This document shows, piece by piece, positions 1 to 64,000 of a stretch of 64,000 nt of DNA. The stretch's first letter is position 1. The number at the start of each line of letters is the position of its first letter. Source of the DNA: Fluviicola sp. (GTDB lineage: Bacteria > Bacteroidota > Bacteroidia > Flavobacteriales_D > Crocinitomicaceae); contig JARWZO010000030.1 of the NCBI GenBank assembly GCA_029866325.1, positions 99,193 to 163,192 of the forward strand, in the 5' to 3' direction. A program made the position numbers and the translations under genes. The notes under the pieces are model-generated. The model was given only the letters and a program-made list of their open reading frames with translations, did no database searches and was not told where the DNA came from.

Positions 1-1085
1 GCTTTGTCCATTCCGGCAAACAGCATTTTGGTGCGTTGCTTGAGATCGTCCACCGACTTGGTCATTTCAAGTGTTGGGAAAGACGCTTTTTTGGCTGGAC
101 CATATTCCATTGTTTTCAGGTCAAGTGAAAGGATTTCCTTTTTGCCTTCTGCCGAAACGGTTTTTTTGTAAAATCCTTGTTTGGTTTTCGATCCCAACCA
201 TTTGTTGTTGAGCATGGTTTGTATAAAACCGGGAAGTTCAAAAACAGTGTGTTCTTCATCGTCGGGACAATTGGCTTTTAAACCTGCCGCAACCATAGCA
301 AGGGTGTCCAATCCAACAACATCACAAGTGCGGAATGTAGCCGATTTCGGTCTTCCCAATACCGGTCCGGTGAGTTTGTCTACGTCATCGATTGTCAGCC
401 CCATTTCTTCAACGGCATGGAAGAGCGATAAGATGCTGTAAACTCCAACGCGATTGGCAATAAATGCTGGAGTATCTTTACAAAGTACGGTTTTCTTTCC
501 CAGAAATTTGCTACCGAATTGCATGTAGAAATCAACCACCTCCGGCGATGTTTGAGTTGTTGGAATGATTTCCAAAAGCGGAAGATAACGCGGCGGATTA
601 AAGAAATGCGTTCCGGCAAAATGAGTTTTAAAATCATCGCTTCTTCCTTCCAGCATTAAATGAATAGGAATGCCCGAAGTGTTGCTGGAAATCAATGTTC
701 CCGGTTTACGGAATTGTTCTACCTGTGCAAAAACCTGTTGTTTGATATCCAATCGTTCGATGACAACTTCGATTACCCAATCTACATCGGCGATTTTAGA
801 CATATCGTCAGAGAAATTTCCCGTTTTAATGCGCTGCACAAACGATTTTGAATAAATCGGTGACGGATTACTGTTGAGTGCCGCTTGTAATGCTTCGTTC
901 ACAATTCGATTGCGTACCTGAGGAGATTCAATCGTGAGATTGCTCTTTTCTTCGGCTGTTGTCAATTCCTTGGGAACAATATCAAGCAACAAAACTTCAA
1001 CACCAATATTGGCGAAGTGGCAAGCGATGCGTGAGCCCATTACTCCTGAGCCCAGAATGGCAACTTTTCGAATATACCTGGTCAT
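1..1085 (-). CDS. 3-hydroxyacyl-CoA dehydrogenase (FadB/FadJ-like), C-terminus beyond window
   Basis: About 361 N-terminal residues are present; the reading frame is still open at base 1. The start MTRYIRKVAILGSGVMGSRI shows a Rossmann GxGxMG NAD-binding loop at residues 11-16. Further on come SSNTSG and GTHFFNPPRYLPLLEI, the typical 3HCDH N-domain strings. The enzyme should oxidise L-3-hydroxyacyl-CoA to 3-ketoacyl-CoA in fatty acid beta-oxidation. In Bacteroidota this type is usually about 800 residues with a C-terminal crotonase domain, which would lie outside the window. It starts 12 bp after the MarR stop, so the two are probably co-transcribed and the regulator probably controls it. Family call firm; exact substrate chain length not determinable. 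Confidence 0.88.
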   Translation of the reverse strand, partial: MTRYIRKVAILGSGVMGSRIACHFANIGVEVLLLDIVPKELTTAEEKSNLTIESPQVRNRIVNEALQAALNSNPSPIYSKSFVQRIKTGNFSDDMSKIADVDWVIEVVIERLDIKQQVFAQVEQFRKPGTLISSNTSGIPIHLMLEGRSDDFKTHFAGTHFFNPPRYLPLLEIIPTTQTSPEVVDFYMQFGSKFLGKKTVLCKDTPAFIANRVGVYSILSLFHAVEEMGLTIDDVDKLTGPVLGRPKSATFRTCDVVGLDTLAMVAAGLKANCPDDEEHTVFELPGFIQTMLNNKWLGSKTKQGFYKKTVSAEGKKEILSLDLKTMEYGPAKKASFPTLEMTKSVDDLKQRTKMLFAGMDK

Positions 1086-1097
1086 ATTGTTGTGTTT

Positions 1098-1550
1098 TTA
1101 ATTCTCTGTGTTGGGTTCTGATAATTCTTCATCAACTATTTTCTGTACTTCCTCAATCACGGATTGAAAAATAGCGAAGTGATCTTTTGGAATGCGGCTT
1201 TCGACCTTTTTATTGAAATCAAAAATCACATCACGCGCAACATAGCGGGCATTAAGTCCTTCATCGGTTAGGAAAATACGCACAACGCGTTTGTCAGTTT
1301 TATCTTCTTCACGACGAATAAACCCCTTTTCTTCCATTGTTTTTAATGTTCTGGAAAGACTGGTTGGCTCCATTCCCATACGCGGGCCAAGCTGCGTACT
1401 TGGCGTGCCTTCCTTGTCAATGTGCAGCAGGATAAATCCTACCGACATACTAAGTCCGTATGTGGTTGCTTTTTGATTGTACATGCGCGACAAACGATGC
1501 CATGTCTGGCGAACATCTAAATCTATTTGGTAATTGGGTCTTTCTTGCAT
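1098..1550 (-). CDS. MarR-family transcriptional regulator
   Basis: A 150-residue protein with the winged-helix MarR layout: an N-terminal dimerisation helix, then LGPRMGMEPTSLSRTLKTME as the recognition helix region (residues about 74-93), then EEKGFIRREEDKTDKRVV, the wing with the usual D-x-R-D/K-x-R pattern. It precedes the beta-oxidation dehydrogenase by 12 bp. MarR regulators in front of fad genes commonly respond to acyl-CoA or related ligands; that is inference here. A degenerate TATATTCG on the minus strand near 1566-1573 could be its -7 element, but it lacks the consensus TTTG end. Confidence 0.9.
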   Translation of the reverse strand: MQERPNYQIDLDVRQTWHRLSRMYNQKATTYGLSMSVGFILLHIDKEGTPSTQLGPRMGMEPTSLSRTLKTMEEKGFIRREEDKTDKRVVRIFLTDEGLNARYVARDVIFDFNKKVESRIPKDHFAIFQSVIEEVQKIVDEELSEPNTEN

Positions 1551-1667
1551 ACATTTTATTAGAGCAACGAATATAATTAAAATTTATATGCGCACATAGT
1601 ATTTTAAAGAATGTTTCAAGAAAAATTAATGTGGAAAGATTGCGTGCTAAAACTAGCAAAAATTTGA

Positions 1668-2072
1668 TTACCAGGTTTTTTCACTGCGAAATACCGTTCC
1701 GTTGAAACGGGCGATCAGTTCATTGTGTTGATTCGTGACATTGACAACGTAGCGCCCAATGGTCTTTCCTTTTTGGATTTCGGTGCAATTGGCGGTGATG
1801 GTGTCGTTGAGTTGGGTTGGTTTGATATGGGCAATACTTGTTTCGATGCTTACGCATTGTTGTCCGTGGCTGTTGGAAGCAAATGCAAGAGCTGAATCTG
1901 CCAATGCGTAAGAAATCCCCCCGTGAGCAATACCAAATCCGTTGAGCATTTCTTTAGAAACCAGGCATGAAAGTGTGCAGGCTCCGGCTTCAATATGAAG
2001 AACATTGATGCCCATCCATTGAGAATAGGCATCAAGTTGCATCATTTTATCGACGATGGATTTCGGATCCAC
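1668..2072 (-). CDS. PaaI-type hotdog-fold acyl-CoA thioesterase
   Basis: A 134-residue single hotdog domain. The string NGFGIAHGGISYALADSALA holds the HGG turn and the acidic residue (D) on the central helix that are the catalytic signature of PaaI-like thioesterases. Length and the N-terminal DPKSIVDKMMQLDAYSQWMG fit PaaI proteins. It would hydrolyse (hydroxy)aryl- or acyl-CoA thioesters in the cytoplasm. It lies 5 bp downstream of the acidic protein at 2078-2557, so the two probably form an operon, and 117 bp upstream of the MarR gene. A phenylacetate-pathway role is possible because PaaG/PaaH-like genes occur at 53922-55922, but that is far away. Confidence 0.85.
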   Translation of the reverse strand: MDPKSIVDKMMQLDAYSQWMGINVLHIEAGACTLSCLVSKEMLNGFGIAHGGISYALADSALAFASNSHGQQCVSIETSIAHIKPTQLNDTITANCTEIQKGKTIGRYVVNVTNQHNELIARFNGTVFRSEKTW

Positions 2073-2077
2073 GAATT

Positions 2078-2557
2078 TTATTGATTAATTGAGCGACTCA
2101 ACAAAGAAATCATTGCTAAAGAAACGATGAAAAGCTGCGTAGCGGTTTCGTCGTCTAACGTAGCACCATCTTCATCTTCCATACTTACTTCCAATGCCAT
2201 GAAACGCACCAAATCAGGTTGATCGCTGAAATCTTCCAACAATTGATCATCTTCGGTTTCGAAATAATTGTCAAGCAATGCAAAATACGGCTCTTCGAAA
2301 TCGTCAATCTGACTTTCGGTAACGGTTGCCGGGTGCAATTCTGCTTGCGAAAAAGCTTCAAGAATGACAGTGAAGTAATACACCAACAGACTTTCAAGAT
2401 CTTCATTTTCGTATTCTTCGGATGCCGACATCACATACCCAAGCAAAACGGGCTGAGCAGTGGTGTGTGTTTCAGTTAAACGATCGATTGCTGCATCATC
2501 TAACGTATCTACCTTTTTGATGGCCGCTTCTATGTGACCCAATGTAACTTGTGACAT
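2078..2557 (-). CDS. Acidic protein of unknown function
   Basis: A 159-residue, strongly acidic, mainly helical cytoplasmic protein (start MSQVTLGHIEAAIKKVDTLD). I see no signal peptide, membrane segment or catalytic motif that I recognise. Acidic runs such as SASEEYENEDLESL and FETEDDQLLEDF suggest a soluble helical bundle. It is the first gene of a likely two-gene unit with the thioesterase 5 bp downstream. Coding status is supported by length, codon use like its neighbours and the tight spacing. Function not recognised. Confidence 0.65.
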   Translation of the reverse strand: MSQVTLGHIEAAIKKVDTLDDAAIDRLTETHTTAQPVLLGYVMSASEEYENEDLESLLVYYFTVILEAFSQAELHPATVTESQIDDFEEPYFALLDNYFETEDDQLLEDFSDQPDLVRFMALEVSMEDEDGATLDDETATQLFIVSLAMISLLSRSINQ

Positions 2558-2754
2558 GTGTTAAAAATTTCGGATAAAGGTAGGTTGAATATTTTGACCC
2601 GACTCTATTCTAATGCAGGTATCTTTATTTCAATCTGAGAATTTCACTGAAGAATGAATTGATTTGAATTCGGTTATTTGCTGGGAAATGAACACATCTA
2701 ACACATTTTAACAGTATTGATGCTTCCGGAGCAGCGTTACCTTTTCAGAAATCG

Positions 2755-2762
2755 TACATTTG
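2755..2762 (+). promoter_or_regulatory. Bacteroidota -7 element (TACATTTG)
   Basis: TACATTTG matches TAnnTTTG. A start about 7 nt downstream (near 2769) leaves a short leader before the ATG at 2782, which argues against the in-frame TTG at 2764. No convincing -33 TTG at the expected distance. Confidence 0.5.
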
Positions 2763-2781
2763 ATTGTATAAACGAACAACT

Positions 2782-4173
2782 ATGCGATTCCTTCCCTTCC
2801 TAATTCTATTGGTACTTGTTGCATGTAGCAATGATCCTTCAAAAAATAAATCGACCGATTCTGTATCCTCTGATCCGCAAACGACTTCTGAAAAAGCACA
2901 GCAATTGGCGGCCAACTTGCTCACCAATCCGGCAGATGAATTTGTGCTTACCTTAACGAATGCACAGGAGTTAATTACAGCCAAAGGATCTCATATCCAC
3001 ATTCCGGCAAATGCATTTGTGCGAAAAGACGGTTCTCAACCTAGCGGAAAAGCCCGCTTGGTTTTTAACGAATTTCAAACGGCAGGCGAAATTATAGCAA
3101 GCGGTTTCCCGATGAGGTACAAAACACCGAAAGGTGATACGATTCAATTTGAAAGTGCGGGCATGTTTGAAATTCGCGCTTTTGAAGGTGATGAAGAATT
3201 GGAATTGAAAAAAGGTAAAACGATTGAAGTGGAATTGGCAACCCCAAAAAGCGGAATGTACAATTTTTATCAGTTGGATGATAACACCCGTGCTTGGACT
3301 GAAAAAGCAAACAACCTGTCACCGGTTCCAAATCGCTATCTGGAAGAGCAAAAAGCGCAACTGAAAGAATTGGAAGCAATTACAGCTTCTAAACCGAAAA
3401 AACCGGTTGAATACAGTCCTTCTGATCGGTTGTTCGATATTAAAGTCGATCCGAAAAAATACACCGAATTTCAGGAAATGGGCGGCGTAATGTGGAAATA
3501 TGTGGGTAAAAAGAAAGAAGCAGATCCGTCTGTCAACCCAAAATTGTTTCATGAAAAATATGAATTCATGCGTCTGAATCCGAAAGAAGGTGAAGACATG
3601 ATTTATGAAGTGGCATTTTCTTCAAAAGACGATACGGTAGTCCTAGATCTGGCACCTGTTTTCCCGGGCAAATTAAAAGCGAAGAACGAGAAACGGCTCA
3701 AAGAAAAAATTGCCCGTTTCAACGCTGCCATGAAAGAACAGGAAAAAGTGCGGCAACAACAACGCAATGAGTCTGCATTATTGCGCTTGTTTAATGTTGA
3801 CAAACTGGGTGTTTACAACTGGGATCGCCAATACAAAGAAGGTAACGTTGTTCCTGTTTTGGCGCAGTTTACCTTTGACGGAAAACCGCATACTGATTTT
3901 CCATTAGCTTCTGTGTACCTCATTCCGGAAGGAAAATTGGCCATAATTCAATACGATGCTGCATCGGCTATAGCATTTGCTTTTGATTCGTTTGAGCGTA
4001 ATCGACTGATCGCTGTGGTGGGTGAAAACGAAGTGTATTCGCTTTCCAATAAAGAATTTCAAGCACTTCATTTGGATCGCTTTAAGAACAAATCGGCAAT
4101 AATAGATCTACATCGTTTCAACAAGGAAGTGAAAACCGGTGTCGATTTGGACGCAATTCTGGCAAGTAAATGA
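2782..4173 (+). CDS. Large lipoprotein of unknown function
   Basis: A 463-residue protein that begins MRFLPFLILLVLVACSND: a hydrophobic signal followed by a lipobox (V-L-V-A-C), so it should be lipidated and membrane anchored. The N-terminal 200 residues carry ITAKGSHIHIPANAFVR, a string typical of the beta-rich 'carboxypeptidase-regulatory-like' N-domains of Bacteroidota surface lipoproteins. The middle is Lys/Glu rich and probably coiled coil (residues about 295-325). The start is set by the -7 element at 2755 and the lipobox distance. Its stop overlaps the next start (ATGA), so it is translationally coupled to the giant WG-repeat-like protein; the two probably act together at the envelope. 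Role not recognised. Confidence 0.75.
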   Translation: MRFLPFLILLVLVACSNDPSKNKSTDSVSSDPQTTSEKAQQLAANLLTNPADEFVLTLTNAQELITAKGSHIHIPANAFVRKDGSQPSGKARLVFNEFQTAGEIIASGFPMRYKTPKGDTIQFESAGMFEIRAFEGDEELELKKGKTIEVELATPKSGMYNFYQLDDNTRAWTEKANNLSPVPNRYLEEQKAQLKELEAITASKPKKPVEYSPSDRLFDIKVDPKKYTEFQEMGGVMWKYVGKKKEADPSVNPKLFHEKYEFMRLNPKEGEDMIYEVAFSSKDDTVVLDLAPVFPGKLKAKNEKRLKEKIARFNAAMKEQEKVRQQQRNESALLRLFNVDKLGVYNWDRQYKEGNVVPVLAQFTFDGKPHTDFPLASVYLIPEGKLAIIQYDAASAIAFAFDSFERNRLIAVVGENEVYSLSNKEFQALHLDRFKNKSAIIDLHRFNKEVKTGVDLDAILASK

Positions 4174-7100
4174 TCAAAAAGTATTGTTTATTATTTGCAG
4201 TAATTAGTTGCGTGCGGATGATTGCTGCGCAGGCAAATAGTGAAGGTTATGAAGTCGAGCCACCTAAGGTTGTATTGCCTTTTCCTGTCTCCGAAGGTTG
4301 GACATTTGTAGGAGATTCTTCCAATACCTTGATTTATCCTGTCTACGACTCCATTGTGTTTTACGAATGGGAAGTTTTTGTTGACCGGCCTTACATCGCA
4401 ATCAATAAAGAAGGGTTATATGGACTTTTATCAGTTACAGAACAAGTAGATACGTTAAAGGCATTTGAATACGATTCGTTGTTTTATTACGGTGCCAATT
4501 ATTTCGGTCGTAAAAACGGGAAATGGATCAATTTGCAGTTGCAATGGAGTTTTCCGACCTATAAACTAACCGAAAAACCCTTTGGCGAAGTAGAGCGATG
4601 GTTTCGCGACGAAAAGGGCTTGTATTTTTGGAAGAATGGAAAAACGGGCGTTTTTGATGAGTTTTGGGGTGATCCGATTCCGGCAAACTATAACTATTGC
4701 CGTTATTTTGGGGTGTTTTATGAGCCGACAATTAAGGGTGAAGATCCCTACTTAAGTTGTTATCTGGTTTCGGATGGCAAGCTGTTCGGTTTATTGATAG
4801 ATCGTGAACTGGTCATTCCCATTGTAGCATCAAATATTCAGTTTTGGGACCATGGATTTATCCGTTATTGGCAAAATGGCTGGAACTATTTGCGCATTTC
4901 TGATCGTAAGTTAATCGATCCGAACGGAGCTGATGTGTTGATTTACAATGCTTCATCCTGGAAAATTTTTAATCAGGACAGAACGCGCTCAACGCTCTAT
5001 CTGAATAATGGTTCAACTGTGCTTTCGGGTAACTACGAAGATTACTTTATACTAAACAACACACATATTGCTGCCCGTAAAGATTCTTCCACAGTAGTTT
5101 TGTTGAATGCTTCAGGTCAGCGGGTATTTGATTGCGGCTGCGAACAGATCGATTATTTGAGAGATGATCGGTTTTCCTGCTTAAAAAAAGGAAAATGGGT
5201 GTTGTTAGATGGTCTTGGCGAACAACTTTCGAAACAAGGTTTTGATCACATCAACTGGCTGAAAGGTAGTTCGGATCGGCTTCGTGTACACGAGGACAAT
5301 CTGATCGGTGTGATGGATTTAAATGGAAAGTTGATTTATCCGACAAAGTATTCGGCTGTTTTTACAAACGGAACCATTTATTTGTTGGAAAATGACAACG
5401 GGTTTGCTGTTGGCACGGCCAATGGTGACTTTTTGAGTTCGCATTTGTACCGGGATCATTACTATTCTCTTCAAAATCCGAATCTGGTTCTGATGTACAA
5501 TTCATGGGGACAATTTGATATTTATTCTCCGAAAACCAAACTCAATTCCCGCATGTTCAGCTTGTTTTTCTATGCAGATGAAGTGGTGAAATGTTATGAA
5601 AAAGAAGGATTGGAACTAATTGCACTTGAGCCTGATTTGAGTGTTTCCGAACGCATTTTTTATCCGGGAATGTCCTCAATGGAGGTGGGTGAAATGCCAG
5701 ACGAGATTAATTATGTATATGATACAAAAGGGTATGATCGCTCACATTTGGAAGAACACCAACTGAGTGGTTATTTTGGTTATCGCTTCAACTGGAATAC
5801 CAATCACATTAACCCGCCGCATTTCAAAGAGGTAGAGCAAAACGTGACTTTCGGATTGGATTTTTGTGTTGAAACCTACGAAAATGTTCCTTTTTCAATC
5901 AATGATAACCTCGCGTTGACGAGCCAAAACCGTTATCAAATTGTCAATGAATCCGGTGGGATTTATCAATGGGATCCTATGATCAGTTCCACGTTGCCGA
6001 TGGAATCTGCCGGTGGTTCTATATCGAATAATCGATTGAATTATTTTGGAAACAATGATCAGGAATGGGTCTCGCCATTCGGACAGCACAGCCATGATGC
6101 CAGTGAAGTTGTTTATATCCATTACGATGCTGACGATCTGTATACGTATAACATTAATGGTAAGATTGTTCCTTCAACCAATTTGATAAATTCGTTTTCG
6201 GTATTCGATTACATGCAGCGGTTTAACCTTCGCGGTAATTTGATAATGACCGATGAGATGATCGATTATGTCATGAATCCGATGAATCGATTGAAAGTAG
6301 AAGGTGGAAGTTGGTTTGTAGATATTGATTATACCATCCGTGATGAAAAAATTTCGGAAAATTTGAAAGGAAAGCTCTACGAATCGATCTCGTATTACAA
6401 TTCATGGGAGCCCAATTTGTCGACTTATCTGGCTAAAACGGCTAATCCTTCAAAATACATTTGGTCTTTTCAAGGAAATGATTCGATTGTGTTGGATCGT
6501 TTCAAATCAATAGAAGCTCCGGTTTCGGAAAACGAATATTACATCGTAACAAGCGCTGATGCTGAGCAAGCAAAAGTACATCCTTACAATCCGGAGTATG
6601 TTTTCATCGAAAGCGATTCCAGTTTGTATTATCAAAACGGTCGTCTTTTAAGACATTCCGTTACCGGTTGGGGGTTGAATTCAATTGCGGGTGAAGAATT
6701 GGTGCAGCCTATTCAGGATGAAATTCGGTACCTGAACAACGATTTATTTGCATTGAGAAATGAAACGGAATGGAAAATTGTATCGCGAGATGGTGTTTTA
6801 TCAAGCGATTTGATTTTTACCAATGTTCAGGTTTTTGAAAATGGCTATGCGTTGGCGCAAATGAAAGGTTCTTCTTTATTGATCGACCGCGATGCAAAGG
6901 TGGTTTTTCAATCGAATGAAGGAACAATAAAAGTAGCCGGTTCCGGATTTTATACCGTTGAAAGTAAAGGGAAAACCATTGTTTTTAGACCTGATAACCA
7001 ATTGCGCGATACCATTCTTTCTGCTGAGAAAAACCTTCAAAACGGCTGGGTTTACGGAAAAATAAAAGAACAACGTTATTTAAGAAAGCTCGGAAGCAAA

Positions 7101-7763
7101 GAGCGTATTTTCGTTAAATCAACTGCTGTTCCGGAAGTGATTGGTGATTTGATTATCATCGACAAAAACGGATTGTATACCGTCATGAAAACAGACGGAA
7201 CCTTGGTTTTTCCGAAAAACAAAAAATGGAAAGCTGTTGAAAAAGGTGAAGGAATGATTGCGCTAAAGGCAGATAAAGAGTGGTGTTTCACGAATCTTCA
7301 AGGAGGCGTGATTCATACCTGTAAAAAAGGTAAATCGCTCAATTACTTTGACCAACGATTTGTGATTGAACAACAGGATACGACCTATGGATTGGATCAG
7401 TTTGGAAACTTTTATACCGTCACGCGTGAAGGAATGAAACGAATGGAGGGAGAAACTCAGCCTGTTTTAACGACTTCTTCAGACTATAAAGTCATCCAAT
7501 CGACCGATGGTTATGGAGTGGAGGATGATAACGGTCGTATACCTGTAACTCCGGTTCATCTGGCAATTGTTGGGAAACAGGGTGAGGACTTTTTGGTGGA
7601 AATTCCTTCCAAAAAAGGAGTTTACAACAGATCGCTCCAACCACTAATTCCTGTACAGTTTGATCAGATTGTCGGTTATGATGCCCGTTTCTTTCTGGTG
7701 CGTCAGGGATCAAGATATGGCATTTGTGAAGCTTCCGGCGATTGGTTTTACCCGATTCGCTAA
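4170..7763 (+). CDS. Giant secreted WG-repeat-like protein
   Basis: 1197 residues with an N-terminal signal peptide (MIKKYCLLFAVISCVRMIAA). The body contains many short beta motifs of the WG/KWG kind: EGLYGLL, DGKLFGLL, KGKWVLLDG, LIGVMDLNGKLIYP, EWKIVSRDG, SRYGICEASGDWFYP. These are usually G-x-[YWF]-G followed by a strand and a (D/N)xxG turn. Such arrays form repeat or propeller folds and are common in exported Bacteroidota proteins without a known enzymatic role. No T9SS C-terminal sorting domain is evident at the end. The gene overlaps the preceding lipoprotein stop by 4 bp, giving a two-gene translationally coupled unit. Function unknown; a binding or scaffold role is inference only. Confidence 0.75.
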   Translation: MIKKYCLLFAVISCVRMIAAQANSEGYEVEPPKVVLPFPVSEGWTFVGDSSNTLIYPVYDSIVFYEWEVFVDRPYIAINKEGLYGLLSVTEQVDTLKAFEYDSLFYYGANYFGRKNGKWINLQLQWSFPTYKLTEKPFGEVERWFRDEKGLYFWKNGKTGVFDEFWGDPIPANYNYCRYFGVFYEPTIKGEDPYLSCYLVSDGKLFGLLIDRELVIPIVASNIQFWDHGFIRYWQNGWNYLRISDRKLIDPNGADVLIYNASSWKIFNQDRTRSTLYLNNGSTVLSGNYEDYFILNNTHIAARKDSSTVVLLNASGQRVFDCGCEQIDYLRDDRFSCLKKGKWVLLDGLGEQLSKQGFDHINWLKGSSDRLRVHEDNLIGVMDLNGKLIYPTKYSAVFTNGTIYLLENDNGFAVGTANGDFLSSHLYRDHYYSLQNPNLVLMYNSWGQFDIYSPKTKLNSRMFSLFFYADEVVKCYEKEGLELIALEPDLSVSERIFYPGMSSMEVGEMPDEINYVYDTKGYDRSHLEEHQLSGYFGYRFNWNTNHINPPHFKEVEQNVTFGLDFCVETYENVPFSINDNLALTSQNRYQIVNESGGIYQWDPMISSTLPMESAGGSISNNRLNYFGNNDQEWVSPFGQHSHDASEVVYIHYDADDLYTYNINGKIVPSTNLINSFSVFDYMQRFNLRGNLIMTDEMIDYVMNPMNRLKVEGGSWFVDIDYTIRDEKISENLKGKLYESISYYNSWEPNLSTYLAKTANPSKYIWSFQGNDSIVLDRFKSIEAPVSENEYYIVTSADAEQAKVHPYNPEYVFIESDSSLYYQNGRLLRHSVTGWGLNSIAGEELVQPIQDEIRYLNNDLFALRNETEWKIVSRDGVLSSDLIFTNVQVFENGYALAQMKGSSLLIDRDAKVVFQSNEGTIKVAGSGFYTVESKGKTIVFRPDNQLRDTILSAEKNLQNGWVYGKIKEQRYLRKLGSKERIFVKSTAVPEVIGDLIIIDKNGLYTVMKTDGTLVFPKNKKWKAVEKGEGMIALKADKEWCFTNLQGGVIHTCKKGKSLNYFDQRFVIEQQDTTYGLDQFGNFYTVTREGMKRMEGETQPVLTTSSDYKVIQSTDGYGVEDDNGRIPVTPVHLAIVGKQGEDFLVEIPSKKGVYNRSLQPLIPVQFDQIVGYDARFFLVRQGSRYGICEASGDWFYPIR

Positions 7764-7821
7764 CGAATCACCCGGATAAAAAACAACAAGTTTGCGTTTC
7801 AGATAAATGTTATATTTGACC

Positions 7822-8496
7822 ATGGCATTTTTTACAAAAGATTATCTTGATTTTTTCATTGAATTGGCTCCGAACAATGCCAAGGAATGGTTCGATAATA
7901 ATAGAAAACGCTTTGAAAATTCGGTCAAAAAACCATTTTCCGATTTTGTACAACATTTGATTCATTCGTTTGAAAAACACGATTCCAGGTTAAAAGATTT
8001 GGAACCAAACGCCTGCATTTTCAGAATCAACAGAGACATTCGGTTTTCAAAAGACAAAGCACCGTATAAGTTATTCTGCTCGGCAGTTGTAGCTCCAAAC
8101 GGTAAAAAAAGCGAAGCTGTAAACGGAATTTATTTTGAATTGAGTCCGGAAGCATTGCGCGTTTACGGAGGTGTTTACGAAATCGATAAAGACAATTTAT
8201 ACTTGCTTCGCGAAGGAATTTCAGCTCATTTGAACGATTTTCAATCATTGATCAACGATCCTGAATTCAAAGCTGTTTTTGGCGAAATCAAAGGTGAAAA
8301 AAATAAAATTATTCCTGCAGAATTTAAACAAGCAGCCGAAAAGCAAGACTTGATTTTCAATAAACAATGGTATTACATGGCTGAATTTCCAGCAGAACAA
8401 CTCCTGTCAGATGATTTGGATCGGTTGTTGGAACGTTGCTATTTAGCAGGAAAACCACTAGAGGAATTTTTTAATCAGTTTATTCAACGCTCATAA
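7822..8496 (+). CDS. DUF2461 (TIGR02453) family protein
   Basis: A 224-residue protein starting MAFFTKDYLDFFIELAPNN. The strings NAKEWFDNNRKRFE and ACIFRINRDIRFSKDKAPYK are hallmarks of the DUF2461 family of uncharacterised bacterial and fungal proteins. An ATG in frame at 7807 exists, but the family N-terminus fits 7822 better, and a TATATTTG element at 7811-7818 sits between the two. That element has a TTG at 7792-7794 only 16 bp upstream, so it is weak. The gene ends 6 bp before the dipeptidyl peptidase and is probably co-transcribed with it. Biochemical role unknown in the family. Confidence 0.85.
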   Translation: MAFFTKDYLDFFIELAPNNAKEWFDNNRKRFENSVKKPFSDFVQHLIHSFEKHDSRLKDLEPNACIFRINRDIRFSKDKAPYKLFCSAVVAPNGKKSEAVNGIYFELSPEALRVYGGVYEIDKDNLYLLREGISAHLNDFQSLINDPEFKAVFGEIKGEKNKIIPAEFKQAAEKQDLIFNKQWYYMAEFPAEQLLSDDLDRLLERCYLAGKPLEEFFNQFIQRS

Positions 8497-8502
8497 TTAA
8501 GG

Positions 8503-10632
8503 ATGAAAAATAGATTCACAATTGCGTTATTGTTCGTTTGTGCAACAATGACCTATGCACAGAAAAAGGAATTGACCTTGTCGGAATCTGTGTTGCAGCA
8601 GTATCGCGCTTTTAGGCCTGATCAAATGACAGGTTTTTCTTGGGTGCCGAAAACGGATACTTACGTGTATGCAGAAGCGTATACTACAATGAAAAAGGCC
8701 AATGTCAAGAAGAATGTATTGGAAAACTGGTTCACCGTTCAGGATGTAAATTCGGCTGCAGGAGTTGAATTCTATAATCTGTTTGGTTATTCTTGGAAAA
8801 ATGGTGAAGAATTGTATTTCAATAACGGTCGACAATTTTGTGTCTATAATCCAACAACTAAAAAAGGTAAAAAAATAGCCGATTTGGCTGAGGATGCGGA
8901 AAATGCTACGCTGGAACCAACAACCGGACATGTGGCTTTTACACGATCAAACAATCTGTATATTCAGGGTGCCAATGGTGAGAAAATCATCGTCGCTTCC
9001 AATGAAGATAAAGGAATTGTTTCGGGTCAAACCATTGCGCGTAGCGAATTTGGAATTACCCAGGGAATTTTCTGGTCGCCGAAAGGAAATCATTTGGCTT
9101 TTTACCAAAAAGATGAATCTGGAGTTTATGAATATCCTTTGTTGAATATCAATGAAACACCGGCTTTATTGATGCCAACCCGTTACCCAATGGCCGGACA
9201 AACTTCTGAAAAACCGAAAGTAGGGATTTTTCATTTGGCTACAAAAAAGACCGTATTCATTCAGCCGAGAGGCGCTGCAGATGATTATTTGACCAATCTT
9301 TGCTGGACTCCTGATGAGCAGTTTGTCATTATAGCCGAGGTAAACCGTGATCAAAATCACATGTGGTTGAATTTGTATGATGCTAAATCAGGTGCTTTTG
9401 TTCGAACACTTTTAGAAGAAGCAAATGATAAATGGGTTGAGCCTGAGCATCCGGCGTTTTTCCCAACTAGTACAAGCAACAATTTTGTGTGGATCTCTGA
9501 AAAAGACGGATTCAACAACTTGTATTACTACGATATCAACGGTAAGTTAATCAAGCAACTAACTGCGAATAAGTTTGTTGTGAAAGATATTTTGAAAAGC
9601 ACCAAAAATGGTCAAGAAATTGTGTTTTCTGCCACAGGAACAAGTCCGTTGAACACTTTGTACTATGCAGTTGATTTAACCGGAAAACAACGTTGTCTGA
9701 CACTTGAAGAAGGTACGCATGCAATCTATTTGAATGATGCCGGAACTTATTTTATGGATGAGTATTCCAGTCATACCGTTACGTCAAAAAGCATTCTGAA
9801 AACCATCAGCGGTAAAACGGTGAAGCAATTATTGGCCTCGCCAGACAAACTTGCCGGTTATACTATTGGTACTGCTGATATCGGTCAGATAAAAGATGCG
9901 GATGGAACAGTGTTATATACGCGTTTGATCAAGCCAAGCAATTTTGATCCTGAAAAAAAATATCCTGTATTGGTATATGTTTATGGTGGCCCTCATGCGC
10001 AAATGATTACCAATTCATGGTTAGATGGCGCCAATTTGTGGATGTACTGGATGGCGGAACAAGGTTATTTGGTATTTACGTTAGATAACAGAGGTTCCGG
10101 AGAACGTGGTTTTGCCTTTGAAAGCCCGATTCATAGACAATTGGGAACAGTTGAAATGGCTGATCAGATGAAGGGCGTAGAATTTTTGAAATCACTTCCG
10201 TATGTTGATGCTAATCGTTTGGCTGTTCACGGCTGGAGTTTTGGTGGTTTCATGACAAACACATTGATGCTTCGCCAAGCTGGAACATTTAACGTGGGAG
10301 TTGCTGGCGGACCTGTTACCGATTGGAAATATTACGAAGTGATGTATGGTGAACGTTATATGGACAGACCCGACCAGAATGCAAAAGGTTACGAAGAATC
10401 GTCCTTGATGACTCATGCAGGTAACCTGAAAGGTGATTTACTATTGATTCACGGAACGGTTGATGATGTAGTTGTGATGCAACATAACCTGGCTTTGGTA
10501 AAGAAATTTGTTGATTTGGGCATTCAAATGGATTTTTTCCCTTACCCGATGCACAAACACAATGTGAGTGGAAAAGACAGGGTACACCTTATTGAAAAAG
10601 TACTTACTTATGTAATTGATCATAATCAGTGA
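8503..10632 (+). CDS. Dipeptidyl peptidase IV (S9B family)
   Basis: A 709-residue exported serine peptidase that removes X-Pro/X-Ala dipeptides from peptide N-termini. It has a signal peptide (residues 1-19, MKNRFTIALLFVCATMTYAQ), an N-terminal eight-bladed beta-propeller (about 60-430) and a C-terminal alpha/beta hydrolase domain. The catalytic triad is visible: Ser579 in HGWSFGGF, Asp655 in HGTVDDVVV and His686 in MHKHNVSG. The length fits bacterial DPP IV (about 700-730). It follows the DUF2461 gene by 6 bp and is closed by an intrinsic terminator at 10643. It probably acts in the periplasm in peptide catabolism. Confidence 0.92.
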   Translation: MKNRFTIALLFVCATMTYAQKKELTLSESVLQQYRAFRPDQMTGFSWVPKTDTYVYAEAYTTMKKANVKKNVLENWFTVQDVNSAAGVEFYNLFGYSWKNGEELYFNNGRQFCVYNPTTKKGKKIADLAEDAENATLEPTTGHVAFTRSNNLYIQGANGEKIIVASNEDKGIVSGQTIARSEFGITQGIFWSPKGNHLAFYQKDESGVYEYPLLNINETPALLMPTRYPMAGQTSEKPKVGIFHLATKKTVFIQPRGAADDYLTNLCWTPDEQFVIIAEVNRDQNHMWLNLYDAKSGAFVRTLLEEANDKWVEPEHPAFFPTSTSNNFVWISEKDGFNNLYYYDINGKLIKQLTANKFVVKDILKSTKNGQEIVFSATGTSPLNTLYYAVDLTGKQRCLTLEEGTHAIYLNDAGTYFMDEYSSHTVTSKSILKTISGKTVKQLLASPDKLAGYTIGTADIGQIKDADGTVLYTRLIKPSNFDPEKKYPVLVYVYGGPHAQMITNSWLDGANLWMYWMAEQGYLVFTLDNRGSGERGFAFESPIHRQLGTVEMADQMKGVEFLKSLPYVDANRLAVHGWSFGGFMTNTLMLRQAGTFNVGVAGGPVTDWKYYEVMYGERYMDRPDQNAKGYEESSLMTHAGNLKGDLLLIHGTVDDVVVMQHNLALVKKFVDLGIQMDFFPYPMHKHNVSGKDRVHLIEKVLTYVIDHNQ

Positions 10633-10642
10633 TTTTTTTTGA

Positions 10643-10666
10643 GGGGAATTTAGATTCCCCTTTTTT
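10643..10666 (+). terminator. Rho-independent terminator after the DPP IV gene
   Basis: Stem GGGGAAT (10643-10649) pairs with ATTCCCC (10654-10660) around a TTAG loop, followed by six T. It ends the DUF2461-DPP IV unit. Confidence 0.85.
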
Positions 10667-10683
10667 GGTCAATAAAAAATGAC

Positions 10684-10691
10684 TAAATTTG
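10684..10691 (+). promoter_or_regulatory. Possible -7 element (TAAATTTG) of the Fic gene
   Basis: TAAATTTG fits TAnnTTTG. A TTG at 10665-10667 is 16 bp upstream, shorter than the usual spacing. Initiation near 10698 would exclude the ATG at 10679 and leaves 10703 or 10709 as the start of the HTH-Fic protein. Confidence 0.45.
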
Positions 10692-10708
10692 TCATGATAT
10701 TAATGGTC

Positions 10709-11776
10709 ATGGTAAAAGAATTGTTAAAAGAAGCCAGAATAAAACAAGGTTTTAAGCTTCGTGAAGTTGCTCAACTGTTAGGTGTTGATCAAGCATTGGT
10801 GAGTAAATTTGAAAGCGGTGATCGTCTTCCCACAGAAGAACAGTTGCAGAAATTGGCAACCGTACTATCCATTCCATTTGATCAATTGGCGGTGCATTGG
10901 TTGCGTCAAAAGATTATGAAAGAAATTGGTTATAACCAATCTGTCTATGCGCTTCAAGCAGTTAATATGGTGATGGAAGATTTGATGATCTACAATTCCA
11001 AAAACACCACAGACTATTCTCAATCATTGGTGTCTTTACTTGCCGAAATTGATCAATTAAAAATGCGTCTTGATCAAATCCGACACTTAGACAATTACCG
11101 CATTGCGCAGGCGCTCGAATTGGAATACACGTTTGAAAGTAATCGAATAGAAGGAAACACACTTACTCTGCGAGAAACGGATTTGGTTATCAACGAAGGG
11201 CTCACCGTATCCGGAAAATCCTTAAAAGAGCACTTGGAAGCAATCAATCACCAAGATGCAATTGTGCTTATGAAAGATCTGGTTTCACTTAGTTCGCCCT
11301 TCAACGAACGGGAATTGTTGTCAATACATAATCTTATCTTGCGAGGTATTTACCCAGAAGAAGCAGGTAGATTCAGAAGAGTTCCAGTAATGATCAAAGG
11401 AAGTGCGCATACGCCTCCTGAGCCATTTTTACTTAGAACACAAATGGATGATTACTTTAGTTGGTACCAGCAAAATCATCAACGGTTGCATCCGGTAGTG
11501 CTCGCTGCAGAAATGCATGAAAAACTGGTTACCATTCACCCATTCATAGATGGAAATGGCAGAACGGCTCGTTTGGTAATGAATCTTATTCTACTTAGAC
11601 ATGGCTACGTAATTGCAAATATCAAAGGAGATTTTGATACGCGAATGAGTTACTATAATTCACTTGAAGCGGTTCAAACACATACTTCTAAAGAATCATT
11701 TGTGTTGTTCGCTGCGCAAGTTGAAAAGAAAAGTTTGGAGCGTTATTTAAGTGTAATTGATACCAAACATCCCTAA
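10709..11776 (+). CDS. HTH-Fic domain protein (probable AMP transferase)
   Basis: About 355 residues. The N-terminal XRE-type helix-turn-helix (residues about 6-60) holds LREVAQLLGVDQALVSKFES. The C-terminal Fic domain holds the catalytic motif HPFIDGNGRTAR (His277) that matches HPFx(D/E)GNGRxxR. A SNRIEGN string in the linker matches the inhibitory-helix motif (S/T)xxxE(G/N) of class II Fic proteins, so activity is probably autoinhibited. Fic enzymes transfer AMP from ATP to target proteins. The gene stands alone; no small antitoxin is beside it, which agrees with in-cis inhibition. The HTH could allow it to regulate its own promoter. Several in-frame ATG codons precede 10709. Confidence 0.88.
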   Translation: MVKELLKEARIKQGFKLREVAQLLGVDQALVSKFESGDRLPTEEQLQKLATVLSIPFDQLAVHWLRQKIMKEIGYNQSVYALQAVNMVMEDLMIYNSKNTTDYSQSLVSLLAEIDQLKMRLDQIRHLDNYRIAQALELEYTFESNRIEGNTLTLRETDLVINEGLTVSGKSLKEHLEAINHQDAIVLMKDLVSLSSPFNERELLSIHNLILRGIYPEEAGRFRRVPVMIKGSAHTPPEPFLLRTQMDDYFSWYQQNHQRLHPVVLAAEMHEKLVTIHPFIDGNGRTARLVMNLILLRHGYVIANIKGDFDTRMSYYNSLEAVQTHTSKESFVLFAAQVEKKSLERYLSVIDTKHP

Positions 11777-11847
11777 ACCATTCGTGTTTATCCAAAATTC
11801 ACATTGATTATTTGGGATGTTTGGCTTTTTAATCTGAGGCATCCTTG

Positions 11848-11855
11848 TATCTTTG
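11848..11855 (+). promoter_or_regulatory. -7 element (TATCTTTG) of the E1 fusion gene
   Basis: TATCTTTG, with TTTG at 11820-11823 24 bp upstream (slightly long spacing). The ATG lies at 11877, a leader of about 15 nt. Confidence 0.55.
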
Positions 11856-11876
11856 TTTACTTAAATAGGCATCTTC

Positions 11877-13967
11877 ATGGGGGAACCAGTTTTGAACGGA
11901 TCAAATCTTCAGATTAAAACCGATAAAGCAACAATCTTAAAAGCATTTAGATTGATGTCGACGGCTAAAACATTGGCTGAAAAATACGAGGCGAACAAAG
12001 AAGTGACAGCTAAATATGTCCATGCTACTTCACGCGGACATGAAGCAATACAACTTGCTGTTGGGCTTCAATTAAAACCGCAGGATTGGGTTGCTCCCTA
12101 TTACAGAGACGATAGTATTCTTTTAGGAATAGGGATGACGCCTTATGAGTTGATGCTTCAGGTGTTTGCCAAAAAAGACGATCCGTTTTCCGGTGGAAGA
12201 ACCTATTATTCTCATCCTTCGCTCAATCGTGAGGATATGCCCAAAATACCACACCAATCTTCGGCAACAGGTATGCAGGCAATACCTACAACCGGTGTTG
12301 CGATGGGAATTCAATACAAAGAAAAAACAGGTATTGCTCCTGATTATAACGGAGAAAATCCGGTAGTTGTTTGTTCGTTAGGTGATGCTTCATGCACAGA
12401 AGGTGAGGTTTCGGAAGCGTTTCAAATGGCCGCCCTGAAACAATTTCCGATTGTGTATCTGGTACAGGATAACGGTTGGGATATCTCGGCAAACGCAGCT
12501 GAAACAAGAGCGCAAGATATAACACATTATGCCCGTGGATTTAACGGTATCGAAGTCCGCACAATTGATGGAAGCGATTTTGATCTTTCGTTCCAAACAA
12601 TAAAGGAAGTATTTGAAATTGTGCGTAAAGAACGCCGACCGTTCATTGTTCACGCCAAAGTTCCGTTATTGGGACACCATACTTCCGGCGTTCGAAAAGA
12701 ATGGTACAGAGACGATTTGGAAGAAGCGGCCTCACGCGATCCGTATCCGAAACTAAAGGAATTGGTACGTGAAATGGCCGATGAGGCAGATATTATCAAT
12801 ATCGAAGCTGACGTTCGCAAACTGGTTGATACCGATTATGACCGCGCCCTGAATGCCGAAGATCCTTCTCCTGAAATGGTGCGCGATTTTATCTTTGCTC
12901 CAACCCCGATTACCGAAGAAAAAGGTGAGCGAGAACCGAAAGGAAAGAAAAAAACGGTGATGGTTGACAGCGCACTATTTGCTGTCAGAGAATTGATGCA
13001 AGCACATCCGGAAGCGCTTTTGTACGGACAAGATGTTGGTGGTCGACTCGGTGGTGTTTTCCGTGAAGCCGCAACTTTGGCTCAGACATTCGGTGACGAT
13101 CGTGTATTCAATACTCCGATCCAAGAAGCATTCATTATCGGTTCCACGGTGGGGATGTCGGCTGTGGGTTTGAAACCTTTTGTTGAAGTGCAATTTGCCG
13201 ATTATATATGGCCGGGACTTAATCAATTGTTCACAGAAGTGAGTCGTTCCTATTACCTTTCCAACGGAAAATGGCCGGTAAGCTGCGTGATTCGTGTTCC
13301 TATCGGAGCTTATGGATCGGGTGGACCTTATCATTCATCAAGTGTAGAATCGGTTTTGACCAATATTCGCGGAATCAAAGTGGTTTATCCTTCTACAGGG
13401 GCAGATTTGAAAGGACTCATGAAGGCCTCTTTTTATGACCCAAATCCGGTGGTGATTTTAGAACATAAAGGTTTGTATTGGTCCAAGATTCCGGGTACAG
13501 AGGGTGCTATGTCCATCGAGCCGGATGAAGAATACATTATTCCATTGGGAAAAGCCAGATTGGTGCAAGAAGCTGACGCTAACACAATTTCCAAAGGTGA
13601 ATCGTGTGTAGTGATTACCTACGGAAGAGGTGTTTACTGGGCTTTAGAAGCCTCAAAAGCATTTGAAGGACAGGTAGAAATTCTTGATTTACGTACACTG
13701 AATCCATTGGATATGGATGCCATTGCTATCTCGGTTCGCAAACATGGAAAAGTGATGCTCGTAACCGAAGAGTCGGTTGAGGCTTCGTTTACTTTGGGGC
13801 TTGCCGGTCGCATTCAACGAGATCATTTCGAAGCTTTAGACGCACCGTTATCAATTGTCGGTTCGCAAGATACACCTGCTATTCCGCTCAATTCCATTTT
13901 GGAAGCAGAGTTGTTACCGAATGCTGATAAGGTGCAACATGCAATTGAATTGTTGTTGAATTACTAA
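11877..13967 (+). CDS. Branched-chain 2-oxoacid dehydrogenase E1, fused alpha-beta subunits
   Basis: 696 residues. The alpha half (about 1-340) holds the thiamine-diphosphate motif GDASCTEGEVSEAF...QDN (GDx to N) and the RxHxAxQ-like SRGHEAIQLAVG. The beta half (about 360-696) holds ALLYGQDVG, FNTPIQEAFI and VEVQFADYIWPGLNQL, typical of E1 beta. In most bacteria these are two genes; the single fused polypeptide is a common form in Bacteroidota. It decarboxylates the 2-oxoacids of Leu, Ile and Val and passes the acyl group to the E2 lipoyl domain, feeding branched fatty acid synthesis or catabolism. No E2 or E3 gene is nearby. A pyruvate-type substrate is less likely but not excluded. Confidence 0.9.
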   Translation: MGEPVLNGSNLQIKTDKATILKAFRLMSTAKTLAEKYEANKEVTAKYVHATSRGHEAIQLAVGLQLKPQDWVAPYYRDDSILLGIGMTPYELMLQVFAKKDDPFSGGRTYYSHPSLNREDMPKIPHQSSATGMQAIPTTGVAMGIQYKEKTGIAPDYNGENPVVVCSLGDASCTEGEVSEAFQMAALKQFPIVYLVQDNGWDISANAAETRAQDITHYARGFNGIEVRTIDGSDFDLSFQTIKEVFEIVRKERRPFIVHAKVPLLGHHTSGVRKEWYRDDLEEAASRDPYPKLKELVREMADEADIINIEADVRKLVDTDYDRALNAEDPSPEMVRDFIFAPTPITEEKGEREPKGKKKTVMVDSALFAVRELMQAHPEALLYGQDVGGRLGGVFREAATLAQTFGDDRVFNTPIQEAFIIGSTVGMSAVGLKPFVEVQFADYIWPGLNQLFTEVSRSYYLSNGKWPVSCVIRVPIGAYGSGGPYHSSSVESVLTNIRGIKVVYPSTGADLKGLMKASFYDPNPVVILEHKGLYWSKIPGTEGAMSIEPDEEYIIPLGKARLVQEADANTISKGESCVVITYGRGVYWALEASKAFEGQVEILDLRTLNPLDMDAIAISVRKHGKVMLVTEESVEASFTLGLAGRIQRDHFEALDAPLSIVGSQDTPAIPLNSILEAELLPNADKVQHAIELLLNY

Positions 13968-13982
13968 AGAACCGATTCGGTA

Positions 13983-14750
13983 TTATCGCTTCACCATTTT
14001 CATTTGCGTCATCAGCTCGGCAACTTTGTCGGGTGAAATAGGGATGGAAACATTGTTTTTTAGCAACATGTGTCCGTCGGATTTGTTGTAGCCGGTGATG
14101 TATTTCGAATTGACTAAAAACGATTTGTGGCACCTGAAAAAAGAGGTGGAGTCATCGAGTATTTCTTCGAAGTTCTTCAAGGTTCTGCTTGCGATTAACC
14201 GTGTTTCATCCGTGAAAACAAGTTGTGTATAGGATCCTTCAGCTTTTAAATAATGGATATCATCCAACTCAATAAACCGATAGGTATTGCCCGATGGAAC
14301 GGCCAGCTTTTGCGAATCGCGCATTTTTAGGTTTTCTTTCAGCAACGAATAGTTGTTTTTATCTCGTTCTTTGGTCCGTTTGAAACGCTCAAATGAAGCC
14401 ACCAATTCATCTTGCTCAATAGGCTTCAACAGGTAATCAATGGCTGATAATTTGAACGCTTTGATAGCATAATGACTATAGGCCGTGGTGAAAATAATTG
14501 AAAATCGAATCTCTTCTTCGTTCAAAAAATCGAGTAATTCCAAACCGCTATTTCCGGGCATTTCTATGTCAAGGTATACCAAGTCGGGTTGAAATTTTTG
14601 AATAGCCTTAATGCCGGCAGCTAGATCTTCACAGAGTGCCACAATTTCTATTTCCGGTACAGACGACTCAAGCATTCCTTGTAGAAGAACGCGAGCCCTC
14701 GATTCATCGTCGATAATAATGGCTTTGTAACTGATGGGTGTTTCGCTCAT
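13983..14750 (-). CDS. LytTR-family response regulator
   Basis: 255 residues. The receiver domain (about 8-125) has the acidic pair IIIDDESRAR, phospho-acceptor Asp61 in YLDIEMPG and the Lys in DYLLKPIE. The C-terminal LytTR DNA-binding domain (about 150-250) holds DDIHYLKAEGSYTQLVFTD and FFRCHKSFLVN. The start overlaps the kinase stop by 4 bp (ATGA), so the pair is translationally coupled. It ends 15 bp from the convergent E1 fusion gene. It should be phosphorylated by the adjacent LytS-type kinase and bind direct-repeat promoter sites; targets unknown. Confidence 0.93.
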   Translation of the reverse strand: MSETPISYKAIIIDDESRARVLLQGMLESSVPEIEIVALCEDLAAGIKAIQKFQPDLVYLDIEMPGNSGLELLDFLNEEEIRFSIIFTTAYSHYAIKAFKLSAIDYLLKPIEQDELVASFERFKRTKERDKNNYSLLKENLKMRDSQKLAVPSGNTYRFIELDDIHYLKAEGSYTQLVFTDETRLIASRTLKNFEEILDDSTSFFRCHKSFLVNSKYITGYNKSDGHMLLKNNVSIPISPDKVAELMTQMKMVKR

Positions 14751-17644
14751 GGATGATGTGTCTTTTTAAGAGATTCGTTGGTAATGGGAATGTTGATAAT
14801 GACGGTAGTTCCACCTCCTGCAGGTTTATCAATGAATTGAATGCCAACAGAAGCATTGCGTCCGCTGTTTAGCAACTCCAGGCGCTTTTGATTGGCAGCG
14901 GTGGCAAAAGATTGATGCCCATCGGTTTTGCGCTGGTTTAATTCATTTGCCCGTTCTCGACCGATGCCATTATCGTCGATACTGATAACCAAATGAGTTG
15001 CGGTTCTGGAAAGGTGTATGGTCAATTGCTTGGCTCCTTTTTTGTGTAAAAGTCCATGTTTGACGGCATTTTCAACATACGGCTGAATGATCATTGACGG
15101 TATGTTGATTAATTCAAGCTCAATCTCCCTGTCTACTTCAATGGTGAAGTCAAAGTCAGTATCAAAACGTACTTTTTCAATGTCAAGGTATAAGGTAAGT
15201 GCCTCAATTTCTTCTGTCAAACGAACTGTTTCTTTGTCCGACATTTCTAAAATCATGCGGGTTAGTTTTGAGAATTTCGTGAGGTAAGTGCTGGCGTTTT
15301 TTTTGTCGTCATTGAAAATAAAAGACAGTATAGTGTTGAGTGCGTTGTAGAAAAAATGCGGATTCATTTGCGATTTAATGGAGGTGAGCATAGAGCGAGT
15401 CAAGTTTTCTTCCAACTCAATTTTCTCAGAAAGTAGTACGTTTCTTTTTTGCAATGAACGAATTCTACTTCTGAAATAAAAGAAGAAAACACAAAATCCA
15501 AGGGCGATTGTCAATGTTATAAACCAGGTTGTAGCATACCAAGCCGGTTGAATGACAAATCGAACGTTATAGAGTTGGTCACTCTCACCTAACCTGAATG
15601 AAATGGTGTAGTCACCGGGACTCAATGAAGCTAATTTTAAGATTCGTGTTTTGTCGGAAGTTTGTTCCCAGCCTTTGTGGTTGATGTTGTAATAAAGAGG
15701 CACATTCCCACCCGTCGAAAACGAAAGAATGGAGTAGCTTATTTCGATATTGTTTTGATCATTAGATAACACATGATTACTGTTTCCTGAAAGTGTTTGT
15801 TGATTGGACTTGAATGCGTTGATGACAAATTTCGGACGCGATTTCTGATTCGATACCTGAGAAATCGGTTGCAGCATAATCCCTTTTTGTGTGACAACTA
15901 CCAACTGGTTTTTCCACCAGGAAAGCGCTGTGATTTCTTGTGAGTGGGTAGAGAATTTTCCCAGCAAAGTGTATCGATTATTTAAATCATAAACGTAAAT
16001 CCAGGATTGACTGCACAGCAATAATTTACTGTTTATGATTTCCATGCGCTGAATCAGTTCGGTAGTAAGGTGTAGCTTATCTGAAAGCAATTTCACCTCA
16101 TTTCGCCGATCAAAACAGACGATTTTCCCACTCGAAGTAAGCGCATAAACACGATTCTTGTAGAGCGATAATTTAGCACAATAAAGGGGTTTACCATTCA
16201 ATAACACCGGGTTTTCCGTTTTTCCAGAGGTTTCAAACAAACCAATATTGGTGGCATAATACAACAAGTGTTCGGCAGGAAGGTAAACAACCGACTTTGC
16301 TCTGACACCCTCGATTAAATTCCAATAATAGTTGCCGTTTATTGGGCGTTCATTAGCAAGGTATGGTTTATTCCAATAGCTATTCGGATCATTCAACAAT
16401 TGATAAACGCTACACGATCCGGAAGCTGCAATGGCCAAGTAACCTTGATCTAAAACAGCATAATCTTTCGCGGCCATTATGAGCCTAAATAGCTCTTTCC
16501 CACTCGTCTGAATGCCGTAAAATTGATCACTGGTAAAAAACAGACGTTGTCTAGCAGCATCATATTGAATCTGGTCAATTGCATGATTTGATTCTCCCGA
16601 ATGAATTAATGTCGAAGTTTGTCGGCTGAAATTCAGTTTATAAACACGATCATCACTACTTCCCAAAAAAACCTCGTTGCCCACGATGCTTATTTTTGAA
16701 GGTTTTAAATCGTGGAAAAGCAATTTGTGATCAATATCCGGGGTAAAGATAATTCCGGCGTTTTGCGTACAGAACCAATAATTTCCTTCGCGATCCTGCA
16801 TCACGCGCGAAATGTTTTTGTCTGCAAAATAATGGTTGTGCTTTTCAGGATGGTCTTCGGAATAGCGATAAACGCCTTTCGGTGTGCAAAGCCAAAGTGA
16901 TGATGCGGTATAGGAAAGGCTCTGAATAAATGCGTCTAACTTGAGCGGAAAAGCTGGCGCAATTCCCTTTTCGGTGAGTTGATAACACGTTTTTCTATTG
17001 TTGGTTCTTGAGATTAACCATTTGTGGTGTTTACCTTTGAGTAGAAGCCCTGGAATTTCATGAACCGGCATGTTGGCTGGCACTTTCAGTTTACTCAGCT
17101 TGCCGTTATAGTCAACTTTATAATAAGGTATGCCTAGTGCATAATAATGTGTTTCGGTTTGCTCGGTGTTGATAATGTACTTAGTCGGAATACTGGTTAA
17201 TCGACGGAATGTTTTAAGATCGTAAAGTACAATACCTTGTTGTTCAATCGCAAAGAGTTTGTCTTTGATTATTCCTATCGGATAATATCCTGCAGGATGA
17301 TGGTTGGGCATGCTTTTCAACGTTCCGTTTTCTACATAAAACAAAAAACCATCGAAGTTTTGATACCAGATTCTACCGTATTTGTCTTCGCGGATATTAC
17401 TGCCCGAACGCGATGATTGTTCGTCATTCGTATAGGTAATAAATTCAAAACCATCGTAGCGACTCAGCCCTGCATCAGATGCAATCCAAATAAAACCCTG
17501 TTTGTCTTGGAAAATGTCATAAACGGTATTGGAGGGAAGTCCATTTTCAGTGGTGATCGAAATGGAATACGGATCCTGAGAAAATCCGGTATTCGCACAA
17601 AACAAAATGATCAGTATAAATAAGAGCCTGTTTAAATTTCCCAT
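14747..17644 (-). CDS. Sensor histidine kinase with Reg_prop beta-propeller, LytS-type kinase domain
   Basis: 965 residues from the ATG at 17644. Signal peptide MGNLNRLLFILIILFCANTG is followed by a periplasmic two-component-propeller region with repeats such as VYDIFQDKQGFIWIASDAG and IWYQNFDG. A Y_Y_Y-like beta domain and one membrane segment near TTWFITLTIALGFCVFFFYF follow. The cytoplasmic kinase domain carries the phospho-acceptor His in MNPHFFYNALNTI and the N-box/G-box VENAVKHGLL and DDNGIGRERA. It senses an external ligand and phosphorylates the LytTR regulator encoded next. The frame continues upstream to a TTG at 17764, but the signal peptide fixes 17644. The start codon sits inside an inverted repeat (see 17623-17786). 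Confidence 0.9.
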   Translation of the reverse strand: MGNLNRLLFILIILFCANTGFSQDPYSISITTENGLPSNTVYDIFQDKQGFIWIASDAGLSRYDGFEFITYTNDEQSSRSGSNIREDKYGRIWYQNFDGFLFYVENGTLKSMPNHHPAGYYPIGIIKDKLFAIEQQGIVLYDLKTFRRLTSIPTKYIINTEQTETHYYALGIPYYKVDYNGKLSKLKVPANMPVHEIPGLLLKGKHHKWLISRTNNRKTCYQLTEKGIAPAFPLKLDAFIQSLSYTASSLWLCTPKGVYRYSEDHPEKHNHYFADKNISRVMQDREGNYWFCTQNAGIIFTPDIDHKLLFHDLKPSKISIVGNEVFLGSSDDRVYKLNFSRQTSTLIHSGESNHAIDQIQYDAARQRLFFTSDQFYGIQTSGKELFRLIMAAKDYAVLDQGYLAIAASGSCSVYQLLNDPNSYWNKPYLANERPINGNYYWNLIEGVRAKSVVYLPAEHLLYYATNIGLFETSGKTENPVLLNGKPLYCAKLSLYKNRVYALTSSGKIVCFDRRNEVKLLSDKLHLTTELIQRMEIINSKLLLCSQSWIYVYDLNNRYTLLGKFSTHSQEITALSWWKNQLVVVTQKGIMLQPISQVSNQKSRPKFVINAFKSNQQTLSGNSNHVLSNDQNNIEISYSILSFSTGGNVPLYYNINHKGWEQTSDKTRILKLASLSPGDYTISFRLGESDQLYNVRFVIQPAWYATTWFITLTIALGFCVFFFYFRSRIRSLQKRNVLLSEKIELEENLTRSMLTSIKSQMNPHFFYNALNTILSFIFNDDKKNASTYLTKFSKLTRMILEMSDKETVRLTEEIEALTLYLDIEKVRFDTDFDFTIEVDREIELELINIPSMIIQPYVENAVKHGLLHKKGAKQLTIHLSRTATHLVISIDDNGIGRERANELNQRKTDGHQSFATAANQKRLELLNSGRNASVGIQFIDKPAGGGTTVIINIPITNESLKKTHHP

Positions 17645-17786
17645 TTTAATCCGATTCTGCGTCTTTTCGGCTACAAATTCGTTGCATTTTTTCGCCGTAA
17701 TCACTCCATTATGTCTGTAAAATGCGCCTCTTTTCGCTCGAAAATACACAATAATCATTCTCAAAGAAGAATTTTAAACAGGCTCT
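17623..17786. repeat. 14-bp perfect inverted repeat around the kinase start codon
   Basis: AGAGCCTGTTTAAA (17623-17636) and its exact complement TTTAAACAGGCTCT (17773-17786) bracket 136 bp. The inner copy lies in kinase codons 3-8 (the string NLNRLL). The ATG at 17642-17644 lies inside the bracketed segment. Ends of this sort resemble a short non-autonomous element or an invertible segment; no recombinase or transposase gene is near. The rest of the 337-bp gap up to 17982 holds no ORF that I would call. Confidence 0.8.
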
Positions 17787-17815
17787 AAAAACTGCGGCAA
17801 TAACTGTTGTTTTTC

Positions 17816-17823
17816 CAAAGATA
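17816..17823 (-). promoter_or_regulatory. Possible -7 element (TATCTTTG) of the kinase operon
   Basis: Minus-strand TATCTTTG about 165 nt upstream of the kinase ATG and outside the inverted repeat. No -33 TTG seen at the right distance. Confidence 0.35.
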
Positions 17824-17981
17824 AACAATGTGGTTTGAATGATCGGTTTTGGCAGAAATTCTTTAGGAAACACTATTAACACAGCGAAGCGGATAACTAT
17901 CCGAAACTGTTTCCTCTCACCCTTCATTTAGCTGTAATTTTAAGGAGTGGAAGTTCGATTACTTCTGCGAATGGCAAGATC

Positions 17982-19214
17982 ATGACAGATCGCGTAATAG
18001 CATCATTGGAAAGTAAACTGGAAGTAGGAGAGTTTCGACTACACTCGCTGCTCGAAATCACGCGTGCTATTACAACCAATCAATCCGTAGAACAATTGAC
18101 CCGTTTGTTTTCATTCATCATGCAGGAACAATTGGGTTTTGATCGTTTTGTGTTATTCAACAAAGAGGTAGAATGGAGTTGTTTGCTCAAGGTCGGTTTA
18201 CGAAGTAAAATCAAGGAAATTGATGTGAAACAGGAACTTTCCCGTTTTCGTGAGATTACGGTGATTGAATCAAGTTATTCGCAGGTACTCAACGAGTTTG
18301 ATGTGATTGTACCCGTTTTACACAAGAATGAACCGCTCGCTTATTTACTCATTGCCGGTTTGGGAAATCGGGGTGTGAAACTCACGGAAACACTGAATCA
18401 AGTGAGCTTTATTCAAACACTCGCCAATATTGTGGTCATGGCGATTGAAAACAAACGAATGGCCAAAGAACAGGTAAAACAGGCGCGTTTGAAAAAAGAA
18501 CTCGAGGTGGCTTCCGAAATGCAAAAGCTGTTGTTTCCGGCCGATTTACCAACCAATAAACGAATGGATATCTCTGCCAGGTACATTCCGCGGCACGAGG
18601 TAGGCGGTGATTATTACGATTTTATTCCCTTGGGTGATGATCAGTACATCATTTGTATTGCCGATGTTTCAGGTAAAGGAATCAGTGCAGCCATGCTGAT
18701 GGCTAATTTTCAGGCAACCATCCGCACCTTGTTTAATTATCAGCGTTTTGAATTGGAATTTCTGATCAGTGAACTCAACAAAAAAGTAATGACCAGTGCC
18801 AAAGGAGAAAAGTTTATCACCTTTTTTGTGGCACAATACAACGCAACTACACGTGAACTCACTTACGTAAACGCCGGACATAATCAACCGTTTATCACCA
18901 ACGGAAAAGAAGTGAAATTGCTGGACATCGGTTGTGTAGGCTTGGGAATGTTTGATGAAATGCCTTTCATTCAGGTTGGGAAAGAAATCTTGGCGCCCAA
19001 TACCACATTGGTATTATACACCGATGGAGTCGTAGAATTAGAAAACGAACGCAACCAACAATTCGAATTAGAAAGTCTCATCAAATTGGTACACAACTTT
19101 TACCGTCTCAGCATGGAAGACATGAACAACCTCGTTTTTTCCAAACTCGATGAATGGCGTGGTACACGAAAATTAGTCGATGATACGGCTGTTTTTTCCT
19201 GCCGCTTTTTTTGA
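17982..19214 (+). CDS. GAF domain - SpoIIE/RsbU-type PP2C protein phosphatase
   Basis: 410 residues. The N-terminal GAF-like sensor (about 20-160) is joined by a helical linker (VKQARLKKELEVASEMQKLL) to a SpoIIE phosphatase domain (about 195-410). The metal-binding signatures are present: EVGGDYYDF, IADVSGKGISAAMLMA, YVNAGHNQPF and LYTDGVVE. Such enzymes dephosphorylate serine on anti-anti-sigma (STAS) proteins in partner-switching control. No STAS or anti-sigma kinase gene is beside it. The gene stands alone, convergent with the PorU-like gene 6 bp away. Confidence 0.9.
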   Translation: MTDRVIASLESKLEVGEFRLHSLLEITRAITTNQSVEQLTRLFSFIMQEQLGFDRFVLFNKEVEWSCLLKVGLRSKIKEIDVKQELSRFREITVIESSYSQVLNEFDVIVPVLHKNEPLAYLLIAGLGNRGVKLTETLNQVSFIQTLANIVVMAIENKRMAKEQVKQARLKKELEVASEMQKLLFPADLPTNKRMDISARYIPRHEVGGDYYDFIPLGDDQYIICIADVSGKGISAAMLMANFQATIRTLFNYQRFELEFLISELNKKVMTSAKGEKFITFFVAQYNATTRELTYVNAGHNQPFITNGKEVKLLDIGCVGLGMFDEMPFIQVGKEILAPNTTLVLYTDGVVELENERNQQFELESLIKLVHNFYRLSMEDMNNLVFSKLDEWRGTRKLVDDTAVFSCRFF

Positions 19215-19220
19215 GGTTGA

Positions 19221-22200
19221 TTACCTCATCAAGTACATTTTTCCGAATTCCTTCTTAAAGTGACTATCAGCATCGGTTTCGCGGTGCTTAATATCTTCTC
19301 CGTTGATCTTCGCTTTCACACGGTATAAATACACACCGTTTGCCAACGGATCACCGAATTCATCTGTTCCGTCCCAAGCGTATTCGGAAATATTTCGTCC
19401 AATCGAAATCGGTCCGATTTCATCTTCGGTAATTTCTCGTACCACTCGCCCAGTCACTGTCATGATTTGAATAATCATTTCTTCAGGTGCTTCCGTTCCG
19501 GTAAGAGTAAATACAAAGCGTGTACTGGTCGAGAACGGATTCGGGTAATTCATCAGGTAAGTAATCGAAGATTCACGCACGATTTCAAACGAAACCCTGT
19601 ATTCGATATCACCTGAGATATTACCGCTGCGGTCGGTTCCTTGCACAATCAGTGAGTATTTTCCATCTATTTCGAACATAGTCGGGTACAGAATCTTAAA
19701 CTTCTTGTTTTGTGCATCAGCTGCAATCCATTGCATCACTGTATTACCGCTTCCGTCCATGAAAGGAATGCGTTTCTGCACGCCGTTCGGATCGGTAACG
19801 TATATACCAAACAATGTGGTGTCACTGATGTCATTCATGATTAGGTAAGGATTATCGTCTTTCAGCGTAATCAAAATTTCGCTTTCCGGATCAATAATAT
19901 CACCATTCAGAATGTGTTTACCATTGAATGTGACATCCAGAATTGGGTGAACATCATCTGTGGCAACTTGAAACGGAATTTGTAAAATGTTATTGAAATG
20001 GTACTGTTCCGGCTGATCTGTTACAACAAGAGAGCCGTTCACATAAGGATTTACCTCCATCCAAAGTGAGTTTTGACCTGGGAGATTTACTGTTGAGAAC
20101 TGTATTGTGTCACGAATAAGTCCATTAACAAGAAGCGGTTCTTGCCGTGGATAAGCAATAGGGTGTTTTACACGATTGGCATCTTCTACCCAGTAATTCA
20201 CCAAGAGTGAATCCATGTCAAAATCACTAATGTTTCTTACGTCTATTGCAAACGAAATTTGCTCCCCTTCCTGCAATGTGTCTTGCAACGGATTAAAGTA
20301 ATAGGCTGTTGTTCCATCGATTGCCGCTTCAGGAACAGGTTGGTACAACACATGTAAACGATCTACCTGAGCAGGTGTCAAGAAAAGTTGATCTTCATAA
20401 TACATACCCAAACGCAGGTAAGGGTAAAGATCCGCATCAACAAGGTTGTTCAATTGCAGAATAGAATCATTCGGCGTGAATAAGGTGTCGATTGTCATTT
20501 GAAGTGTTCCTGAAATGTCGTGGGCTTCAATCAGTAAACGAACACTGTCTGTAGCAAACAATTCCAATGAATCACGTTTCCAATACATGGTTCCCCAACT
20601 CACTGCGGGACCAATGAGCGGTGTACGTTCAACACCAATGTCTTCAATCGAATAAACGGGTGCAACAAGTTCTAGGTGTGGACCTGTAAAATCAGTAACC
20701 GTATCACTTGAATAATGTTGCTCAATCATGGTAGAAGGATCTCCCTTTTGAAAGAATACTGCAAATGGTTCTTCCGGTTGTGAGTTATTGATAAGTGATG
20801 CACCCAAACTAGTAAACATGGGATACAAACTTGGCTGATAGGTATCCCAATTTGAATAGTCAGTTAAGTTTACGGTATAGATTCCAACGTAATAACCATT
20901 AGGTATGACGTTTTCAATCATGTTTTCAAAAGCATTCAACTGTGACGGATCACTTTGAACAAACGAAAAGAAATTTTCATAACGTGTTCGGCAGTCAGGA
21001 CAAATTGTTGGGTCGTCTCCGTCGGGGTTGTCATTCCCGTTTCCAAAACCGTTATTCGGATTGGTATTTCCGTAACGTGTTCCCCAAGGTAATAAAGTTA
21101 CCGGATCAAGAACACATACAAAAATGGCGGGCACCGAATTGTAGATGGTGCCGTAATCCAGAAATTCATTATCAAGCGACCAAGAGTTATACAGGCTTGG
21201 ATTGTCAAACGCTTTGACTGTTACATAATGCGTATCTGGTGGATTAAATTCGCGCAAACGATCTTGCCGGTTGTAAGTGAGATTGTAAAAATCGTTTTTC
21301 TTGAATTGGAAGAAATGATCTTGCCCCCATCCGATTTTATCCTTGATGTATTGAAACGAATATTCCGTCCAGTTCAGCACAGAGCTATCTACCGCTACAC
21401 GCCAGAAGTAAACTGTACTATCGCTGCAAACAAGCGGAAATCCGTTTCCGTTAATGTCGGTCCAATCCGTTGGATTCACTTCTTTCACGCCGCCTAATTC
21501 TGTTACCGAATAGCGTCTAAGCTGCGGGCTGTCATAGGTGTCAACTGTGTCCAACTGAAAATGATACGTTTTTAGCGGAGCAATAGGATTGATTGTGGAG
21601 GCTCGAACCGTTACGCTATCATACGGAACAACGGCAAAATCATACGGATAAACCGGCAAGATGCCATCTACATTGATGAAAAAATCGTAGTTCAATTGAT
21701 TGTTGGTGACTTCTTCGGCTTGTTCGCCAATCACCGACGGTAAATCTACTTTGATTTTAAACTTGTTGATACCAACACCAATATTGGGTTGCATTGGCAT
21801 CTTGAAACGGAGTGTGTCTTTGTAATGAAGTAGTGGACGTGTAATGTTATAAACCGAATCAACGGTTGTCCCCGGAAAATCACGTGTAATTTCCACATTG
21901 AATGTGTCCATTACAGATTGTCCTAAGTTGGTGATGATAAGGTTCAATTCGATGCTGTCAACCGTAAGGTTCAATACGCTCGGTTCGAAGTATAAATTTT
22001 GTGCAGTAATTTCTATTTCAGGTCGCTCGTGCCAGTTTAAGCGCAGCATCGGATCACCGTTTAGAGTCATCTGCTGGCATGTGGTTTCTTCAAGTATGTT
22101 GTAATTTGTGTCAAGGTTTTGGTAATATTGGATGGTTTGACGCATCTGTTCACCAATTGTGCCTCCATAGTTTAAATAAGAGAACTGTCGATATAGATGA

Positions 22201-24389
22201 TTTGAATACAGATTGAGTGGTTGGGCATATCCAACAGACACACTTGAAATAAAGGCAATTGCTCCCGCATCTGCAATGTTTACGAACCGTTCGGAAGTAG
22301 AGTTTCCTTCAGAGAAAATATTACCGTTATAACAAGAGTTACCAATTACTACAGGGTACTTTCCGTAATTATCCCAGTTGCTTGGTTCGTCTATGTTTAC
22401 TTCAAAACCATTGTTAGAGGCTGCTGCATGACCAAAGAAATTCATTAACGAAACACCGTTTGATATAAGGGTGTTGTAATAGGCGAGCACCGCAGGATCA
22501 AGTGGGTCACTGCTTGTCTTGTAATAAGAGGTCACATTTCCGGCATAAACAGAGTCTTCAATGATGTCTTTCATCCCATCCATGTAACCTCTGAATTCAT
22601 TTTGCTGCCCTTGATTGGAACCACCTACAAAATGCAGGATTTGTTTTTGCCAATCTTTGGTAGGAGTGCTGTAGTTGGTTGGGTCGTTTTGAACCTGCTG
22701 ACTTTCGTATAAAATGACTTTGTCTAGATAATCCTGCAATTCCGAATTGGTTCTTGCTGCAATTCGTCCTGTAGGAATTAACGGGTCCCAAAATGTTCCA
22801 TTTAAGCCTGCTGTAATGGCTATATCACTTGATGGATAACCGAAACTTGGAATCAATGATTGTGCTGAGATAGCCGGATCTTTTCGTGCGCCGTCATGTT
22901 CGGAAATACCTTTTCCTACAAGAAATAATGCCACCGGTTTATTCGTAACAGCAAGATCATAGGCATGTAACGCAAAACGTCTGATAGCCAATACATGCCG
23001 GTCAATTCCACCGCCATATTGCTGATAGAGTTCTTTAATGTTACCCATGATTACATTGTTACCTCCACCAGATAAGGAAGCACGGTAATTGGCATAATCT
23101 GCACTTGCTCCCTGCAATGATGGATGATAAACCATCAATACTGCTTCTTCGGTTGAAAGCGCGCTGAAGTCAGTAAATTGTCCTGAACCGTTTACCGCAG
23201 TAAATTGAGTAGCCGGAATTGTTGCAGCTAAATTACCTAGAACTACATAGTTTGGATTCCCGGAAGGATCGTTTGGAACAAGGAGTTGCAATGTGATGAA
23301 ATTCTGCACTACGGGAATCATTCTATTCGTAGATCCGAAACTGAATGCAACGGTATTGATTGTACTGAAACTGGTTAAATTGAGCAGTGTTTTAGTAGCG
23401 TTCAAATTATTTACTACATGAAAATTGTCAAAATTCGAGAACTGTACATTGCTAACTCGTGGGTAGCGAATGCGCCAGTGGTTGAGGTTTAATAAATCTG
23501 CAGCAGCTCCAAGATCATTTATGCTTTGCATTTGGAGATTGGTAAATGGAGTACCAAGTATTCCTGCTGGAATAACCAAATCGTATTTGTGATTTTGGAA
23601 GGCTTCGAAATTCGAATCAACAAGTGTGTAATTACTTGATCCTATTTGCACTCTTAAATGGTGATCAGGAATTGCACTAGCGTCTGAATTGGAAGCAATG
23701 CTTAAGTGAATGGTTGGAAGCGGAGCACCAACACCACTGTATAAATCAAAAGTTCCGGTAGAAGTGCTGTATGTGCCTCCCAAACTTACGCTGCCACAGC
23801 CCCATCCTTCTCCGGGCGCATAAATAGAGCCGGAGGCATCGGCGTAACGATAACCTTCGCTGTAACCGATTGTGGAAGTAGCACATTCGGAACGAATGTC
23901 TTTTAAAACGTAATCTGCCGGAGCACCATAATTTGCGAAATCAATATCGGTTTCTACAATGAAGCGAGCGTTATTCGTACTGTTATTCCAAGTAAAAAAA
24001 TATTGGATGGTGTCGTTGTATAAGCTAAACCCCGGGTTGGCAATGTCTGTAGGATTTTCATAAATCAATGAATCGAGCCACCCATCGTTTTTTTCGGCAT
24101 AAAAGAGAATGTAGTCTCCCGGATCGAAGGAATTGTCACTACCATCAACGATATAAAGTGACACTTCTTTTTCGCGTCCGAAAACCTGAATGTTCTCTGA
24201 TGAAAAGGTTCCAACCGGAACATTACTAGCTGCAAGCGCTGCATAATCGATTCGTTGTATGCCCGTTGAGTGAATGTCGAATGAAAAATATTTCTGCGAA
24301 AAATTAATCCATTCATTCCCGTAATTCTGTGCGAAAGACGAGCAACTTATGCTTAGAATCAGTAGTAGTTGTAAGTAGCGTTTTATCAT
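19221..24389 (-). CDS. Type IX secretion C25-family sortase, PorU-like
   Basis: 1722 residues. Signal peptide MIKRYLQLLLILSISCSSFA is followed by an N-terminal beta region and a gingipain-type C25 peptidase domain with catalytic His654 (MNFFGHAAA) and Cys686 (IGNSCYNG). A very long beta-sandwich region (about 760-1600) follows, with CARDB-like segments (for example NLTVDSIELNLIITNLGQSV). The C-terminal FlgD-like sorting domain starts at Asn1614 (NYPNPFSTSTRFVF). PorU removes C-terminal signals from T9SS cargo and attaches the cargo to anionic LPS. The protein is much longer than P. gingivalis PorU (about 1160), so it may be the divergent PorU2-type branch. It overlaps the PorV-like stop by 4 bp, which supports a joint function. 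Confidence 0.85.
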   Translation of the reverse strand: MIKRYLQLLLILSISCSSFAQNYGNEWINFSQKYFSFDIHSTGIQRIDYAALAASNVPVGTFSSENIQVFGREKEVSLYIVDGSDNSFDPGDYILFYAEKNDGWLDSLIYENPTDIANPGFSLYNDTIQYFFTWNNSTNNARFIVETDIDFANYGAPADYVLKDIRSECATSTIGYSEGYRYADASGSIYAPGEGWGCGSVSLGGTYSTSTGTFDLYSGVGAPLPTIHLSIASNSDASAIPDHHLRVQIGSSNYTLVDSNFEAFQNHKYDLVIPAGILGTPFTNLQMQSINDLGAAADLLNLNHWRIRYPRVSNVQFSNFDNFHVVNNLNATKTLLNLTSFSTINTVAFSFGSTNRMIPVVQNFITLQLLVPNDPSGNPNYVVLGNLAATIPATQFTAVNGSGQFTDFSALSTEEAVLMVYHPSLQGASADYANYRASLSGGGNNVIMGNIKELYQQYGGGIDRHVLAIRRFALHAYDLAVTNKPVALFLVGKGISEHDGARKDPAISAQSLIPSFGYPSSDIAITAGLNGTFWDPLIPTGRIAARTNSELQDYLDKVILYESQQVQNDPTNYSTPTKDWQKQILHFVGGSNQGQQNEFRGYMDGMKDIIEDSVYAGNVTSYYKTSSDPLDPAVLAYYNTLISNGVSLMNFFGHAAASNNGFEVNIDEPSNWDNYGKYPVVIGNSCYNGNIFSEGNSTSERFVNIADAGAIAFISSVSVGYAQPLNLYSNHLYRQFSYLNYGGTIGEQMRQTIQYYQNLDTNYNILEETTCQQMTLNGDPMLRLNWHERPEIEITAQNLYFEPSVLNLTVDSIELNLIITNLGQSVMDTFNVEITRDFPGTTVDSVYNITRPLLHYKDTLRFKMPMQPNIGVGINKFKIKVDLPSVIGEQAEEVTNNQLNYDFFINVDGILPVYPYDFAVVPYDSVTVRASTINPIAPLKTYHFQLDTVDTYDSPQLRRYSVTELGGVKEVNPTDWTDINGNGFPLVCSDSTVYFWRVAVDSSVLNWTEYSFQYIKDKIGWGQDHFFQFKKNDFYNLTYNRQDRLREFNPPDTHYVTVKAFDNPSLYNSWSLDNEFLDYGTIYNSVPAIFVCVLDPVTLLPWGTRYGNTNPNNGFGNGNDNPDGDDPTICPDCRTRYENFFSFVQSDPSQLNAFENMIENVIPNGYYVGIYTVNLTDYSNWDTYQPSLYPMFTSLGASLINNSQPEEPFAVFFQKGDPSTMIEQHYSSDTVTDFTGPHLELVAPVYSIEDIGVERTPLIGPAVSWGTMYWKRDSLELFATDSVRLLIEAHDISGTLQMTIDTLFTPNDSILQLNNLVDADLYPYLRLGMYYEDQLFLTPAQVDRLHVLYQPVPEAAIDGTTAYYFNPLQDTLQEGEQISFAIDVRNISDFDMDSLLVNYWVEDANRVKHPIAYPRQEPLLVNGLIRDTIQFSTVNLPGQNSLWMEVNPYVNGSLVVTDQPEQYHFNNILQIPFQVATDDVHPILDVTFNGKHILNGDIIDPESEILITLKDDNPYLIMNDISDTTLFGIYVTDPNGVQKRIPFMDGSGNTVMQWIAADAQNKKFKILYPTMFEIDGKYSLIVQGTDRSGNISGDIEYRVSFEIVRESSITYLMNYPNPFSTSTRFVFTLTGTEAPEEMIIQIMTVTGRVVREITEDEIGPISIGRNISEYAWDGTDEFGDPLANGVYLYRVKAKINGEDIKHRETDADSHFKKEFGKMYLMR

Positions 24390-25504
24390 TCTTTGGCTAA
24401 TGCGTTTGACGGTTTATTCAGTAATAACCGCAGTGAAATTACGTGCGAGTAGAGTGCCGTTGATTGATCGCCAATGTCTGTAAAGGCATAATCAAGAAAC
24501 ACGTTTTTAATATGTAAGCCAATCCCGATGTTGGGTTGGATGGTTAGCTTTTGCGAATCGTCGAAATTTTTGATGTATTGCATGTTTGAAATTCCACCAC
24601 GAACAGCTACAATATCTTTAAACCCGAATGAAATTCCCATGTGTGGATCTCCACTTATCAAACCCGTTTTTAATAAGGTATTTCTGCGACCATCTGTGGT
24701 GAGATCCAAATCGATTTCACCCGAAAAGTTCAATCCTTTTTTTCCTAGATCGGTTTTGTAGTGTGTAGCGAGAATAATACGCGGCAAGGTTAGTTCCAAT
24801 CCGTTTTGTGGAATTTCATTTCCGGTAAGCGTAAACACTTCCTTCGTTGTTTCATCCAATGTAAACACCCATGCGTTGAAGGTAGAAGTCACATCGCGTA
24901 CCACAGCGCCAAATTTCCAGTGTTCATTGCGTTGGTAAGTTGCGCCAGCATCCAACCCAAATCCCCACGATTTGGCAAAGTCGCCCACTTTTCGGTGGAT
25001 GAGTTTGAAATTCCCACCTACGCTCAAACCTTCTATCTTGAGTTTGCGAGCATACGAAAACAAAAATGCGTAATCGGCTGCTGTAAAAGTGGTAATTCTG
25101 TCGTAATCAATACGCCCTTCGTTGTCAATTAGTTGTGTTGTGTTTGGGATGTCATCAACTGCAAAGCGAATGATGGAGAATCCTGCTGCGCTTTTATCGT
25201 CGATGGCATGCGCCAATCCTAAATAATCGTATTTGGCAATTCCGGCAAAATATTCTGAGTGCATCAAACTTACATCCAGCCATTTGGTGGTTCCGGTAAG
25301 TCCCGCCGGATTCCAGTAACCACTAGTAACGCCACTTGTTTGAGCAACTACGGCATTGGATAATCCAAGCGCGTCGGCACCAACGCCGATGGCCAAAAAT
25401 TCATTGGAATACTTGGGAGCAACAGAACTTTCTGATTCACCTGATTGAGCAAAAGTAGTATTACCGATAAGGAGCGTAAGAGCTGTTAAGAAGCTAATTC
25501 TCAT
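24386..25504 (-). CDS. PorV/PorQ-family outer-membrane protein of type IX secretion
   Basis: 372 residues from the ATG at 25504, where a signal peptide starts (MRISFLTALTLLIGNTTFAQ). The start string FLAIGVGADALGLSNAVVAQ and TSGYWNPAGL is the PorV/FadL-like barrel signature; alternating beta strands run to the end. PorV is the shuttle that carries T9SS cargo from the translocon to the PorU sortase in the attachment complex. Translation is coupled to the PorU-like gene by a 4-bp overlap, the standard arrangement. A longer in-frame start at 25549 would bury the signal peptide and is disfavoured. PorQ cannot be excluded on sequence reading alone. Confidence 0.85.
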   Translation of the reverse strand: MRISFLTALTLLIGNTTFAQSGESESSVAPKYSNEFLAIGVGADALGLSNAVVAQTSGVTSGYWNPAGLTGTTKWLDVSLMHSEYFAGIAKYDYLGLAHAIDDKSAAGFSIIRFAVDDIPNTTQLIDNEGRIDYDRITTFTAADYAFLFSYARKLKIEGLSVGGNFKLIHRKVGDFAKSWGFGLDAGATYQRNEHWKFGAVVRDVTSTFNAWVFTLDETTKEVFTLTGNEIPQNGLELTLPRIILATHYKTDLGKKGLNFSGEIDLDLTTDGRRNTLLKTGLISGDPHMGISFGFKDIVAVRGGISNMQYIKNFDDSQKLTIQPNIGIGLHIKNVFLDYAFTDIGDQSTALYSHVISLRLLLNKPSNALAKE

Positions 25505-25583
25505 GGAAAAATGTTTGTTTATGCTTATCGTTAACTGCATCTTTTGCAAAAAATTGTGTTTTGATCGATTTTAACCCGAATTA

Positions 25584-25591
25584 CAAATGTA
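25584..25591 (-). promoter_or_regulatory. -7 element (TACATTTG) of the porV-porU operon
   Basis: Minus-strand TACATTTG; predicted initiation near 25577 gives a leader of about 70 nt before the ATG at 25504. -33 TTG not evident. Confidence 0.45.
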
Positions 25592-25641
25592 AATTTACAG
25601 CATTCAGTTTGATTGTTTAACCGTTAATTTATATTTCCCGC

Positions 25642-26508
25642 GTGAAAATGTTCAATATACCCAATCTGTTTACCGCAGGTAACATGTTATGTGGCATCAT
25701 GGCCATTTTTTTCTCGTTTTCAGGGAGGATAGAATGGGCCGCTTTCTTCATTTTCGGGGGTGCTGTTCTTGATTTTTTCGACGGTTTTCTGGCACGCATT
25801 TTAAAGCAGCAAGGCGAAATGGGAAAACAACTCGACTCGCTTGCCGATATGATTACCTTCGGTCTTGCTCCCGGAATCATGATGATGGTGGTATTGGCCT
25901 ATGCGACTACTTCACCAAGTTTATGGCACGGCATTCTTCCAGATAAAGGAATTATGTTGATGGCAGACACGCTGATTCACCCGGTTCACGAAGATGTAAC
26001 GGCTGCTTTTTACAATTGGAAAAGCGAATTACTTGATTTTGAAGAAGTCAACTGGATTCCGTTTGCTGCCTTGTTAATTCCGTTTTTCTCCATGTTCCGA
26101 CTGGCGAAATTCAACATTGATACACGGCAGTCTGAATCGTTTATCGGGTTACCAACTCCGGCTAATACAATCTTCTTTACCGCTTTTCCATTGCTCATCA
26201 TGCAATTCGGAAATATTCCCGGTTGGCAACACGATTTGATCATGCAGTGCATTCAGCCAGTGGTTTTGATACCCATTATTGTGGTGATGTCCTTGCTTTT
26301 GGTGGCAGAATTACCGCTTTTTGCGCTGAAATTCAAGTCGTTTACTTGGAAGGGGAATGAAATCCGTTACATTTTCTTGATAAGTTGTGGATTACTTATT
26401 CCGCTTCTGTTGATTTGGAGCGTTCCAATTATTGTACTTTTGTACCTGTTATTGTCATTCATTCAGAATACCATTCGCAAAAAACAAACACATGAAATTC
26501 AAAGCTGA
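25642..26508 (+). CDS. pssA: CDP-diacylglycerol-serine O-phosphatidyltransferase
   Basis: 288 residues with about eight membrane segments. The CDP-alcohol phosphatidyltransferase signature D-G-x2-A-R-x8-G-x3-D-x3-D is seen in DGFLARILKQQGEMGKQLD followed by SLAD. The start IPNLFTAGNMLCGIMAI is typical of PssA. It forms phosphatidylserine from CDP-DAG and serine in the inner membrane, the first step to phosphatidylethanolamine. Start is GTG at 25642 (MKMFNIPN) or ATG at 25648. Its last 17 bp overlap purS, so the two are co-transcribed. No phosphatidylserine decarboxylase gene is adjacent. Confidence 0.9.
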   Translation: MKMFNIPNLFTAGNMLCGIMAIFFSFSGRIEWAAFFIFGGAVLDFFDGFLARILKQQGEMGKQLDSLADMITFGLAPGIMMMVVLAYATTSPSLWHGILPDKGIMLMADTLIHPVHEDVTAAFYNWKSELLDFEEVNWIPFAALLIPFFSMFRLAKFNIDTRQSESFIGLPTPANTIFFTAFPLLIMQFGNIPGWQHDLIMQCIQPVVLIPIIVVMSLLLVAELPLFALKFKSFTWKGNEIRYIFLISCGLLIPLLLIWSVPIIVLLYLLLSFIQNTIRKKQTHEIQS

Positions 26509-26743
26509 AATCGATGTAATGCCTTTAGATGCATTGTTGGATCCACAAGGAAAAGCAGTTAGTAATAGTATGAGCACCATTGGTTTGCCTGAGATTTCAG
26601 GTGTGCGTATCGGTCGTCACGTTCGCTTGTTTGTAGAAGCCGGTTCACAAGCTGAAGCTACTGAAAAAGTGGAATCTGCCTGCAAGAAATTGTTATCTAA
26701 CCAAATCATGGAAAGCTACGCCTACCAAATCGAGGAAGCGTAA
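26492..26743 (+). CDS. purS: Phosphoribosylformylglycinamidine synthase subunit PurS
   Basis: An 83-residue protein that starts MKFKAEIDVMPLDALLDPQG and contains VSNSMSTIGLPEISGVRIGR, the PurS fold signature (beta-alpha-beta with a conserved G-x-P-x-I-x-x-V-R-x-G/R). PurS bridges PurQ and PurL in the two-subunit type of FGAM synthase, step four of purine synthesis. It is out of place here: no purL or purQ lies in the window, and it overlaps pssA by 17 bp. The ATG at 26492 gives the family length (about 80); the frame is open further upstream within pssA. Confidence 0.88.
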   Translation: MKFKAEIDVMPLDALLDPQGKAVSNSMSTIGLPEISGVRIGRHVRLFVEAGSQAEATEKVESACKKLLSNQIMESYAYQIEEA

Positions 26744-26755
26744 AAATCTCTTTTT

Positions 26756-28315
26756 GTGTTAACGATTAGCGGTAAAAACTGCATAGGTTATGCAGATAGT
26801 GCCATGGGTGCGCAAACATTTCAGGCCGTTAATCCAGCATTAGACGAATCCTTCGGAATCTCATTTGTTCAAGCAACCGCCGATGAAGTCGATTTGGTCG
26901 TTTCAAAAGCTGATGAAGCTTTTCGCGTCTGGTCTTTATCGTCTTTACAATATCGTGTTGATTTCCTAAAAGGGATTGCAGTTTCCGTTCGTAAACATGC
27001 TGCTCAATTAACGCATTGGTATTGCGAAGAAACAGGTTTACCGCTTTCGCGTGCTAAAGCAGAATTGGAGCGTTCGTGTTTCCAGTTTGAATCCTATGCA
27101 GAAGCCATAGCTAATGGGTTTGCATTGTCGATACGAATAGATCCTTCTTCCGGACCGGGAAAACCCGATTTGCGCAAAATGAATGTGCCGCTAGGACCGG
27201 TTGTGGTATTTGGCGCCAGTAATTTTCCGTTTGCTTATTCAACACTTGGTGGAGATGTGGCTTCTGCTCTTGCTGCCGGTTGTCCGGTTATTGTAAAAGC
27301 ACATCCGATGCATCCGCATACAAGCGAATTGTCTGCCCGTATTATTTTATCCGTGGCTCGGGAAATGGGATTGCCTGATGGTATTTTCTCGCACTTGCAA
27401 GCCATTGATTATAAGGTCGGAGAACAATTGGTGTTGCATCCGCAGGTAAAAGCGGTTGGCTTTACGGGAAGCATACAAGGAGGAACTACATTGGTGCGTT
27501 TGGCAAATAGTCGCGTTGTTCCAATACCGGTTTATGCCGAAATGGGCAGTTCCAATCCGATGATGTTTACGACCGATGCATTGGCTAATCGCGGAGAATC
27601 AATCGCGAAAGAAGTTGCTGCTTCGATTGGTTTAAGCGCCGGACAGTTTTGCACTTCACCTGGATTGTTATTCATGGTGGATTCTGCTCCGGCAAAAGAA
27701 TTCTTGTTCACGCTGAGCGCGTTATTGCAACAAACCGAACCGCAAGTAATGCTGCATCCTGGAATTTTTAAACAGTATGAACATCAGGCTTCCGGGCAGT
27801 TGGAAGAATCTGAAATACTGGTAAACGGTTTACGTTCACGAAATACCATTCAGCCTTCGTTGGTGCGAATCAGTGGAAGACAATTATTAAGAGAACCGGG
27901 TAGAGCTGATGAGGTATTCGGATCATTTGCAACAGCGATTGTTTGCGAAAACGAAACAGAGTTGATTTCGTGTTTAAATGCGCTTTCAGGTCAATTGACA
28001 GCCGGTTTGTACATTGAATCCAATGAAAATGGAGCGTTATTGCTATCGACAGTGCAACGATTTGCCGGACGAATCATCCTCAATGGCGTGCCGACGGGAG
28101 TAGCTGTTTCGGCAGCAATGCAACATGGCGGACCTTTCCCTAGCTCATCTTTACCGTCTTCTACAGCGGTTGGTGCAGATGCAATTCAGCGGTTTATGCG
28201 ACCGATTTGTTTCCAAAATGTTACAGACGACTTATTGCCCAATCCGTTAAAATTTGCCAATCCCGACCGCGTTTTACGTTTTGTTAACGGTTTATTCACC
28301 GATGCTCCTTGTTGA
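26756..28315 (+). CDS. NADP-dependent aldehyde dehydrogenase (2,5-dioxovalerate-type)
   Basis: 519 residues from a GTG start (MLTISGKNCIGYADSAMGAQ). The nucleotide-binding string GFTGSIQGG, the catalytic Glu in YAEMGSSNPM and the catalytic Cys in GLSAGQFCTSPG are in the expected order. The FGASNFPFAYSTLGGDVASA segment and overall length match alpha-ketoglutaric semialdehyde (2,5-dioxovalerate) dehydrogenases. It may act on sugar-acid or hydroxyproline breakdown products. No pathway partner (hydroxyproline epimerase, dehydratase) is next to it. It follows purS by 12 bp. Family firm, substrate inferred. Confidence 0.85.
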   Translation: MLTISGKNCIGYADSAMGAQTFQAVNPALDESFGISFVQATADEVDLVVSKADEAFRVWSLSSLQYRVDFLKGIAVSVRKHAAQLTHWYCEETGLPLSRAKAELERSCFQFESYAEAIANGFALSIRIDPSSGPGKPDLRKMNVPLGPVVVFGASNFPFAYSTLGGDVASALAAGCPVIVKAHPMHPHTSELSARIILSVAREMGLPDGIFSHLQAIDYKVGEQLVLHPQVKAVGFTGSIQGGTTLVRLANSRVVPIPVYAEMGSSNPMMFTTDALANRGESIAKEVAASIGLSAGQFCTSPGLLFMVDSAPAKEFLFTLSALLQQTEPQVMLHPGIFKQYEHQASGQLEESEILVNGLRSRNTIQPSLVRISGRQLLREPGRADEVFGSFATAIVCENETELISCLNALSGQLTAGLYIESNENGALLLSTVQRFAGRIILNGVPTGVAVSAAMQHGGPFPSSSLPSSTAVGADAIQRFMRPICFQNVTDDLLPNPLKFANPDRVLRFVNGLFTDAPC

Positions 28316-28375
28316 AACACAATTATTATACGTTATTTGCCCTTGAGTTGAATCGCATCGTGCAGTTTAAACAAT

Positions 28376-28383
28376 TATATTTG
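28376..28383 (+). promoter_or_regulatory. -7 element (TATATTTG)
   Basis: TATATTTG 20 bp upstream of the ATG at 28404; the nearest -33-like TTG (28348-28350) is 25 bp upstream, slightly far. Confidence 0.5.
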
Positions 28384-28403
28384 CAACTTAAAAATCAGAA
28401 ATT

Positions 28404-29381
28404 ATGTCAGAAGTACAAGAAGCTCCAAAAAGAACTACCAGCAGTGCAATGATTGCCGTTTTGGTATTGTTGGTTGTAGGGTTGGGTATTTTTATCTTTT
28501 TATGGTCATCTAAAAATTCAGCTTTGAATGAATGTAATGCCCATGTAGAGGAACTGCAAAAAGATAGTATTGCAATGAATGATATGTTGAAGCCTTATTT
28601 GGGCGATAATGCATCTGATGATTTGTTGAAGGAATTTGAAAACATGGTAGCCGACTATGATAAAATCATGGAAGCTGGGCGTCCGGAAGATCAGGCGGCT
28701 ATGAAGGAGCAGCAAGATAAAATTCTAGGATTAAAATCTGAGTTGGAAGCAGCTAAGAAAAGCGGAAAAGTAAATGCTTCCTTGATTAATAAATTGCGTC
28801 GTGAAAATGAAACATTGCGCGAAATCATGAGAGGATACGTGAAACAAATTGATGAATTGAATACCATCAATTTACAGTTGGAATCTGATTTGGATGAAAC
28901 AACCAACGAATTGACAACCACTCAGTCTGAGCGTGATACGTATAAAACGCAATCTGAAGTAAGTGAAGCGAAAGTGAAAGCCGGTTCTAAGTTGAAAGCT
29001 TACGGTTTCACATCAGAAGGTTTGCGTATGAAAATCAACAATACCCCTGAGCCGACTACAAAAGCAAGAAACTGTGTGCAAGTGCGTTCAAGCTTCACCA
29101 TTGGTGAAAACGAAATTGCTGAGGCAGGACCGAAAACGGTTTACATGCAAATCACCGATCCGGACGGAAAAGTATTGCAAGGTCGTTCAGGTAATACGGT
29201 TCAAACAGAAAGCGGTACAGTTGCTTACTCTGATAAGAAAGAAATTACTTACAACAATAAAAGTGTCGACCTTTCCATCTTCTACGATTTTAATGGTGTA
29301 GAGCCGGTAAAAGGAGCGTATAAAGTGAAAATTTTCTGTGATGGTCAATTGATCGGATCGGATGGTTTCTCGTTGAAATAA
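28404..29381 (+). CDS. Membrane-anchored coiled-coil protein of unknown function
   Basis: 325 residues. A short cytoplasmic N-terminus (MSEVQEAPKRTTSS) leads into one membrane helix (MIAVLVLLVVGLGIFIFLW, about 16-34). A long charged helical region (about 40-190) rich in Glu/Lys/Leu heptads follows (for example INKLRRENETLREIMRGYV). The C-terminal 130 residues are beta-rich, with FTIGENEIAEAGPKTVYMQI and VKIFCDGQLIGSDGF. This is the layout of a periplasmic coiled-coil stalk with a beta head. I do not recognise the family. It has its own -7 element and a downstream RRM gene 83 bp away. Confidence 0.75.
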   Translation: MSEVQEAPKRTTSSAMIAVLVLLVVGLGIFIFLWSSKNSALNECNAHVEELQKDSIAMNDMLKPYLGDNASDDLLKEFENMVADYDKIMEAGRPEDQAAMKEQQDKILGLKSELEAAKKSGKVNASLINKLRRENETLREIMRGYVKQIDELNTINLQLESDLDETTNELTTTQSERDTYKTQSEVSEAKVKAGSKLKAYGFTSEGLRMKINNTPEPTTKARNCVQVRSSFTIGENEIAEAGPKTVYMQITDPDGKVLQGRSGNTVQTESGTVAYSDKKEITYNNKSVDLSIFYDFNGVEPVKGAYKVKIFCDGQLIGSDGFSLK

Positions 29382-29464
29382 ATTGTATATTCGTTTAGAT
29401 AATAAACGCGATCGTCGGGTTTTTAGATAGTTAACAGGACAAAGTGTCCACATATTTTAGGTAA

Positions 29465-30061
29465 ATGACAAATATTTTTATTGCGAATCTTGACTGGGAA
29501 GTTAGCTCAGATGATTTGCAGGCGACGTTTTCAGCGTTTGGTGAGGTGCATTTGGCGCATGTCGTATTCGACGGTAAAACCAAGAAATCCAAAGGATTCG
29601 GTTACGTTGAAATGGTTAGCGCAGAAGAAGCAATTAATGCGATTCAGGCATTGAACGGTTTTGAGGTAAACGGTCGTAGGTTAGATGTGAAGATTGCTTC
29701 TCCGAAAGCAAATCGTCCTCCGAAACAGGAGCCACCTGCGAAGAAACCGTTTGGTCAAAAACCGGGTGGTTTCGGTGGTCAGAAACGATTCAACAACAAT
29801 GGTCCACGTCCGGGTGGCAGTGGTGGCGGAGGTTTCCGTTCCAATAACAATTCCGGATCCGGTGGCGGTTTCCGTTCATCAGAAGGTTCTTCAGGTGGTG
29901 GAGGATATCGTTCCAATACACCGGGAACTGGTTCTACCGGAGGTGGTTATAGAACTACCGGAAATCCAAGCAATACGGAACGTCCCGGAGGTGAAAGACC
30001 TGCGAGTGACCGTCCTGCAAATGATCGTCCGCCAAGACCCCGTAAACGATTTGATGATTAA
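29465..30061 (+). CDS. RRM RNA-binding protein with Gly/Arg-rich tail
   Basis: 198 residues. A single RNA recognition motif (residues 1-78) has RNP2 as IFIANL and RNP1 as KGFGYVEM. A low-complexity Gly/Ser/Asn/Arg/Pro tail (about 80-198) with repeats such as GGGFRSNN, GGGFRSSEG and GGGYRS follows. Bacteroidota carry several such RRM proteins, which act as general RNA-binding proteins affecting mRNA stability and translation and may replace Hfq-like functions; the RG-rich tail suggests weak multivalent RNA binding. It precedes the crotonase gene by 16 bp. No promoter with a good TAnnTTTG is seen directly upstream. Confidence 0.9.
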   Translation: MTNIFIANLDWEVSSDDLQATFSAFGEVHLAHVVFDGKTKKSKGFGYVEMVSAEEAINAIQALNGFEVNGRRLDVKIASPKANRPPKQEPPAKKPFGQKPGGFGGQKRFNNNGPRPGGSGGGGFRSNNNSGSGGGFRSSEGSSGGGGYRSNTPGTGSTGGGYRTTGNPSNTERPGGERPASDRPANDRPPRPRKRFDD

Positions 30062-30077
30062 TTAAACACGAATTCCG

Positions 30078-30851
30078 ATGTCAGAAGCAATTGACCAAGG
30101 ACACGTAATAACAACGGTTGACGACCGCATGGTTGCTACCATTGAATTCGGTCATCCGTTGAGTAATTCATTACCGGGTGCCATTCTACGTAAATTGGCA
30201 GAAACCATTACCGAAGTAGGAAACAGATCTGATGTGAAATTGATCGTTCTGCGCTCGGAAGGCACGAAAGCATTTTGTGCAGGAGCCAGTTTCGACGAAT
30301 TGATTTCGATCAAAGACCTCGATACAGGAAAGGTGTTTTTCTCCGGCTTTGCCATGGTGATCAACGCTTGCCGTAAATGCCCGAAATTGATTATCGGTAG
30401 AGTGCAAGGGAAAGCAGTTGGTGGTGGAGTAGGAATCGCCTCGGCGGTTGATTATTGTTTCGCTACGAAAAAAGCGGATGTAAAATTGTCTGAATTGGCA
30501 GTTGGAATCGGTCCTTTTGTGGTTGGTCCGGCGGTTGAACGCAAAATCGGTTTGTCGGCAATGAGTCAATTGGCCATCAATGCAACTGAGTGGCAAACGG
30601 CACAATGGGCTTACAATAATGGTTTGTACGCCAGCCTGTCCGATTCGGAAGAAATGATGGACGAAGAAATTGACCGATTGGTAACACAATTGTCTAAATC
30701 AAGTCCGGAAGCCATGGCAGAGTTGAAGAAAATCTTTTGGCATGGCACCGAAAACTGGGATACTTTATTGGTAGAACGGGCGGGAATCAGCGGAACATTG
30801 GTATTATCTGACTTTACCGTGAACGCAATTAACGCATTCAAGAAAAACTAA
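30078..30851 (+). CDS. Enoyl-CoA hydratase/isomerase (crotonase) family protein
   Basis: 257 residues. The crotonase fold is shown by the oxyanion-hole strings KAFCAGASFDEL and GKAVGGGVGIASAVDYC and by the catalytic-loop region LSELAVGIGPFVVGP. It resembles methylglutaconyl-CoA hydratase-like crotonases more than FadB hydratases. It probably hydrates an enoyl-CoA in branched-chain amino acid or fatty acid degradation. It follows the RRM gene by 16 bp and is closed by a strong terminator. Substrate not determinable by reading. Confidence 0.85.
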   Translation: MSEAIDQGHVITTVDDRMVATIEFGHPLSNSLPGAILRKLAETITEVGNRSDVKLIVLRSEGTKAFCAGASFDELISIKDLDTGKVFFSGFAMVINACRKCPKLIIGRVQGKAVGGGVGIASAVDYCFATKKADVKLSELAVGIGPFVVGPAVERKIGLSAMSQLAINATEWQTAQWAYNNGLYASLSDSEEMMDEEIDRLVTQLSKSSPEAMAELKKIFWHGTENWDTLLVERAGISGTLVLSDFTVNAINAFKKN

Positions 30852-30873
30852 TCGTTGATGATTTATAGTTATT

Positions 30874-30902
30874 GGGGAGATGTAAAAGTCTCCCCTTTTT
30901 TT
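30874..30902. terminator. Rho-independent terminator between convergent genes
   Basis: GGGGAGA (30874-30880) pairs with TCTCCCC (30889-30895) around an 8-nt loop, followed by seven T on the plus strand. It serves the crotonase gene and may also stop the convergent minus-strand gene that ends at 30904. Confidence 0.88.
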
Positions 30903-30903
30903 G

Positions 30904-32271
30904 TTATGCTTCTTCCAGCAGATAGGTGTGAAAAACCGTCAAATGCGGATCGCTGATACCGGTTTTTTGCTTCCGTTTAGCCGATTTGTTTTTCAATTGC
31001 AGCAAGGTATACATGTGCGCATCTTGCCCAAGCGGACTGTCTGGGTTGTTCACCAGCATGCGATTCGTAGAATCTACAATCGATTTAATCAATTGATAAT
31101 TGTTGCGTTTGATCTGAATACTGATAAACAGCAAACGCGCAAAAACAGCGAAGAAATAATTAGACGTGTACATCAATTCGTTTAGCAAATTCAATGCTTT
31201 TCGGTACTCTTTCCGTTTTTCAAAAAGCACAGCTCGCAAGAAATCTTCCAGCACATTTCCCTGTCCTCTGAAGTAGATGTGATTTTCGTTTAACAACCGT
31301 TCCGCTACTTCAATTTCATTGTTGAGAATTGTGAAGAGAATTTTGTAGAACAAGGTGTTGTTGTTCATGATGGTGAAACTCTGATTTTCCTGCAAGATCC
31401 GGTCTGTAAGTGCGGTGAGCTCATGAATGGGTTTTCCGCTGAAAAAGTTAAGTCGCAATTCCAGAAACAAGGCTTTTCGGTAAAAGGCTTCGTATTCTTT
31501 CGAATGTACTTTCTCCTCCTGCAGGTACTTTTTTCCTTCTGCCAAAAAGGCGTAGAGTTTCGGTGAATTGAAATGCAATTTGGCCAATGAAAAGTAAAGC
31601 GAGGCTTTGTTGAGTGGAAGTTGCTGATGCTCAAGGCAGCCTTCAATTTCGCAGATCAACTGTTCTTTTTCGTGATCGATGAGCGAGTTTTTTTCGAGGT
31701 AAATATTGGTTTTGTTATGGTAATACTCGATCAACCGGTCATCATAAGAAAATTTTAATACCCGCAGAAATTCCTCATTGGCATCGAGCGCTTTGTGTAA
31801 ATCTTTCTCATTAGGCGAGGCGTAGTTCATCCGGAATTTCCCTTTCAATCCGATCATTTGATTGAGATCGTCTTCGTCTTCCAACGCATGTTTATAGCCT
31901 TTTTCGTAGTATTGATTCAGTAATTGAGTATTCCCTTTGGTTTCTAATGCCTGAGCGAGTAATATATTGCGAACGCTCTTTTTTTGTTCGAGGTACGTTT
32001 CCAAAATTACAGCTTCAATTTCATCGGCAAACAAGCTGGCGAACCGGCGAATTTTCAATTCCTTTTCCTGCGCATTCGACAAGGGCCAATTGCGTTCTAC
32101 TTCCGCTTTCAAAAAAGCATTCAAACTGAGAATGGAAAAATCTTTTTGGAGTAGGAACGTATGAAAAAGCTGCATTACCTTATGATTGCTTTGTTTACAG
32201 CGCGCTAGCAATACTTTTTGCTGATGGGTGCTCAACTCATTGAGTAAAGTATGTAATTTGTTGCCAATCAT
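30904..32271 (-). CDS. Large helical protein of unknown function
   Basis: 455 residues from the ATG at 32271 (MIGNKLHTLLNELSTHQQKV). It is almost wholly helical and charged, with TPR/solenoid-like spacing, and has no signal peptide or membrane segment. Strings include LNAFLKAEVERNWPLSNAQE and RKEYRKALNLLNELM. The N-terminus (LLNELSTHQQKVLLARCKQS) resembles a short helical adaptor. It lies 75 bp downstream of aroA on the same strand and may be the last gene of that operon. An in-frame TTG at 32325 is a less likely start. Function not recognised. Confidence 0.6.
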   Translation of the reverse strand: MIGNKLHTLLNELSTHQQKVLLARCKQSNHKVMQLFHTFLLQKDFSILSLNAFLKAEVERNWPLSNAQEKELKIRRFASLFADEIEAVILETYLEQKKSVRNILLAQALETKGNTQLLNQYYEKGYKHALEDEDDLNQMIGLKGKFRMNYASPNEKDLHKALDANEEFLRVLKFSYDDRLIEYYHNKTNIYLEKNSLIDHEKEQLICEIEGCLEHQQLPLNKASLYFSLAKLHFNSPKLYAFLAEGKKYLQEEKVHSKEYEAFYRKALFLELRLNFFSGKPIHELTALTDRILQENQSFTIMNNNTLFYKILFTILNNEIEVAERLLNENHIYFRGQGNVLEDFLRAVLFEKRKEYRKALNLLNELMYTSNYFFAVFARLLFISIQIKRNNYQLIKSIVDSTNRMLVNNPDSPLGQDAHMYTLLQLKNKSAKRKQKTGISDPHLTVFHTYLLEEA

Positions 32272-32346
32272 TTTTTTAGCTATTCGGATTTGAACTTGGT
32301 TTAACGCACTTCGAAAGTAGTACAACGATACGAAAAACGGTTAGTT

Positions 32347-33627
32347 TTAAACACATTCCGCTAGTGAGGTTGCATTCTTCGTGAGCTGATGTAGGTAAGT
32401 GAAAAAATCAGGAAAGGACTTGTTGACCGCTTCGGCATTGTGGATTTCAACAGGAGTTGTTCCGTTGAGTGCAAAAACGGCGCAAGCCATGGCTATTCGA
32501 TGATCATGACAGGCGCTTACCTGATTTGCAACGGCAGATTTCAGCGGCTGAATGACCATTTCATCGTCCTCGAAGTCAATTTGGGCGCCAAGTTTTCCCA
32601 ATTCTTGTTGTAAAGTTAGCGCCCGGTTGCTTTCTTTTGCCCACAATCGATGGATGCCTTTTATCCGCGATTCTGAGTTTCCATACGAAGCCAGAACAGC
32701 CAATGGCGGAAACAAATCGGGGCAGTGGGTGGCATCAAATTGAAATCCGTTTCGTAAGTTGGTTGAAACGGTCAATTGATCATTTTTCCATTCAATAGTT
32801 GCTCCGAAATCGACCAAAGCTTCCAATAGCTTTTTGTCGGCCTGATGGGAATTTTTGTTGAGATTGGTAATCGTGATCGAGCCTTTCAAAGCCGCAGCTA
32901 CCAGTAAAAATGACGCGCTGCTCCAATCGCCTTCAACGGTTATCTCGACATTTTTCCAAGTGTATGGACCATTCATTTCAATGCGATGATCAGCCATTTT
33001 TAATTCGACTCCGAATGATTTGAGAACGTCTAAACTCAATTCGATGTAAGGAATACTGTTTGGTTCTTCAATGGTGATCACGGCTTTTCGCAACAGGGGA
33101 CTTCCTGCAAAAGCATAGATGAATCCGGTGATGAATTGCGAACTTAAACTTCCGTCTAAAGTCATGTCAGCGGGAATTAACGGTCCTTGAATGCGAAAGG
33201 GAAGGAAACCTTCCGTTGATTGGAATGATTGTGTGACAGCCGGAAGCGACTGATCAAACAAGTGCATCGGGCGTTTGAGCAACGAACCTGATCCGGTTAA
33301 CGTGAGTGTTTGTGATGCATTCCCTAAAATGGGAGTAAACATCCGTGTTGCCAAACCCGATTCATGAAAGTTGATGGTAGTTGTTGAGAATTGCATTTTC
33401 CGACCAGTTTTCACTACTATTGAATTTCCGCGAGTTTCTATTTCAGCGTTCGATTGCTTCAGAATATGAAGCGCTGCCAATTCATCGTTTGATTGACCGA
33501 TCCCGTGAATGATTGTTTCCTTGTTGGAAAGCAATGCGCAGGCCAGGATGCGTTGCGAATGGCTTTTTGATGGAGGTATGGCGATGGTTCCGGAGATTGA
33601 TGTTGCGGGGGAAACGGTTTGTACCAT
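32347..33627 (-). CDS. aroA: 3-phosphoshikimate 1-carboxyvinyltransferase (EPSP synthase)
   Basis: 426 residues from the ATG at 33627 (MVQTVSPATSISGTIAIPPS). It carries the phosphate-binding PPSKSHSQRILACALLS near the N-terminus, the SGLATRMF segment, and a C-terminal CHDHRIAMACAVFAL motif with HDHR. It transfers enolpyruvyl from PEP to shikimate-3-phosphate, step six of the shikimate pathway. It follows the DAHP synthase gene on the same strand; the 110-bp gap holds a perfect 52-bp palindrome. It is probably part of the asnA-pheA-DAHPS/CM-aroA transcription unit. The longer in-frame start at 33675 would place the palindrome inside the coding region and is disfavoured. Confidence 0.92.
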   Translation of the reverse strand: MVQTVSPATSISGTIAIPPSKSHSQRILACALLSNKETIIHGIGQSNDELAALHILKQSNAEIETRGNSIVVKTGRKMQFSTTTINFHESGLATRMFTPILGNASQTLTLTGSGSLLKRPMHLFDQSLPAVTQSFQSTEGFLPFRIQGPLIPADMTLDGSLSSQFITGFIYAFAGSPLLRKAVITIEEPNSIPYIELSLDVLKSFGVELKMADHRIEMNGPYTWKNVEITVEGDWSSASFLLVAAALKGSITITNLNKNSHQADKKLLEALVDFGATIEWKNDQLTVSTNLRNGFQFDATHCPDLFPPLAVLASYGNSESRIKGIHRLWAKESNRALTLQQELGKLGAQIDFEDDEMVIQPLKSAVANQVSACHDHRIAMACAVFALNGTTPVEIHNAEAVNKSFPDFFTYLHQLTKNATSLAECV

Positions 33628-33666
33628 GATTTGTTTTTTAGCGCGATTTTGAGATTGAATTTTGAA

Positions 33667-33718
33667 AATTCGCAAATTTGAGTGTTCGCAATATTGCGAA
33701 CACTCAAATTTGCGAATT
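33667..33718. repeat. Perfect 52-bp palindrome (26-bp arms, no loop)
   Basis: The left arm 33667-33692 begins AATTCGCAAATTTGAGTG; the right arm 33693-33718 is its exact complement. The centre is GCAATATTGC. It lies between the DAHP synthase stop and aroA start, so in the minus-strand transcript it can form a 26-bp hairpin; a short TTTTC follows. It may attenuate or stabilise mRNA between the two genes. Confidence 0.95.
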
Positions 33719-33737
33719 CGATTTTCGATTTCAGATA

Positions 33738-34802
33738 TTATCCGGTTTTCGTTCGATTCAAGGTGCTTTGCAACCGGATACTTTCCAAGTGAATAATCTC
33801 CATAAACGCCTGAACAAACTGATTGTTTAATCCGGCGGAATTGCCTTTTTCTACCATTTTATTCAGAATTTCATTCCAGCGATTGCTTTGTAATACAGCC
33901 ACATTGTTTTCTTTTTTCAGGTTCCCGATTTGTTGAGCCGTTGCCAAACGATTCGTGAGGAGTTGAATCAATTCATCGTCAAACAAGTTAATTTGCTCAC
34001 GCAGAGTGTCAATCTGTTGCGAAAATTGTTTGTCAGCTTGGTGTTTTTTCCAAATCAATCCCTGAAGCAATAATTTCAGTTCACGCGGCGTGATTTGCTG
34101 ATCTTTGTCAGTCCAGGCTGCGTCAGGATCAATGTGCGATTCGATCATAAGTCCTTGGTAGCCCAAGTTGAGACCTTTCTGAGCAATATCCTGTAAGTCA
34201 ACGCGATTCCCACAAATGTGCGACGGATCAACTATCATCGGGATTTCCGGAAACAAACGTTTCATTTCGATTGGAATTTGCCACATAGGAGCATTGCGGT
34301 AATCGCCTTTGACGTACGAAGAAAATCCACGATGAATGAGTCCGATGTTTTCTAAGCCGACTTTGCGCAGTCGTTCCATAGCGCCAATCCACAATTTTAC
34401 GTCCGGATTTACAGGGTTTTTCACCAAAACCAACTTATTTGTTCCTTTCAATGCAGCAGCAATTTCCTGTACGCTAAACGGATTTACGGTGGTTCTGGCA
34501 CCAATCCACAGCACGTCTGTATCAAACTGTAATGCGTTGTTTACGTGTTCGGCGGTGGCGACTTCTACAGCAGTTTTCAATCCCGTTTCTTTTTTTGCTT
34601 GCAATAACCAAGAAAGTCCGATCAATCCAATTCCTTCAAATCCTCCTGGATTGGTACGTGGTTTCCAAACGCCTGCTCGAAAAATGGTTGCCGGAGTTTG
34701 ATCCTTAATGGCATGTGCCGTTTTCAGCACTTGCTCTTCCGTTTCAGCGCTGCAAGGACCGGCTAAAATAATGGGTTCAGAGTGTGAGTTGTCCGCCTTC
34801 AT
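33738..34802 (-). CDS. Bifunctional DAHP synthase / chorismate mutase (type II)
   Basis: 354 residues from the ATG at 34802. The DAHP synthase domain (about 1-260) starts MKADNSHSEPIILAGPCSAE and holds FRAGVWKPRTNPGGFEGIG, HRGFSSY and IVDPSHICGNR, typical of the AroG-beta/KDO8P-like subfamily. A C-terminal AroQ chorismate mutase domain (about 268-354) holds LREQINLFDDELIQLLTNR and GNLKKEN. It catalyses the first step of the shikimate pathway and the branch to prephenate. The start overlaps pheA by 26 bp. In many Bacteroidota operons an aminotransferase and prephenate dehydrogenase sit between these genes; here they are absent. Confidence 0.92.
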   Translation of the reverse strand: MKADNSHSEPIILAGPCSAETEEQVLKTAHAIKDQTPATIFRAGVWKPRTNPGGFEGIGLIGLSWLLQAKKETGLKTAVEVATAEHVNNALQFDTDVLWIGARTTVNPFSVQEIAAALKGTNKLVLVKNPVNPDVKLWIGAMERLRKVGLENIGLIHRGFSSYVKGDYRNAPMWQIPIEMKRLFPEIPMIVDPSHICGNRVDLQDIAQKGLNLGYQGLMIESHIDPDAAWTDKDQQITPRELKLLLQGLIWKKHQADKQFSQQIDTLREQINLFDDELIQLLTNRLATAQQIGNLKKENNVAVLQSNRWNEILNKMVEKGNSAGLNNQFVQAFMEIIHLESIRLQSTLNRTKTG

Positions 34803-35607
34803 AGATTCCGAGTATTTTAATGCGTTTTGTGTGTTGTTTGATAGTGTGTAATGCCAGTTCAAGAGGCGCTTTTTCCTCGAAAGAAAGATCCACGTGAAAT
34901 GCGTATTCCGTTGGTTTATTTGGCACAGGAACGCTCTGTATTTTCGAAAGATTCAATCTGTTCTCTTTGAAAACAGTGAGAATGTCGGCCAATGTCCCCA
35001 ACTCATCATTCACACTGAAAGAAACCGATGCTTTATTGGCATTTTCATCCGCATCCGGGTGTTTGGCGAGAATGTAAAATCGCGTGTAATTGTTCGTTTC
35101 GTCGCCGATATTTGATTGAATGATCTCCAATTGAAACGTCTTTGCCAAGGTCGAGCTGCCAATCACTGCCAAATTACCGTCAGGGCGTTCTGAAACAAAT
35201 TTTGCCGAAGTGGAAGTGTCTTTGTATTCAGTCACGCGAATCTGCGATTGTGAAGCAAGAAACTCTTGACATTGCCCAATGGCCATTGGGTGAGAAATCA
35301 CTTCCGTAATATCCGAAAGCTGTTTTCCGGGTTGGGCGAGTAAGTCCATTTCCAATGGCAAATACACTTCACCGATAATCCGCAAGTCAAACAAATCGAT
35401 CCAGTGATAATTCAGTAAAATACTTCCGGCGATTTTGTTTTCAATGGCTATAATGCCGAAGTCGACGGTGTTTTGCTCAATTTTCTGACACACTTCCTTG
35501 AAGGTGCCGCATTCGTCGATGGTAATGTCTTCGCCGAAATAATTGCGCGCTGCAATGTCGTGGAAAGAAGCGATGCCACCCTGGATGGCTACTTTGTGAT
35601 TTCTCAT
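34777..35607 (-). CDS. pheA: Prephenate dehydratase
   Basis: 276 residues. The catalytic dehydratase domain (about 1-180) starts MRNHKVAIQGGIASFHDIAA; the usual active-site strings appear as DFGIIAIENKIAGSI and as NYTRFYILAK (T-R-F motif). A C-terminal ACT domain (about 190-276) holds VNDELGTLADILTVFKENRL and ESxP-like IQSVPVPNKPTEYAF; it should bind Phe for feedback inhibition. It converts prephenate to phenylpyruvate. The gene starts 10 bp after asnA and overlaps the DAHP synthase start, which shows an operon. Confidence 0.92.
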   Translation of the reverse strand: MRNHKVAIQGGIASFHDIAARNYFGEDITIDECGTFKEVCQKIEQNTVDFGIIAIENKIAGSILLNYHWIDLFDLRIIGEVYLPLEMDLLAQPGKQLSDITEVISHPMAIGQCQEFLASQSQIRVTEYKDTSTSAKFVSERPDGNLAVIGSSTLAKTFQLEIIQSNIGDETNNYTRFYILAKHPDADENANKASVSFSVNDELGTLADILTVFKENRLNLSKIQSVPVPNKPTEYAFHVDLSFEEKAPLELALHTIKQHTKRIKILGIYEGGQLTL

Positions 35608-35617
35608 AATTATTGTA

Positions 35618-36589
35618 TTAATTCCAAACAGATTGTTGAACTTGGGAGATGTGTGATTTACGCAAAAGGAACATAGTTAAACGCGATTGTCCGATTCCTC
35701 CACCTATCGTTAAAGGCAATTCACCTTGTAATAATTGCTTATGCCATTGATAATCAAGTCGTTTTTCTTGATCGTGCACACTGAGTTGATAGCGCAAGGC
35801 TTGTTCATCGACCCGAATACCCATGGAGGAAATCTCAAAAGCGCTTTTCAGAATTGGATTCCAAACCAACAAATCGCCGTTTAAACCGCGTAGTCCGTTA
35901 TCCTGAACAGTCGACCAATCATCGTAATCGGGGGAACGTAAATCGTGTGGTTCACCATTGCTAAGCTCGTGTCCTATGCCAATAATAAATACAGCGCCAT
36001 AGTTTTCTGTAATCGCGTTTTCGCGTTCCTTCGGCGATAAATCGGGGTAACGAAGGAGTAATTCTTCCGCATGGATGAAATGAATGTTGGTTGGAAGAAT
36101 CGGCTCGATATCGAAGGCTTCAACGATGTCAATTTCAGTTGATTTGATAGAAGTGTAAATTGCCCTAACTTGCTGTTTCAGGTAATCAATGGTTCGGTTT
36201 TCTACGCGAATCACTTTTTCCCAATCCCATTGATCGACGTACAAACTGTGGATAGAAGAAAGTTCTTCATCAGGACGGAGCGCGCGCATGTCTACCACCA
36301 ATCCGCTTTGTTCGGGTGCTTCAATTTCCGACAAACGAAGGCGTTTCCATTTTGCCAGCGATTGCACAATTTCAAGTGTTTTTCCTGAAAGTGCAGGTGT
36401 TGTAAATGCAACCGGAGATTCAACTCCGTTCAAATCGTCGTTGATTCCTGTTCCTTGTTCAACCACCAGCGGACCTTCCACTTTGATGACATTCAGGTTG
36501 TTTTTCAAGGCGCGTAAAAACCAATCTTTTACCGAACCGATTTGTACTTCGGTTTCATAACTTGTTGTTGCTGTAAGTGTTGTGCTCAT
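35618..36589 (-). CDS. asnA: Aspartate-ammonia ligase (asparagine synthetase A)
   Basis: 323 residues, the usual AsnA length. Class II tRNA-synthetase-like fold with motifs VEGPLVVEQGTGINDDLNGV, WDWEKVI, FIIGIGHEL and GGGIGQSRLTMFLL (motif 3). It makes asparagine from aspartate, ammonia and ATP in the cytoplasm. It is first in a minus-strand operon with pheA 10 bp downstream. A Rho-independent terminator lies 20 bp upstream of the ATG, after a short Asn/Phe/Tyr-rich leader ORF, so expression is likely controlled by transcription attenuation (see 36610-36659 and 36663-36713). Confidence 0.94.
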   Translation of the reverse strand: MSTTLTATTSYETEVQIGSVKDWFLRALKNNLNVIKVEGPLVVEQGTGINDDLNGVESPVAFTTPALSGKTLEIVQSLAKWKRLRLSEIEAPEQSGLVVDMRALRPDEELSSIHSLYVDQWDWEKVIRVENRTIDYLKQQVRAIYTSIKSTEIDIVEAFDIEPILPTNIHFIHAEELLLRYPDLSPKERENAITENYGAVFIIGIGHELSNGEPHDLRSPDYDDWSTVQDNGLRGLNGDLLVWNPILKSAFEISSMGIRVDEQALRYQLSVHDQEKRLDYQWHKQLLQGELPLTIGGGIGQSRLTMFLLRKSHISQVQQSVWN

Positions 36590-36609
36590 GTGTTTTAAAA
36601 ATTTAAGTC

Positions 36610-36659
36610 AAAAAAAAACCTCCCGGATTGGGAGGTTCACGAAATAACAGACCATCCCC
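36610..36659 (-). promoter_or_regulatory. Transcription attenuator: antiterminator arm plus intrinsic terminator
   Basis: On the minus strand the terminator stem AACCTCCC (36637-36630) pairs with GGGAGGTT (36624-36617) around loop AATCC and runs into nine T (36618-36610). Upstream, GGGGATGGT (36659-36651) can pair with the 5' terminator arm ACCTCCC through GGT/ACC and GGGG/TCCC (one G-T wobble) with a 2-nt bulge, which would block the terminator. That arm begins 3 nt after the leader stop codon, so a ribosome at the stop would cover it while one stalled at the Asn/Phe/Tyr codons would not. Terminator firm; antiterminator inferred. Confidence 0.85.
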
Positions 36660-36662
36660 GAT

Positions 36663-36713
36663 TTACATAGAGTTGTAATTAAAAAATGAGTTATTATTTC
36701 TACTGCTAATCAT
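36663..36713 (-). CDS. Asn/Phe/Tyr-rich leader peptide of the asnA-aromatic operon
   Basis: A 16-codon ORF, MISSRNNNSFFNYNSM, ATG at 36713 and TAA at 36665-36663. Asn codons are numbers 6, 7, 8, 12 and 14; Phe 10 and 11; Tyr 13. Eight of nine residues from 6 to 14 are products of the operon that follows (Asn from asnA; Phe and Tyr from pheA, DAHPS/CM and aroA). It lies about 20 nt after the predicted transcription start and just before the attenuator. By analogy with trp/his/phe leader peptides it should couple ribosome stalling to read-through. Translation is not proven. Confidence 0.82.
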   Translation of the reverse strand: MISSRNNNSFFNYNSM

Positions 36714-36739
36714 TGTGTACGTTGTGAAATTATCTGTGA

Positions 36740-36747
36740 CAAATGTA
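36740..36747 (-). promoter_or_regulatory. -7 element (TACATTTG) of the asnA leader transcript
   Basis: Minus-strand TACATTTG; initiation near 36733 puts the leader ATG about 20 nt downstream. -33 TTG is not clear. The stretch from 36748 to the DUF2891 gene end at 36979 holds nothing that I can call. Confidence 0.55.
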
Positions 36748-36978
36748 CAGCCAAAAGAGTTGCGTGAAGCCGGAAAAGACAATTTGTAGTGAATTTTAAA
36801 TAAAACAATACGTCTATTTATGGTTGGTTAATTAATTGTAAATGAATACTTTGATATTTATTTGTTGTCATTTTTCATAGGACAATAATTAATTTTTGTG
36901 AAATTAGAAGTCGATTTATAGTCAATCAACCAATGGTTTAAAAAGACAATTTGTTCGTATAGAGGCTCTAAGGTTATT

Positions 36979-38034
36979 TTACTTCGATAAAAGTGCCAGA
37001 ACAGCAAAACTAGCCAGCCAATGTTCGCCCATATAATCGCCATCGGTAATGTTGGGAAGTGAAGTGTTGAGATGTTGGTCGGCAATGGCAATGAGGTGGC
37101 CAAGTTTTTTATCCGATCGACCTAAACTATACAAACACCAGGATCGGCTGAAATTCAATCCGTCAAGATGTACCAGTTTCCCATCGGTTCTGTCCATTAC
37201 TTTTCCGGGTTCCAATTGAAATTTCTTACTGAACAATTCCGGGAGAAAGGCCTTTAACCACTGTTGAAACTCCGCTTTCGGTAATACGCGACGCATTAAA
37301 TCGGCTTCTTCCAATGCTCCTGATAAAAAATCGTATCCGCTTGGTTCAAAGCTCAAGGGGTAATTTTTGTCTTTTTGGTAAAAATCAATACTGCGTTTGG
37401 TGATGAGTTGTTTGAGTGAATCATTGTTGCTGTGTGCCGCATAATCATACGCAAAAGTGAGTCCGAAAGCGGTATTGATGTGTTCACCCGAGCGAATAGG
37501 ATAAGCTAGTTTTGGTAGGAATGTATAATATTTCCCGCAAATGAGATTGGATAAAGGACGTAGATTCTCAGCGCACGTTTTTCCCAACGGATCGCTCCAA
37601 GTGTCTAGTTCCTGCTGCAATTTCAAGATCCAGGCCCAGCCGTAGGTACGTTCAAACGAATCGTTGTATTTAGTGGTGAAAAAAGCGATTTCAGTTTGAA
37701 TATTCGCGGCCGTGAGTTGCTCTGATAAGACTTTTCGTATAGCTGCAGCGTTTTCAATTGCTGGAAATTGCTTTAAAATGGTGACCATGAGCCAGTGTCC
37801 GTGAACGGAAGAGTGCCAGTCAAAACAACCGTAAAATGCCGGATGCAATGTGGCAGGAGAAAGCAAGGCCGTTGAATCGTTTAATACTTGTCCTAGTTTG
37901 TTGGGGTATTCCTGCTGAGCGCATTTCAATGGTAAAGCAACCAGGCGGGCGGCCTGTTCTGTAGTAAGCTGATGTTGGGCATTGGCGGATTGTATCCACA
38001 ACATCGAACAACCAATCAAAAGCGCTTTCATCAT
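36979..38034 (-). CDS. Exported DUF2891 family protein
   Basis: 351 residues from the ATG at 38034, where a signal peptide begins (MMKALLIGCSMLWIQSANAQ). The family strings HPAFYGCFDWHSSVHGHWLM, RTYGWAWILKLQQEL, GLTFAYDYA and FEPSGYDFLSG are present. DUF2891 proteins have an alpha/alpha-toroid look and are of unknown function. An in-frame ATG at 38061 would add nine polar residues before the signal. It is divergent from dinB (96 bp apart) and ends 231 bp before the asnA promoter. Confidence 0.88.
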   Translation of the reverse strand: MMKALLIGCSMLWIQSANAQHQLTTEQAARLVALPLKCAQQEYPNKLGQVLNDSTALLSPATLHPAFYGCFDWHSSVHGHWLMVTILKQFPAIENAAAIRKVLSEQLTAANIQTEIAFFTTKYNDSFERTYGWAWILKLQQELDTWSDPLGKTCAENLRPLSNLICGKYYTFLPKLAYPIRSGEHINTAFGLTFAYDYAAHSNNDSLKQLITKRSIDFYQKDKNYPLSFEPSGYDFLSGALEEADLMRRVLPKAEFQQWLKAFLPELFSKKFQLEPGKVMDRTDGKLVHLDGLNFSRSWCLYSLGRSDKKLGHLIAIADQHLNTSLPNITDGDYMGEHWLASFAVLALLSK

Positions 38035-38130
38035 CCGTTTTTTGGAGCTAAAATACAGCATTTTGAGTTACCGAATAGCCGAAGGAATCCGTAAATTTGA
38101 CACGTCAGTCTTTGGCTGAATAGCAGTGCG

Positions 38131-39222
38131 ATGTACGAAGAATTTCCATTTCCGGTAAGAAAAATTATTCATGTTGATATGGATGCATTTTATGCTTCCG
38201 TAGAGCAAATGGACAATCCGGAACTTCGCGGAAAGCCATTGGCTGTTGGTGGAAATGAAGTGCGTGGTGTGGTTTCTGCTGCTAGTTACGAAGCTCGGGA
38301 ATTCGGTGTGCGATCTGCTATGTCGGGAATCATTGCTGCACGAAAATGCCCTCAACTGATTTTTGTACCTCCACGTTTTGATCGTTACAAGGAAATCTCT
38401 CAGCAGATCAGAGCTGTGTTTTACGAGTTTACTGATTTGGTGGAACCGCTTTCGCTCGATGAAGCTTTTTTGGATGTCACCGAAAACAAACTGAATCATC
38501 CGTCCGCTACCTTATTGGCGCAAGAAATCAGGCGACGCATCAAAATTGCTACGGGGTTAAATGCTTCTGCTGGAATTTCCATCAATAAATTTGTGGCTAA
38601 AGTAGCCTCGGATATCAATAAACCCAACGGGCAAAAGACCATTCCGCCAGAAGAAGTCTTGTCGTTTCTTGAAACCCTGCCGATAGAAAAGTTTTTCGGA
38701 GTTGGAAAAGTTACTGCCGACCGCATGAACAAGCACGGTATTTTCAACGGAGCCGATCTCAAAAAACAATCAATCGAATACCTGAGTCTTTACTTCGGGA
38801 AATCGGGCAAGCACTATTATGATATCGTACGAGGCATCCAACACAGCGAGGTAGTTCCGGATCGTTTACGAAAATCCATCGCGGCCGAGCGCACCTTTAG
38901 TAGTGATCTCAGTTCGTCTTATTTTATGCTAGAACAACTCGATAAAATTGCCGATGAATTGGAAAAACGGCTGGTTCGTAATAATGTAAAAGGCAAAACC
39001 ATTACAGTGAAACTGAAGTTCAGCGATTTTACACAGCAAACCCGCAGTAAAACCCTACCTTTGTTTGTGAACCGCAAGGCGGATTTTTTTCCTGTCGTGG
39101 AAGAATTGATGGAACAGGAACCGTTGAAAGGAGCCGTTCGCTTATTGGGTATTTCGGTGACCAAATTAGACTCTGAAGAAGTCACGAAAAGTGTTTCGGC
39201 ACAGTTGACTCTGGATTTTTAA
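38131..39222 (+). CDS. dinB: DNA polymerase IV (Y family)
   Basis: 363 residues. The palm-domain catalytic acids are in HVDMDAFYASVEQ and LSLDEAFLDVT; the finger motif is SAASYEAREFGVRSAMS. A helix-hairpin-helix region (IEKFFGVGKVTADRMNKHG) and a little-finger domain follow. The C-terminus QLTLDF resembles a beta-clamp binding motif (QLxLF-like). It carries out error-prone translesion synthesis. No LexA-like site was identified upstream. Its stop is followed 10 bp later by a nested palindrome. Confidence 0.94.
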   Translation: MYEEFPFPVRKIIHVDMDAFYASVEQMDNPELRGKPLAVGGNEVRGVVSAASYEAREFGVRSAMSGIIAARKCPQLIFVPPRFDRYKEISQQIRAVFYEFTDLVEPLSLDEAFLDVTENKLNHPSATLLAQEIRRRIKIATGLNASAGISINKFVAKVASDINKPNGQKTIPPEEVLSFLETLPIEKFFGVGKVTADRMNKHGIFNGADLKKQSIEYLSLYFGKSGKHYYDIVRGIQHSEVVPDRLRKSIAAERTFSSDLSSSYFMLEQLDKIADELEKRLVRNNVKGKTITVKLKFSDFTQQTRSKTLPLFVNRKADFFPVVEELMEQEPLKGAVRLLGISVTKLDSEEVTKSVSAQLTLDF

Positions 39223-39232
39223 AAGGGGAAAT

Positions 39233-39314
39233 AGGGAACTAGGAATTAGGGAACTGGGGTGACTCTAAATTCAGAATCTCCTAGCTCCCCAGTTCCCTCA
39301 AAATCTAGTTCCCT
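39233..39314. repeat. Nested AGGGAACT palindrome, copy A
   Basis: AGGGAACTAG (39233-39242) and AGGGAACTGGGG (39248-39259) are followed by their exact complements CCCCAGTTCCCT (39287-39298) and CTAGTTCCCT (39305-39314). The result is a nested hairpin with a 27-nt loop. A second member is at 60615-60715. It may stop dinB transcripts before the rplM promoter. Confidence 0.9.
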
Positions 39315-39354
39315 CTTTAAAAAGCCTCTAATGCGCACTTTATTTAAAAATACC

Positions 39355-39385
39355 TTGTTAATAAAAAATAGAGTTTCTATCTTTG
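39355..39385 (+). promoter_or_regulatory. Strong promoter of the rplM-rpsI operon
   Basis: TTG (39355-39357), 20-bp spacer, TATCTTTG (39378-39385). The GC-rich CACCCCC follows, as in the four promoters at 63485-63881. Initiation near 39391 removes in-frame starts at or before 39383 and supports the GTG start of rplM. A short CCCCA-AAT-TGGGG hairpin (39389-39401) would sit at the 5' end of the mRNA. Confidence 0.85.
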
Positions 39386-39430
39386 CACCCCCAAATTGGG
39401 GATATTGTCTTATTTAAAAATAGAAAAGTA

Positions 39431-39886
39431 GTGGATACTTTAAGTTACAAAACCGTGTCCGGCAACAAGGAAACCGCAAATAAAAAGTGGTTGTTGGTGG
39501 ACGCTGAGGGCCAGACTGTTGGTCGCTTAGCGAGCAAGGTGGCGAAGTTGATCCGTGGAAAACACAAGACCAACTATACGCCGCATGCTGACTGCGGAGA
39601 TAACGTGATTGTTATCAATGCAGCAAAAATTTCGTTCTCTGGTACCAAATTGGTCAACAAAGAGTACGTTCGTTACACTGGCTATCCGGGTGGACAGCGT
39701 TCACTAACAGCTCAAGAGTTGTTGGCACGCAATCCTCAACGTGTAGTTGAGAAAGCAATCAAAGGAATGTTGCCAAAAAACACCTTGGGTCGTAACTTGT
39801 TTACAAACCTAAAAGTGTATGCAGGTGCTGAGCACAAGCAAGAGGCACAAAATCCGGAGGTAATTAATCTTGACACATTCAAATAA
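39431..39886 (+). CDS. rplM: 50S ribosomal protein L13
   Basis: 151 residues from a GTG codon ([20 protein letters not shown]), the usual flavobacterial L13 N-terminus. Core motifs [35 protein letters not shown] and YTGYPGG are all present. The promoter at 39355-39385 places the mRNA start after any earlier in-frame start codon, so the GTG is well supported. L13 is an early assembly protein of the large subunit. Its stop overlaps the rpsI start by one base (TAATG). Confidence 0.96.
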
Positions 39887-40278
39887 TGGATATGGAAGTA
39901 GTAAACACATTAGGAAGAAGAAAAACGAGCGTTGCGCGTGTATACCTTATGAAAGGTACCGGCAAGGTGACAGTCAACAAGCGTGACTATAAAGAATTCT
40001 TTCCTGTAGCAGTATTGCAAACAAAAATTGAGCAGCCGTTCAACTTAACGGAAACAACTGGTCAATACGATGTAAAAGTAAACGTTGCAGGTGGAGGAGT
40101 AAACGGCCAGGCCGAAGCTATCCGTTTGGGTATCGCTCGTGCGTTGGTAAAGGTTTCTGAAGATATGAAGCCGTTGTTGAAAGCTGAAGGTTTAATGACA
40201 CGTGACCCGCGTATGGTGGAACGTAAAAAACCGGGTCAGCCGAAAGCACGTAAAAAATTCCAATTCTCGAAACGTTAA
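39886..40278 (+). CDS. rpsI: 30S ribosomal protein S9
   Basis: 130 residues with the S9 signature [19 protein letters not shown] and the C-terminal RKKFQFSKR tail whose last Arg contacts the P-site tRNA. Start is the ATG overlapping the rplM stop or the ATG six bases later ([19 protein letters not shown]). L13-S9 is a conserved ribosomal operon and here leads into rpsB-tsf after a structured 122-bp gap. Confidence 0.96.
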
Positions 40279-40302
40279 TCGTATTCCGAGATTGGGCAGT
40301 TG

Positions 40303-40372
40303 TTTAGTATCCAAGCTGCGAGTATTGTTTACGGTCTCAGATCGTTTATCCCTCGCACAGCTGATTACTAAA
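40303..40372 (+). promoter_or_regulatory. Candidate structured leader before rpsB
   Basis: TTTAGTATCCAAGCTGCGAG (40303-40322) pairs, with two small bulges, with CTCGCACAGCTGATTACTAAA (40352-40372, shown here in two parts: CTCGCACAGCTG, ATTACTAAA). The long imperfect hairpin lies 28 nt before the rpsB ATG. No TAnnTTTG promoter is seen in this gap, so rpsB is likely read from rplM. Ribosomal protein leaders often bind their own product; S2 autoregulation is inference. Confidence 0.55.
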
Positions 40373-40400
40373 GGAATGTAAACAATTTAAAAAAAGAATT

Positions 40401-41168
40401 ATGTCAAGAGTAAATTTTGAAACGTTATTAGAAGCAGGTGTTCACTTCGGACACTTAAAAAGAAAATGGAACCCGGCAATGGCGCCGTATATCTTTGACG
40501 AGAAAAAAGGTATCCACATTATTGACCTTAATAAGACAATTGCACATCTTGATCAAGCGTGTGCGGCAATGAAACAAATTGCTAAGTCGGGTAAAAAAGT
40601 TCTTTTCGTAGCAACTAAGAAACAAGCAAAAGAAATCATCGCTGAACGCGTTGCGGCTATTAACATGCCTTTCGTTACAGAGCGTTGGTCTGGTGGTATG
40701 TTAACAAACTTCCAAACTACACGTAAATCGATCCGTAAAATGGCGGCGATTGATAAAATGAAAACAGACGGTACATGGGAAACATTGAACAAGCGTGAGC
40801 GTTTGTTTAAGACTCGTCAACGTGAGAAATTGGAGAAAAACTTCGGTTCTATCGCTGAAATGACCCGCCAACCGGCAGCTATCTTCTTAGTAGATATCTT
40901 GAAAGAGCATATCGCTTTGAACGAAGCAAAACGTTTGAATGTTCCAACATTCGCAATGGTAGATACGAACTCTGATCCACGTTTGGTTGATTTCCCTATC
41001 CCTGCAAATGACGATGCTACAAAATCAATCACTGTGATCTTAGACGCAATTTGCGGTGCGATCAAAGAAGGATTGGAAGAACGCAAAAGTGCCGGAACAG
41101 GAAAAGACAAAGATGAAGTAGTTGAAGCCGCAGCTCCTAAAGCTGAAGAAGCAGCTACAAACGAATAA
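40401..41168 (+). CDS. rpsB: 30S ribosomal protein S2
   Basis: 255 residues. N-terminal LLEAGVHFGHLKRKWNPAMA, and the signature stretches TNFQTTRKSIRKM and PTFAMVDTNSDPRLVDFPIP, identify S2. The C-terminus ends in an acidic, Ala-rich extension (EVVEAAAPKAEEAATNE) typical of Bacteroidota. It is followed 27 bp later by tsf, the universal pairing. Confidence 0.97.
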   Translation: MSRVNFETLLEAGVHFGHLKRKWNPAMAPYIFDEKKGIHIIDLNKTIAHLDQACAAMKQIAKSGKKVLFVATKKQAKEIIAERVAAINMPFVTERWSGGMLTNFQTTRKSIRKMAAIDKMKTDGTWETLNKRERLFKTRQREKLEKNFGSIAEMTRQPAAIFLVDILKEHIALNEAKRLNVPTFAMVDTNSDPRLVDFPIPANDDATKSITVILDAICGAIKEGLEERKSAGTGKDKDEVVEAAAPKAEEAATNE

Positions 41169-41195
41169 TAACAACGTACTTAAAAGTTTAAGATC

Positions 41196-42026
41196 ATGGC
41201 AATTACTGCTGCAGATGTAAATAAATTACGCCAACAAACAGGTGCAGGTATGATGGACTGCAAAAATGCACTTGTTGAAGCGGATGGCGATTTCGAAACT
41301 GCTGTTGATATCCTTCGTAAAAAAGGACAAAAAATCGCAGCTAAACGTGGAGATAACGACGCAAGCGAAGGGTTAATCTTTGCTCAAACAACTCCTGATC
41401 ACAAAGTAGGTGTTGTATTGGCATTGAACTGTGAAACAGATTTCGTTGCTAAAAACGATTCTTACCGCAATTTCGTTCAAAGTTTGATGGATATCGCAAT
41501 CTCTAACTTACCTGCTTCTGCAGATGAGTTGAAAGGATTGAAATACGATGACCGTTTGACAGTTGACGAGAAAATCACGGAGCAAGTTGGTGTTATTGGC
41601 GAGAAATTGGATCTTTCAGGTTATGCCGTATTGAAAGGCGAAGCAGTTGTAGCTTACAACCACCCTGGTAACCAATTGGCTACTTTGGTTGCGTTGAACA
41701 ACGGAAACGAAGCAGCTGTTGAAGCCGGTCGTCAGGTTGCGATGCAAGTTGCAGCTATGAACCCGATTGCGTTGAACAAAGACGGAGTTGACGCTCGCAC
41801 AATTGAGCGTGAAATCGAAGTTGGTAAAGACTTAGCTATCCAAGAAGGAAAACCTGCTGAAATGGCTGAGAAAATTGCTCAAGGTCGTTTGGCGAAATTC
41901 TTCAAAGAAAACACCTTGTTGAGCCAAGAGTTTGTTCGCGATAACAAAGTTACCGTTGAAGAGTTCCTTAATTCAACTGAAAAAGGATTAACAGTTACTG
42001 AATTCAAACGTTTGGCATTGAGCTAA
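41196..42026 (+). CDS. tsf: Elongation factor Ts
   Basis: 276 residues. The N-terminal UBA-like domain has VNKLRQQTGAGMMDCKNALV, then the core AKRGDNDASEGLIF and ALNCETDFVAKNDSY motifs that contact EF-Tu. The length fits the short single-core form. It exchanges GDP on EF-Tu. An intrinsic terminator at 42050 closes the rplM-rpsI-rpsB-tsf run. Confidence 0.97.
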   Translation: MAITAADVNKLRQQTGAGMMDCKNALVEADGDFETAVDILRKKGQKIAAKRGDNDASEGLIFAQTTPDHKVGVVLALNCETDFVAKNDSYRNFVQSLMDIAISNLPASADELKGLKYDDRLTVDEKITEQVGVIGEKLDLSGYAVLKGEAVVAYNHPGNQLATLVALNNGNEAAVEAGRQVAMQVAAMNPIALNKDGVDARTIEREIEVGKDLAIQEGKPAEMAEKIAQGRLAKFFKENTLLSQEFVRDNKVTVEEFLNSTEKGLTVTEFKRLALS

Positions 42027-42049
42027 TCATCCAAGCGCACGAAATAGAA

Positions 42050-42086
42050 ATCCCGTTGTTCTCCGAGAGCAGCGGGATTTTTTTTT
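42050..42086 (+). terminator. Rho-independent terminator after tsf
   Basis: ATCCCG (42050-42055) pairs with CGGGAT (42073-42078), extended inside by TG/CA and CTC/GAG around a CGA loop; a run of nine T follows. Confidence 0.88.
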
Positions 42087-42410
42087 GTCCCGCCGGGCAA
42101 TGTCATTAAGTTAATCTTTATAAATGAAGTCCCATCGGGACGATATATGATAAAAAAGGGACGTAAACCACGTTTTACCCCGCTAGGGGTAAGATATACT
42201 ATATGGTTGTTGTTTAGTTTCACCCCTACGAGGTGATGGATTATTTGGTAGCTTAGTGTTACCATATTTCGTCCCTACAGGACGGAAATAGAGATTGTAC
42301 CACTCATTTATTAATTGTGCATTAATTCTAGAGCTTAACTTAATGATATTGCCCTACGAGGTAGGGATGTCTAGTGATAGCATTTTTGCCATATTCCGTC
42401 CCTACGGGAC
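42087..42410. repeat. Array of seven short GC-rich hairpins at about 45-bp spacing
   Basis: Between tsf and pyrH, short palindromes recur in AT-rich DNA: CCCGCCGGG (42089-42097), GTCCCATCGGGAC (42129-42141), TTACCCCGCTAGGGGTAA (42175-42192), CACCCCTACGAGGTG (42221-42235), CGTCCCTACAGGACG (42270-42284), CCCTACGAGGTAGGG (42352-42366) and GTCCCTACGGGAC (42398-42410). Centre-to-centre distances are about 43, 49, 44, 49, 82 and 45 bp; the 82 could be a skipped unit. The shared core is CCCTAC/GGGAC-like with compensatory changes that keep the pairing. No ORF here is convincing. Confidence 0.85.
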
Positions 42411-42441
42411 TGTTTTGTTTTCTTACTTCAAAGATTCCTTC

Positions 42442-42449
42442 TATATTTG
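42442..42449 (+). promoter_or_regulatory. -7 element (TATATTTG) of pyrH-frr
   Basis: TATATTTG 20 bp before the pyrH ATG; TTTG at 42414-42417 lies 24 bp upstream. Confidence 0.6.
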
Positions 42450-42469
42450 CGGAACTTCTTTCGTTATCT

Positions 42470-43177
42470 ATGAAATACACACGTATTCTGCTCAAATTAA
42501 GTGGAGAATCTCTCATGGGAGATAAACAATTTGGAATTGACAACAACCGTTTGAGTGTGTATGCCAACCAAATCAAAGAAATTCACGGGTTGGGAGTAGA
42601 AGTGGCCATTGTTATCGGCGGTGGAAACATCTTTAGAGGTGTTCAGGCCGAAGAAGGTGGAATGGACCGCACGCATGGTGATTACATGGGTATGCTTGCT
42701 ACAATGATCAATTCGATGGCGCTACAAGCTGCTTTGGAATCGGTTGGTTTGCAAACACGCTTACAATCGGCTATTGAAATGAAAGAAATTTCCGAACCGT
42801 ATGTGCGTAGAAGAGCCGTTCGTCACTTGGAAAAAGGTCGTGTGGTAATTTTTGGTGCCGGAACAGGAAATCCGTTTTTCACAACAGACTCTGCAGCTTC
42901 ATTACGTGCCATCGAAATCAACGCCGATGTGATTTTGAAAGGAACACGCGTTGATGGTATTTATACTGCCGATCCGGAAAAAGACCCAACTGCTACTAAA
43001 TACGATGTGATTACCTTCGATGATGTTTACAGCCGTGGACTGAAAGTAATGGACATGACCGCATTTACCCTTTGTAAAGAAAATGACCTTCCGATTATCG
43101 TGTTTGATATGGATACCCCGGGTAACCTGAAACGCCTGTTGGAAGGAGAACAAGTAGGAACAATCGTTCGTAATTAA
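42470..43177 (+). CDS. pyrH: UMP kinase
   Basis: 235 residues from the ATG at 42470 ([20 protein letters not shown]). The amino-acid-kinase fold motifs [28 protein letters not shown] and [16 protein letters not shown] are all present. It phosphorylates UMP to UDP as a hexamer. A frame extension upstream to 42374 would run through the hairpin array and the promoter and is rejected. frr follows 25 bp downstream, the usual pairing. Confidence 0.97.
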
Positions 43178-43202
43178 TTTATATCCGATTCAACTGTACG
43201 TT

Positions 43203-43766
43203 ATGACTGAAGATTTGCAACTGATTTATGATGAATTAAAAAGCTCCAATGCCAAATCGATTGTGCACTTGGAGAATGAATTATTGAAAATCCGCGCCGG
43301 AAAAGCCACACCATCTATGCTTCACAGTGTGATGGTCGATTATTACGGCTCTCCAACTCCGATTCAGCAAGTGGCCAACATCAACTCGATGGACGCGCGA
43401 ACGCTTACTGTACAGGCTTGGGAGAAAAACATGTTGCAGGAAATCGCCAAAGGAATTATCAACTCCAACTTAGGGTTAAATCCGCAAAACAACGGCGAAC
43501 AGTTGATTATTCAAATTCCACCTTTGACAGAAGAGCGTCGTAGAGATTTGGTGAAAAAAGCCAGAGCAGAAAGCGAGCACGCCAAAGTGGGCATTCGTAA
43601 CAACCGCAAAGATGGAATCGACATGGTGAAAGACCTCAAAGCTGAAGGACTTTCGGAAGACATGACCAAGGATGCGGAAAACGAGATCCAGAACATCACC
43701 AATAGCTTTATTAAAAAAGTAGATGATTTGGTTGATGCCAAGGAAAAAGATATTATGACCATCTGA
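43203..43766 (+). CDS. frr: Ribosome recycling factor
   Basis: 187 residues with RRF motifs LLKIRAGKATPSML, YYGSPTPIQQVANI, IPPLTEERRRDLVKKA and a helical C-terminus. It splits post-termination ribosomes with EF-G. It is co-transcribed with pyrH, and a small lipoprotein gene follows 11 bp later. Confidence 0.96.
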   Translation: MTEDLQLIYDELKSSNAKSIVHLENELLKIRAGKATPSMLHSVMVDYYGSPTPIQQVANINSMDARTLTVQAWEKNMLQEIAKGIINSNLGLNPQNNGEQLIIQIPPLTEERRRDLVKKARAESEHAKVGIRNNRKDGIDMVKDLKAEGLSEDMTKDAENEIQNITNSFIKKVDDLVDAKEKDIMTI

Positions 43767-43777
43767 TTCCTTTCCTG

Positions 43778-44161
43778 ATGCGCTTTTTCTTCTATCTATC
43801 ATTTCTGTTACTACTCACCGCATGCAGTAAAAACAAGCGTATCATCAAACACATTGAGGGTCGCTGGAGGTTGGAGCAAATTTTGTTGAACGACGGTCAA
43901 TACAGTTATCCGAATGAGATTCATGTTTTTGAACAAGGAGAAGCAGGCGGCAAAACCTTCGCTACTTGGACCAAATACAGTTCCGATTTCTCGGATACGA
44001 TCGTCGGTAGTTATAAAATCAATAAAAAGGGGAATCGAATTAGTTTCCGTGATGATGAAGCTTCACCTGTCACCGAAGAAGAGGCAACCATTGATGATTT
44101 CGATAAAACAATGCTGATTGTAAGACGCGTGGATGGGGTGTTTTATTTTTATAAGGAATAA
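43778..44161 (+). CDS. Small lipoprotein, lipocalin-like
   Basis: 127 residues. The signal MRFFFYLSFLLLLTACSKNK ends in a lipobox (L-T-A-C). The mature part begins IEGRWRLEQILLNDGQ, the GxW-like first strand common to small lipocalin-like domains of Bacteroidota, followed by alternating strands. Probably anchored to a membrane on the periplasmic side. It is 11 bp after frr and may be read from the same promoter. Ligand unknown. Confidence 0.75.
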   Translation: MRFFFYLSFLLLLTACSKNKRIIKHIEGRWRLEQILLNDGQYSYPNEIHVFEQGEAGGKTFATWTKYSSDFSDTIVGSYKINKKGNRISFRDDEASPVTEEEATIDDFDKTMLIVRRVDGVFYFYKE

Positions 44162-44426
44162 TACCACTTACTTTCACTATCTAACCATCAATAGAAAGTG
44201 TTTCTTAGAATGATTTTCTTACTTTTTTGAGATTATCAGTCTGTTTTCTAATAACGGACAATTTTTTATCTAAACTTACGACTTACTTTGTAGAGCAATT
44301 TTTTGTGATAACAAGTAACGTTGGATTAATAGTTGCTTCCTAATTACCAAGCCAAGAAGCTGAAATGCATCTTAAAATAGCTACATTGTGATAAGACTTT
44401 TTACGACAATTCCATCTTATCTATCA

Positions 44427-45920
44427 ATGAAGTTTATTCTTTGTTGTGTGCTAATTGGAACAATAGCTAGGATTTTGTTCGCATTGTATCTGAATCCTTG
44501 GAATGAAGCCCCAGATCAATTGGCTTGGCAATTAACCATCAATGACGCAGCAGAGAGCGGATCATTCAGTTATAATCAATTAATTCATTATCCGAGCGAG
44601 GGTGGAAGTGTGCTTTTATCGCTCATCTCACTATTATTTAAAACAGTAAACTCGGTAATTCCAAGTTTGTCTATTGTGGCGCTTTTAGTAGATACCTTAA
44701 GCCGATTGATTCAACTACTAATCGTGAGGAAAGTGGCTGATAGTAAAGTAGCGTATTACTTTTCCATTTGGACAATCTTAAGCGTTCCTCTATTGTTTTC
44801 GTGGTCTTCGGTAAACTTTGGATTACACCATATTGCATCATTCTTGCCTTTTGTCTGTTTGCTATTGTTTTCGCGACCAATAACCAATTTCAGCCCTTGG
44901 TTGTTTGGAGCATTCTGTGGTTTGGCAATGGCATTTTCGTATGATAATCTGATCATAATTATTACGATGGTTGCCGCTATTGTTTCCGGAATTATACCTG
45001 TAACCAAGAAATTCGCTTTTCTGTTGAAATTTTTTTTAGCGCTTGGATTCTTGTTTTTGCCTCATATTCTGGCGCGAACTGTTCTCGACAACTCCTTTGA
45101 TTTAGAAGGTGCTCATTCATTTATTCGAGGAATTGGCGTGACCAATTTGATTTCAAAAGATGGATTTCAACATCTGCTTGAACTTTGGTACAAACCCTTG
45201 CCTGGCGCCTTTTTTTTATTGGGTACTGCTAGAAATTACTATCTGATTTTTCGGTTTTTGATGCTGTTTATCCTGCTGTTTACCTTTATTAAAGCGTTGA
45301 AACATTGGAATCAAATTTCATGGGTTAAGCCTATCTTTATTTTGATCATTTCCTTTCTCGTGTTATATGCGTTTAGTCCTTTTTACGAAGTATCAGGGAG
45401 TTCGGTTCATTATGTTTCCTACCGTCATTTGTGTTATGTGTTGCCTTTGATAGTCTTATTGATATTGAAAGTAGCAGTTGAATCAACTAAACGAGGTCAT
45501 TTATTGGCGAAGTTGTGGATTGTTGTGTGTATTATTGGTTCTAGTCTTTTCATGTGGAATGCCAAACCTTTTCAAACAGCAGCTTATAAACCAACTGGTT
45601 GGATTTTGGCATCGAAGTTCGGTCATGATCCTTCATTGTTAGTAAGAATTCAACGAAATGTTCCTGCATCCGATAAAAAGGAATTGTTTGAAGGTTTTGG
45701 TTGGGGAATAACTGCCGCGCTCTTTTCGCATGAAAACGATGAGGAAAAATCACTTGATGAATTAAAACGATTGATTCACCAATTTCCAAAGCAGTATAGA
45801 GCGCACGTAGTGAAGGGAGTTCAATTTGCTTTTGATCCTGCGGTAACACCAAAGCTTCCTCCAACGCTTCTGTTGAAAATCAATAAAAAGCTCGAATTGA
45901 AAACGGGGTTAAGCGATTGA
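44427..45920 (+). CDS. Polytopic membrane protein, GT-C glycosyltransferase-like
   Basis: 497 residues with roughly ten membrane helices and a soluble C-terminus of about 100 residues. The first loop carries NPWNEAPDQLAWQLTINDAA, an acidic residue position like the catalytic loop of GT-C (ArnT/PMT-type) enzymes. No closer family is recognised. The frame is open from a GTG at 44388; the ATG at 44427 (MKFILCCVLIGTIARILFAL) starts directly at the first helix. It stands alone after a 265-bp gap with no recognised feature and is convergent with the helicase gene 2 bp away. The two other GT-C-like proteins in the window are at 55979 and 58678. Confidence 0.6.
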   Translation: MKFILCCVLIGTIARILFALYLNPWNEAPDQLAWQLTINDAAESGSFSYNQLIHYPSEGGSVLLSLISLLFKTVNSVIPSLSIVALLVDTLSRLIQLLIVRKVADSKVAYYFSIWTILSVPLLFSWSSVNFGLHHIASFLPFVCLLLFSRPITNFSPWLFGAFCGLAMAFSYDNLIIIITMVAAIVSGIIPVTKKFAFLLKFFLALGFLFLPHILARTVLDNSFDLEGAHSFIRGIGVTNLISKDGFQHLLELWYKPLPGAFFLLGTARNYYLIFRFLMLFILLFTFIKALKHWNQISWVKPIFILIISFLVLYAFSPFYEVSGSSVHYVSYRHLCYVLPLIVLLILKVAVESTKRGHLLAKLWIVVCIIGSSLFMWNAKPFQTAAYKPTGWILASKFGHDPSLLVRIQRNVPASDKKELFEGFGWGITAALFSHENDEEKSLDELKRLIHQFPKQYRAHVVKGVQFAFDPAVTPKLPPTLLLKINKKLELKTGLSD

Positions 45921-45922
45921 AC

Positions 45923-48900
45923 TCACATTTCTATCCTCACCAACTCATCCTCATTCACATAGTACAACCAACCTTCAACTTCAGGAAATTTCATCAACTC
46001 CAAAGCAAATAAATACTGTGAAACTTGTGTGCGGTGTTCGGGTTTGCGTTCACCGGTTTTGAAATCGATGACCACGGTTTTGTCGGCGTGAAGGATGATT
46101 TTATCGGGGCGTAAACGCGTTTTCTGATCCAAAAGCAAAGTTTGTTCGTCGAGTTGTGTGCCGCCCGAAATGAGTTGTAAATAGGTTTCGTTGGCAAAGA
46201 GGCGAGTGGCATGCGCGTTTAATTCTGCTTGAAAAGCGGCGTCGATAGTGCCTTTCAGAATACCACGCTCTATGCTTTCTAGGGCTTGTTCCAATGTAAT
46301 GCTTTGTTCCATGATAGCATGAAATTGTTTCCCGAATCTCCGCTGTGTGTTGAGCTCGTTTTCCAATTGCTCTTCGGGCGACATGATACTGATGTGTGGA
46401 AACCACAAATAGTCGTTGAGCGAAACCGGCGTAAATGCCAAATCGTCTGTTTCCGATTCGCGTGTAATAGCCGGTGCGCTTCCGACCGTGCCAACCAACG
46501 ATTCGCCATTCACAAATTCGGGGTACAATTCACTCAGGGTCGAAAAGATATTCTTCTGTAAGGGCTGATCGCGTTTTGCCATCATCCCCATAAAGTACAA
46601 ACGATCAATCGGTCGGGTAAATGCTACGTACAAGAGGTTGATGTGATCCATGATTTCGGCATCTTTTTCTGCAGTCATAAACGGTTCGATTGCCGGCAAA
46701 ATAGCATCGGTTTTGGTGAGTGTCGACTGCAAAAAGTGATCGTTCGATTCAAAAATGTGCGCCTTTCCCTTTGGTGCTTTTACGTCGAATTTTAACGAAG
46801 GAATAATCACCACCGGAAATTCCAGACCTTTAGATTTGTGGGCAGTCATCACTTTGATCGAGTGTTTGTTTTCTGGAAGTTGCACATTGGTTTTGTAGCC
46901 TACACCATCATAAAAACTCAAGAAACTCATCAAATCTGGACCGTTGTGCAGATCGAATTGCGCAGCAATGTCCAATAATTGATGCACGTAAGCATTCTGC
47001 AATTCATCGATCTTGTAATCACGTAAGAAGTTTTGCATCAACGAAAAAATGTCTTGAAATCCTTGCGATAAATGTTGGCGATCAAACGCGGTGAGTTGTA
47101 AAAAACGTTCTCTGGAAAACACGGCTTTTTGACCTTCTTCGATCACTTCAAAACACAATTGATATGTTTCAAAGGCTTGTTGAGGAGTAAACACCCGCAA
47201 GAATAACTCCGCAAAGCGCAAGAATAACTGTCTATGTGTGGAATTATTCCGCAAACGACAAAACGCGATAACCAATTGCACGTGTTGATCCGAATTCACC
47301 AACAACGAATCGGCTGAAACCACTTGATAACCATTGTTTTTCAGGTGATTTGCATACGTGTTACAATCGGCTTTTCGTTTGGCTAGAATACAAATTTCAT
47401 GCGGTTGATAACAGTCGGCGATACACGTTTTTACCCATGATAATAAACGTTCCAATACCAATTCTTCGGCTTCGTCGTCTTTTTGAACGAGTTCGAACGT
47501 GATCAAGCCGCCTTCTTTTCCACGCGGAATTTGCGTAATCTGTTGGTAAAACGGTTTCCCCGATTCGGGCATGTGTTGTTTGAATAACTCGAAGAAGCGG
47601 TTGTTAAACTCCACAATCTCTTTTCCGGAACGCCAGTTTTCGGTCAATTCTTCCAAACGACCCATGTGTTCAAAGAAGTCCGATTTTTGTTCCACCGACG
47701 GGTTTTTCTCCGGATTGTAAATGCGGGGTAAAGCCACAAACTGTTCGGCTACTCCGTTTTTGAAACGGTAAATGGATTGTTTCGGATCGCCAACAATTAA
47801 GTTAAACTGTCCGTGACCGAGCGATTCGTGTACCAGCGGCACCAAGTTCATCCATTGCAAGCGCGACGTATCCTGAAATTCGTCCAGAAAAAAATGACGA
47901 AACCGATTACCAAGACGTTCGTAGATAAACGGCGCTTCTTCGTCTTTCACCAATTCCGAAACCAGTTTGTTGAATTCCGAAACGCGAATTACGGCATCTT
48001 TTTCACGAATATTTTCCATGAAAACTGCCAGTTCGCGCAAGATAGAAAGCAGGTAAAATTGCTTGACCTTTAGTTCCAGTTCAAAATAAACGGGTAGCAA
48101 TTTCTCCCAATAATCGCCAAACTGACGAATGGTGAAAAACGGTTCGTTTTGTCCGGATTTAGCAGCAGTTTTTTCCAAGTTCGTCAAAAAAGAATCCTTA
48201 ATCTCAAAGGCTTCCATCTTTGTTTTGGCATTTCCTTTTTCGAGAATGATTTTTTGAATCTTATTCCAGGTGGCATTTTTGTAAACAAACTCATCCGGTG
48301 ATAATCCGCTTTGTTCCAATGCCAGTTGAATACGTTGCTGCCAGCGCTGAATCTCGAGGTTGTATTCTTTATACTGAATGCGCCACAGATCGTATTCGGC
48401 TTGCGAAAATTCCTTTTCAACCAGTTTTGCAATGACCTGATAACTGCGTTCGTCGGTAAGAATTTGTGCGCTGTCCATCAAGGCGCGTTTCACATCCCAT
48501 TTTGTTTCCTCATCGAGGTTGGTGCGCGCAAAATTGATCGCCAAACGGTAAATGCGGTTTTCGGTGTTTTTATCAATCGTACTAAGCAGTTCATCCACCG
48601 CTTTTTCCAAAATTAGTTGTTCGTCGAGTACAATATCGAATTGTTCGGGCAAGTTTAGATCGCGACTAAACGAACGAATGAGCTTTAGGTTAAATTTATC
48701 AATCGTCAGCACATTGAACTCTTCATAACGATGCAGCATTTTTCGTAGAACGATCCGCGCATTTCGTTGGAGCATTGGTAATTCCTGTTCGGTCAGTAGT
48801 GCAATTTCATTAACGTATGCGCGATCATCCGCCGACGGATTACTCAACTTGTTCAAATCGCGAATAATCCGCGTTTTCATTTCGTAAGCTGCCTTATTGG

Positions 48901-49051
48901 TAAAGGTCATGGCAACGATTTGCCCCAAGTCCGCTTTTTGAGCAGATTCTTTCAGCAAGAGAACCAAATAGTTGCGCACCAGGTTGTATGTTTTTCCACT
49001 TCCGGCAGAAGCGTTCAATACAAGTAACGGACGATTGGACTCAGCAGACAT
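45923..49051 (-). CDS. UvrD/RecB-type helicase-nuclease (AddA-like)
   Basis: 1042 residues. Walker A is NASAGSGKTYNLVR near the N-terminus; motif II is FLDEFQDTSRLQW; motif III/IV region has VGDPKQSIYRFKNG; motif V/VI is VMTAHKSKGLEFPVVIIP and LYVAFTRPIDRLY. A C-terminal PD-(D/E)xK nuclease region holds RPDKIILHADKTVVIDFKTG. This is the AddA/RecB-type double-strand break resection enzyme. The usual partner (AddB) is not adjacent; the upstream gene is divergent. It starts at the ATG on 49051 (MSAESNRPLLVLNASAGSGK). Confidence 0.9.
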   Translation of the reverse strand: MSAESNRPLLVLNASAGSGKTYNLVRNYLVLLLKESAQKADLGQIVAMTFTNKAAYEMKTRIIRDLNKLSNPSADDRAYVNEIALLTEQELPMLQRNARIVLRKMLHRYEEFNVLTIDKFNLKLIRSFSRDLNLPEQFDIVLDEQLILEKAVDELLSTIDKNTENRIYRLAINFARTNLDEETKWDVKRALMDSAQILTDERSYQVIAKLVEKEFSQAEYDLWRIQYKEYNLEIQRWQQRIQLALEQSGLSPDEFVYKNATWNKIQKIILEKGNAKTKMEAFEIKDSFLTNLEKTAAKSGQNEPFFTIRQFGDYWEKLLPVYFELELKVKQFYLLSILRELAVFMENIREKDAVIRVSEFNKLVSELVKDEEAPFIYERLGNRFRHFFLDEFQDTSRLQWMNLVPLVHESLGHGQFNLIVGDPKQSIYRFKNGVAEQFVALPRIYNPEKNPSVEQKSDFFEHMGRLEELTENWRSGKEIVEFNNRFFELFKQHMPESGKPFYQQITQIPRGKEGGLITFELVQKDDEAEELVLERLLSWVKTCIADCYQPHEICILAKRKADCNTYANHLKNNGYQVVSADSLLVNSDQHVQLVIAFCRLRNNSTHRQLFLRFAELFLRVFTPQQAFETYQLCFEVIEEGQKAVFSRERFLQLTAFDRQHLSQGFQDIFSLMQNFLRDYKIDELQNAYVHQLLDIAAQFDLHNGPDLMSFLSFYDGVGYKTNVQLPENKHSIKVMTAHKSKGLEFPVVIIPSLKFDVKAPKGKAHIFESNDHFLQSTLTKTDAILPAIEPFMTAEKDAEIMDHINLLYVAFTRPIDRLYFMGMMAKRDQPLQKNIFSTLSELYPEFVNGESLVGTVGSAPAITRESETDDLAFTPVSLNDYLWFPHISIMSPEEQLENELNTQRRFGKQFHAIMEQSITLEQALESIERGILKGTIDAAFQAELNAHATRLFANETYLQLISGGTQLDEQTLLLDQKTRLRPDKIILHADKTVVIDFKTGERKPEHRTQVSQYLFALELMKFPEVEGWLYYVNEDELVRIEM

Positions 49052-49134
49052 GCACTTAATACATTGAAAAGCCGAATTTACCGAAAAGGAGAGTATTCCT
49101 GTCGAACAATTTATGATTATTCATCGTTTATACA

Positions 49135-49142
49135 TAACTTTG
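49135..49142 (+). promoter_or_regulatory. -7 element (TAACTTTG) of the mbnP-mbnH pair
   Basis: TAACTTTG, 16 bp before the ATG at 49159; supports that ATG over the in-frame TTG at 49144. Confidence 0.5.
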
Positions 49143-49158
49143 GTTGAAGTGGGAAACG

Positions 49159-49914
49159 ATGAAGTATTTTATTCTTAGTATTTGTGTTGGGTTACTTGCA
49201 GTGAGTTGCAAGAAAGAAAAGGTTGAAGAGCCGGTGGTGACTCCGGTAACTCCTCAACTTAAGGTAACCGTACAGCCTGTTTTTGGTGCTGAAAACCTCT
49301 ATATTGATTCTGTATATACAACTTCTGATGGTTGGGATGTAAAATTCACAGAGGTGAAATTTTACCTGACACATTGGGCAAACGGAGCGAATGAATTGAT
49401 TGATGTAGCTCGTTTCGATTACACTGAAAACGGAACAAAATGCTTTCAGGTAGAAGGTGATGTTGCTAATTTCGGTGCCCTTACCGGTAACATTGGCGTA
49501 TCGACAGATTACAATCACGATGATCCGTCATCCGATTTTTCGGCTGATAGTCCATTAAATATTATGAATGCCAATAACATGCATTGGTCATGGGCATCGG
49601 GTTATATTTTCGTGATTTTGGAAGGTCGCTCGGATACCATTCCTAACGGAATTCCTTTGTTTGATCACACATTTACGTATCACATCGGTTCCGATACCTA
49701 CTTAGGCTCAGAAAATTTCCCGACGGTGAATTGGACCGATGCCGGAAACGCCCTTAATACGGCAGAATTTAAACTCGACCTCAAACACATTTTTGATAAT
49801 GCGACTAACCCCATTGATGTTCGTTCGGAATACATGACGCACAGTGGTGGATCGGAAGCTGCATTGACACAAAAAGTATTGACTAATTTTCTGGAAGCGT
49901 TAACTGCCCCATGA
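49159..49914 (+). CDS. MbnP-like copper-binding lipoprotein
   Basis: 251 residues with signal MKYFILSICVGLLAVSC (lipobox L-A-V-S-C) and a KKEK stretch after it. The body is an all-beta domain; FTEVKFYLTHWANGANELID, LTGNIGVSTDYNHDDPSSDF and NANNMHWSWASGYIFVILEG are the MbnP family strings. In characterised MbnP a Trp is oxidised to kynurenine by the partner MbnH to form a copper site; the HWSWASGY segment is the likely modified region here. It overlaps the MbnH-like gene by 4 bp (ATGA). The family occurs outside methanobactin operons, as here. Confidence 0.82.
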   Translation: MKYFILSICVGLLAVSCKKEKVEEPVVTPVTPQLKVTVQPVFGAENLYIDSVYTTSDGWDVKFTEVKFYLTHWANGANELIDVARFDYTENGTKCFQVEGDVANFGALTGNIGVSTDYNHDDPSSDFSADSPLNIMNANNMHWSWASGYIFVILEGRSDTIPNGIPLFDHTFTYHIGSDTYLGSENFPTVNWTDAGNALNTAEFKLDLKHIFDNATNPIDVRSEYMTHSGGSEAALTQKVLTNFLEALTAP

Positions 49915-50990
49915 ATCGATTGTTATTCGTCATATTAGCAGGAATTGTTGTCTTTCAAGCGTGTAAGAAAGATCAGGTAGGTTACCAAACTACGCCTTAT
50001 GAATTGGCTATTCCGTCACATTTCCCGGATATGCCCATTCCGGAAGACAACCCAATGACCGAAGAGGGTGTGTTGCTTGGAAGAATGCTGTTCTACGAAA
50101 AACAATTGTCGGGCGATAATTCCATTTCGTGCGGAACATGCCATTCTCCGGAAACGGCATTCAGCGATGCGAATCAATTTTCAACAGGAATAGATGGTAT
50201 TCAGGGCAATCGAAATTCAATGGCCTTGGTTAATCTCGGTTGGCAGACGTCGTTTTTCTGGGATGGACGCTCGCATACCTTAGAAGAACAAATCCTTGAG
50301 CCTGTTCCCAATCCGATTGAAATGCATCAGACTTGGACCAAAGCAGTGGGAAAATTGAAACAAGATGTTGAATACCGCAATGCATTTTATCGTGCTTTTG
50401 GTACGGTTGATTTTGATTCGACCCATGTTTCCAAAGCCCTTGCGCAGTTTTTGCGCACCATGATTTCGGGAAATTCGAAATACGATGTCATTTACAAATA
50501 TGTCAACAGTATTCCGTTTTCGGCGCAGGATCAGCAGGTTTGGAATACCATTACTACCGATGAATTGGCCGGATATGATTTGTTTCAAAGTTTGAACGGA
50601 GCAGATTGTTTTCACTGTCATAACGGACCGCTGATGCAGGTTCAAAAATTCAGCAACAACGGTTTGGATGCGGTGTTTACCGATTTGGGAAGAGGAATAA
50701 TTACAGGAAATCCGGCGGACAACGGCAAGTTTAAAGTACCGACCCTTCGCAACATTGAATTGTCGGCGCCTTACATGCACGACGGGCGATTTGCCACTCT
50801 GGATGATGTGATTGAACATTATTCAACCGGAATTCATCAATCTGCTACCATTGACCCATTGATTGAATTTGCCAGTCAAGGAGGTGTGCAGCTCGATCCG
50901 GATCAACGATTATTATTAAAAGCGTTCTTAAAAACGCTAACAGACCAAGAATTTGTAACCAATCCTAATTTTCAACCGTTAAACCCCTAA
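49911..50990 (+). CDS. MbnH/MauG-like diheme cytochrome c peroxidase
   Basis: 359 residues. An N-terminal signal (MNRLLFVILAGIVVFQACKK) ends in a possible lipobox. Two covalent heme sites are seen: C74-G-T-C-H78 and C233-F-H-C-H237. KVPTLRNIELSAPYMHDGRF is the family string near the second heme domain. MbnH is a diheme enzyme that uses peroxide to turn a Trp of MbnP into kynurenine; a generic cytochrome c peroxidase is the alternative. Translational coupling to the MbnP-like gene supports the MbnH role. Confidence 0.85.
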   Translation: MNRLLFVILAGIVVFQACKKDQVGYQTTPYELAIPSHFPDMPIPEDNPMTEEGVLLGRMLFYEKQLSGDNSISCGTCHSPETAFSDANQFSTGIDGIQGNRNSMALVNLGWQTSFFWDGRSHTLEEQILEPVPNPIEMHQTWTKAVGKLKQDVEYRNAFYRAFGTVDFDSTHVSKALAQFLRTMISGNSKYDVIYKYVNSIPFSAQDQQVWNTITTDELAGYDLFQSLNGADCFHCHNGPLMQVQKFSNNGLDAVFTDLGRGIITGNPADNGKFKVPTLRNIELSAPYMHDGRFATLDDVIEHYSTGIHQSATIDPLIEFASQGGVQLDPDQRLLLKAFLKTLTDQEFVTNPNFQPLNP

Positions 50991-51019
50991 GGTGGGTTAC
51001 GACAGTGAAATTTAATAGA

Positions 51020-51027
51020 TACTTTTG
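51020..51027 (+). promoter_or_regulatory. -7 element (TACTTTTG)
   Basis: TACTTTTG fits TAnnTTTG; followed by GCAGCG. Initiation near 51034 favours the ATG at 51045 over that at 51036. Confidence 0.5.
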
Positions 51028-51044
51028 CAGCGATTATGGGTAGC

Positions 51045-52469
51045 ATGGTGGATGAAAGAAGATTGACGACCGAAGAAAAGGCGTTAAAGATTAATCTAAC
51101 AGGAGATATTTACGGCTGTTTTGCCGAGATTGGTGCCGGTCAGGAAGTGGCGGCCAATTTCTTTAAGGCCGGTGGAAGTTCGGGTACTATTGCGTATACG
51201 CAGTCTGCTTACGATATGAAGGTGTCGGATGCGATGTATGGTCCTGCTTCGCGGTATGTGTGCGAAGAGCGGTTGATAACGATGTTGGAAACCGAATACG
51301 ATACCTTGAGTTCCCGTTTACCGAAAAAGAAAGAAGAATCGCGCTTTTTTGCGTTCAGCAATACAGTAGAAGCATTGAACTACCACAAAACCAATCAAGG
51401 TCACGGTTGGGTGGGAATTCGTTTCCAAATGCAATTGGGCGGCGAACCCAATGATGTAATTTTGCACATTAAATTGCATGATAATTCGCACAAAGCACAG
51501 CAAGAAGCATTGGGTATTTTGGGTGTAAACCTCATTCATGCCTGTTATTTCCATAATGATGACTTGGATGAGTTTTTGACCAACCTCGTGCACCGTATTC
51601 CGCGTGACAGAGTAGAAGTGGATATGCTGCGCGTTTCAGGTCCTGACTTTGAGAACGTTGATAATCGGATTATTGCGCTCAACTTGGTGAAACGTGGTAT
51701 GACCGATGCTACCATGTTTGATTTGTGCGGAAGTGTTTTGCAACCGGCAACAGCTTTGTACAAGAAAAATATTTTATTGATGCGCGGTCGTTTCCGTCCG
51801 GTAACAAAAGTGCATATTGATATGATTGAAACCGGTTCGCGCCAGTTTTTGCAAGAAGAAGGTGTATCAGAAGACAATCTTTCGGTGATTTTCGAATTAA
51901 CCCTTAAAGACCTTACTGCCGACGGTAAAATTTCAGACAAGGACTTCATCGACAGAGCTGAGCTATTGGGCTCGCTCGGTTATACGGTAATGATTTCGAA
52001 TTACTTGAAGCATTACAAAATGGTCGACTACCTGGCTGGAATTTCGCGTGGTCAGAAAATGGGATTGATTGTGGGTGTTTACAACCTGCACACCATTTTC
52101 GATGAACGTTATTACGATAATCTCCCGGGTGGCTTGTTGGAAGCTTTCGGTCGCGGATTCGGTCACAATGTGAAACTCTTTGTTTATCCTGCCACGAATG
52201 TGGATACGGGTGAATTGTACACCTTGGAGAATATTCAAATTCCGGTTCATTTGCGTGGTTTATTGCAGTACATGGTCGATAACAACAAGATGGAAGCCAT
52301 CGAAGATTTCGATCCGAAATTGTTGCACATTCTTTCCGATGAAGTGCTATCGAAAATCAAAGCACACGCTCATAGTTGGGAAGACGATGTTCCTGAAGAT
52401 GTGGTGAAAGCGATTAAATACTTTGAGTTGTTCGGGTATGTAAAGCGCAAAGAAGTGGTTACTGTTTAA
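51045..52469 (+). CDS. Conserved cytoplasmic protein of unknown function
   Basis: 474 residues starting MVDERRLTTEEKALKINLTG. Strings IYGCFAEIGAGQEVAANFFK, FAFSNTVEALNYHKTNQGHG and LRGRFRPVTKVHIDMI-like LLMRGRFRPVTKVHIDMIE are strongly conserved in a family seen in many Bacteroidota. Such proteins are, as far as I recall, often labelled TonB-dependent receptor or nicotinate-nucleotide adenylyltransferase, but there is no signal peptide, plug, barrel or nucleotidyltransferase HxGH motif here. Alpha/beta, cytoplasmic. It has its own promoter and ends 164 bp before the WYL regulator. Function unknown. Confidence 0.75.
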   Translation: MVDERRLTTEEKALKINLTGDIYGCFAEIGAGQEVAANFFKAGGSSGTIAYTQSAYDMKVSDAMYGPASRYVCEERLITMLETEYDTLSSRLPKKKEESRFFAFSNTVEALNYHKTNQGHGWVGIRFQMQLGGEPNDVILHIKLHDNSHKAQQEALGILGVNLIHACYFHNDDLDEFLTNLVHRIPRDRVEVDMLRVSGPDFENVDNRIIALNLVKRGMTDATMFDLCGSVLQPATALYKKNILLMRGRFRPVTKVHIDMIETGSRQFLQEEGVSEDNLSVIFELTLKDLTADGKISDKDFIDRAELLGSLGYTVMISNYLKHYKMVDYLAGISRGQKMGLIVGVYNLHTIFDERYYDNLPGGLLEAFGRGFGHNVKLFVYPATNVDTGELYTLENIQIPVHLRGLLQYMVDNNKMEAIEDFDPKLLHILSDEVLSKIKAHAHSWEDDVPEDVVKAIKYFELFGYVKRKEVVTV

Positions 52470-52480
52470 CAGGATGCTTG

Positions 52481-52602
52481 ATTTTTGATGTTGGATGCGT
52501 GGTAAGTTTGAGTTCGAACCATTGTCTTTACTGCAGTTTAGAAAGGATTTTTTACTTTAGGAGAATGATTTCATCAAAAATTCAACATCCAACATTAAAA
52601 AT
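52481..52602. repeat. Imperfect intergenic palindrome with 17-bp arms
   Basis: ATTTTTGATGTTGGATG (52481-52497) is complementary, with one mismatch, to CATCCAACATTAAAAAT (52586-52602), separated by 88 bp. The right arm lies in a run of AAAAATTC-containing partial repeats (52575-52605). It occupies the gap before the WYL gene. Confidence 0.7.
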
Positions 52603-52633
52603 TCTACATTCATAATTCAAGATACCTATCGCC

Positions 52634-53644
52634 ATGCCTCAGATAAAAAATGCCCTCATACGTTTCAGAATTATAGACCGTTGCATTCGCAACCAGTACA
52701 AGCCGTATCCTTCAAAACTTGAAATGCGTGAAGCTTGTGAAGATGCGCTTTTCGGATCGGCAGACGGCGAAAACATTTGTGATTCGACCATTGAAAAGGA
52801 TCTGTTTGCCATGCGCATGGAACACGACGCTCCAATCAAATACAGCAAACGTCACCTAGGTTATTATTATACCGACCCGGTCTTTTCAATGAATGACATT
52901 CCGCTCACGGAAGACGATATTGAAGCCATTAAGTTTGCTACCAAAACATTGAGCCAATTCAAAGACATGGCCATGTTCCAACAATTCGGTTTTGCGATTG
53001 ATAAAATTGTGGACCGTGTAACGATTGCTGCTGACCCAAGTGACCAATCAATTGCCGAGTTCGTGCAATTCGATACACCGATTCGTTTGGGCGGAAGCGA
53101 ATTTTTGAGCCCTTTATTGAGTTCCATTCGCAAATCAACAGCAGTATTTTTTGATTACGAAAGTTTTCAAACACAAACCCGCAAAGCACGAAAAGTATTG
53201 CCATTATTGTTGAAAGAGTATAGCAATCGCTGGTATTTATTGAGTTATGACGTTTCTAAAGAAGCGATCATAACCTATGCGCTAGATCGTATGTTTGAAT
53301 TGCAGGAATCGGAAGAGGTGTTGCGCTGCCCAATCGATTTTAAACCGGAACAATTTTTCCGTCACGCAATCGGAATTACCGCCAGTAACGGTCAGCCCGA
53401 TGTAGTGGAGTTTAAAGCCGACAACGTTGCTGCCAAGTACATTGCTTCTCAACCGTTTCACGCAACCCAGACTGTTGTGAAAGAAGGCAAGAACAAAACG
53501 ACGTTCCAAATGACCGTTTTTGTGTCGGAAGAATTGATCAGAAGTTTATTGAGCTACGGCGGTGAAGTAGAAGTAGTAAGACCGGACGCATTACGCGAAC
53601 AATTGGCCAAACGCGCACGCGCTATCCTGGGATTCAATTATTGA
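52634..53644 (+). CDS. WYL-domain transcriptional regulator
   Basis: 336 residues. The N-terminal HTH region (about 1-70) has RFRIIDRCIRNQYKPYPSKL and STIEKDLFAMR. The WYL domain (about 150-240) is shown by VLPLLLKEYSNRWYLLSYDV and ITYALDRM. A WCX-like C-terminal dimerisation extension follows. WYL regulators bind nucleic acid ligands and often respond to DNA damage or control defence genes. No defence operon is adjacent, so the target is not apparent. Confidence 0.9.
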   Translation: MPQIKNALIRFRIIDRCIRNQYKPYPSKLEMREACEDALFGSADGENICDSTIEKDLFAMRMEHDAPIKYSKRHLGYYYTDPVFSMNDIPLTEDDIEAIKFATKTLSQFKDMAMFQQFGFAIDKIVDRVTIAADPSDQSIAEFVQFDTPIRLGGSEFLSPLLSSIRKSTAVFFDYESFQTQTRKARKVLPLLLKEYSNRWYLLSYDVSKEAIITYALDRMFELQESEEVLRCPIDFKPEQFFRHAIGITASNGQPDVVEFKADNVAAKYIASQPFHATQTVVKEGKNKTTFQMTVFVSEELIRSLLSYGGEVEVVRPDALREQLAKRARAILGFNY

Positions 53645-53898
53645 GAGTATGCGGCTACATCTGTGACGCGGTAGTTTGAAGCAGCAGTTTCGGGTGAATG
53701 TGTCTTTTATTTTCAGAATTAGATTTTTGTTTTTTTTAGCGTTCGTAATATTTCCAAGTTGCATTTATTACTTGAATCTATGATTGGCGAATTTTCATAT
53801 TTTAAAATTCCCAATCATTATTTTGGTTTTTCAATCGAAAAAAACACGCTGTTTTCTAATCTGACTAGTTAATAAAGAAGTCTACTCGGTGCTTTTTT

Positions 53899-53906
53899 TA
53901 TCTTTG
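53899..53906 (+). promoter_or_regulatory. -7 element (TATCTTTG) of the paaG-paaH-like pair
   Basis: TATCTTTG followed by CCCC; 15 bp before the ATG at 53922. The 277-bp gap upstream holds nothing else that I recognise. Confidence 0.6.
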
Positions 53907-53921
53907 CCCCAAAAGAAATTC

Positions 53922-54695
53922 ATGGAACTGAAGATAGCACATACTAACGGAGTTTGCATTTTGACACTCAACCGACCGGAAGTATTCAATTCGTTTAATA
54001 AAGTAATGGCGATTGCGCTGCAAGACGCGTTGGATGACTGTGCTTCGAACGATGAAGTGCGTGCCATTGTGATTACCGGAGAAGGGAAAGCATTTTGTGC
54101 CGGACAAGATTTGGCCGAGGCAACCGATCCGAACGGACCAGAATTACAATCCATTGTTCGAGATCATTACAACCCGATTATCGAGCGCATTCGTGCCATT
54201 GAAAAACCGGTAATTGCCGCCGTGAATGGTGTGGCTGCCGGAGCCGGAGCGAATATTGCTCTTGCCTGTGATTTAACGATTGCCAAACATTCGGCGTCTT
54301 TTATTCAAGCATTTTCAAAGATCGGTTTGATTCCTGATTCTGGAGGAACCTTCTTTTTACCGCGTATTATCGGGATGCAAAAAGCATTGGGATTGATGAT
54401 GACAGGCGACAAAGTAACCGCAGAACAAGCTGATGCGATGAACCTGATTTACAAAGCGGTTTCAGATGAATCGTTTGAAGAAGAAGTCACAAAACTGGCA
54501 GAGACATTGGCTAAAATGCCAACCCGCGGATTGGGATTGACCAAAAAAGCGGTGAACCAAAGTTTTAGCAATGACCTGAGCGCACAATTGGCAGTAGAAG
54601 AAGAATTGCAAACAGAAGCGGGGCAAACGGAAGATTTTTCAGAAGGAGTGAATGCCTTTTTGGAGAAACGTAAACCGGAGTTTAAAGGAAGATAA
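53922..54695 (+). CDS. Enoyl-CoA hydratase/isomerase, PaaG-like
   Basis: 257 residues from ATG 53922 (MELKIAHTNGVCILTLNRPE). Crotonase-fold strings KAFCAGQDLAEA and NGVAAGAGANIALACDLTIA form the oxyanion hole; LIPDSGGTFFLPRIIG with an Asp at the catalytic position is typical of PaaG (ring-1,2-epoxyphenylacetyl-CoA isomerase). Together with the PaaH-like gene downstream it suggests phenylacetate or related aromatic breakdown. No paaA-E, paaK or paaZ is in the window, so a general beta-oxidation role is also possible. The promoter at 53899 excludes the earlier in-frame start at 53889. Confidence 0.85.
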   Translation: MELKIAHTNGVCILTLNRPEVFNSFNKVMAIALQDALDDCASNDEVRAIVITGEGKAFCAGQDLAEATDPNGPELQSIVRDHYNPIIERIRAIEKPVIAAVNGVAAGAGANIALACDLTIAKHSASFIQAFSKIGLIPDSGGTFFLPRIIGMQKALGLMMTGDKVTAEQADAMNLIYKAVSDESFEEEVTKLAETLAKMPTRGLGLTKKAVNQSFSNDLSAQLAVEEELQTEAGQTEDFSEGVNAFLEKRKPEFKGR

Positions 54696-54703
54696 TAGAA
54701 TTG

Positions 54704-54750
54704 AAAATTGAAAATGTAAAAGTAAAAAGGACTTTTACATTTTCAATTTT
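54704..54750. repeat. Perfect 20-bp inverted repeat, 7-nt loop
   Basis: AAAATTGAAAATGTAAAAGT (54704-54723) pairs perfectly with 54731-54750 around AAAAAGG. A partial direct copy, ACATTTTCAATTT, follows at 54751-54763. It fills most of the gap between the PaaG- and PaaH-like genes. Confidence 0.92.
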
Positions 54751-54770
54751 ACATTTTCAATTTAGAAGAA

Positions 54771-55922
54771 GTGGAAAAAACAAACATAGGCGTCCTCGGC
54801 GCCGGAACAATGGGAGCGGGTATCGCACAAGTTGCCGCTCAATCCGGACACGCAACCGTATTGGTGGATGTGAATGCCGAACAACTCCAAAAAGCAAAAG
54901 CCGGAATTGAAAAAGTATTGGCACGTTTGGTGGAAAAAGGCACGAAAACCGAAGCCGAGAAAACAGAGATTCTCGGACGATTGACTTATGCATCAAGTAT
55001 TGCCGATTTTGTCGATTGTGGAATGGTGATTGAAGCCATTGTAGAAAAAATCGAAGTAAAACATAGTGTTTTCAAAGAAATGGAAGCGGTTGTTTCTGAA
55101 GATTGTATTCTAGCGAGTAATACGTCATCGTTGTCGATTGCGTCGATTGGATCAGTATTAAAAAATCCATCGCGGATTATCGGGATTCATTTCTTTAATC
55201 CTGCGCCGTTGATGCCATTGGTAGAAATTATTCCAGCGGTTCAAACGTCAGAGGAAGTTTTATCAAGTGCGAAAACAATCATCGACAGCTGGAAAAAAAT
55301 CACGGTGGTATGTAAAGACACTCCCGGTTTCATTGTGAATCGTGTGGCGCGACCGTTTTACGGAGAAGCATTGCGTATTTACGAAGAAGGAGTTGCCGAT
55401 TTTGCTACCATCGATTGGGCAATGACTCACATCGGCGGTTTCCGCATGGGACCTTTTACGTTGATGGATTACATCGGAAACGACATCAACTATACGGTGA
55501 CCGAAACGGTATTCGCTGCGTTTTATTACGATCCGCGTTTCAAGCCGTCGTTTACCCAAAAACGCCATTCCGAAGCCGGATTTTTAGGCCGTAAAACAGG
55601 TCGTGGGTATTACAATTACGCCGAAGGAAGCACACTTCCGGAACCTGTGAAAGATGAGGTACTTGGTCGACAAATTTTCGAGCGCATTATTGTAATGTTG
55701 ATCAACGAAGCGTTTGATGCATTGTTTCTGAATGTTGCTTCGCGCAAAGACATTGATCTAGCCATGACCAACGGAGTGAATTACCCAAAAGGTTTACTAG
55801 CTTGGGCCGATGATTTGGGCTTGCCATTCGTATTGGAAAAACTGGAAGCCTTGTTTGCCGAATACGGCGAAGATCGGTATCGTCCGAATGTATTGTTGCG
55901 GAGAATGGTGGTTGCTAATTGA
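54771..55922 (+). CDS. 3-hydroxyacyl-CoA dehydrogenase, PaaH-like
   Basis: 383 residues from a GTG start (MEKTNIGVLGAGTMGAGIAQ). NAD-binding GAGTMGAG near the N-terminus, SNTSSLSIASI, GIHFFNPAPLMPLVEIIPA and DTPGFIVNRVARPFYGEALR are the 3HCDH signatures. A second C-terminal 3HCDH domain (about 290-383) makes it longer than 3-hydroxybutyryl-CoA dehydrogenase (about 285) and closer to PaaH/PaaC forms. It oxidises 3-hydroxyadipyl-CoA or similar. It lies 75 bp after the PaaG-like gene, separated by a 20-bp inverted repeat. Confidence 0.87.
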   Translation: MEKTNIGVLGAGTMGAGIAQVAAQSGHATVLVDVNAEQLQKAKAGIEKVLARLVEKGTKTEAEKTEILGRLTYASSIADFVDCGMVIEAIVEKIEVKHSVFKEMEAVVSEDCILASNTSSLSIASIGSVLKNPSRIIGIHFFNPAPLMPLVEIIPAVQTSEEVLSSAKTIIDSWKKITVVCKDTPGFIVNRVARPFYGEALRIYEEGVADFATIDWAMTHIGGFRMGPFTLMDYIGNDINYTVTETVFAAFYYDPRFKPSFTQKRHSEAGFLGRKTGRGYYNYAEGSTLPEPVKDEVLGRQIFERIIVMLINEAFDALFLNVASRKDIDLAMTNGVNYPKGLLAWADDLGLPFVLEKLEALFAEYGEDRYRPNVLLRRMVVAN

Positions 55923-55973
55923 AATGTAAAATGTAGGGGCGACTCGCGAGTTGCCCCTACTATATTTTACATT
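55923..55973. terminator. Long hairpin between convergent genes (probable bidirectional terminator)
   Basis: AATGTAAAAT (55923-55932), GTAGGGGC (55933-55940) and GACTCG (55941-55946) pair with CGAGTT, GCCCCTAC (55953-55960) and ATTTTACATT (55964-55973), with a 3-nt bulge. It begins right after the PaaH-like stop codon and ends 5 bp before the convergent gene end. A long T run is lacking. Confidence 0.7.
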
Positions 55974-55978
55974 CCATA

Positions 55979-57991
55979 TTAATAAATCTTACAAGAAACA
56001 TTCCGTACCGAATAGCTAGCTTTTTTCGTATTCCAGAAATAAACCGAGAGTTCGTTTACGGTTGATTCTGTTGCGGGAACCGTGATCATAAATTGGAAGT
56101 CTTGCCAGTATTGAGTTGGTTTTAACGCTCCTTTTAGTGAAATTACTTTGTAGGTTGTAAGAGTGTCTTTCTCAGTAAACGAAGTCACGCATTCGATGTC
56201 TTGTCGCTGATTCCATTTGATTTGCCCGGAAAAGTAAACCACACGGTAGGTTTTAAACCAAGACGAGTTGCGCAATTTCAATACAGGCCCGAACGCTTCG
56301 GTATCCAATACATTAAAGGTGTTTGAATCGACAGAATGACCTTTGATTTCCCATTCAATAGCCTTAGAATCGCTTAATTGACGTTCAAAAACCGGTTCTT
56401 TGTTTTCCAACTGCAGAAACTCGAATAAGCTTTTCTTTTGAGGAAGTGTTTTTTCGCAAATGGTGATTTTGCCGTCGGTTCCCAAGATTTTTAAGCGCTC
56501 AATGATGTTGGGATTCATTTTATAGGCATTAAGCAAAAAAGTCTCATTTTGAAAAACGTAATACTTTACCGGCAGATCAAGACATTCATCCAGTTTCGCT
56601 TTATTCACTGTCATGATCACGTAACCGGTCCTGTGCATGAAATAGAAAGGTACATTCCATGCCATTCGGTCTAAAATCACCAACTTTTCATTTTTTCCAA
56701 TGTGTAATTTGTCAAGCAATTCTTCGCTGTGTTCGAAGTTTTTGTTGATCAGATTGTTTTCTCCCCAACGTTCGCTTTCGTGTCGGAATTCTTGTTTATT
56801 ACTATTGAGCAACAACATTCCGGCAATCGCACAAACGGTAAAACCGAACGCGATTCTCTTACCGAATTGAGTTTGCGGAGCGATTGCGCGTGAAAGAAAA
56901 AGAATGAAGACGATCACAGGAACAAAAAAGGCATCGATGAAGTAATAATCGTGCGCAGGAAACTGGCGACACATGAGCAGGTAAAATGCGATGCTGCCGG
57001 AGAAAAGAAAAAACACAAACCAGTTGGGTGTTCCGAAGAAACGTTGTTTTCCGTTGCGAATACGTTTGTAAATCCAGTAAACAATTCCGAGTGCAATCAA
57101 CAAGTAATGCACTTTTGTCAGGTAATCGGTTTTCCATGTTTGAATGACATAGATCGTTAGTTCAAGTAGTTGTGATAGGGAAGCGGCCGGCATTAAATTA
57201 CTTAAGAAAAGACTCCCGAATTCGGTACGTAAGTAATAGTTATAGCCGTAAGAACCAAGGAATAAGAAACCTGTCAGGGCCATCCAAAAAATTCGTTTTT
57301 TGCGATCTGTCGTTTCTTTAAACAAATCTAAAAATGCCTGACCAAGCCAAGCCGCAAATGGTATTACCAACGTCAATCGTGTCATTGCCGACAAACCCAA
57401 GAAAATTAATCCCAATGAGAAATGGTTGATTTGCTTGGTTTGACGGTAAAGCATTCCGTAATACAACCCGATAATTGCTGTACACAAACTCGGAACACTT
57501 GGAATAAACCGAATTTGATAAAACGTAAAAACCGGACTACAAGCCACAAAAGCCACAATCAGAAGTGAAAGTGAAACCGATTTATTGATTAGCAGGGAAA
57601 ACCTGAACGTGTAAATCAACCCGATGACACTGATCAACAACATGTATAATTGATAAATCATGGTCGATTCCGAACCTGTGATTTTCATAATCACCGCCGG
57701 AATGTAATTGTGTATCGGAAAATCTACAGCGGTAACAAGTGAAGGATTGTTAGGGTTAAAGGTTGCGGGATAATGATAAGGATATGCTAGTGTTTGCGGT
57801 CGGAAAAAATTCAAGTCGTTCTCTACAAAACCGCGAGCCAAGGCATAATGATCCGATTGTGTCCAGGTATGAATACCCGAAGGCATTTCTCCCAAATGAC
57901 TGAAATGCATTGTGAAACAGTAAATGACCAGAATCGCGATGAGCAACCAACTTTGTTTTTTTGTCAGTATAGGATGTGTTGGTGTATGCAT
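55979..57991 (-). CDS. GT-C (family 39-like) membrane glycosyltransferase, putative
   Basis: 670 residues with about eleven membrane helices in the first 430 and a soluble beta-rich domain after. The first periplasmic loop GIHTWTQSDHYALARGFVEN carries the Asp of GT-C enzymes such as ArnT/PMT. It would move a sugar from a polyprenyl carrier to a protein or lipid on the periplasmic face. No glycan gene cluster surrounds it. Convergent with the PaaH-like gene. Family call moderate, acceptor unknown. Confidence 0.65.
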   Translation of the reverse strand: MHTPTHPILTKKQSWLLIAILVIYCFTMHFSHLGEMPSGIHTWTQSDHYALARGFVENDLNFFRPQTLAYPYHYPATFNPNNPSLVTAVDFPIHNYIPAVIMKITGSESTMIYQLYMLLISVIGLIYTFRFSLLINKSVSLSLLIVAFVACSPVFTFYQIRFIPSVPSLCTAIIGLYYGMLYRQTKQINHFSLGLIFLGLSAMTRLTLVIPFAAWLGQAFLDLFKETTDRKKRIFWMALTGFLFLGSYGYNYYLRTEFGSLFLSNLMPAASLSQLLELTIYVIQTWKTDYLTKVHYLLIALGIVYWIYKRIRNGKQRFFGTPNWFVFFLFSGSIAFYLLMCRQFPAHDYYFIDAFFVPVIVFILFLSRAIAPQTQFGKRIAFGFTVCAIAGMLLLNSNKQEFRHESERWGENNLINKNFEHSEELLDKLHIGKNEKLVILDRMAWNVPFYFMHRTGYVIMTVNKAKLDECLDLPVKYYVFQNETFLLNAYKMNPNIIERLKILGTDGKITICEKTLPQKKSLFEFLQLENKEPVFERQLSDSKAIEWEIKGHSVDSNTFNVLDTEAFGPVLKLRNSSWFKTYRVVYFSGQIKWNQRQDIECVTSFTEKDTLTTYKVISLKGALKPTQYWQDFQFMITVPATESTVNELSVYFWNTKKASYSVRNVSCKIY

Positions 57992-58083
57992 GCTGTTAAT
58001 AGTTCCGCGAATTCATCAGGTAATATTAAGTAATTCTGCACGGATAACGGAATTCTTTCAGTCTCCAAGAGGCAATTTAATCC

Positions 58084-58091
58084 TATTTTTG
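58084..58091 (+). promoter_or_regulatory. -7 element (TATTTTTG)
   Basis: TATTTTTG fits TAnnTTTG, 42 bp before the ATG at 58126 (11 bp before an in-frame ATG at 58102). Confidence 0.45.
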
Positions 58092-58125
58092 CGGTTATAG
58101 AATGTATGCAATTGCGCGCCGAACA

Positions 58126-58641
58126 ATGAATCATCTGAAAATCATACTTTTTTATATTGGATTTGTTTTCTTTTCACGTCAAGTGTTCTCGCAAAATAGC
58201 TCCCTTGGTGCATCTTTCTCCACGTACTACAACTTCAAAACTGTTCACTATTCCCCGGGCGCGATTGTTCAATTCGGCAATCACGCGCTTTACGCAGGTC
58301 CTGACTTTGTTTCGGTGTTACAACCCTTAGGCGATCCGATCAATGCTTATGAAGAAAAAGCAACAGGCTTGCAGTTTGGTTACGATTACACGTTTTTCAT
58401 TAGAAATAGGCTTTCGGTTTTGTTTGACTTGCATTTTTCTATGTATAATTATCAAACCATAACCTACACTTGGTTTACGATGACGCATTCCAATCGATTA
58501 ATAATCGAAAACAGTCTGGCTTTTGCTGCCAATTATCAACTTACGAAAGGGCTGAGTGTTTATTCCGGAGCTGGACTCAATTCGTACGACGGATTTTTTT
58601 GTTACTTGAACATAGCTCCGCAACGTGTTTTGTGGGAGTGA
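58126..58641 (+). CDS. Small outer-membrane beta-barrel-like protein, probably frameshifted near its end
   Basis: 171 residues as read. Signal peptide MNHLKIILFYIGFVFFSRQV, then alternating strands (for example SLGASFSTYYNFKTVHYSPG, TGLQFGYDYTFFI). The frame ends at RVLWE. One extra T in the seven-T run at 58594-58600 would instead give SSATCFVGVKYQFQFKKDNR and a stop at 58674-58676, a far more barrel-like last strand (ending near Phe). So a one-base loss, either real or a sequencing error, is likely. An in-frame ATG at 58102 is an alternative start. Convergent with the next gene. Family not recognised. Confidence 0.65.
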   Translation: MNHLKIILFYIGFVFFSRQVFSQNSSLGASFSTYYNFKTVHYSPGAIVQFGNHALYAGPDFVSVLQPLGDPINAYEEKATGLQFGYDYTFFIRNRLSVLFDLHFSMYNYQTITYTWFTMTHSNRLIIENSLAFAANYQLTKGLSVYSGAGLNSYDGFFCYLNIAPQRVLWE

Positions 58642-58677
58642 AGTATCAATTTCAATTCAAAAAAGACAATCGATAAT

Positions 58678-60579
58678 TTACTCCTCAACCAACTCAGCCG
58701 CCTCGATAACCAATTCGGCATTTCCGGTATTCTTGAACAGGAATTCTACATTAAAAGTGAATTCTTTGAGATGAAACCGTACTTCGAAGAATCGGAATTC
58801 ATTTGGTGAAAGTTCATTGGCTTTCACATTGCGCTGACCGATAGCGATTTGACCATATTCTGCCGAAACGATGAGTTGCCCAACTAGTGTGTCGGAAACG
58901 GACGCTTTTCCTTTGATTTTGTAGCGCACTTTATAATTTCCAGGTACGAGCGTGCAATTTGGTCCGGACAAAACAAACTGGTCGACTGCTTCGGTTGGTT
59001 TCACATGCGTTACTTGTCCGGTTTCGGTTGTTTCAACAAATGCTTCATTTGAGGCATGCATTTCCGGAAGGCGATAAACCTTGGATAATGAAAGTCGTTT
59101 GTACTGTTGAATGTGATGTCCGCCAACGATTTGTTCCTTCCCAACGCGCTTCAGTGGAATCTTGAATTGAATCATCGTATCTGGGAACGAAGTCATCCAA
59201 CCGTCGCGCACTACATACAATTTTGGTTGAGCGAAAACGAGCGGAACCAATTCCCGGTTTTTCACATCGCTTAAATCATCCGGAGTTGCAACAATCGTTT
59301 CCGGGTAGGCACATGAAATGCGATAAGCATTCCAATAAGCTGTGATCAAACCGATATCTCCGAGCTGCGTAAATTCCTTCGAAACACTTTTCATCGAGCG
59401 CAACGTTTTTCCTTCAACAAAGCGCATATTGAAAATTGGACTTATAGCTCCAACTAACACAACCACCAATAATCCTGCTTTCAGCAATTGTTTGTTGCGT
59501 TGGGTCAGAACTGCATTTTCAACCAAAATCACGATCAGCAAACTCATAGTGATGTAGGAAGCTACAAAATAGCGACGTCCCATTTCATTGATTAGTACCC
59601 ATCGCGAGAGGAGAATCACACCCATCACAAGGCAAAAATCAAGGAGGAGAAATGTTACCCATTTCCGCTGATCATTCGAAACGTTGATCTTTTTCCGAAT
59701 AATCAATGTCGCGATCACAATGATGAAAACCGGAGCAAGCCATGTATAAAGTGTGGTGAAAAAATCTTGTTCGCTATAAAGCATCACATCAAAAGTCGAC
59801 CGGAACATGATGGAAAGCCCCTCAAGCATTTCATAAATCCCATTCAGCGAGGCGAAATCTTCTGTTTTTGCTACCGCGTAACTTTTGGCCAATAAGATAA
59901 AGTAGGTCCAGCCGACAATACCACCAACTGTATAAAGGATCACCTCTTTCCGAATGACAAATGTTCGTTTTCGGATGAAATGATGGATGTACAAAACGGT
60001 GAGCAGAATCGAAATGGTCACGATACTCAGGTCGGAAGCCCAAAGAGCGGCGCCAAAGACTGTATTGATAGCAAGCAACAACAGGTGATTTTTCCAGTAG
60101 AAAAACGATTTGTTTTCGAAGTTTAATTTCAGAATCAGGAAAATTGCAAAGGCGATCAAGCTGTATTCCACACCAATGGTATAGCGCGTTAGGTCGATGA
60201 ACCGTTGAAACGGAAAAAACCAAATGAGCGCAAAAACCAATTTTCCGTATCGTGTTTTGATCAATCCTGAAAAACCGATGTAACCTAAAATCAGAATGAA
60301 GTAGTTGGAAAGCGAAACAGCTGTCATCGCCGAAGCCCCGAATCCTTTCATAAAACCCTGACTCATCAAAGGAATGAGCGATCCGAGACGGTCTTGTCCC
60401 CAGCAATACACGTCGCGTGGCAATTCGAAATAGTGTGCCATTAAAATAGCCATACCGTCATCGGAATTGAGCAGCGGGTAATTGGAAGACGCGTAAAAGG
60501 AATAGGAAACAACGATGATCGCACAGACTGCCGTAACAAAAAGCAATTGGGAGCGTTTATCGTTTTCCTGAAGTGTCAT
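58678..60579 (-). CDS. Polytopic membrane protein of unknown function (GT-C-like)
   Basis: 633 residues with about twelve membrane helices up to residue 400 and a soluble C-terminal domain with beta strands (about 480-633). The first loop NYPLLNSDDGMAILMAHYFE carries a DD pair at the place where GT-C enzymes have their catalytic acid. It resembles the general layout of the protein at 55979, but I see no close sequence similarity. Start ATG at 60579 (MTLQENDKRSQLLFVTAVCA). A nested palindrome lies upstream. Function inferred only from fold. Confidence 0.6.
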   Translation of the reverse strand: MTLQENDKRSQLLFVTAVCAIIVVSYSFYASSNYPLLNSDDGMAILMAHYFELPRDVYCWGQDRLGSLIPLMSQGFMKGFGASAMTAVSLSNYFILILGYIGFSGLIKTRYGKLVFALIWFFPFQRFIDLTRYTIGVEYSLIAFAIFLILKLNFENKSFFYWKNHLLLLAINTVFGAALWASDLSIVTISILLTVLYIHHFIRKRTFVIRKEVILYTVGGIVGWTYFILLAKSYAVAKTEDFASLNGIYEMLEGLSIMFRSTFDVMLYSEQDFFTTLYTWLAPVFIIVIATLIIRKKINVSNDQRKWVTFLLLDFCLVMGVILLSRWVLINEMGRRYFVASYITMSLLIVILVENAVLTQRNKQLLKAGLLVVVLVGAISPIFNMRFVEGKTLRSMKSVSKEFTQLGDIGLITAYWNAYRISCAYPETIVATPDDLSDVKNRELVPLVFAQPKLYVVRDGWMTSFPDTMIQFKIPLKRVGKEQIVGGHHIQQYKRLSLSKVYRLPEMHASNEAFVETTETGQVTHVKPTEAVDQFVLSGPNCTLVPGNYKVRYKIKGKASVSDTLVGQLIVSAEYGQIAIGQRNVKANELSPNEFRFFEVRFHLKEFTFNVEFLFKNTGNAELVIEAAELVEE

Positions 60580-60614
60580 TTGGTAATAATTGGCCGCAAT
60601 ATAAGTGTTTTTTC

Positions 60615-60715
60615 AGGGAACTAGAAAAATGAGGATACGGAATTGGGGAACAGGGGAAGTAGGACTTTTTGACTGAGACAGCTTAGTTCCCCAGTTCCCT
60701 GAAACCTAGTTCCCT
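60615..60715. repeat. Nested AGGGAACT palindrome, copy B
   Basis: AGGGAACTAG (60615-60624) and GGGGAACAGGGG (60645-60656) face CCCCAGTTCCCT (60689-60700) and CTAGTTCCCT (60706-60715). The outer arms and the right inner arm are identical to copy A at 39233-39314; the loop differs. It sits between two minus-strand genes. Confidence 0.88.
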
Positions 60716-60720
60716 TAGAT

Positions 60721-61779
60721 TTATTTAATCCCTTTCAACATCTTCTCCGCTTGCTTGGCGTAATATCCTTTCTGATCGCGAATCACACCAAATAATTCTT
60801 TGGCACTGGCTTTCTCACCGTTGGCCAATAACGATTGTGCCAAATACCAGCTTGCTTCTTCATTAAAGTTCGAAAATGACAATTGCAGGCAGGTAGCAAA
60901 ATGATGCTTGGCATCTTCGTATTGTTGCAGGTTATAGCAGCATAATCCGGCATAAAAATGGCCGTTTACATCATCCGGATAAGTTTCCACAATCAATTGC
61001 AAACGTTGCAACGACTGTTTCCATTTTCCGCGACCAACATAATCCATTGTTTTATCAATGTAATCCATATACGGAATCGATACAGTGGTAACAGTAGTGC
61101 TTTCGGCTTCCAGAGTGCCTTGTTTCTCTTGATCGGCCGGAGTTCCGGTCATCACAATGCGCTCCGTTTGAATGGTAGGTTTGGAGCGGTATTGACTGTA
61201 ATCGATCAGTTTTAGATCATGTAGATAGATTTCCTTCGCATTTTTCTGGGCGGATACAGCCGGTGTTTCCACAATTGGATCCAACTTCAGTGGTTCCAAA
61301 ATCTGAGTTGGCAATTCATCAATATCGGTTACAGGAGTCGATTCCGGTTGTTGTTTGATTTCTTGTTGCGTATTTTTCAGCGTTAGAATCGTAATTTGTT
61401 TCGACGCCGGAAGTTCTTCCATGGTGTCAATAGCAATTGGCATAATAGCATCGCTTTGTTCCATGCTCAATTTCACCTCTTGTTTTGCGGGAAGTTCTTG
61501 TGGCGATTTCGGCCAAAACAGAATACTTAAAACCACCATCATAGAAAGCGCGGCGACACCTATTATATAAGGAGTGGTTTTTTTGAGTCGAAAACGACGG
61601 TCCAACCGACTCATGGAAGTAGCGGTAAGACCACTTTCTGACCATCCGTCCAATGCATTCTGATCGAAGGCGTCATTCACCGAACCTTCGGTTGCACGTT
61701 GCGCTTCGCTTCCACCGTTTCGGTAGTCGATCAACTGCTCACGTGTGAGTTTCGATTGATATGTAGATTTATACTTCAT
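60721..61779 (-). CDS. Membrane-anchored TPR protein, probable partner of the ECF sigma factor
   Basis: 352 residues. A cytoplasmic N-terminus of about 85 residues includes LTREQLIDYRNGGSEAQRAT and DAFDQNALDGWSES, the pattern (L-x-x-Y-x-x-G ... D-A-L-x-G) seen at the start of many Bacteroidota anti-sigma-like proteins. One membrane helix follows (PYIIGVAALSMMVVLSILFW). The periplasmic C-terminus (about 240-352) has TPR-like helices (YVGRGKWKQSLQRLQLIVET, YAGLCCYNLQQYEDAKHHF). Its start overlaps the sigma factor gene by 11 bp. A sigma-binding role is inference from layout and order. Confidence 0.75.
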   Translation of the reverse strand: MKYKSTYQSKLTREQLIDYRNGGSEAQRATEGSVNDAFDQNALDGWSESGLTATSMSRLDRRFRLKKTTPYIIGVAALSMMVVLSILFWPKSPQELPAKQEVKLSMEQSDAIMPIAIDTMEELPASKQITILTLKNTQQEIKQQPESTPVTDIDELPTQILEPLKLDPIVETPAVSAQKNAKEIYLHDLKLIDYSQYRSKPTIQTERIVMTGTPADQEKQGTLEAESTTVTTVSIPYMDYIDKTMDYVGRGKWKQSLQRLQLIVETYPDDVNGHFYAGLCCYNLQQYEDAKHHFATCLQLSFSNFNEEASWYLAQSLLANGEKASAKELFGVIRDQKGYYAKQAEKMLKGIK

Positions 61780-62344
61780 GACTTGCTTGTCGTTCCATCC
61801 AGATCTTTAAATTGCGCTTCCCGTTTTGGATAGCGCTTTTCACTGTATTTAAAGGTATGGATAAGTGTTCACTGATTTCCGTATATGATTTTTGTTCCAG
61901 GTAAAACAATTCAATGCATTGGCGCTGATCATCCTTTAAAGATGGAATAGCCATTTCCAACAATTGCAATTGCGTCTCAAGCGCTGTCGTTTCTTCAAGC
62001 GATTCGTCCAACGGTTGAGATAATTCGTCAATCATCGTTGTGTTTCCCGGTTTGTGCTTGCGTAAAAACTGAAGGCATTCATTGCGAGTTACTTGATACA
62101 ACCACGATTTGAAATGTTGAACATCGTGTTTCAATAATTTCGCACTCAATTCTCCGAAAATGCGCATCGTAATATCTTCGGCGTTTTCAACTTGCTTGAG
62201 ATACTTCATACAACTACCCATTACCAAATGGCCGTAGCGCTCATATAATAAAGGAAGCGTGTAACTGCATCGATCTGTAATGTAAAGATCAATCAGCTCC
62301 TTGTCAGACAGTTGTTGGTATTTTCTTCGGTTTCCAAAAAACAT
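61769..62344 (-). CDS. ECF-type RNA polymerase sigma factor
   Basis: 191 residues from the ATG at 62344 (MFFGNRRKYQQLSDKELIDL). Sigma-2 region: YERYGHLVMGSCMKYLKQVE and NAEDITMRIFGEL; sigma-4 region: LKDDQRQCIELFYLEQKSYT and IPLNTVKSAIQNGKRNLKI. The frame extends to an ATG at 62380. It is divergent from pfkA (63 bp between the starts) and overlaps the membrane TPR protein by 11 bp, the usual sigma/anti-sigma arrangement. Regulon unknown. Confidence 0.9.
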   Translation of the reverse strand: MFFGNRRKYQQLSDKELIDLYITDRCSYTLPLLYERYGHLVMGSCMKYLKQVENAEDITMRIFGELSAKLLKHDVQHFKSWLYQVTRNECLQFLRKHKPGNTTMIDELSQPLDESLEETTALETQLQLLEMAIPSLKDDQRQCIELFYLEQKSYTEISEHLSIPLNTVKSAIQNGKRNLKIWMERQASHEV

Positions 62345-62407
62345 TTCACAGTAAAGATGCAACTTCTTCCCGAATTCCATAAATTGCCACTCCTTATATA
62401 TAGAAGA

Positions 62408-63391
62408 ATGCCAAAAATGAAAAACATAGCAGTATTAACTTCCGGTGGAGATGCTCCTGGAATGAATGCATGCGTGCGTGCAGTAGTAAAAACCTGTTTG
62501 TCGAAAGGATTAACTCCCTTTGGTGTCATGGATGGTTATCAAGGAATGATTGAAGGTCGGATAGAAAAGCTGGGTTATGGTGATGTTGATAATATCATCC
62601 AGCGAGGTGGTACTGTTTTAGGTACTGCAAGAAGTCAGGAATTTCTAACGGCTGAAGGACGTCAAAAAGCAATAGTTCATTTAAAAGAACAAGCTATCGA
62701 TGGATTAATCATTGTTGGTGGTGACGGTAGTTTTAAAGGAGCAACCATTTTAGCAGAAGAAATGGAAATTGCTATTATTGGAATACCGGGCACTATAGAT
62801 AACGACATTGCAGGAACCGACCACACTATTGGTTATGATACCGCTTTAAACACTGTTGTTGAAGCTGTCGATAAGATAAGAGATACCGCCAGTAGTCATC
62901 ATCGGGTCTTTTTTATTGAAGTAATGGGGCGGAATGCCGGCTTCATTGCGTTGAATGCTGCTTTAGCTTCCGGTGCTGAAGGAGTGTTGATTCCTGAGGA
63001 AGTAACTGACATTCCTTTATTGGTTAAGCAAATCAAAGAACAGAATAAAGGAAAGAGAAGTTCCATCATTATTGTTGCTGAAGGCGACGACGGCGGTGGC
63101 GCAAAAGAAATAATGGAACAAGTTCGGCCGTTTATGGATGGATACGACTTGCGTTATTCAATACTCGGTCATGTACAGCGCGGTGGAAATCCTTCTGCCT
63201 TTGATCGAATTTTAGCTACAAGAATGGGCGGAATGGCGGTTGATTTGTTAATGAAAGGAGAAACCAATCTCATGATTGGCTCGAATGGTGACCGCTTAAT
63301 CTCACAAACAATCCTCGAGGGGATTAATCATTCAGCAACTCTTGATCTCGAAAAACTGGACCTTTTGAAGGATCTTCTAACAAAAGGATAA
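62408..63391 (+). CDS. pfkA: ATP-dependent 6-phosphofructokinase
   Basis: 327 residues from the ATG at 62408 (MPKMKNIAVLTSGGDAPGMN; a second ATG is at 62417). Motifs: GGDAPGMNA, GGDGSFKGA (ATP), PGTIDNDIAGTD with the catalytic Asp (TIDND), MGRNAGFIAL, and a C-terminal LGHVQRGGNPSAFDR. The Gly-Gly-Asp-Gly-Ser string fits ATP rather than pyrophosphate use. It commits glucose to glycolysis. It stands alone, divergent from the sigma factor gene, and is followed by a 600-bp promoter-rich region. Confidence 0.95.
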   Translation: MPKMKNIAVLTSGGDAPGMNACVRAVVKTCLSKGLTPFGVMDGYQGMIEGRIEKLGYGDVDNIIQRGGTVLGTARSQEFLTAEGRQKAIVHLKEQAIDGLIIVGGDGSFKGATILAEEMEIAIIGIPGTIDNDIAGTDHTIGYDTALNTVVEAVDKIRDTASSHHRVFFIEVMGRNAGFIALNAALASGAEGVLIPEEVTDIPLLVKQIKEQNKGKRSSIIIVAEGDDGGGAKEIMEQVRPFMDGYDLRYSILGHVQRGGNPSAFDRILATRMGGMAVDLLMKGETNLMIGSNGDRLISQTILEGINHSATLDLEKLDLLKDLLTKG

Positions 63392-63484
63392 TTTTCTCAA
63401 AAAACTTTCTGTTTGCATTTTACGGTTTATCAGTGAGTTAAGGAATGGTTAAGGTGTAAAGGCAAAAAATAGTTTAGAAAAGGT

Positions 63485-63514
63485 TTGGAATAGTAAAAAG
63501 AGTGGGTATCTTTG
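63485..63514 (+). promoter_or_regulatory. Tandem stable-RNA promoter P1
   Basis: TTG (63485-63487), 19-bp spacer, TATCTTTG (63507-63514), then GCAGCCGCTTA. An A-rich/GTTTA segment lies 13 bp before the TTG. Confidence 0.82.
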
Positions 63515-63604
63515 CAGCCGCTTAGAACGCTAGGCGCTTTTGTTAGAGAGGGATTGAGGTTAGGGTGTTGAGTTAAGAAGTCAGAAAAAAAGTTTAAGGA
63601 AAGC

Positions 63605-63634
63605 TTGCTTAAATAGAAAAGATGACTACCTTTG
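63605..63634 (+). promoter_or_regulatory. Tandem stable-RNA promoter P2
   Basis: TTG (63605-63607), 19-bp spacer, TACCTTTG (63627-63634), then GCACCCCGCTTA. The A-tract plus GTTTA upstream is 13 bp before the TTG. Confidence 0.85.
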
Positions 63635-63726
63635 CACCCCGCTTAGCATCAAGAGTGGCTCACAAACGAGTGAAGGTTGAATTAAGGGATTATCAAAAAA
63701 AAGTTTAAAGTTTTTCACTCAAAGAC

Positions 63727-63756
63727 TTGTTAGAAACGAAAACTTGATTACTTTTG
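63727..63756 (+). promoter_or_regulatory. Tandem stable-RNA promoter P3
   Basis: TTG (63727-63729), 19-bp spacer, TACTTTTG (63749-63756), then GCACCCCGCTTA. 63726-63758 is identical to 63851-63883 (P4), so P3 and P4 are recent duplicates. Confidence 0.87.
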
Positions 63757-63851
63757 CACCCCGCTTAACAGCGAAACAGGAATCACAGACGAGTGGTTAA
63801 GGAAGTTGAAAAGCGAGGAAAAAGAAAGTTTAAAAGTTTTCTCACAAACAC

Positions 63852-63881
63852 TTGTTAGAAACGAAAACTTGATTACTTTTG
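63852..63881 (+). promoter_or_regulatory. Tandem stable-RNA promoter P4
   Basis: TTG (63852-63854), 19-bp spacer, TACTTTTG (63874-63881), then GCAACCCCGAAA. The last 118 bases of the window (63883-64000) contain no ORF; they would be the transcribed leader of whatever follows, most likely a 16S rRNA gene. Confidence 0.85.
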
Positions 63882-64000
63882 CAACCCCGAAACAAGCGAG
63901 TGAGGGATAAAAAATAGACTTAAAGAGATCAGCGGATTTCAAAAAAAAGTCGAGATGTTCTAAAGAGGATGACACCTTATAGAATGGCAACATTAAGTTC

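What the first reader, a model, noticed from the sequence alone, without database searches (positions are those of the whole stretch)
36610..36747. Transcription attenuator with an Asn/Phe/Tyr-rich leader peptide before asnA
Seen directly (minus strand): a TACATTTG -7 element, then a 16-codon ORF MISSRNNNSFFNYNSM (five Asn, two Phe, one Tyr; residues 6-14 are 8/9 Asn, Phe or Tyr), a stop, a segment (36651-36659) able to pair with the 5' arm of an 8-bp terminator stem, nine T, and asnA 20 bp later. The geometry is right for classical attenuation: a ribosome at the stop codon covers the antiterminator arm and the terminator forms; a ribosome stalled at the Asn/Phe/Tyr codons leaves the arm free and the terminator is blocked. 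Leader-peptide attenuation is known for trp, his, phe, ilv and leu operons. I know of no described asparagine attenuator, nor of one that senses Asn together with Phe/Tyr, and leader peptides are little described in Bacteroidota.
Basis: partly seen in the sequence, partly recalled or inferred. Interest (0 to 1): 0.93.

Follow-up and report, generated by a model that had tools for sequence, protein, structure and literature searches.

The report
Leader switch sensing asparagine and phenylalanine
In front of its genes for making asparagine and phenylalanine, this bacterium carries a 16-codon mini-gene rich in codons for those amino acids, followed by a transcription-stop hairpin; it is predicted to turn the genes on only when one of those amino acids runs short, and our paper searches found no description of such an asparagine-sensing switch.

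Summary
Under a rule that ignores amino acids, 43 of 50 leader ORFs upstream of asnA (three duplicate loci removed) have 4 or more Asn in 10 residues, against 0 of 105 control ORFs. Leader codons track the genes that follow. asnA without pheA: 27% Asn, 11% Phe/Tyr/Trp. Shared asnA-pheA leader: 27% and 26%. pheA with its own leader: 7% and 29%. The antiterminator arm pairs better with its own terminator than with swapped ones, and lies a near-constant ~15 nt after the last clustered Asn codon wherever the stop codon is. The same rule finds His-run leaders at 19 of 19 hisG loci. Best reading: a classical ribosome-mediated attenuator with an undescribed specificity (Asn, or Asn plus aromatic), seen in several Bacteroidota families, often as two attenuators in series. 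Most asnA loci examined lack it (114 of 150 give no Asn-rich ORF under the rule). Ribosome stalling, termination and response to starvation are untested.

The parts
36740..36747 (-). TACATTTG, Bacteroidota-type -7 element (motif name recalled)
   Evidence: TAnnTTTG lies within 90 nt 5' of the leader ATG in 12 of 13 first asnA leaders of the window's family (1.6 expected from shuffles) and in 21 of 39 first asnA leaders overall (3.2 expected), (the 39 include the three duplicates found)
36663..36713 (-). 16-codon leader ORF MISSRNNNSFFNYNSM plus TAA
36672..36698 (-). regulatory codons NNNSFFNYN (residues 6-14)
36691..36701 (-). segment 1: first Asn codons, predicted to pair with GTTATTTC at 36647-36640 (protector hairpin)
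   Evidence: fold; own pairing better than swapped in 24 leaders
36652..36659 (-). antiterminator arm GGGGATGG (segment 2)
36630..36637 (-). terminator 5' arm AACCTCCC (segment 3)
36617..36624 (-). terminator 3' arm GGGAGGTT (segment 4)
36610..36618 (-). nine-T tract of the intrinsic terminator
35618..36589 (-). asnA, aspartate-ammonia ligase
   Evidence: Pfam PF03590, 312 bits
34777..35607 (-). pheA, prephenate dehydratase
   Evidence: Pfam PF00800, 177.7 bits
33738..34862 (-). DAHP synthase / chorismate mutase (ORF as listed; true start probably later, since most relatives align from residue 26-31 on)
   Evidence: Pfam PF00793 and PF01817
32347..33675 (-). aroA, EPSP synthase
   Evidence: Pfam PF00275, 264 bits

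Best explanation
A 16-codon leader ORF rich in Asn, Phe and Tyr codons, an intrinsic-terminator-like hairpin and a competing antiterminator arm stand before the asnA-pheA-aroG/CM-aroA run and likely act as a ribosome-mediated transcription attenuator that would be released when charged Asn-, Phe- or Tyr-tRNA is scarce. Shown on sequence: the ORF, the two mutually exclusive pairings, their covariation, and leader codons that follow the genes behind them. Inferred: with amino acids plentiful the ribosome runs to the stop codon, covers the arm at 36659-36652, and the terminator forms. When it waits at any of the Asn, Phe or Tyr codons the arm is free, pairs with the terminator's 5' arm before the 3' arm is made, and RNA polymerase reads on. 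One leader with both codon types would act as an OR gate. In relatives with two such leaders in series, both would have to open.
For: Blind rule: 43 of 50 ORFs before asnA have 4 or more Asn in 10 residues (duplicates removed; 46 of 53 before removal); 0 of 105 controls. Codons track genes (unique peptides): N fraction 0.265 in asnA without pheA (27), 0.266 in the shared leader (11), 0.067 in pheA leaders (41); FYW fraction 0.109, 0.260, 0.294; Mann-Whitney p from 4.8e-5 to 3.8e-10. Where a gap holds pheA's own leader it is aromatic-rich in 5 of 5 loci examined with one. 0 of 41 pheA leader ORFs have 4 or more Asn in 10; 37 of 41 have 4 or more F/Y/W. Own arm pairing -12.15 against -8.53 kcal/mol swapped in 33 diverse leaders, beyond all 10000 permutations. 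Arm begins median 15 nt (MAD 2) after the last clustered Asn codon but median -14 (MAD 11) from the stop; 34 of 43 within 10-18 nt. Window geometry: each N/F/Y codon in the A site leaves the arm free, the stop covers it (ribosome edge +13 recalled). Both synonyms are used: AAT 217, AAC 65; TTT 63, TTC 64. Positive control hisG 19 of 19; asnB 0 of 29. The genome encodes asparaginyl-tRNA synthetase (576.6 bits).
Against: No expression data. Most asnA loci lack the device: 36 of 150 distinct loci give an Asn-rich ORF, 57 a terminator. In the window's family 6 of 21 asnA loci have no leader. The column-wise antiterminator test is modest: 79.8% of cells paired, 13 of 500 shuffles as high; pairs with two-sided change 55 of 500. 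A first swap test limited to the stretch around the stop was weak for asnA (p 0.015) until the arm was searched inside the ORF too. A leader's own arm is the best or tied-best partner in only 5 of 33. With the whole RNA made, the terminator stays the more stable form even if the arm is free, so a kinetic mechanism is needed. Spacing fails in some leaders (L083, L097 at 37 nt; two below 9 nt). asnA-only leaders still carry some Phe. No clear -33 element.
Confidence: 0.9

Rival explanations
1. A Phe/Tyr attenuator of the pheA type in which the Asn codons are incidental, kept only because AAT/AAC suits an AT-rich genome or forms the segment 1:2 hairpin.
For: pheA leaders are the rule in this order (31 of 37 pheA-first loci give a leader ORF); Asn codons do take part in the predicted segment 1:2 stem.
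Against: pheA leaders are Asn-poor (0 of 41 reach 4 in 10) although they share genome composition. Asn-rich leaders precede asnA with no pheA nearby in Hymenobacteraceae and Mesonia, e.g. MKKSINNNNNNNST. In the sister genome G050, which has pheA at 93% identity and no asnA match, the leader has lost two core Asn (MNSRNNMSFFYYNSM).
Confidence: 0.05
2. The terminator simply ends an upstream transcript and the ORF is chance.
For: The DUF2891 gene lies upstream on the same strand, ending at 36979.
Against: 0 of 105 control ORFs before terminators reach the Asn density; a -7 element lies between that gene and the leader; codon content and spacing are conserved across families.
Confidence: 0.02
3. 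A translation-independent RNA sensor (T-box or other riboswitch), or a protein-bound leader.
For: T-boxes for Asn are known in Firmicutes (PMC2494555, passages seen).
Against: No Rfam family reaches its gathering score in the window; the passages report 0 T-boxes in 7 Bacteroidetes/Chlorobi genomes; the conserved feature is the encoded amino acid with both synonyms used.
Confidence: 0.02
4. A nascent-peptide arrest (not codon hunger) stalls the ribosome in the leader; Asn-Phe runs or the Pro-Pro ends of second leaders are the arrest signal.
For: PP in 7 of 9 gene-near leaders of tandem pairs, 0 of 9 promoter-near ones.
Against: Peptides vary widely in order while amino-acid class tracks the downstream genes; the window's leader has no Pro.
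Confidence: 0.03

Closest known systems
Leader-peptide (ribosome-mediated) attenuators of trp, his, pheA, leu, thr and ilv operons in Enterobacteria (listed in PMC1183508, passage seen)
   Same: Leader ORF with codons for the product's amino acid, competing antiterminator and terminator hairpins, arm covered by a ribosome at or near the stop
   Different: Codons are Asn, or Asn plus Phe/Tyr; genes are asnA and aromatic genes together; in several relatives two leaders with terminators stand in series; host phylum is Bacteroidota
Structured 5' elements at pheA and hisG in Flavobacterium psychrophilum (PMC9723704, section 19 read)
   Same: Same phylum; the text reports strong clues for leader-peptide attenuation at amino-acid operons; pheA and hisG leaders of this kind were found here in relatives
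   Different: asnA and asparagine are not mentioned in that section; its supplementary tables could not be opened
Asn-specific T-boxes of Firmicutes (PMC2494555, passages seen)
   Same: Transcription control by Asn-tRNA charging
   Different: Direct tRNA binding by RNA, no leader peptide; not found in 7 Bacteroidetes/Chlorobi genomes in that study
AsnC control of asnA (recalled from E. coli)
   Same: Also controls asnA
   Different: DNA-binding regulator at initiation. In the window's family 5 of 6 leaderless asnA loci have a divergent neighbour ORF of this look; the 4 of those 5 that were scanned are Lrp/AsnC proteins

Membership tests
Ribosome-mediated (leader-peptide) transcription attenuator | Short ORF with clustered codons for the amino acid made by the downstream genes | tested here: met
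Ribosome-mediated (leader-peptide) transcription attenuator | Intrinsic terminator between the leader and the first gene | tested here: met
   (-14.6 kcal/mol, nine T)
Ribosome-mediated (leader-peptide) transcription attenuator | Mutually exclusive antiterminator supported by covariation | tested here: met
   (33 diverse arms); weaker
Ribosome-mediated (leader-peptide) transcription attenuator | Regulatory codons placed so that a waiting ribosome frees the arm and one at the end covers it | tested here: met
   ribosome edge recalled
Ribosome-mediated (leader-peptide) transcription attenuator | Leader is transcribed and translated | not testable with these tools
   only a -7 motif and conserved codons support it
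Ribosome-mediated (leader-peptide) transcription attenuator | Read-through rises when the amino acid is scarce | not testable with these tools
   needs an experiment
Known Rfam families, including amino-acid leaders and T-box | Covariance-model match at the gathering score | tested here: not met
   0 matches in the 64 kb window

The most novel reading that the evidence does not exclude
Bacteroidota hold a class of asparagine attenuators unknown to the literature searched here: modular leader peptides whose codons are rewritten as genes join or leave the operon. asnA alone gets Asn codons, pheA alone Phe/Tyr codons, and the fused asnA-pheA operon of this window one leader that reads both, an OR gate for asparagine and aromatic hunger; elsewhere two leaders are stacked in series as an AND gate.
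Probability: 0.75. Interest if true: 0.85.

Novelty: new variant of a known kind. Interest (0 to 1): 0.74.

Why it matters
Leader-peptide attenuation is a textbook mechanism known for a short list of amino acids. An asparagine class, and one leader that couples asparagine to aromatic synthesis, would extend that list, give Asn-tRNA charging a regulatory role in Bacteroidota, and offer natural rewiring experiments: gene gained or lost, leader codons changed, attenuator replaced by an AsnC-type regulator. It also yields a simple rule to predict which amino acid an unknown operon answers to.

Tried and rejected
T-box or riboswitch: no Rfam match in the window. Chance ORF before a terminator: rejected by the control set. 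Asn leaders at the other asparagine synthase family: 0 of 29 asnB loci gave a leader ORF (in 4 of the 29 the gene start was doubtful). First swap test around the stop codon was weak for asnA; looking inside the ORF showed that in Hymenobacteraceae the arm lies before the stop. A covariance model was not built, because what is conserved is codons rather than RNA letters. Spread: no Asn-rich leader was found before asnA in the Streptococcus, Haemophilus, Gilliamella, Proteus or Prevotellaceae loci examined.

Rows dropped: of 25 asnA places in the family search, 21 were scanned (L096, L098, L104 and L106 lack the 5' end); of 27 in the class search, 25 (L161 too weak, L082 already counted); L060 and L071 have short upstreams; L157 has an unsure frame. 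Of 50 pheA genomes, 37 loci were used as pheA-first. Of 20 hisG places, 19 were used (a fragment was left out); of the 30 asnB loci laid, 29. Three loci proved to be the same genomes held twice and were removed from the headline counts; other counts still include one or more of them.

Full report
Observation. On the minus strand of the window stand, in order: TACATTTG (36747-36740), a 16-codon ORF MISSRNNNSFFNYNSM (36713-36663 with TAA), the arm GGGGATGG (36659-36652), an 8-bp stem (36637-36630 with 36624-36617), nine T (36618-36610), and asnA from 36589. The gene run is asnA, pheA, DAHP synthase/chorismate mutase, aroA. That they share one transcript is inferred from gaps of 10 nt, an overlap and 62 nt. 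No Rfam family matches the window at its gathering score.

Is it chance? I fixed a rule blind to amino acids: the longest ATG ORF of 8-35 codons whose stop lies 10-45 nt before a terminator-like hairpin, within 330 nt of the gene. Applied to terminators in the window and the 80 named loci on both strands, with the asnA upstream left out, it gave 105 ORFs, none with 4 or more Asn in 10 residues and two with 3. Upstream of asnA it gave 53 ORFs, 46 with 4 or more; after removing three loci held twice, 43 of 50. Four of the 53 are plainly not leaders (L026, L048, L076, L081). Per locus: 150 distinct asnA loci, 57 with a terminator, 42 with such an ORF, 36 with an Asn-rich one. So the device is common in some families and absent in most loci examined.

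Where. asnA occurs in 24 of 240 genomes of the window's family, 26 of 396 of the class sample and 25 of 100 of the Hymenobacteraceae-type family (the family is named after the Hymenobacter loci with the same leader, not from a label on the genomes). Asn-rich leaders were found in the window's family, Hymenobacter and relatives, Mesonia, a Bacteroidales MAG (L049) and two further unnamed families. In 6 of 21 loci of the window's family there is no leader; 5 of these 6 have a divergent AsnC-like ORF, and the 4 of 5 scanned are Lrp/AsnC proteins.

Codons follow genes. Using unique peptides: asnA without pheA (27): 26.5% Asn, 10.9% Phe/Tyr/Trp; shared leader of directly joined asnA-pheA (11): 26.6% and 26.0%; pheA's own leaders (41): 6.7% and 29.4%. 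Mann-Whitney p: shared against pheA for Asn 2.7e-7; shared against asnA-only for aromatics 4.8e-5. These ignore relatedness, and the asnA-only class still holds the four non-leaders. Where asnA and pheA are joined but separated by a gap, the gap has its own aromatic leader in the five loci inspected that have such a gap (L085, L105, L150, L205, L206). In the sister genome G050 (pheA 93% identical, no asnA match) the leader reads MNSRNNMSFFYYNSM, so two core Asn are replaced. One case, but in the expected direction.

Structure. A swap test asks whether each leader's arm pairs better with its own terminator arm than with those of others. For 33 diverse leaders: -12.15 own against -8.53 swapped, best of 10000 permutations -10.15; asnA alone (46) -13.29 against -11.24. 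Own is best or tied in only 5 of 33. An earlier version limited to the stretch around the stop gave p 0.015 for asnA. On a 19-row alignment the terminator helix has 94.7% of cells paired and two-sided changes in 6 of 9 pairs; the antiterminator 79.8% and 4 of 6, with 13 and 55 of 500 shuffles reaching these values. A pair census anchored on the arm is fitted to the pairing and only illustrates it. Segment 1:2 pairing is also better own than swapped (24 leaders, p 0.003).

Geometry. The arm's first paired base is a median 15 nt (MAD 2) from the first base of the last clustered Asn codon, 34 of 43 within 10-18, while its distance to the stop scatters (MAD 11, from -32 to +9; 43 of 46 leaders passed the energy cut-off). 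This is what a waiting ribosome requires and what a chance hairpin would not give. In the window, with a 3' ribosome edge at +13 from the A-site codon (recalled), each Asn, Phe and Tyr codon leaves the arm free, Ser15 and Met16 cover 2 and 5 nt, and the stop covers it all. With the arm free and the 3' arm not yet made, the antiterminator folds (-8.7); with the arm covered the terminator forms (-14.6); with all RNA present the terminator wins in either case, so order of synthesis matters, as in the classical cases.

Controls. The same rule finds leaders with His runs before 19 of 19 hisG loci of relatives, including the window's own genome (MKMTQLFHHHHHLHC), and none before 29 asnB loci. Both synonyms of each codon are used (AAT 217, AAC 65; TTT 63, TTC 64). 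The genome encodes AsnRS, so charging of tRNA-Asn can reflect free asparagine. TAnnTTTG precedes 12 of 13 first leaders in the window's family (1.6 expected) and none of 9 second leaders.

Tandem leaders. Eleven loci have two terminators before asnA. In Mesonia (L023) the second leader is MKKSINNNNNNNST. Second leaders end in Pro-Pro in 7 of 9 cases, first ones in 0 of 9. With no -7 motif before second leaders the two likely act in series.

Literature. Searches of the open library for leader peptide with asparagine, asnA, Asn codons, Bacteroidetes, Flavobacteri and Bacteroidota listed no paper whose title or abstract start describes an asparagine leader peptide; only listings were seen for most. 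PMC9723704 section 19 (read) reports strong clues for leader-peptide attenuation in Flavobacterium psychrophilum and conserved elements at pheA and hisG. PMC2965389 (passages) stated in 2010 that no leader-peptide system was known outside Proteobacteria and Actinobacteria before its own Firmicutes case. PMC2494555 (passages) covers T-boxes. PMC7366714 (passages) mentions leader-peptide-like sORFs in B. thetaiotaomicron. PMC4833913 and PMC1183508 were seen in passages. A 2010 survey by Lopatovskaya and others, seen only as a reference, is not held, so prior mention cannot be excluded.

Verdict. A real, conserved attenuator of the classical kind with an undescribed specificity. The regulation is inferred.

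Noticed in passing
L214 (own genome, G000:C11, before hisG) and L209-L227: His-run leader peptides with terminators before 19 of 19 hisG loci of relatives (own genome: MKMTQLFHHHHHLHC), textbook his attenuators in Bacteroidota.
   Followed up: partly
L016, L049, L086, L143, L150, L205, L206 (second leader before asnA): Gene-near leaders of tandem pairs end in Pro-Pro after the Asn run in 7 of 9 cases, promoter-near ones in 0 of 9. The C-rich codons sit beside the G-rich antiterminator arm; whether this is a protector hairpin or a Pro-Pro pause is unknown.
   Followed up: partly
L099, L101, L102, L103, L105: asnA loci of the same family without a leader have a divergent AsnC-like regulator instead (4 of the 5 scanned by Pfam): two ways to control asnA in one family.
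   Followed up: partly
L108 (G050): Sister genome without asnA keeps the leader and terminator before pheA, with two core Asn codons replaced.
   Followed up: yes
L138, L019, L143 and other first leaders: The Asn codons of many first leaders lie in a small local inverted repeat (CGAATAA...TTATTCG type), seen by eye, possibly a pause hairpin.
   Followed up: no
window 36979-38061: DUF2891 protein gene (446 bits) upstream of the leader on the same strand.
   Followed up: no
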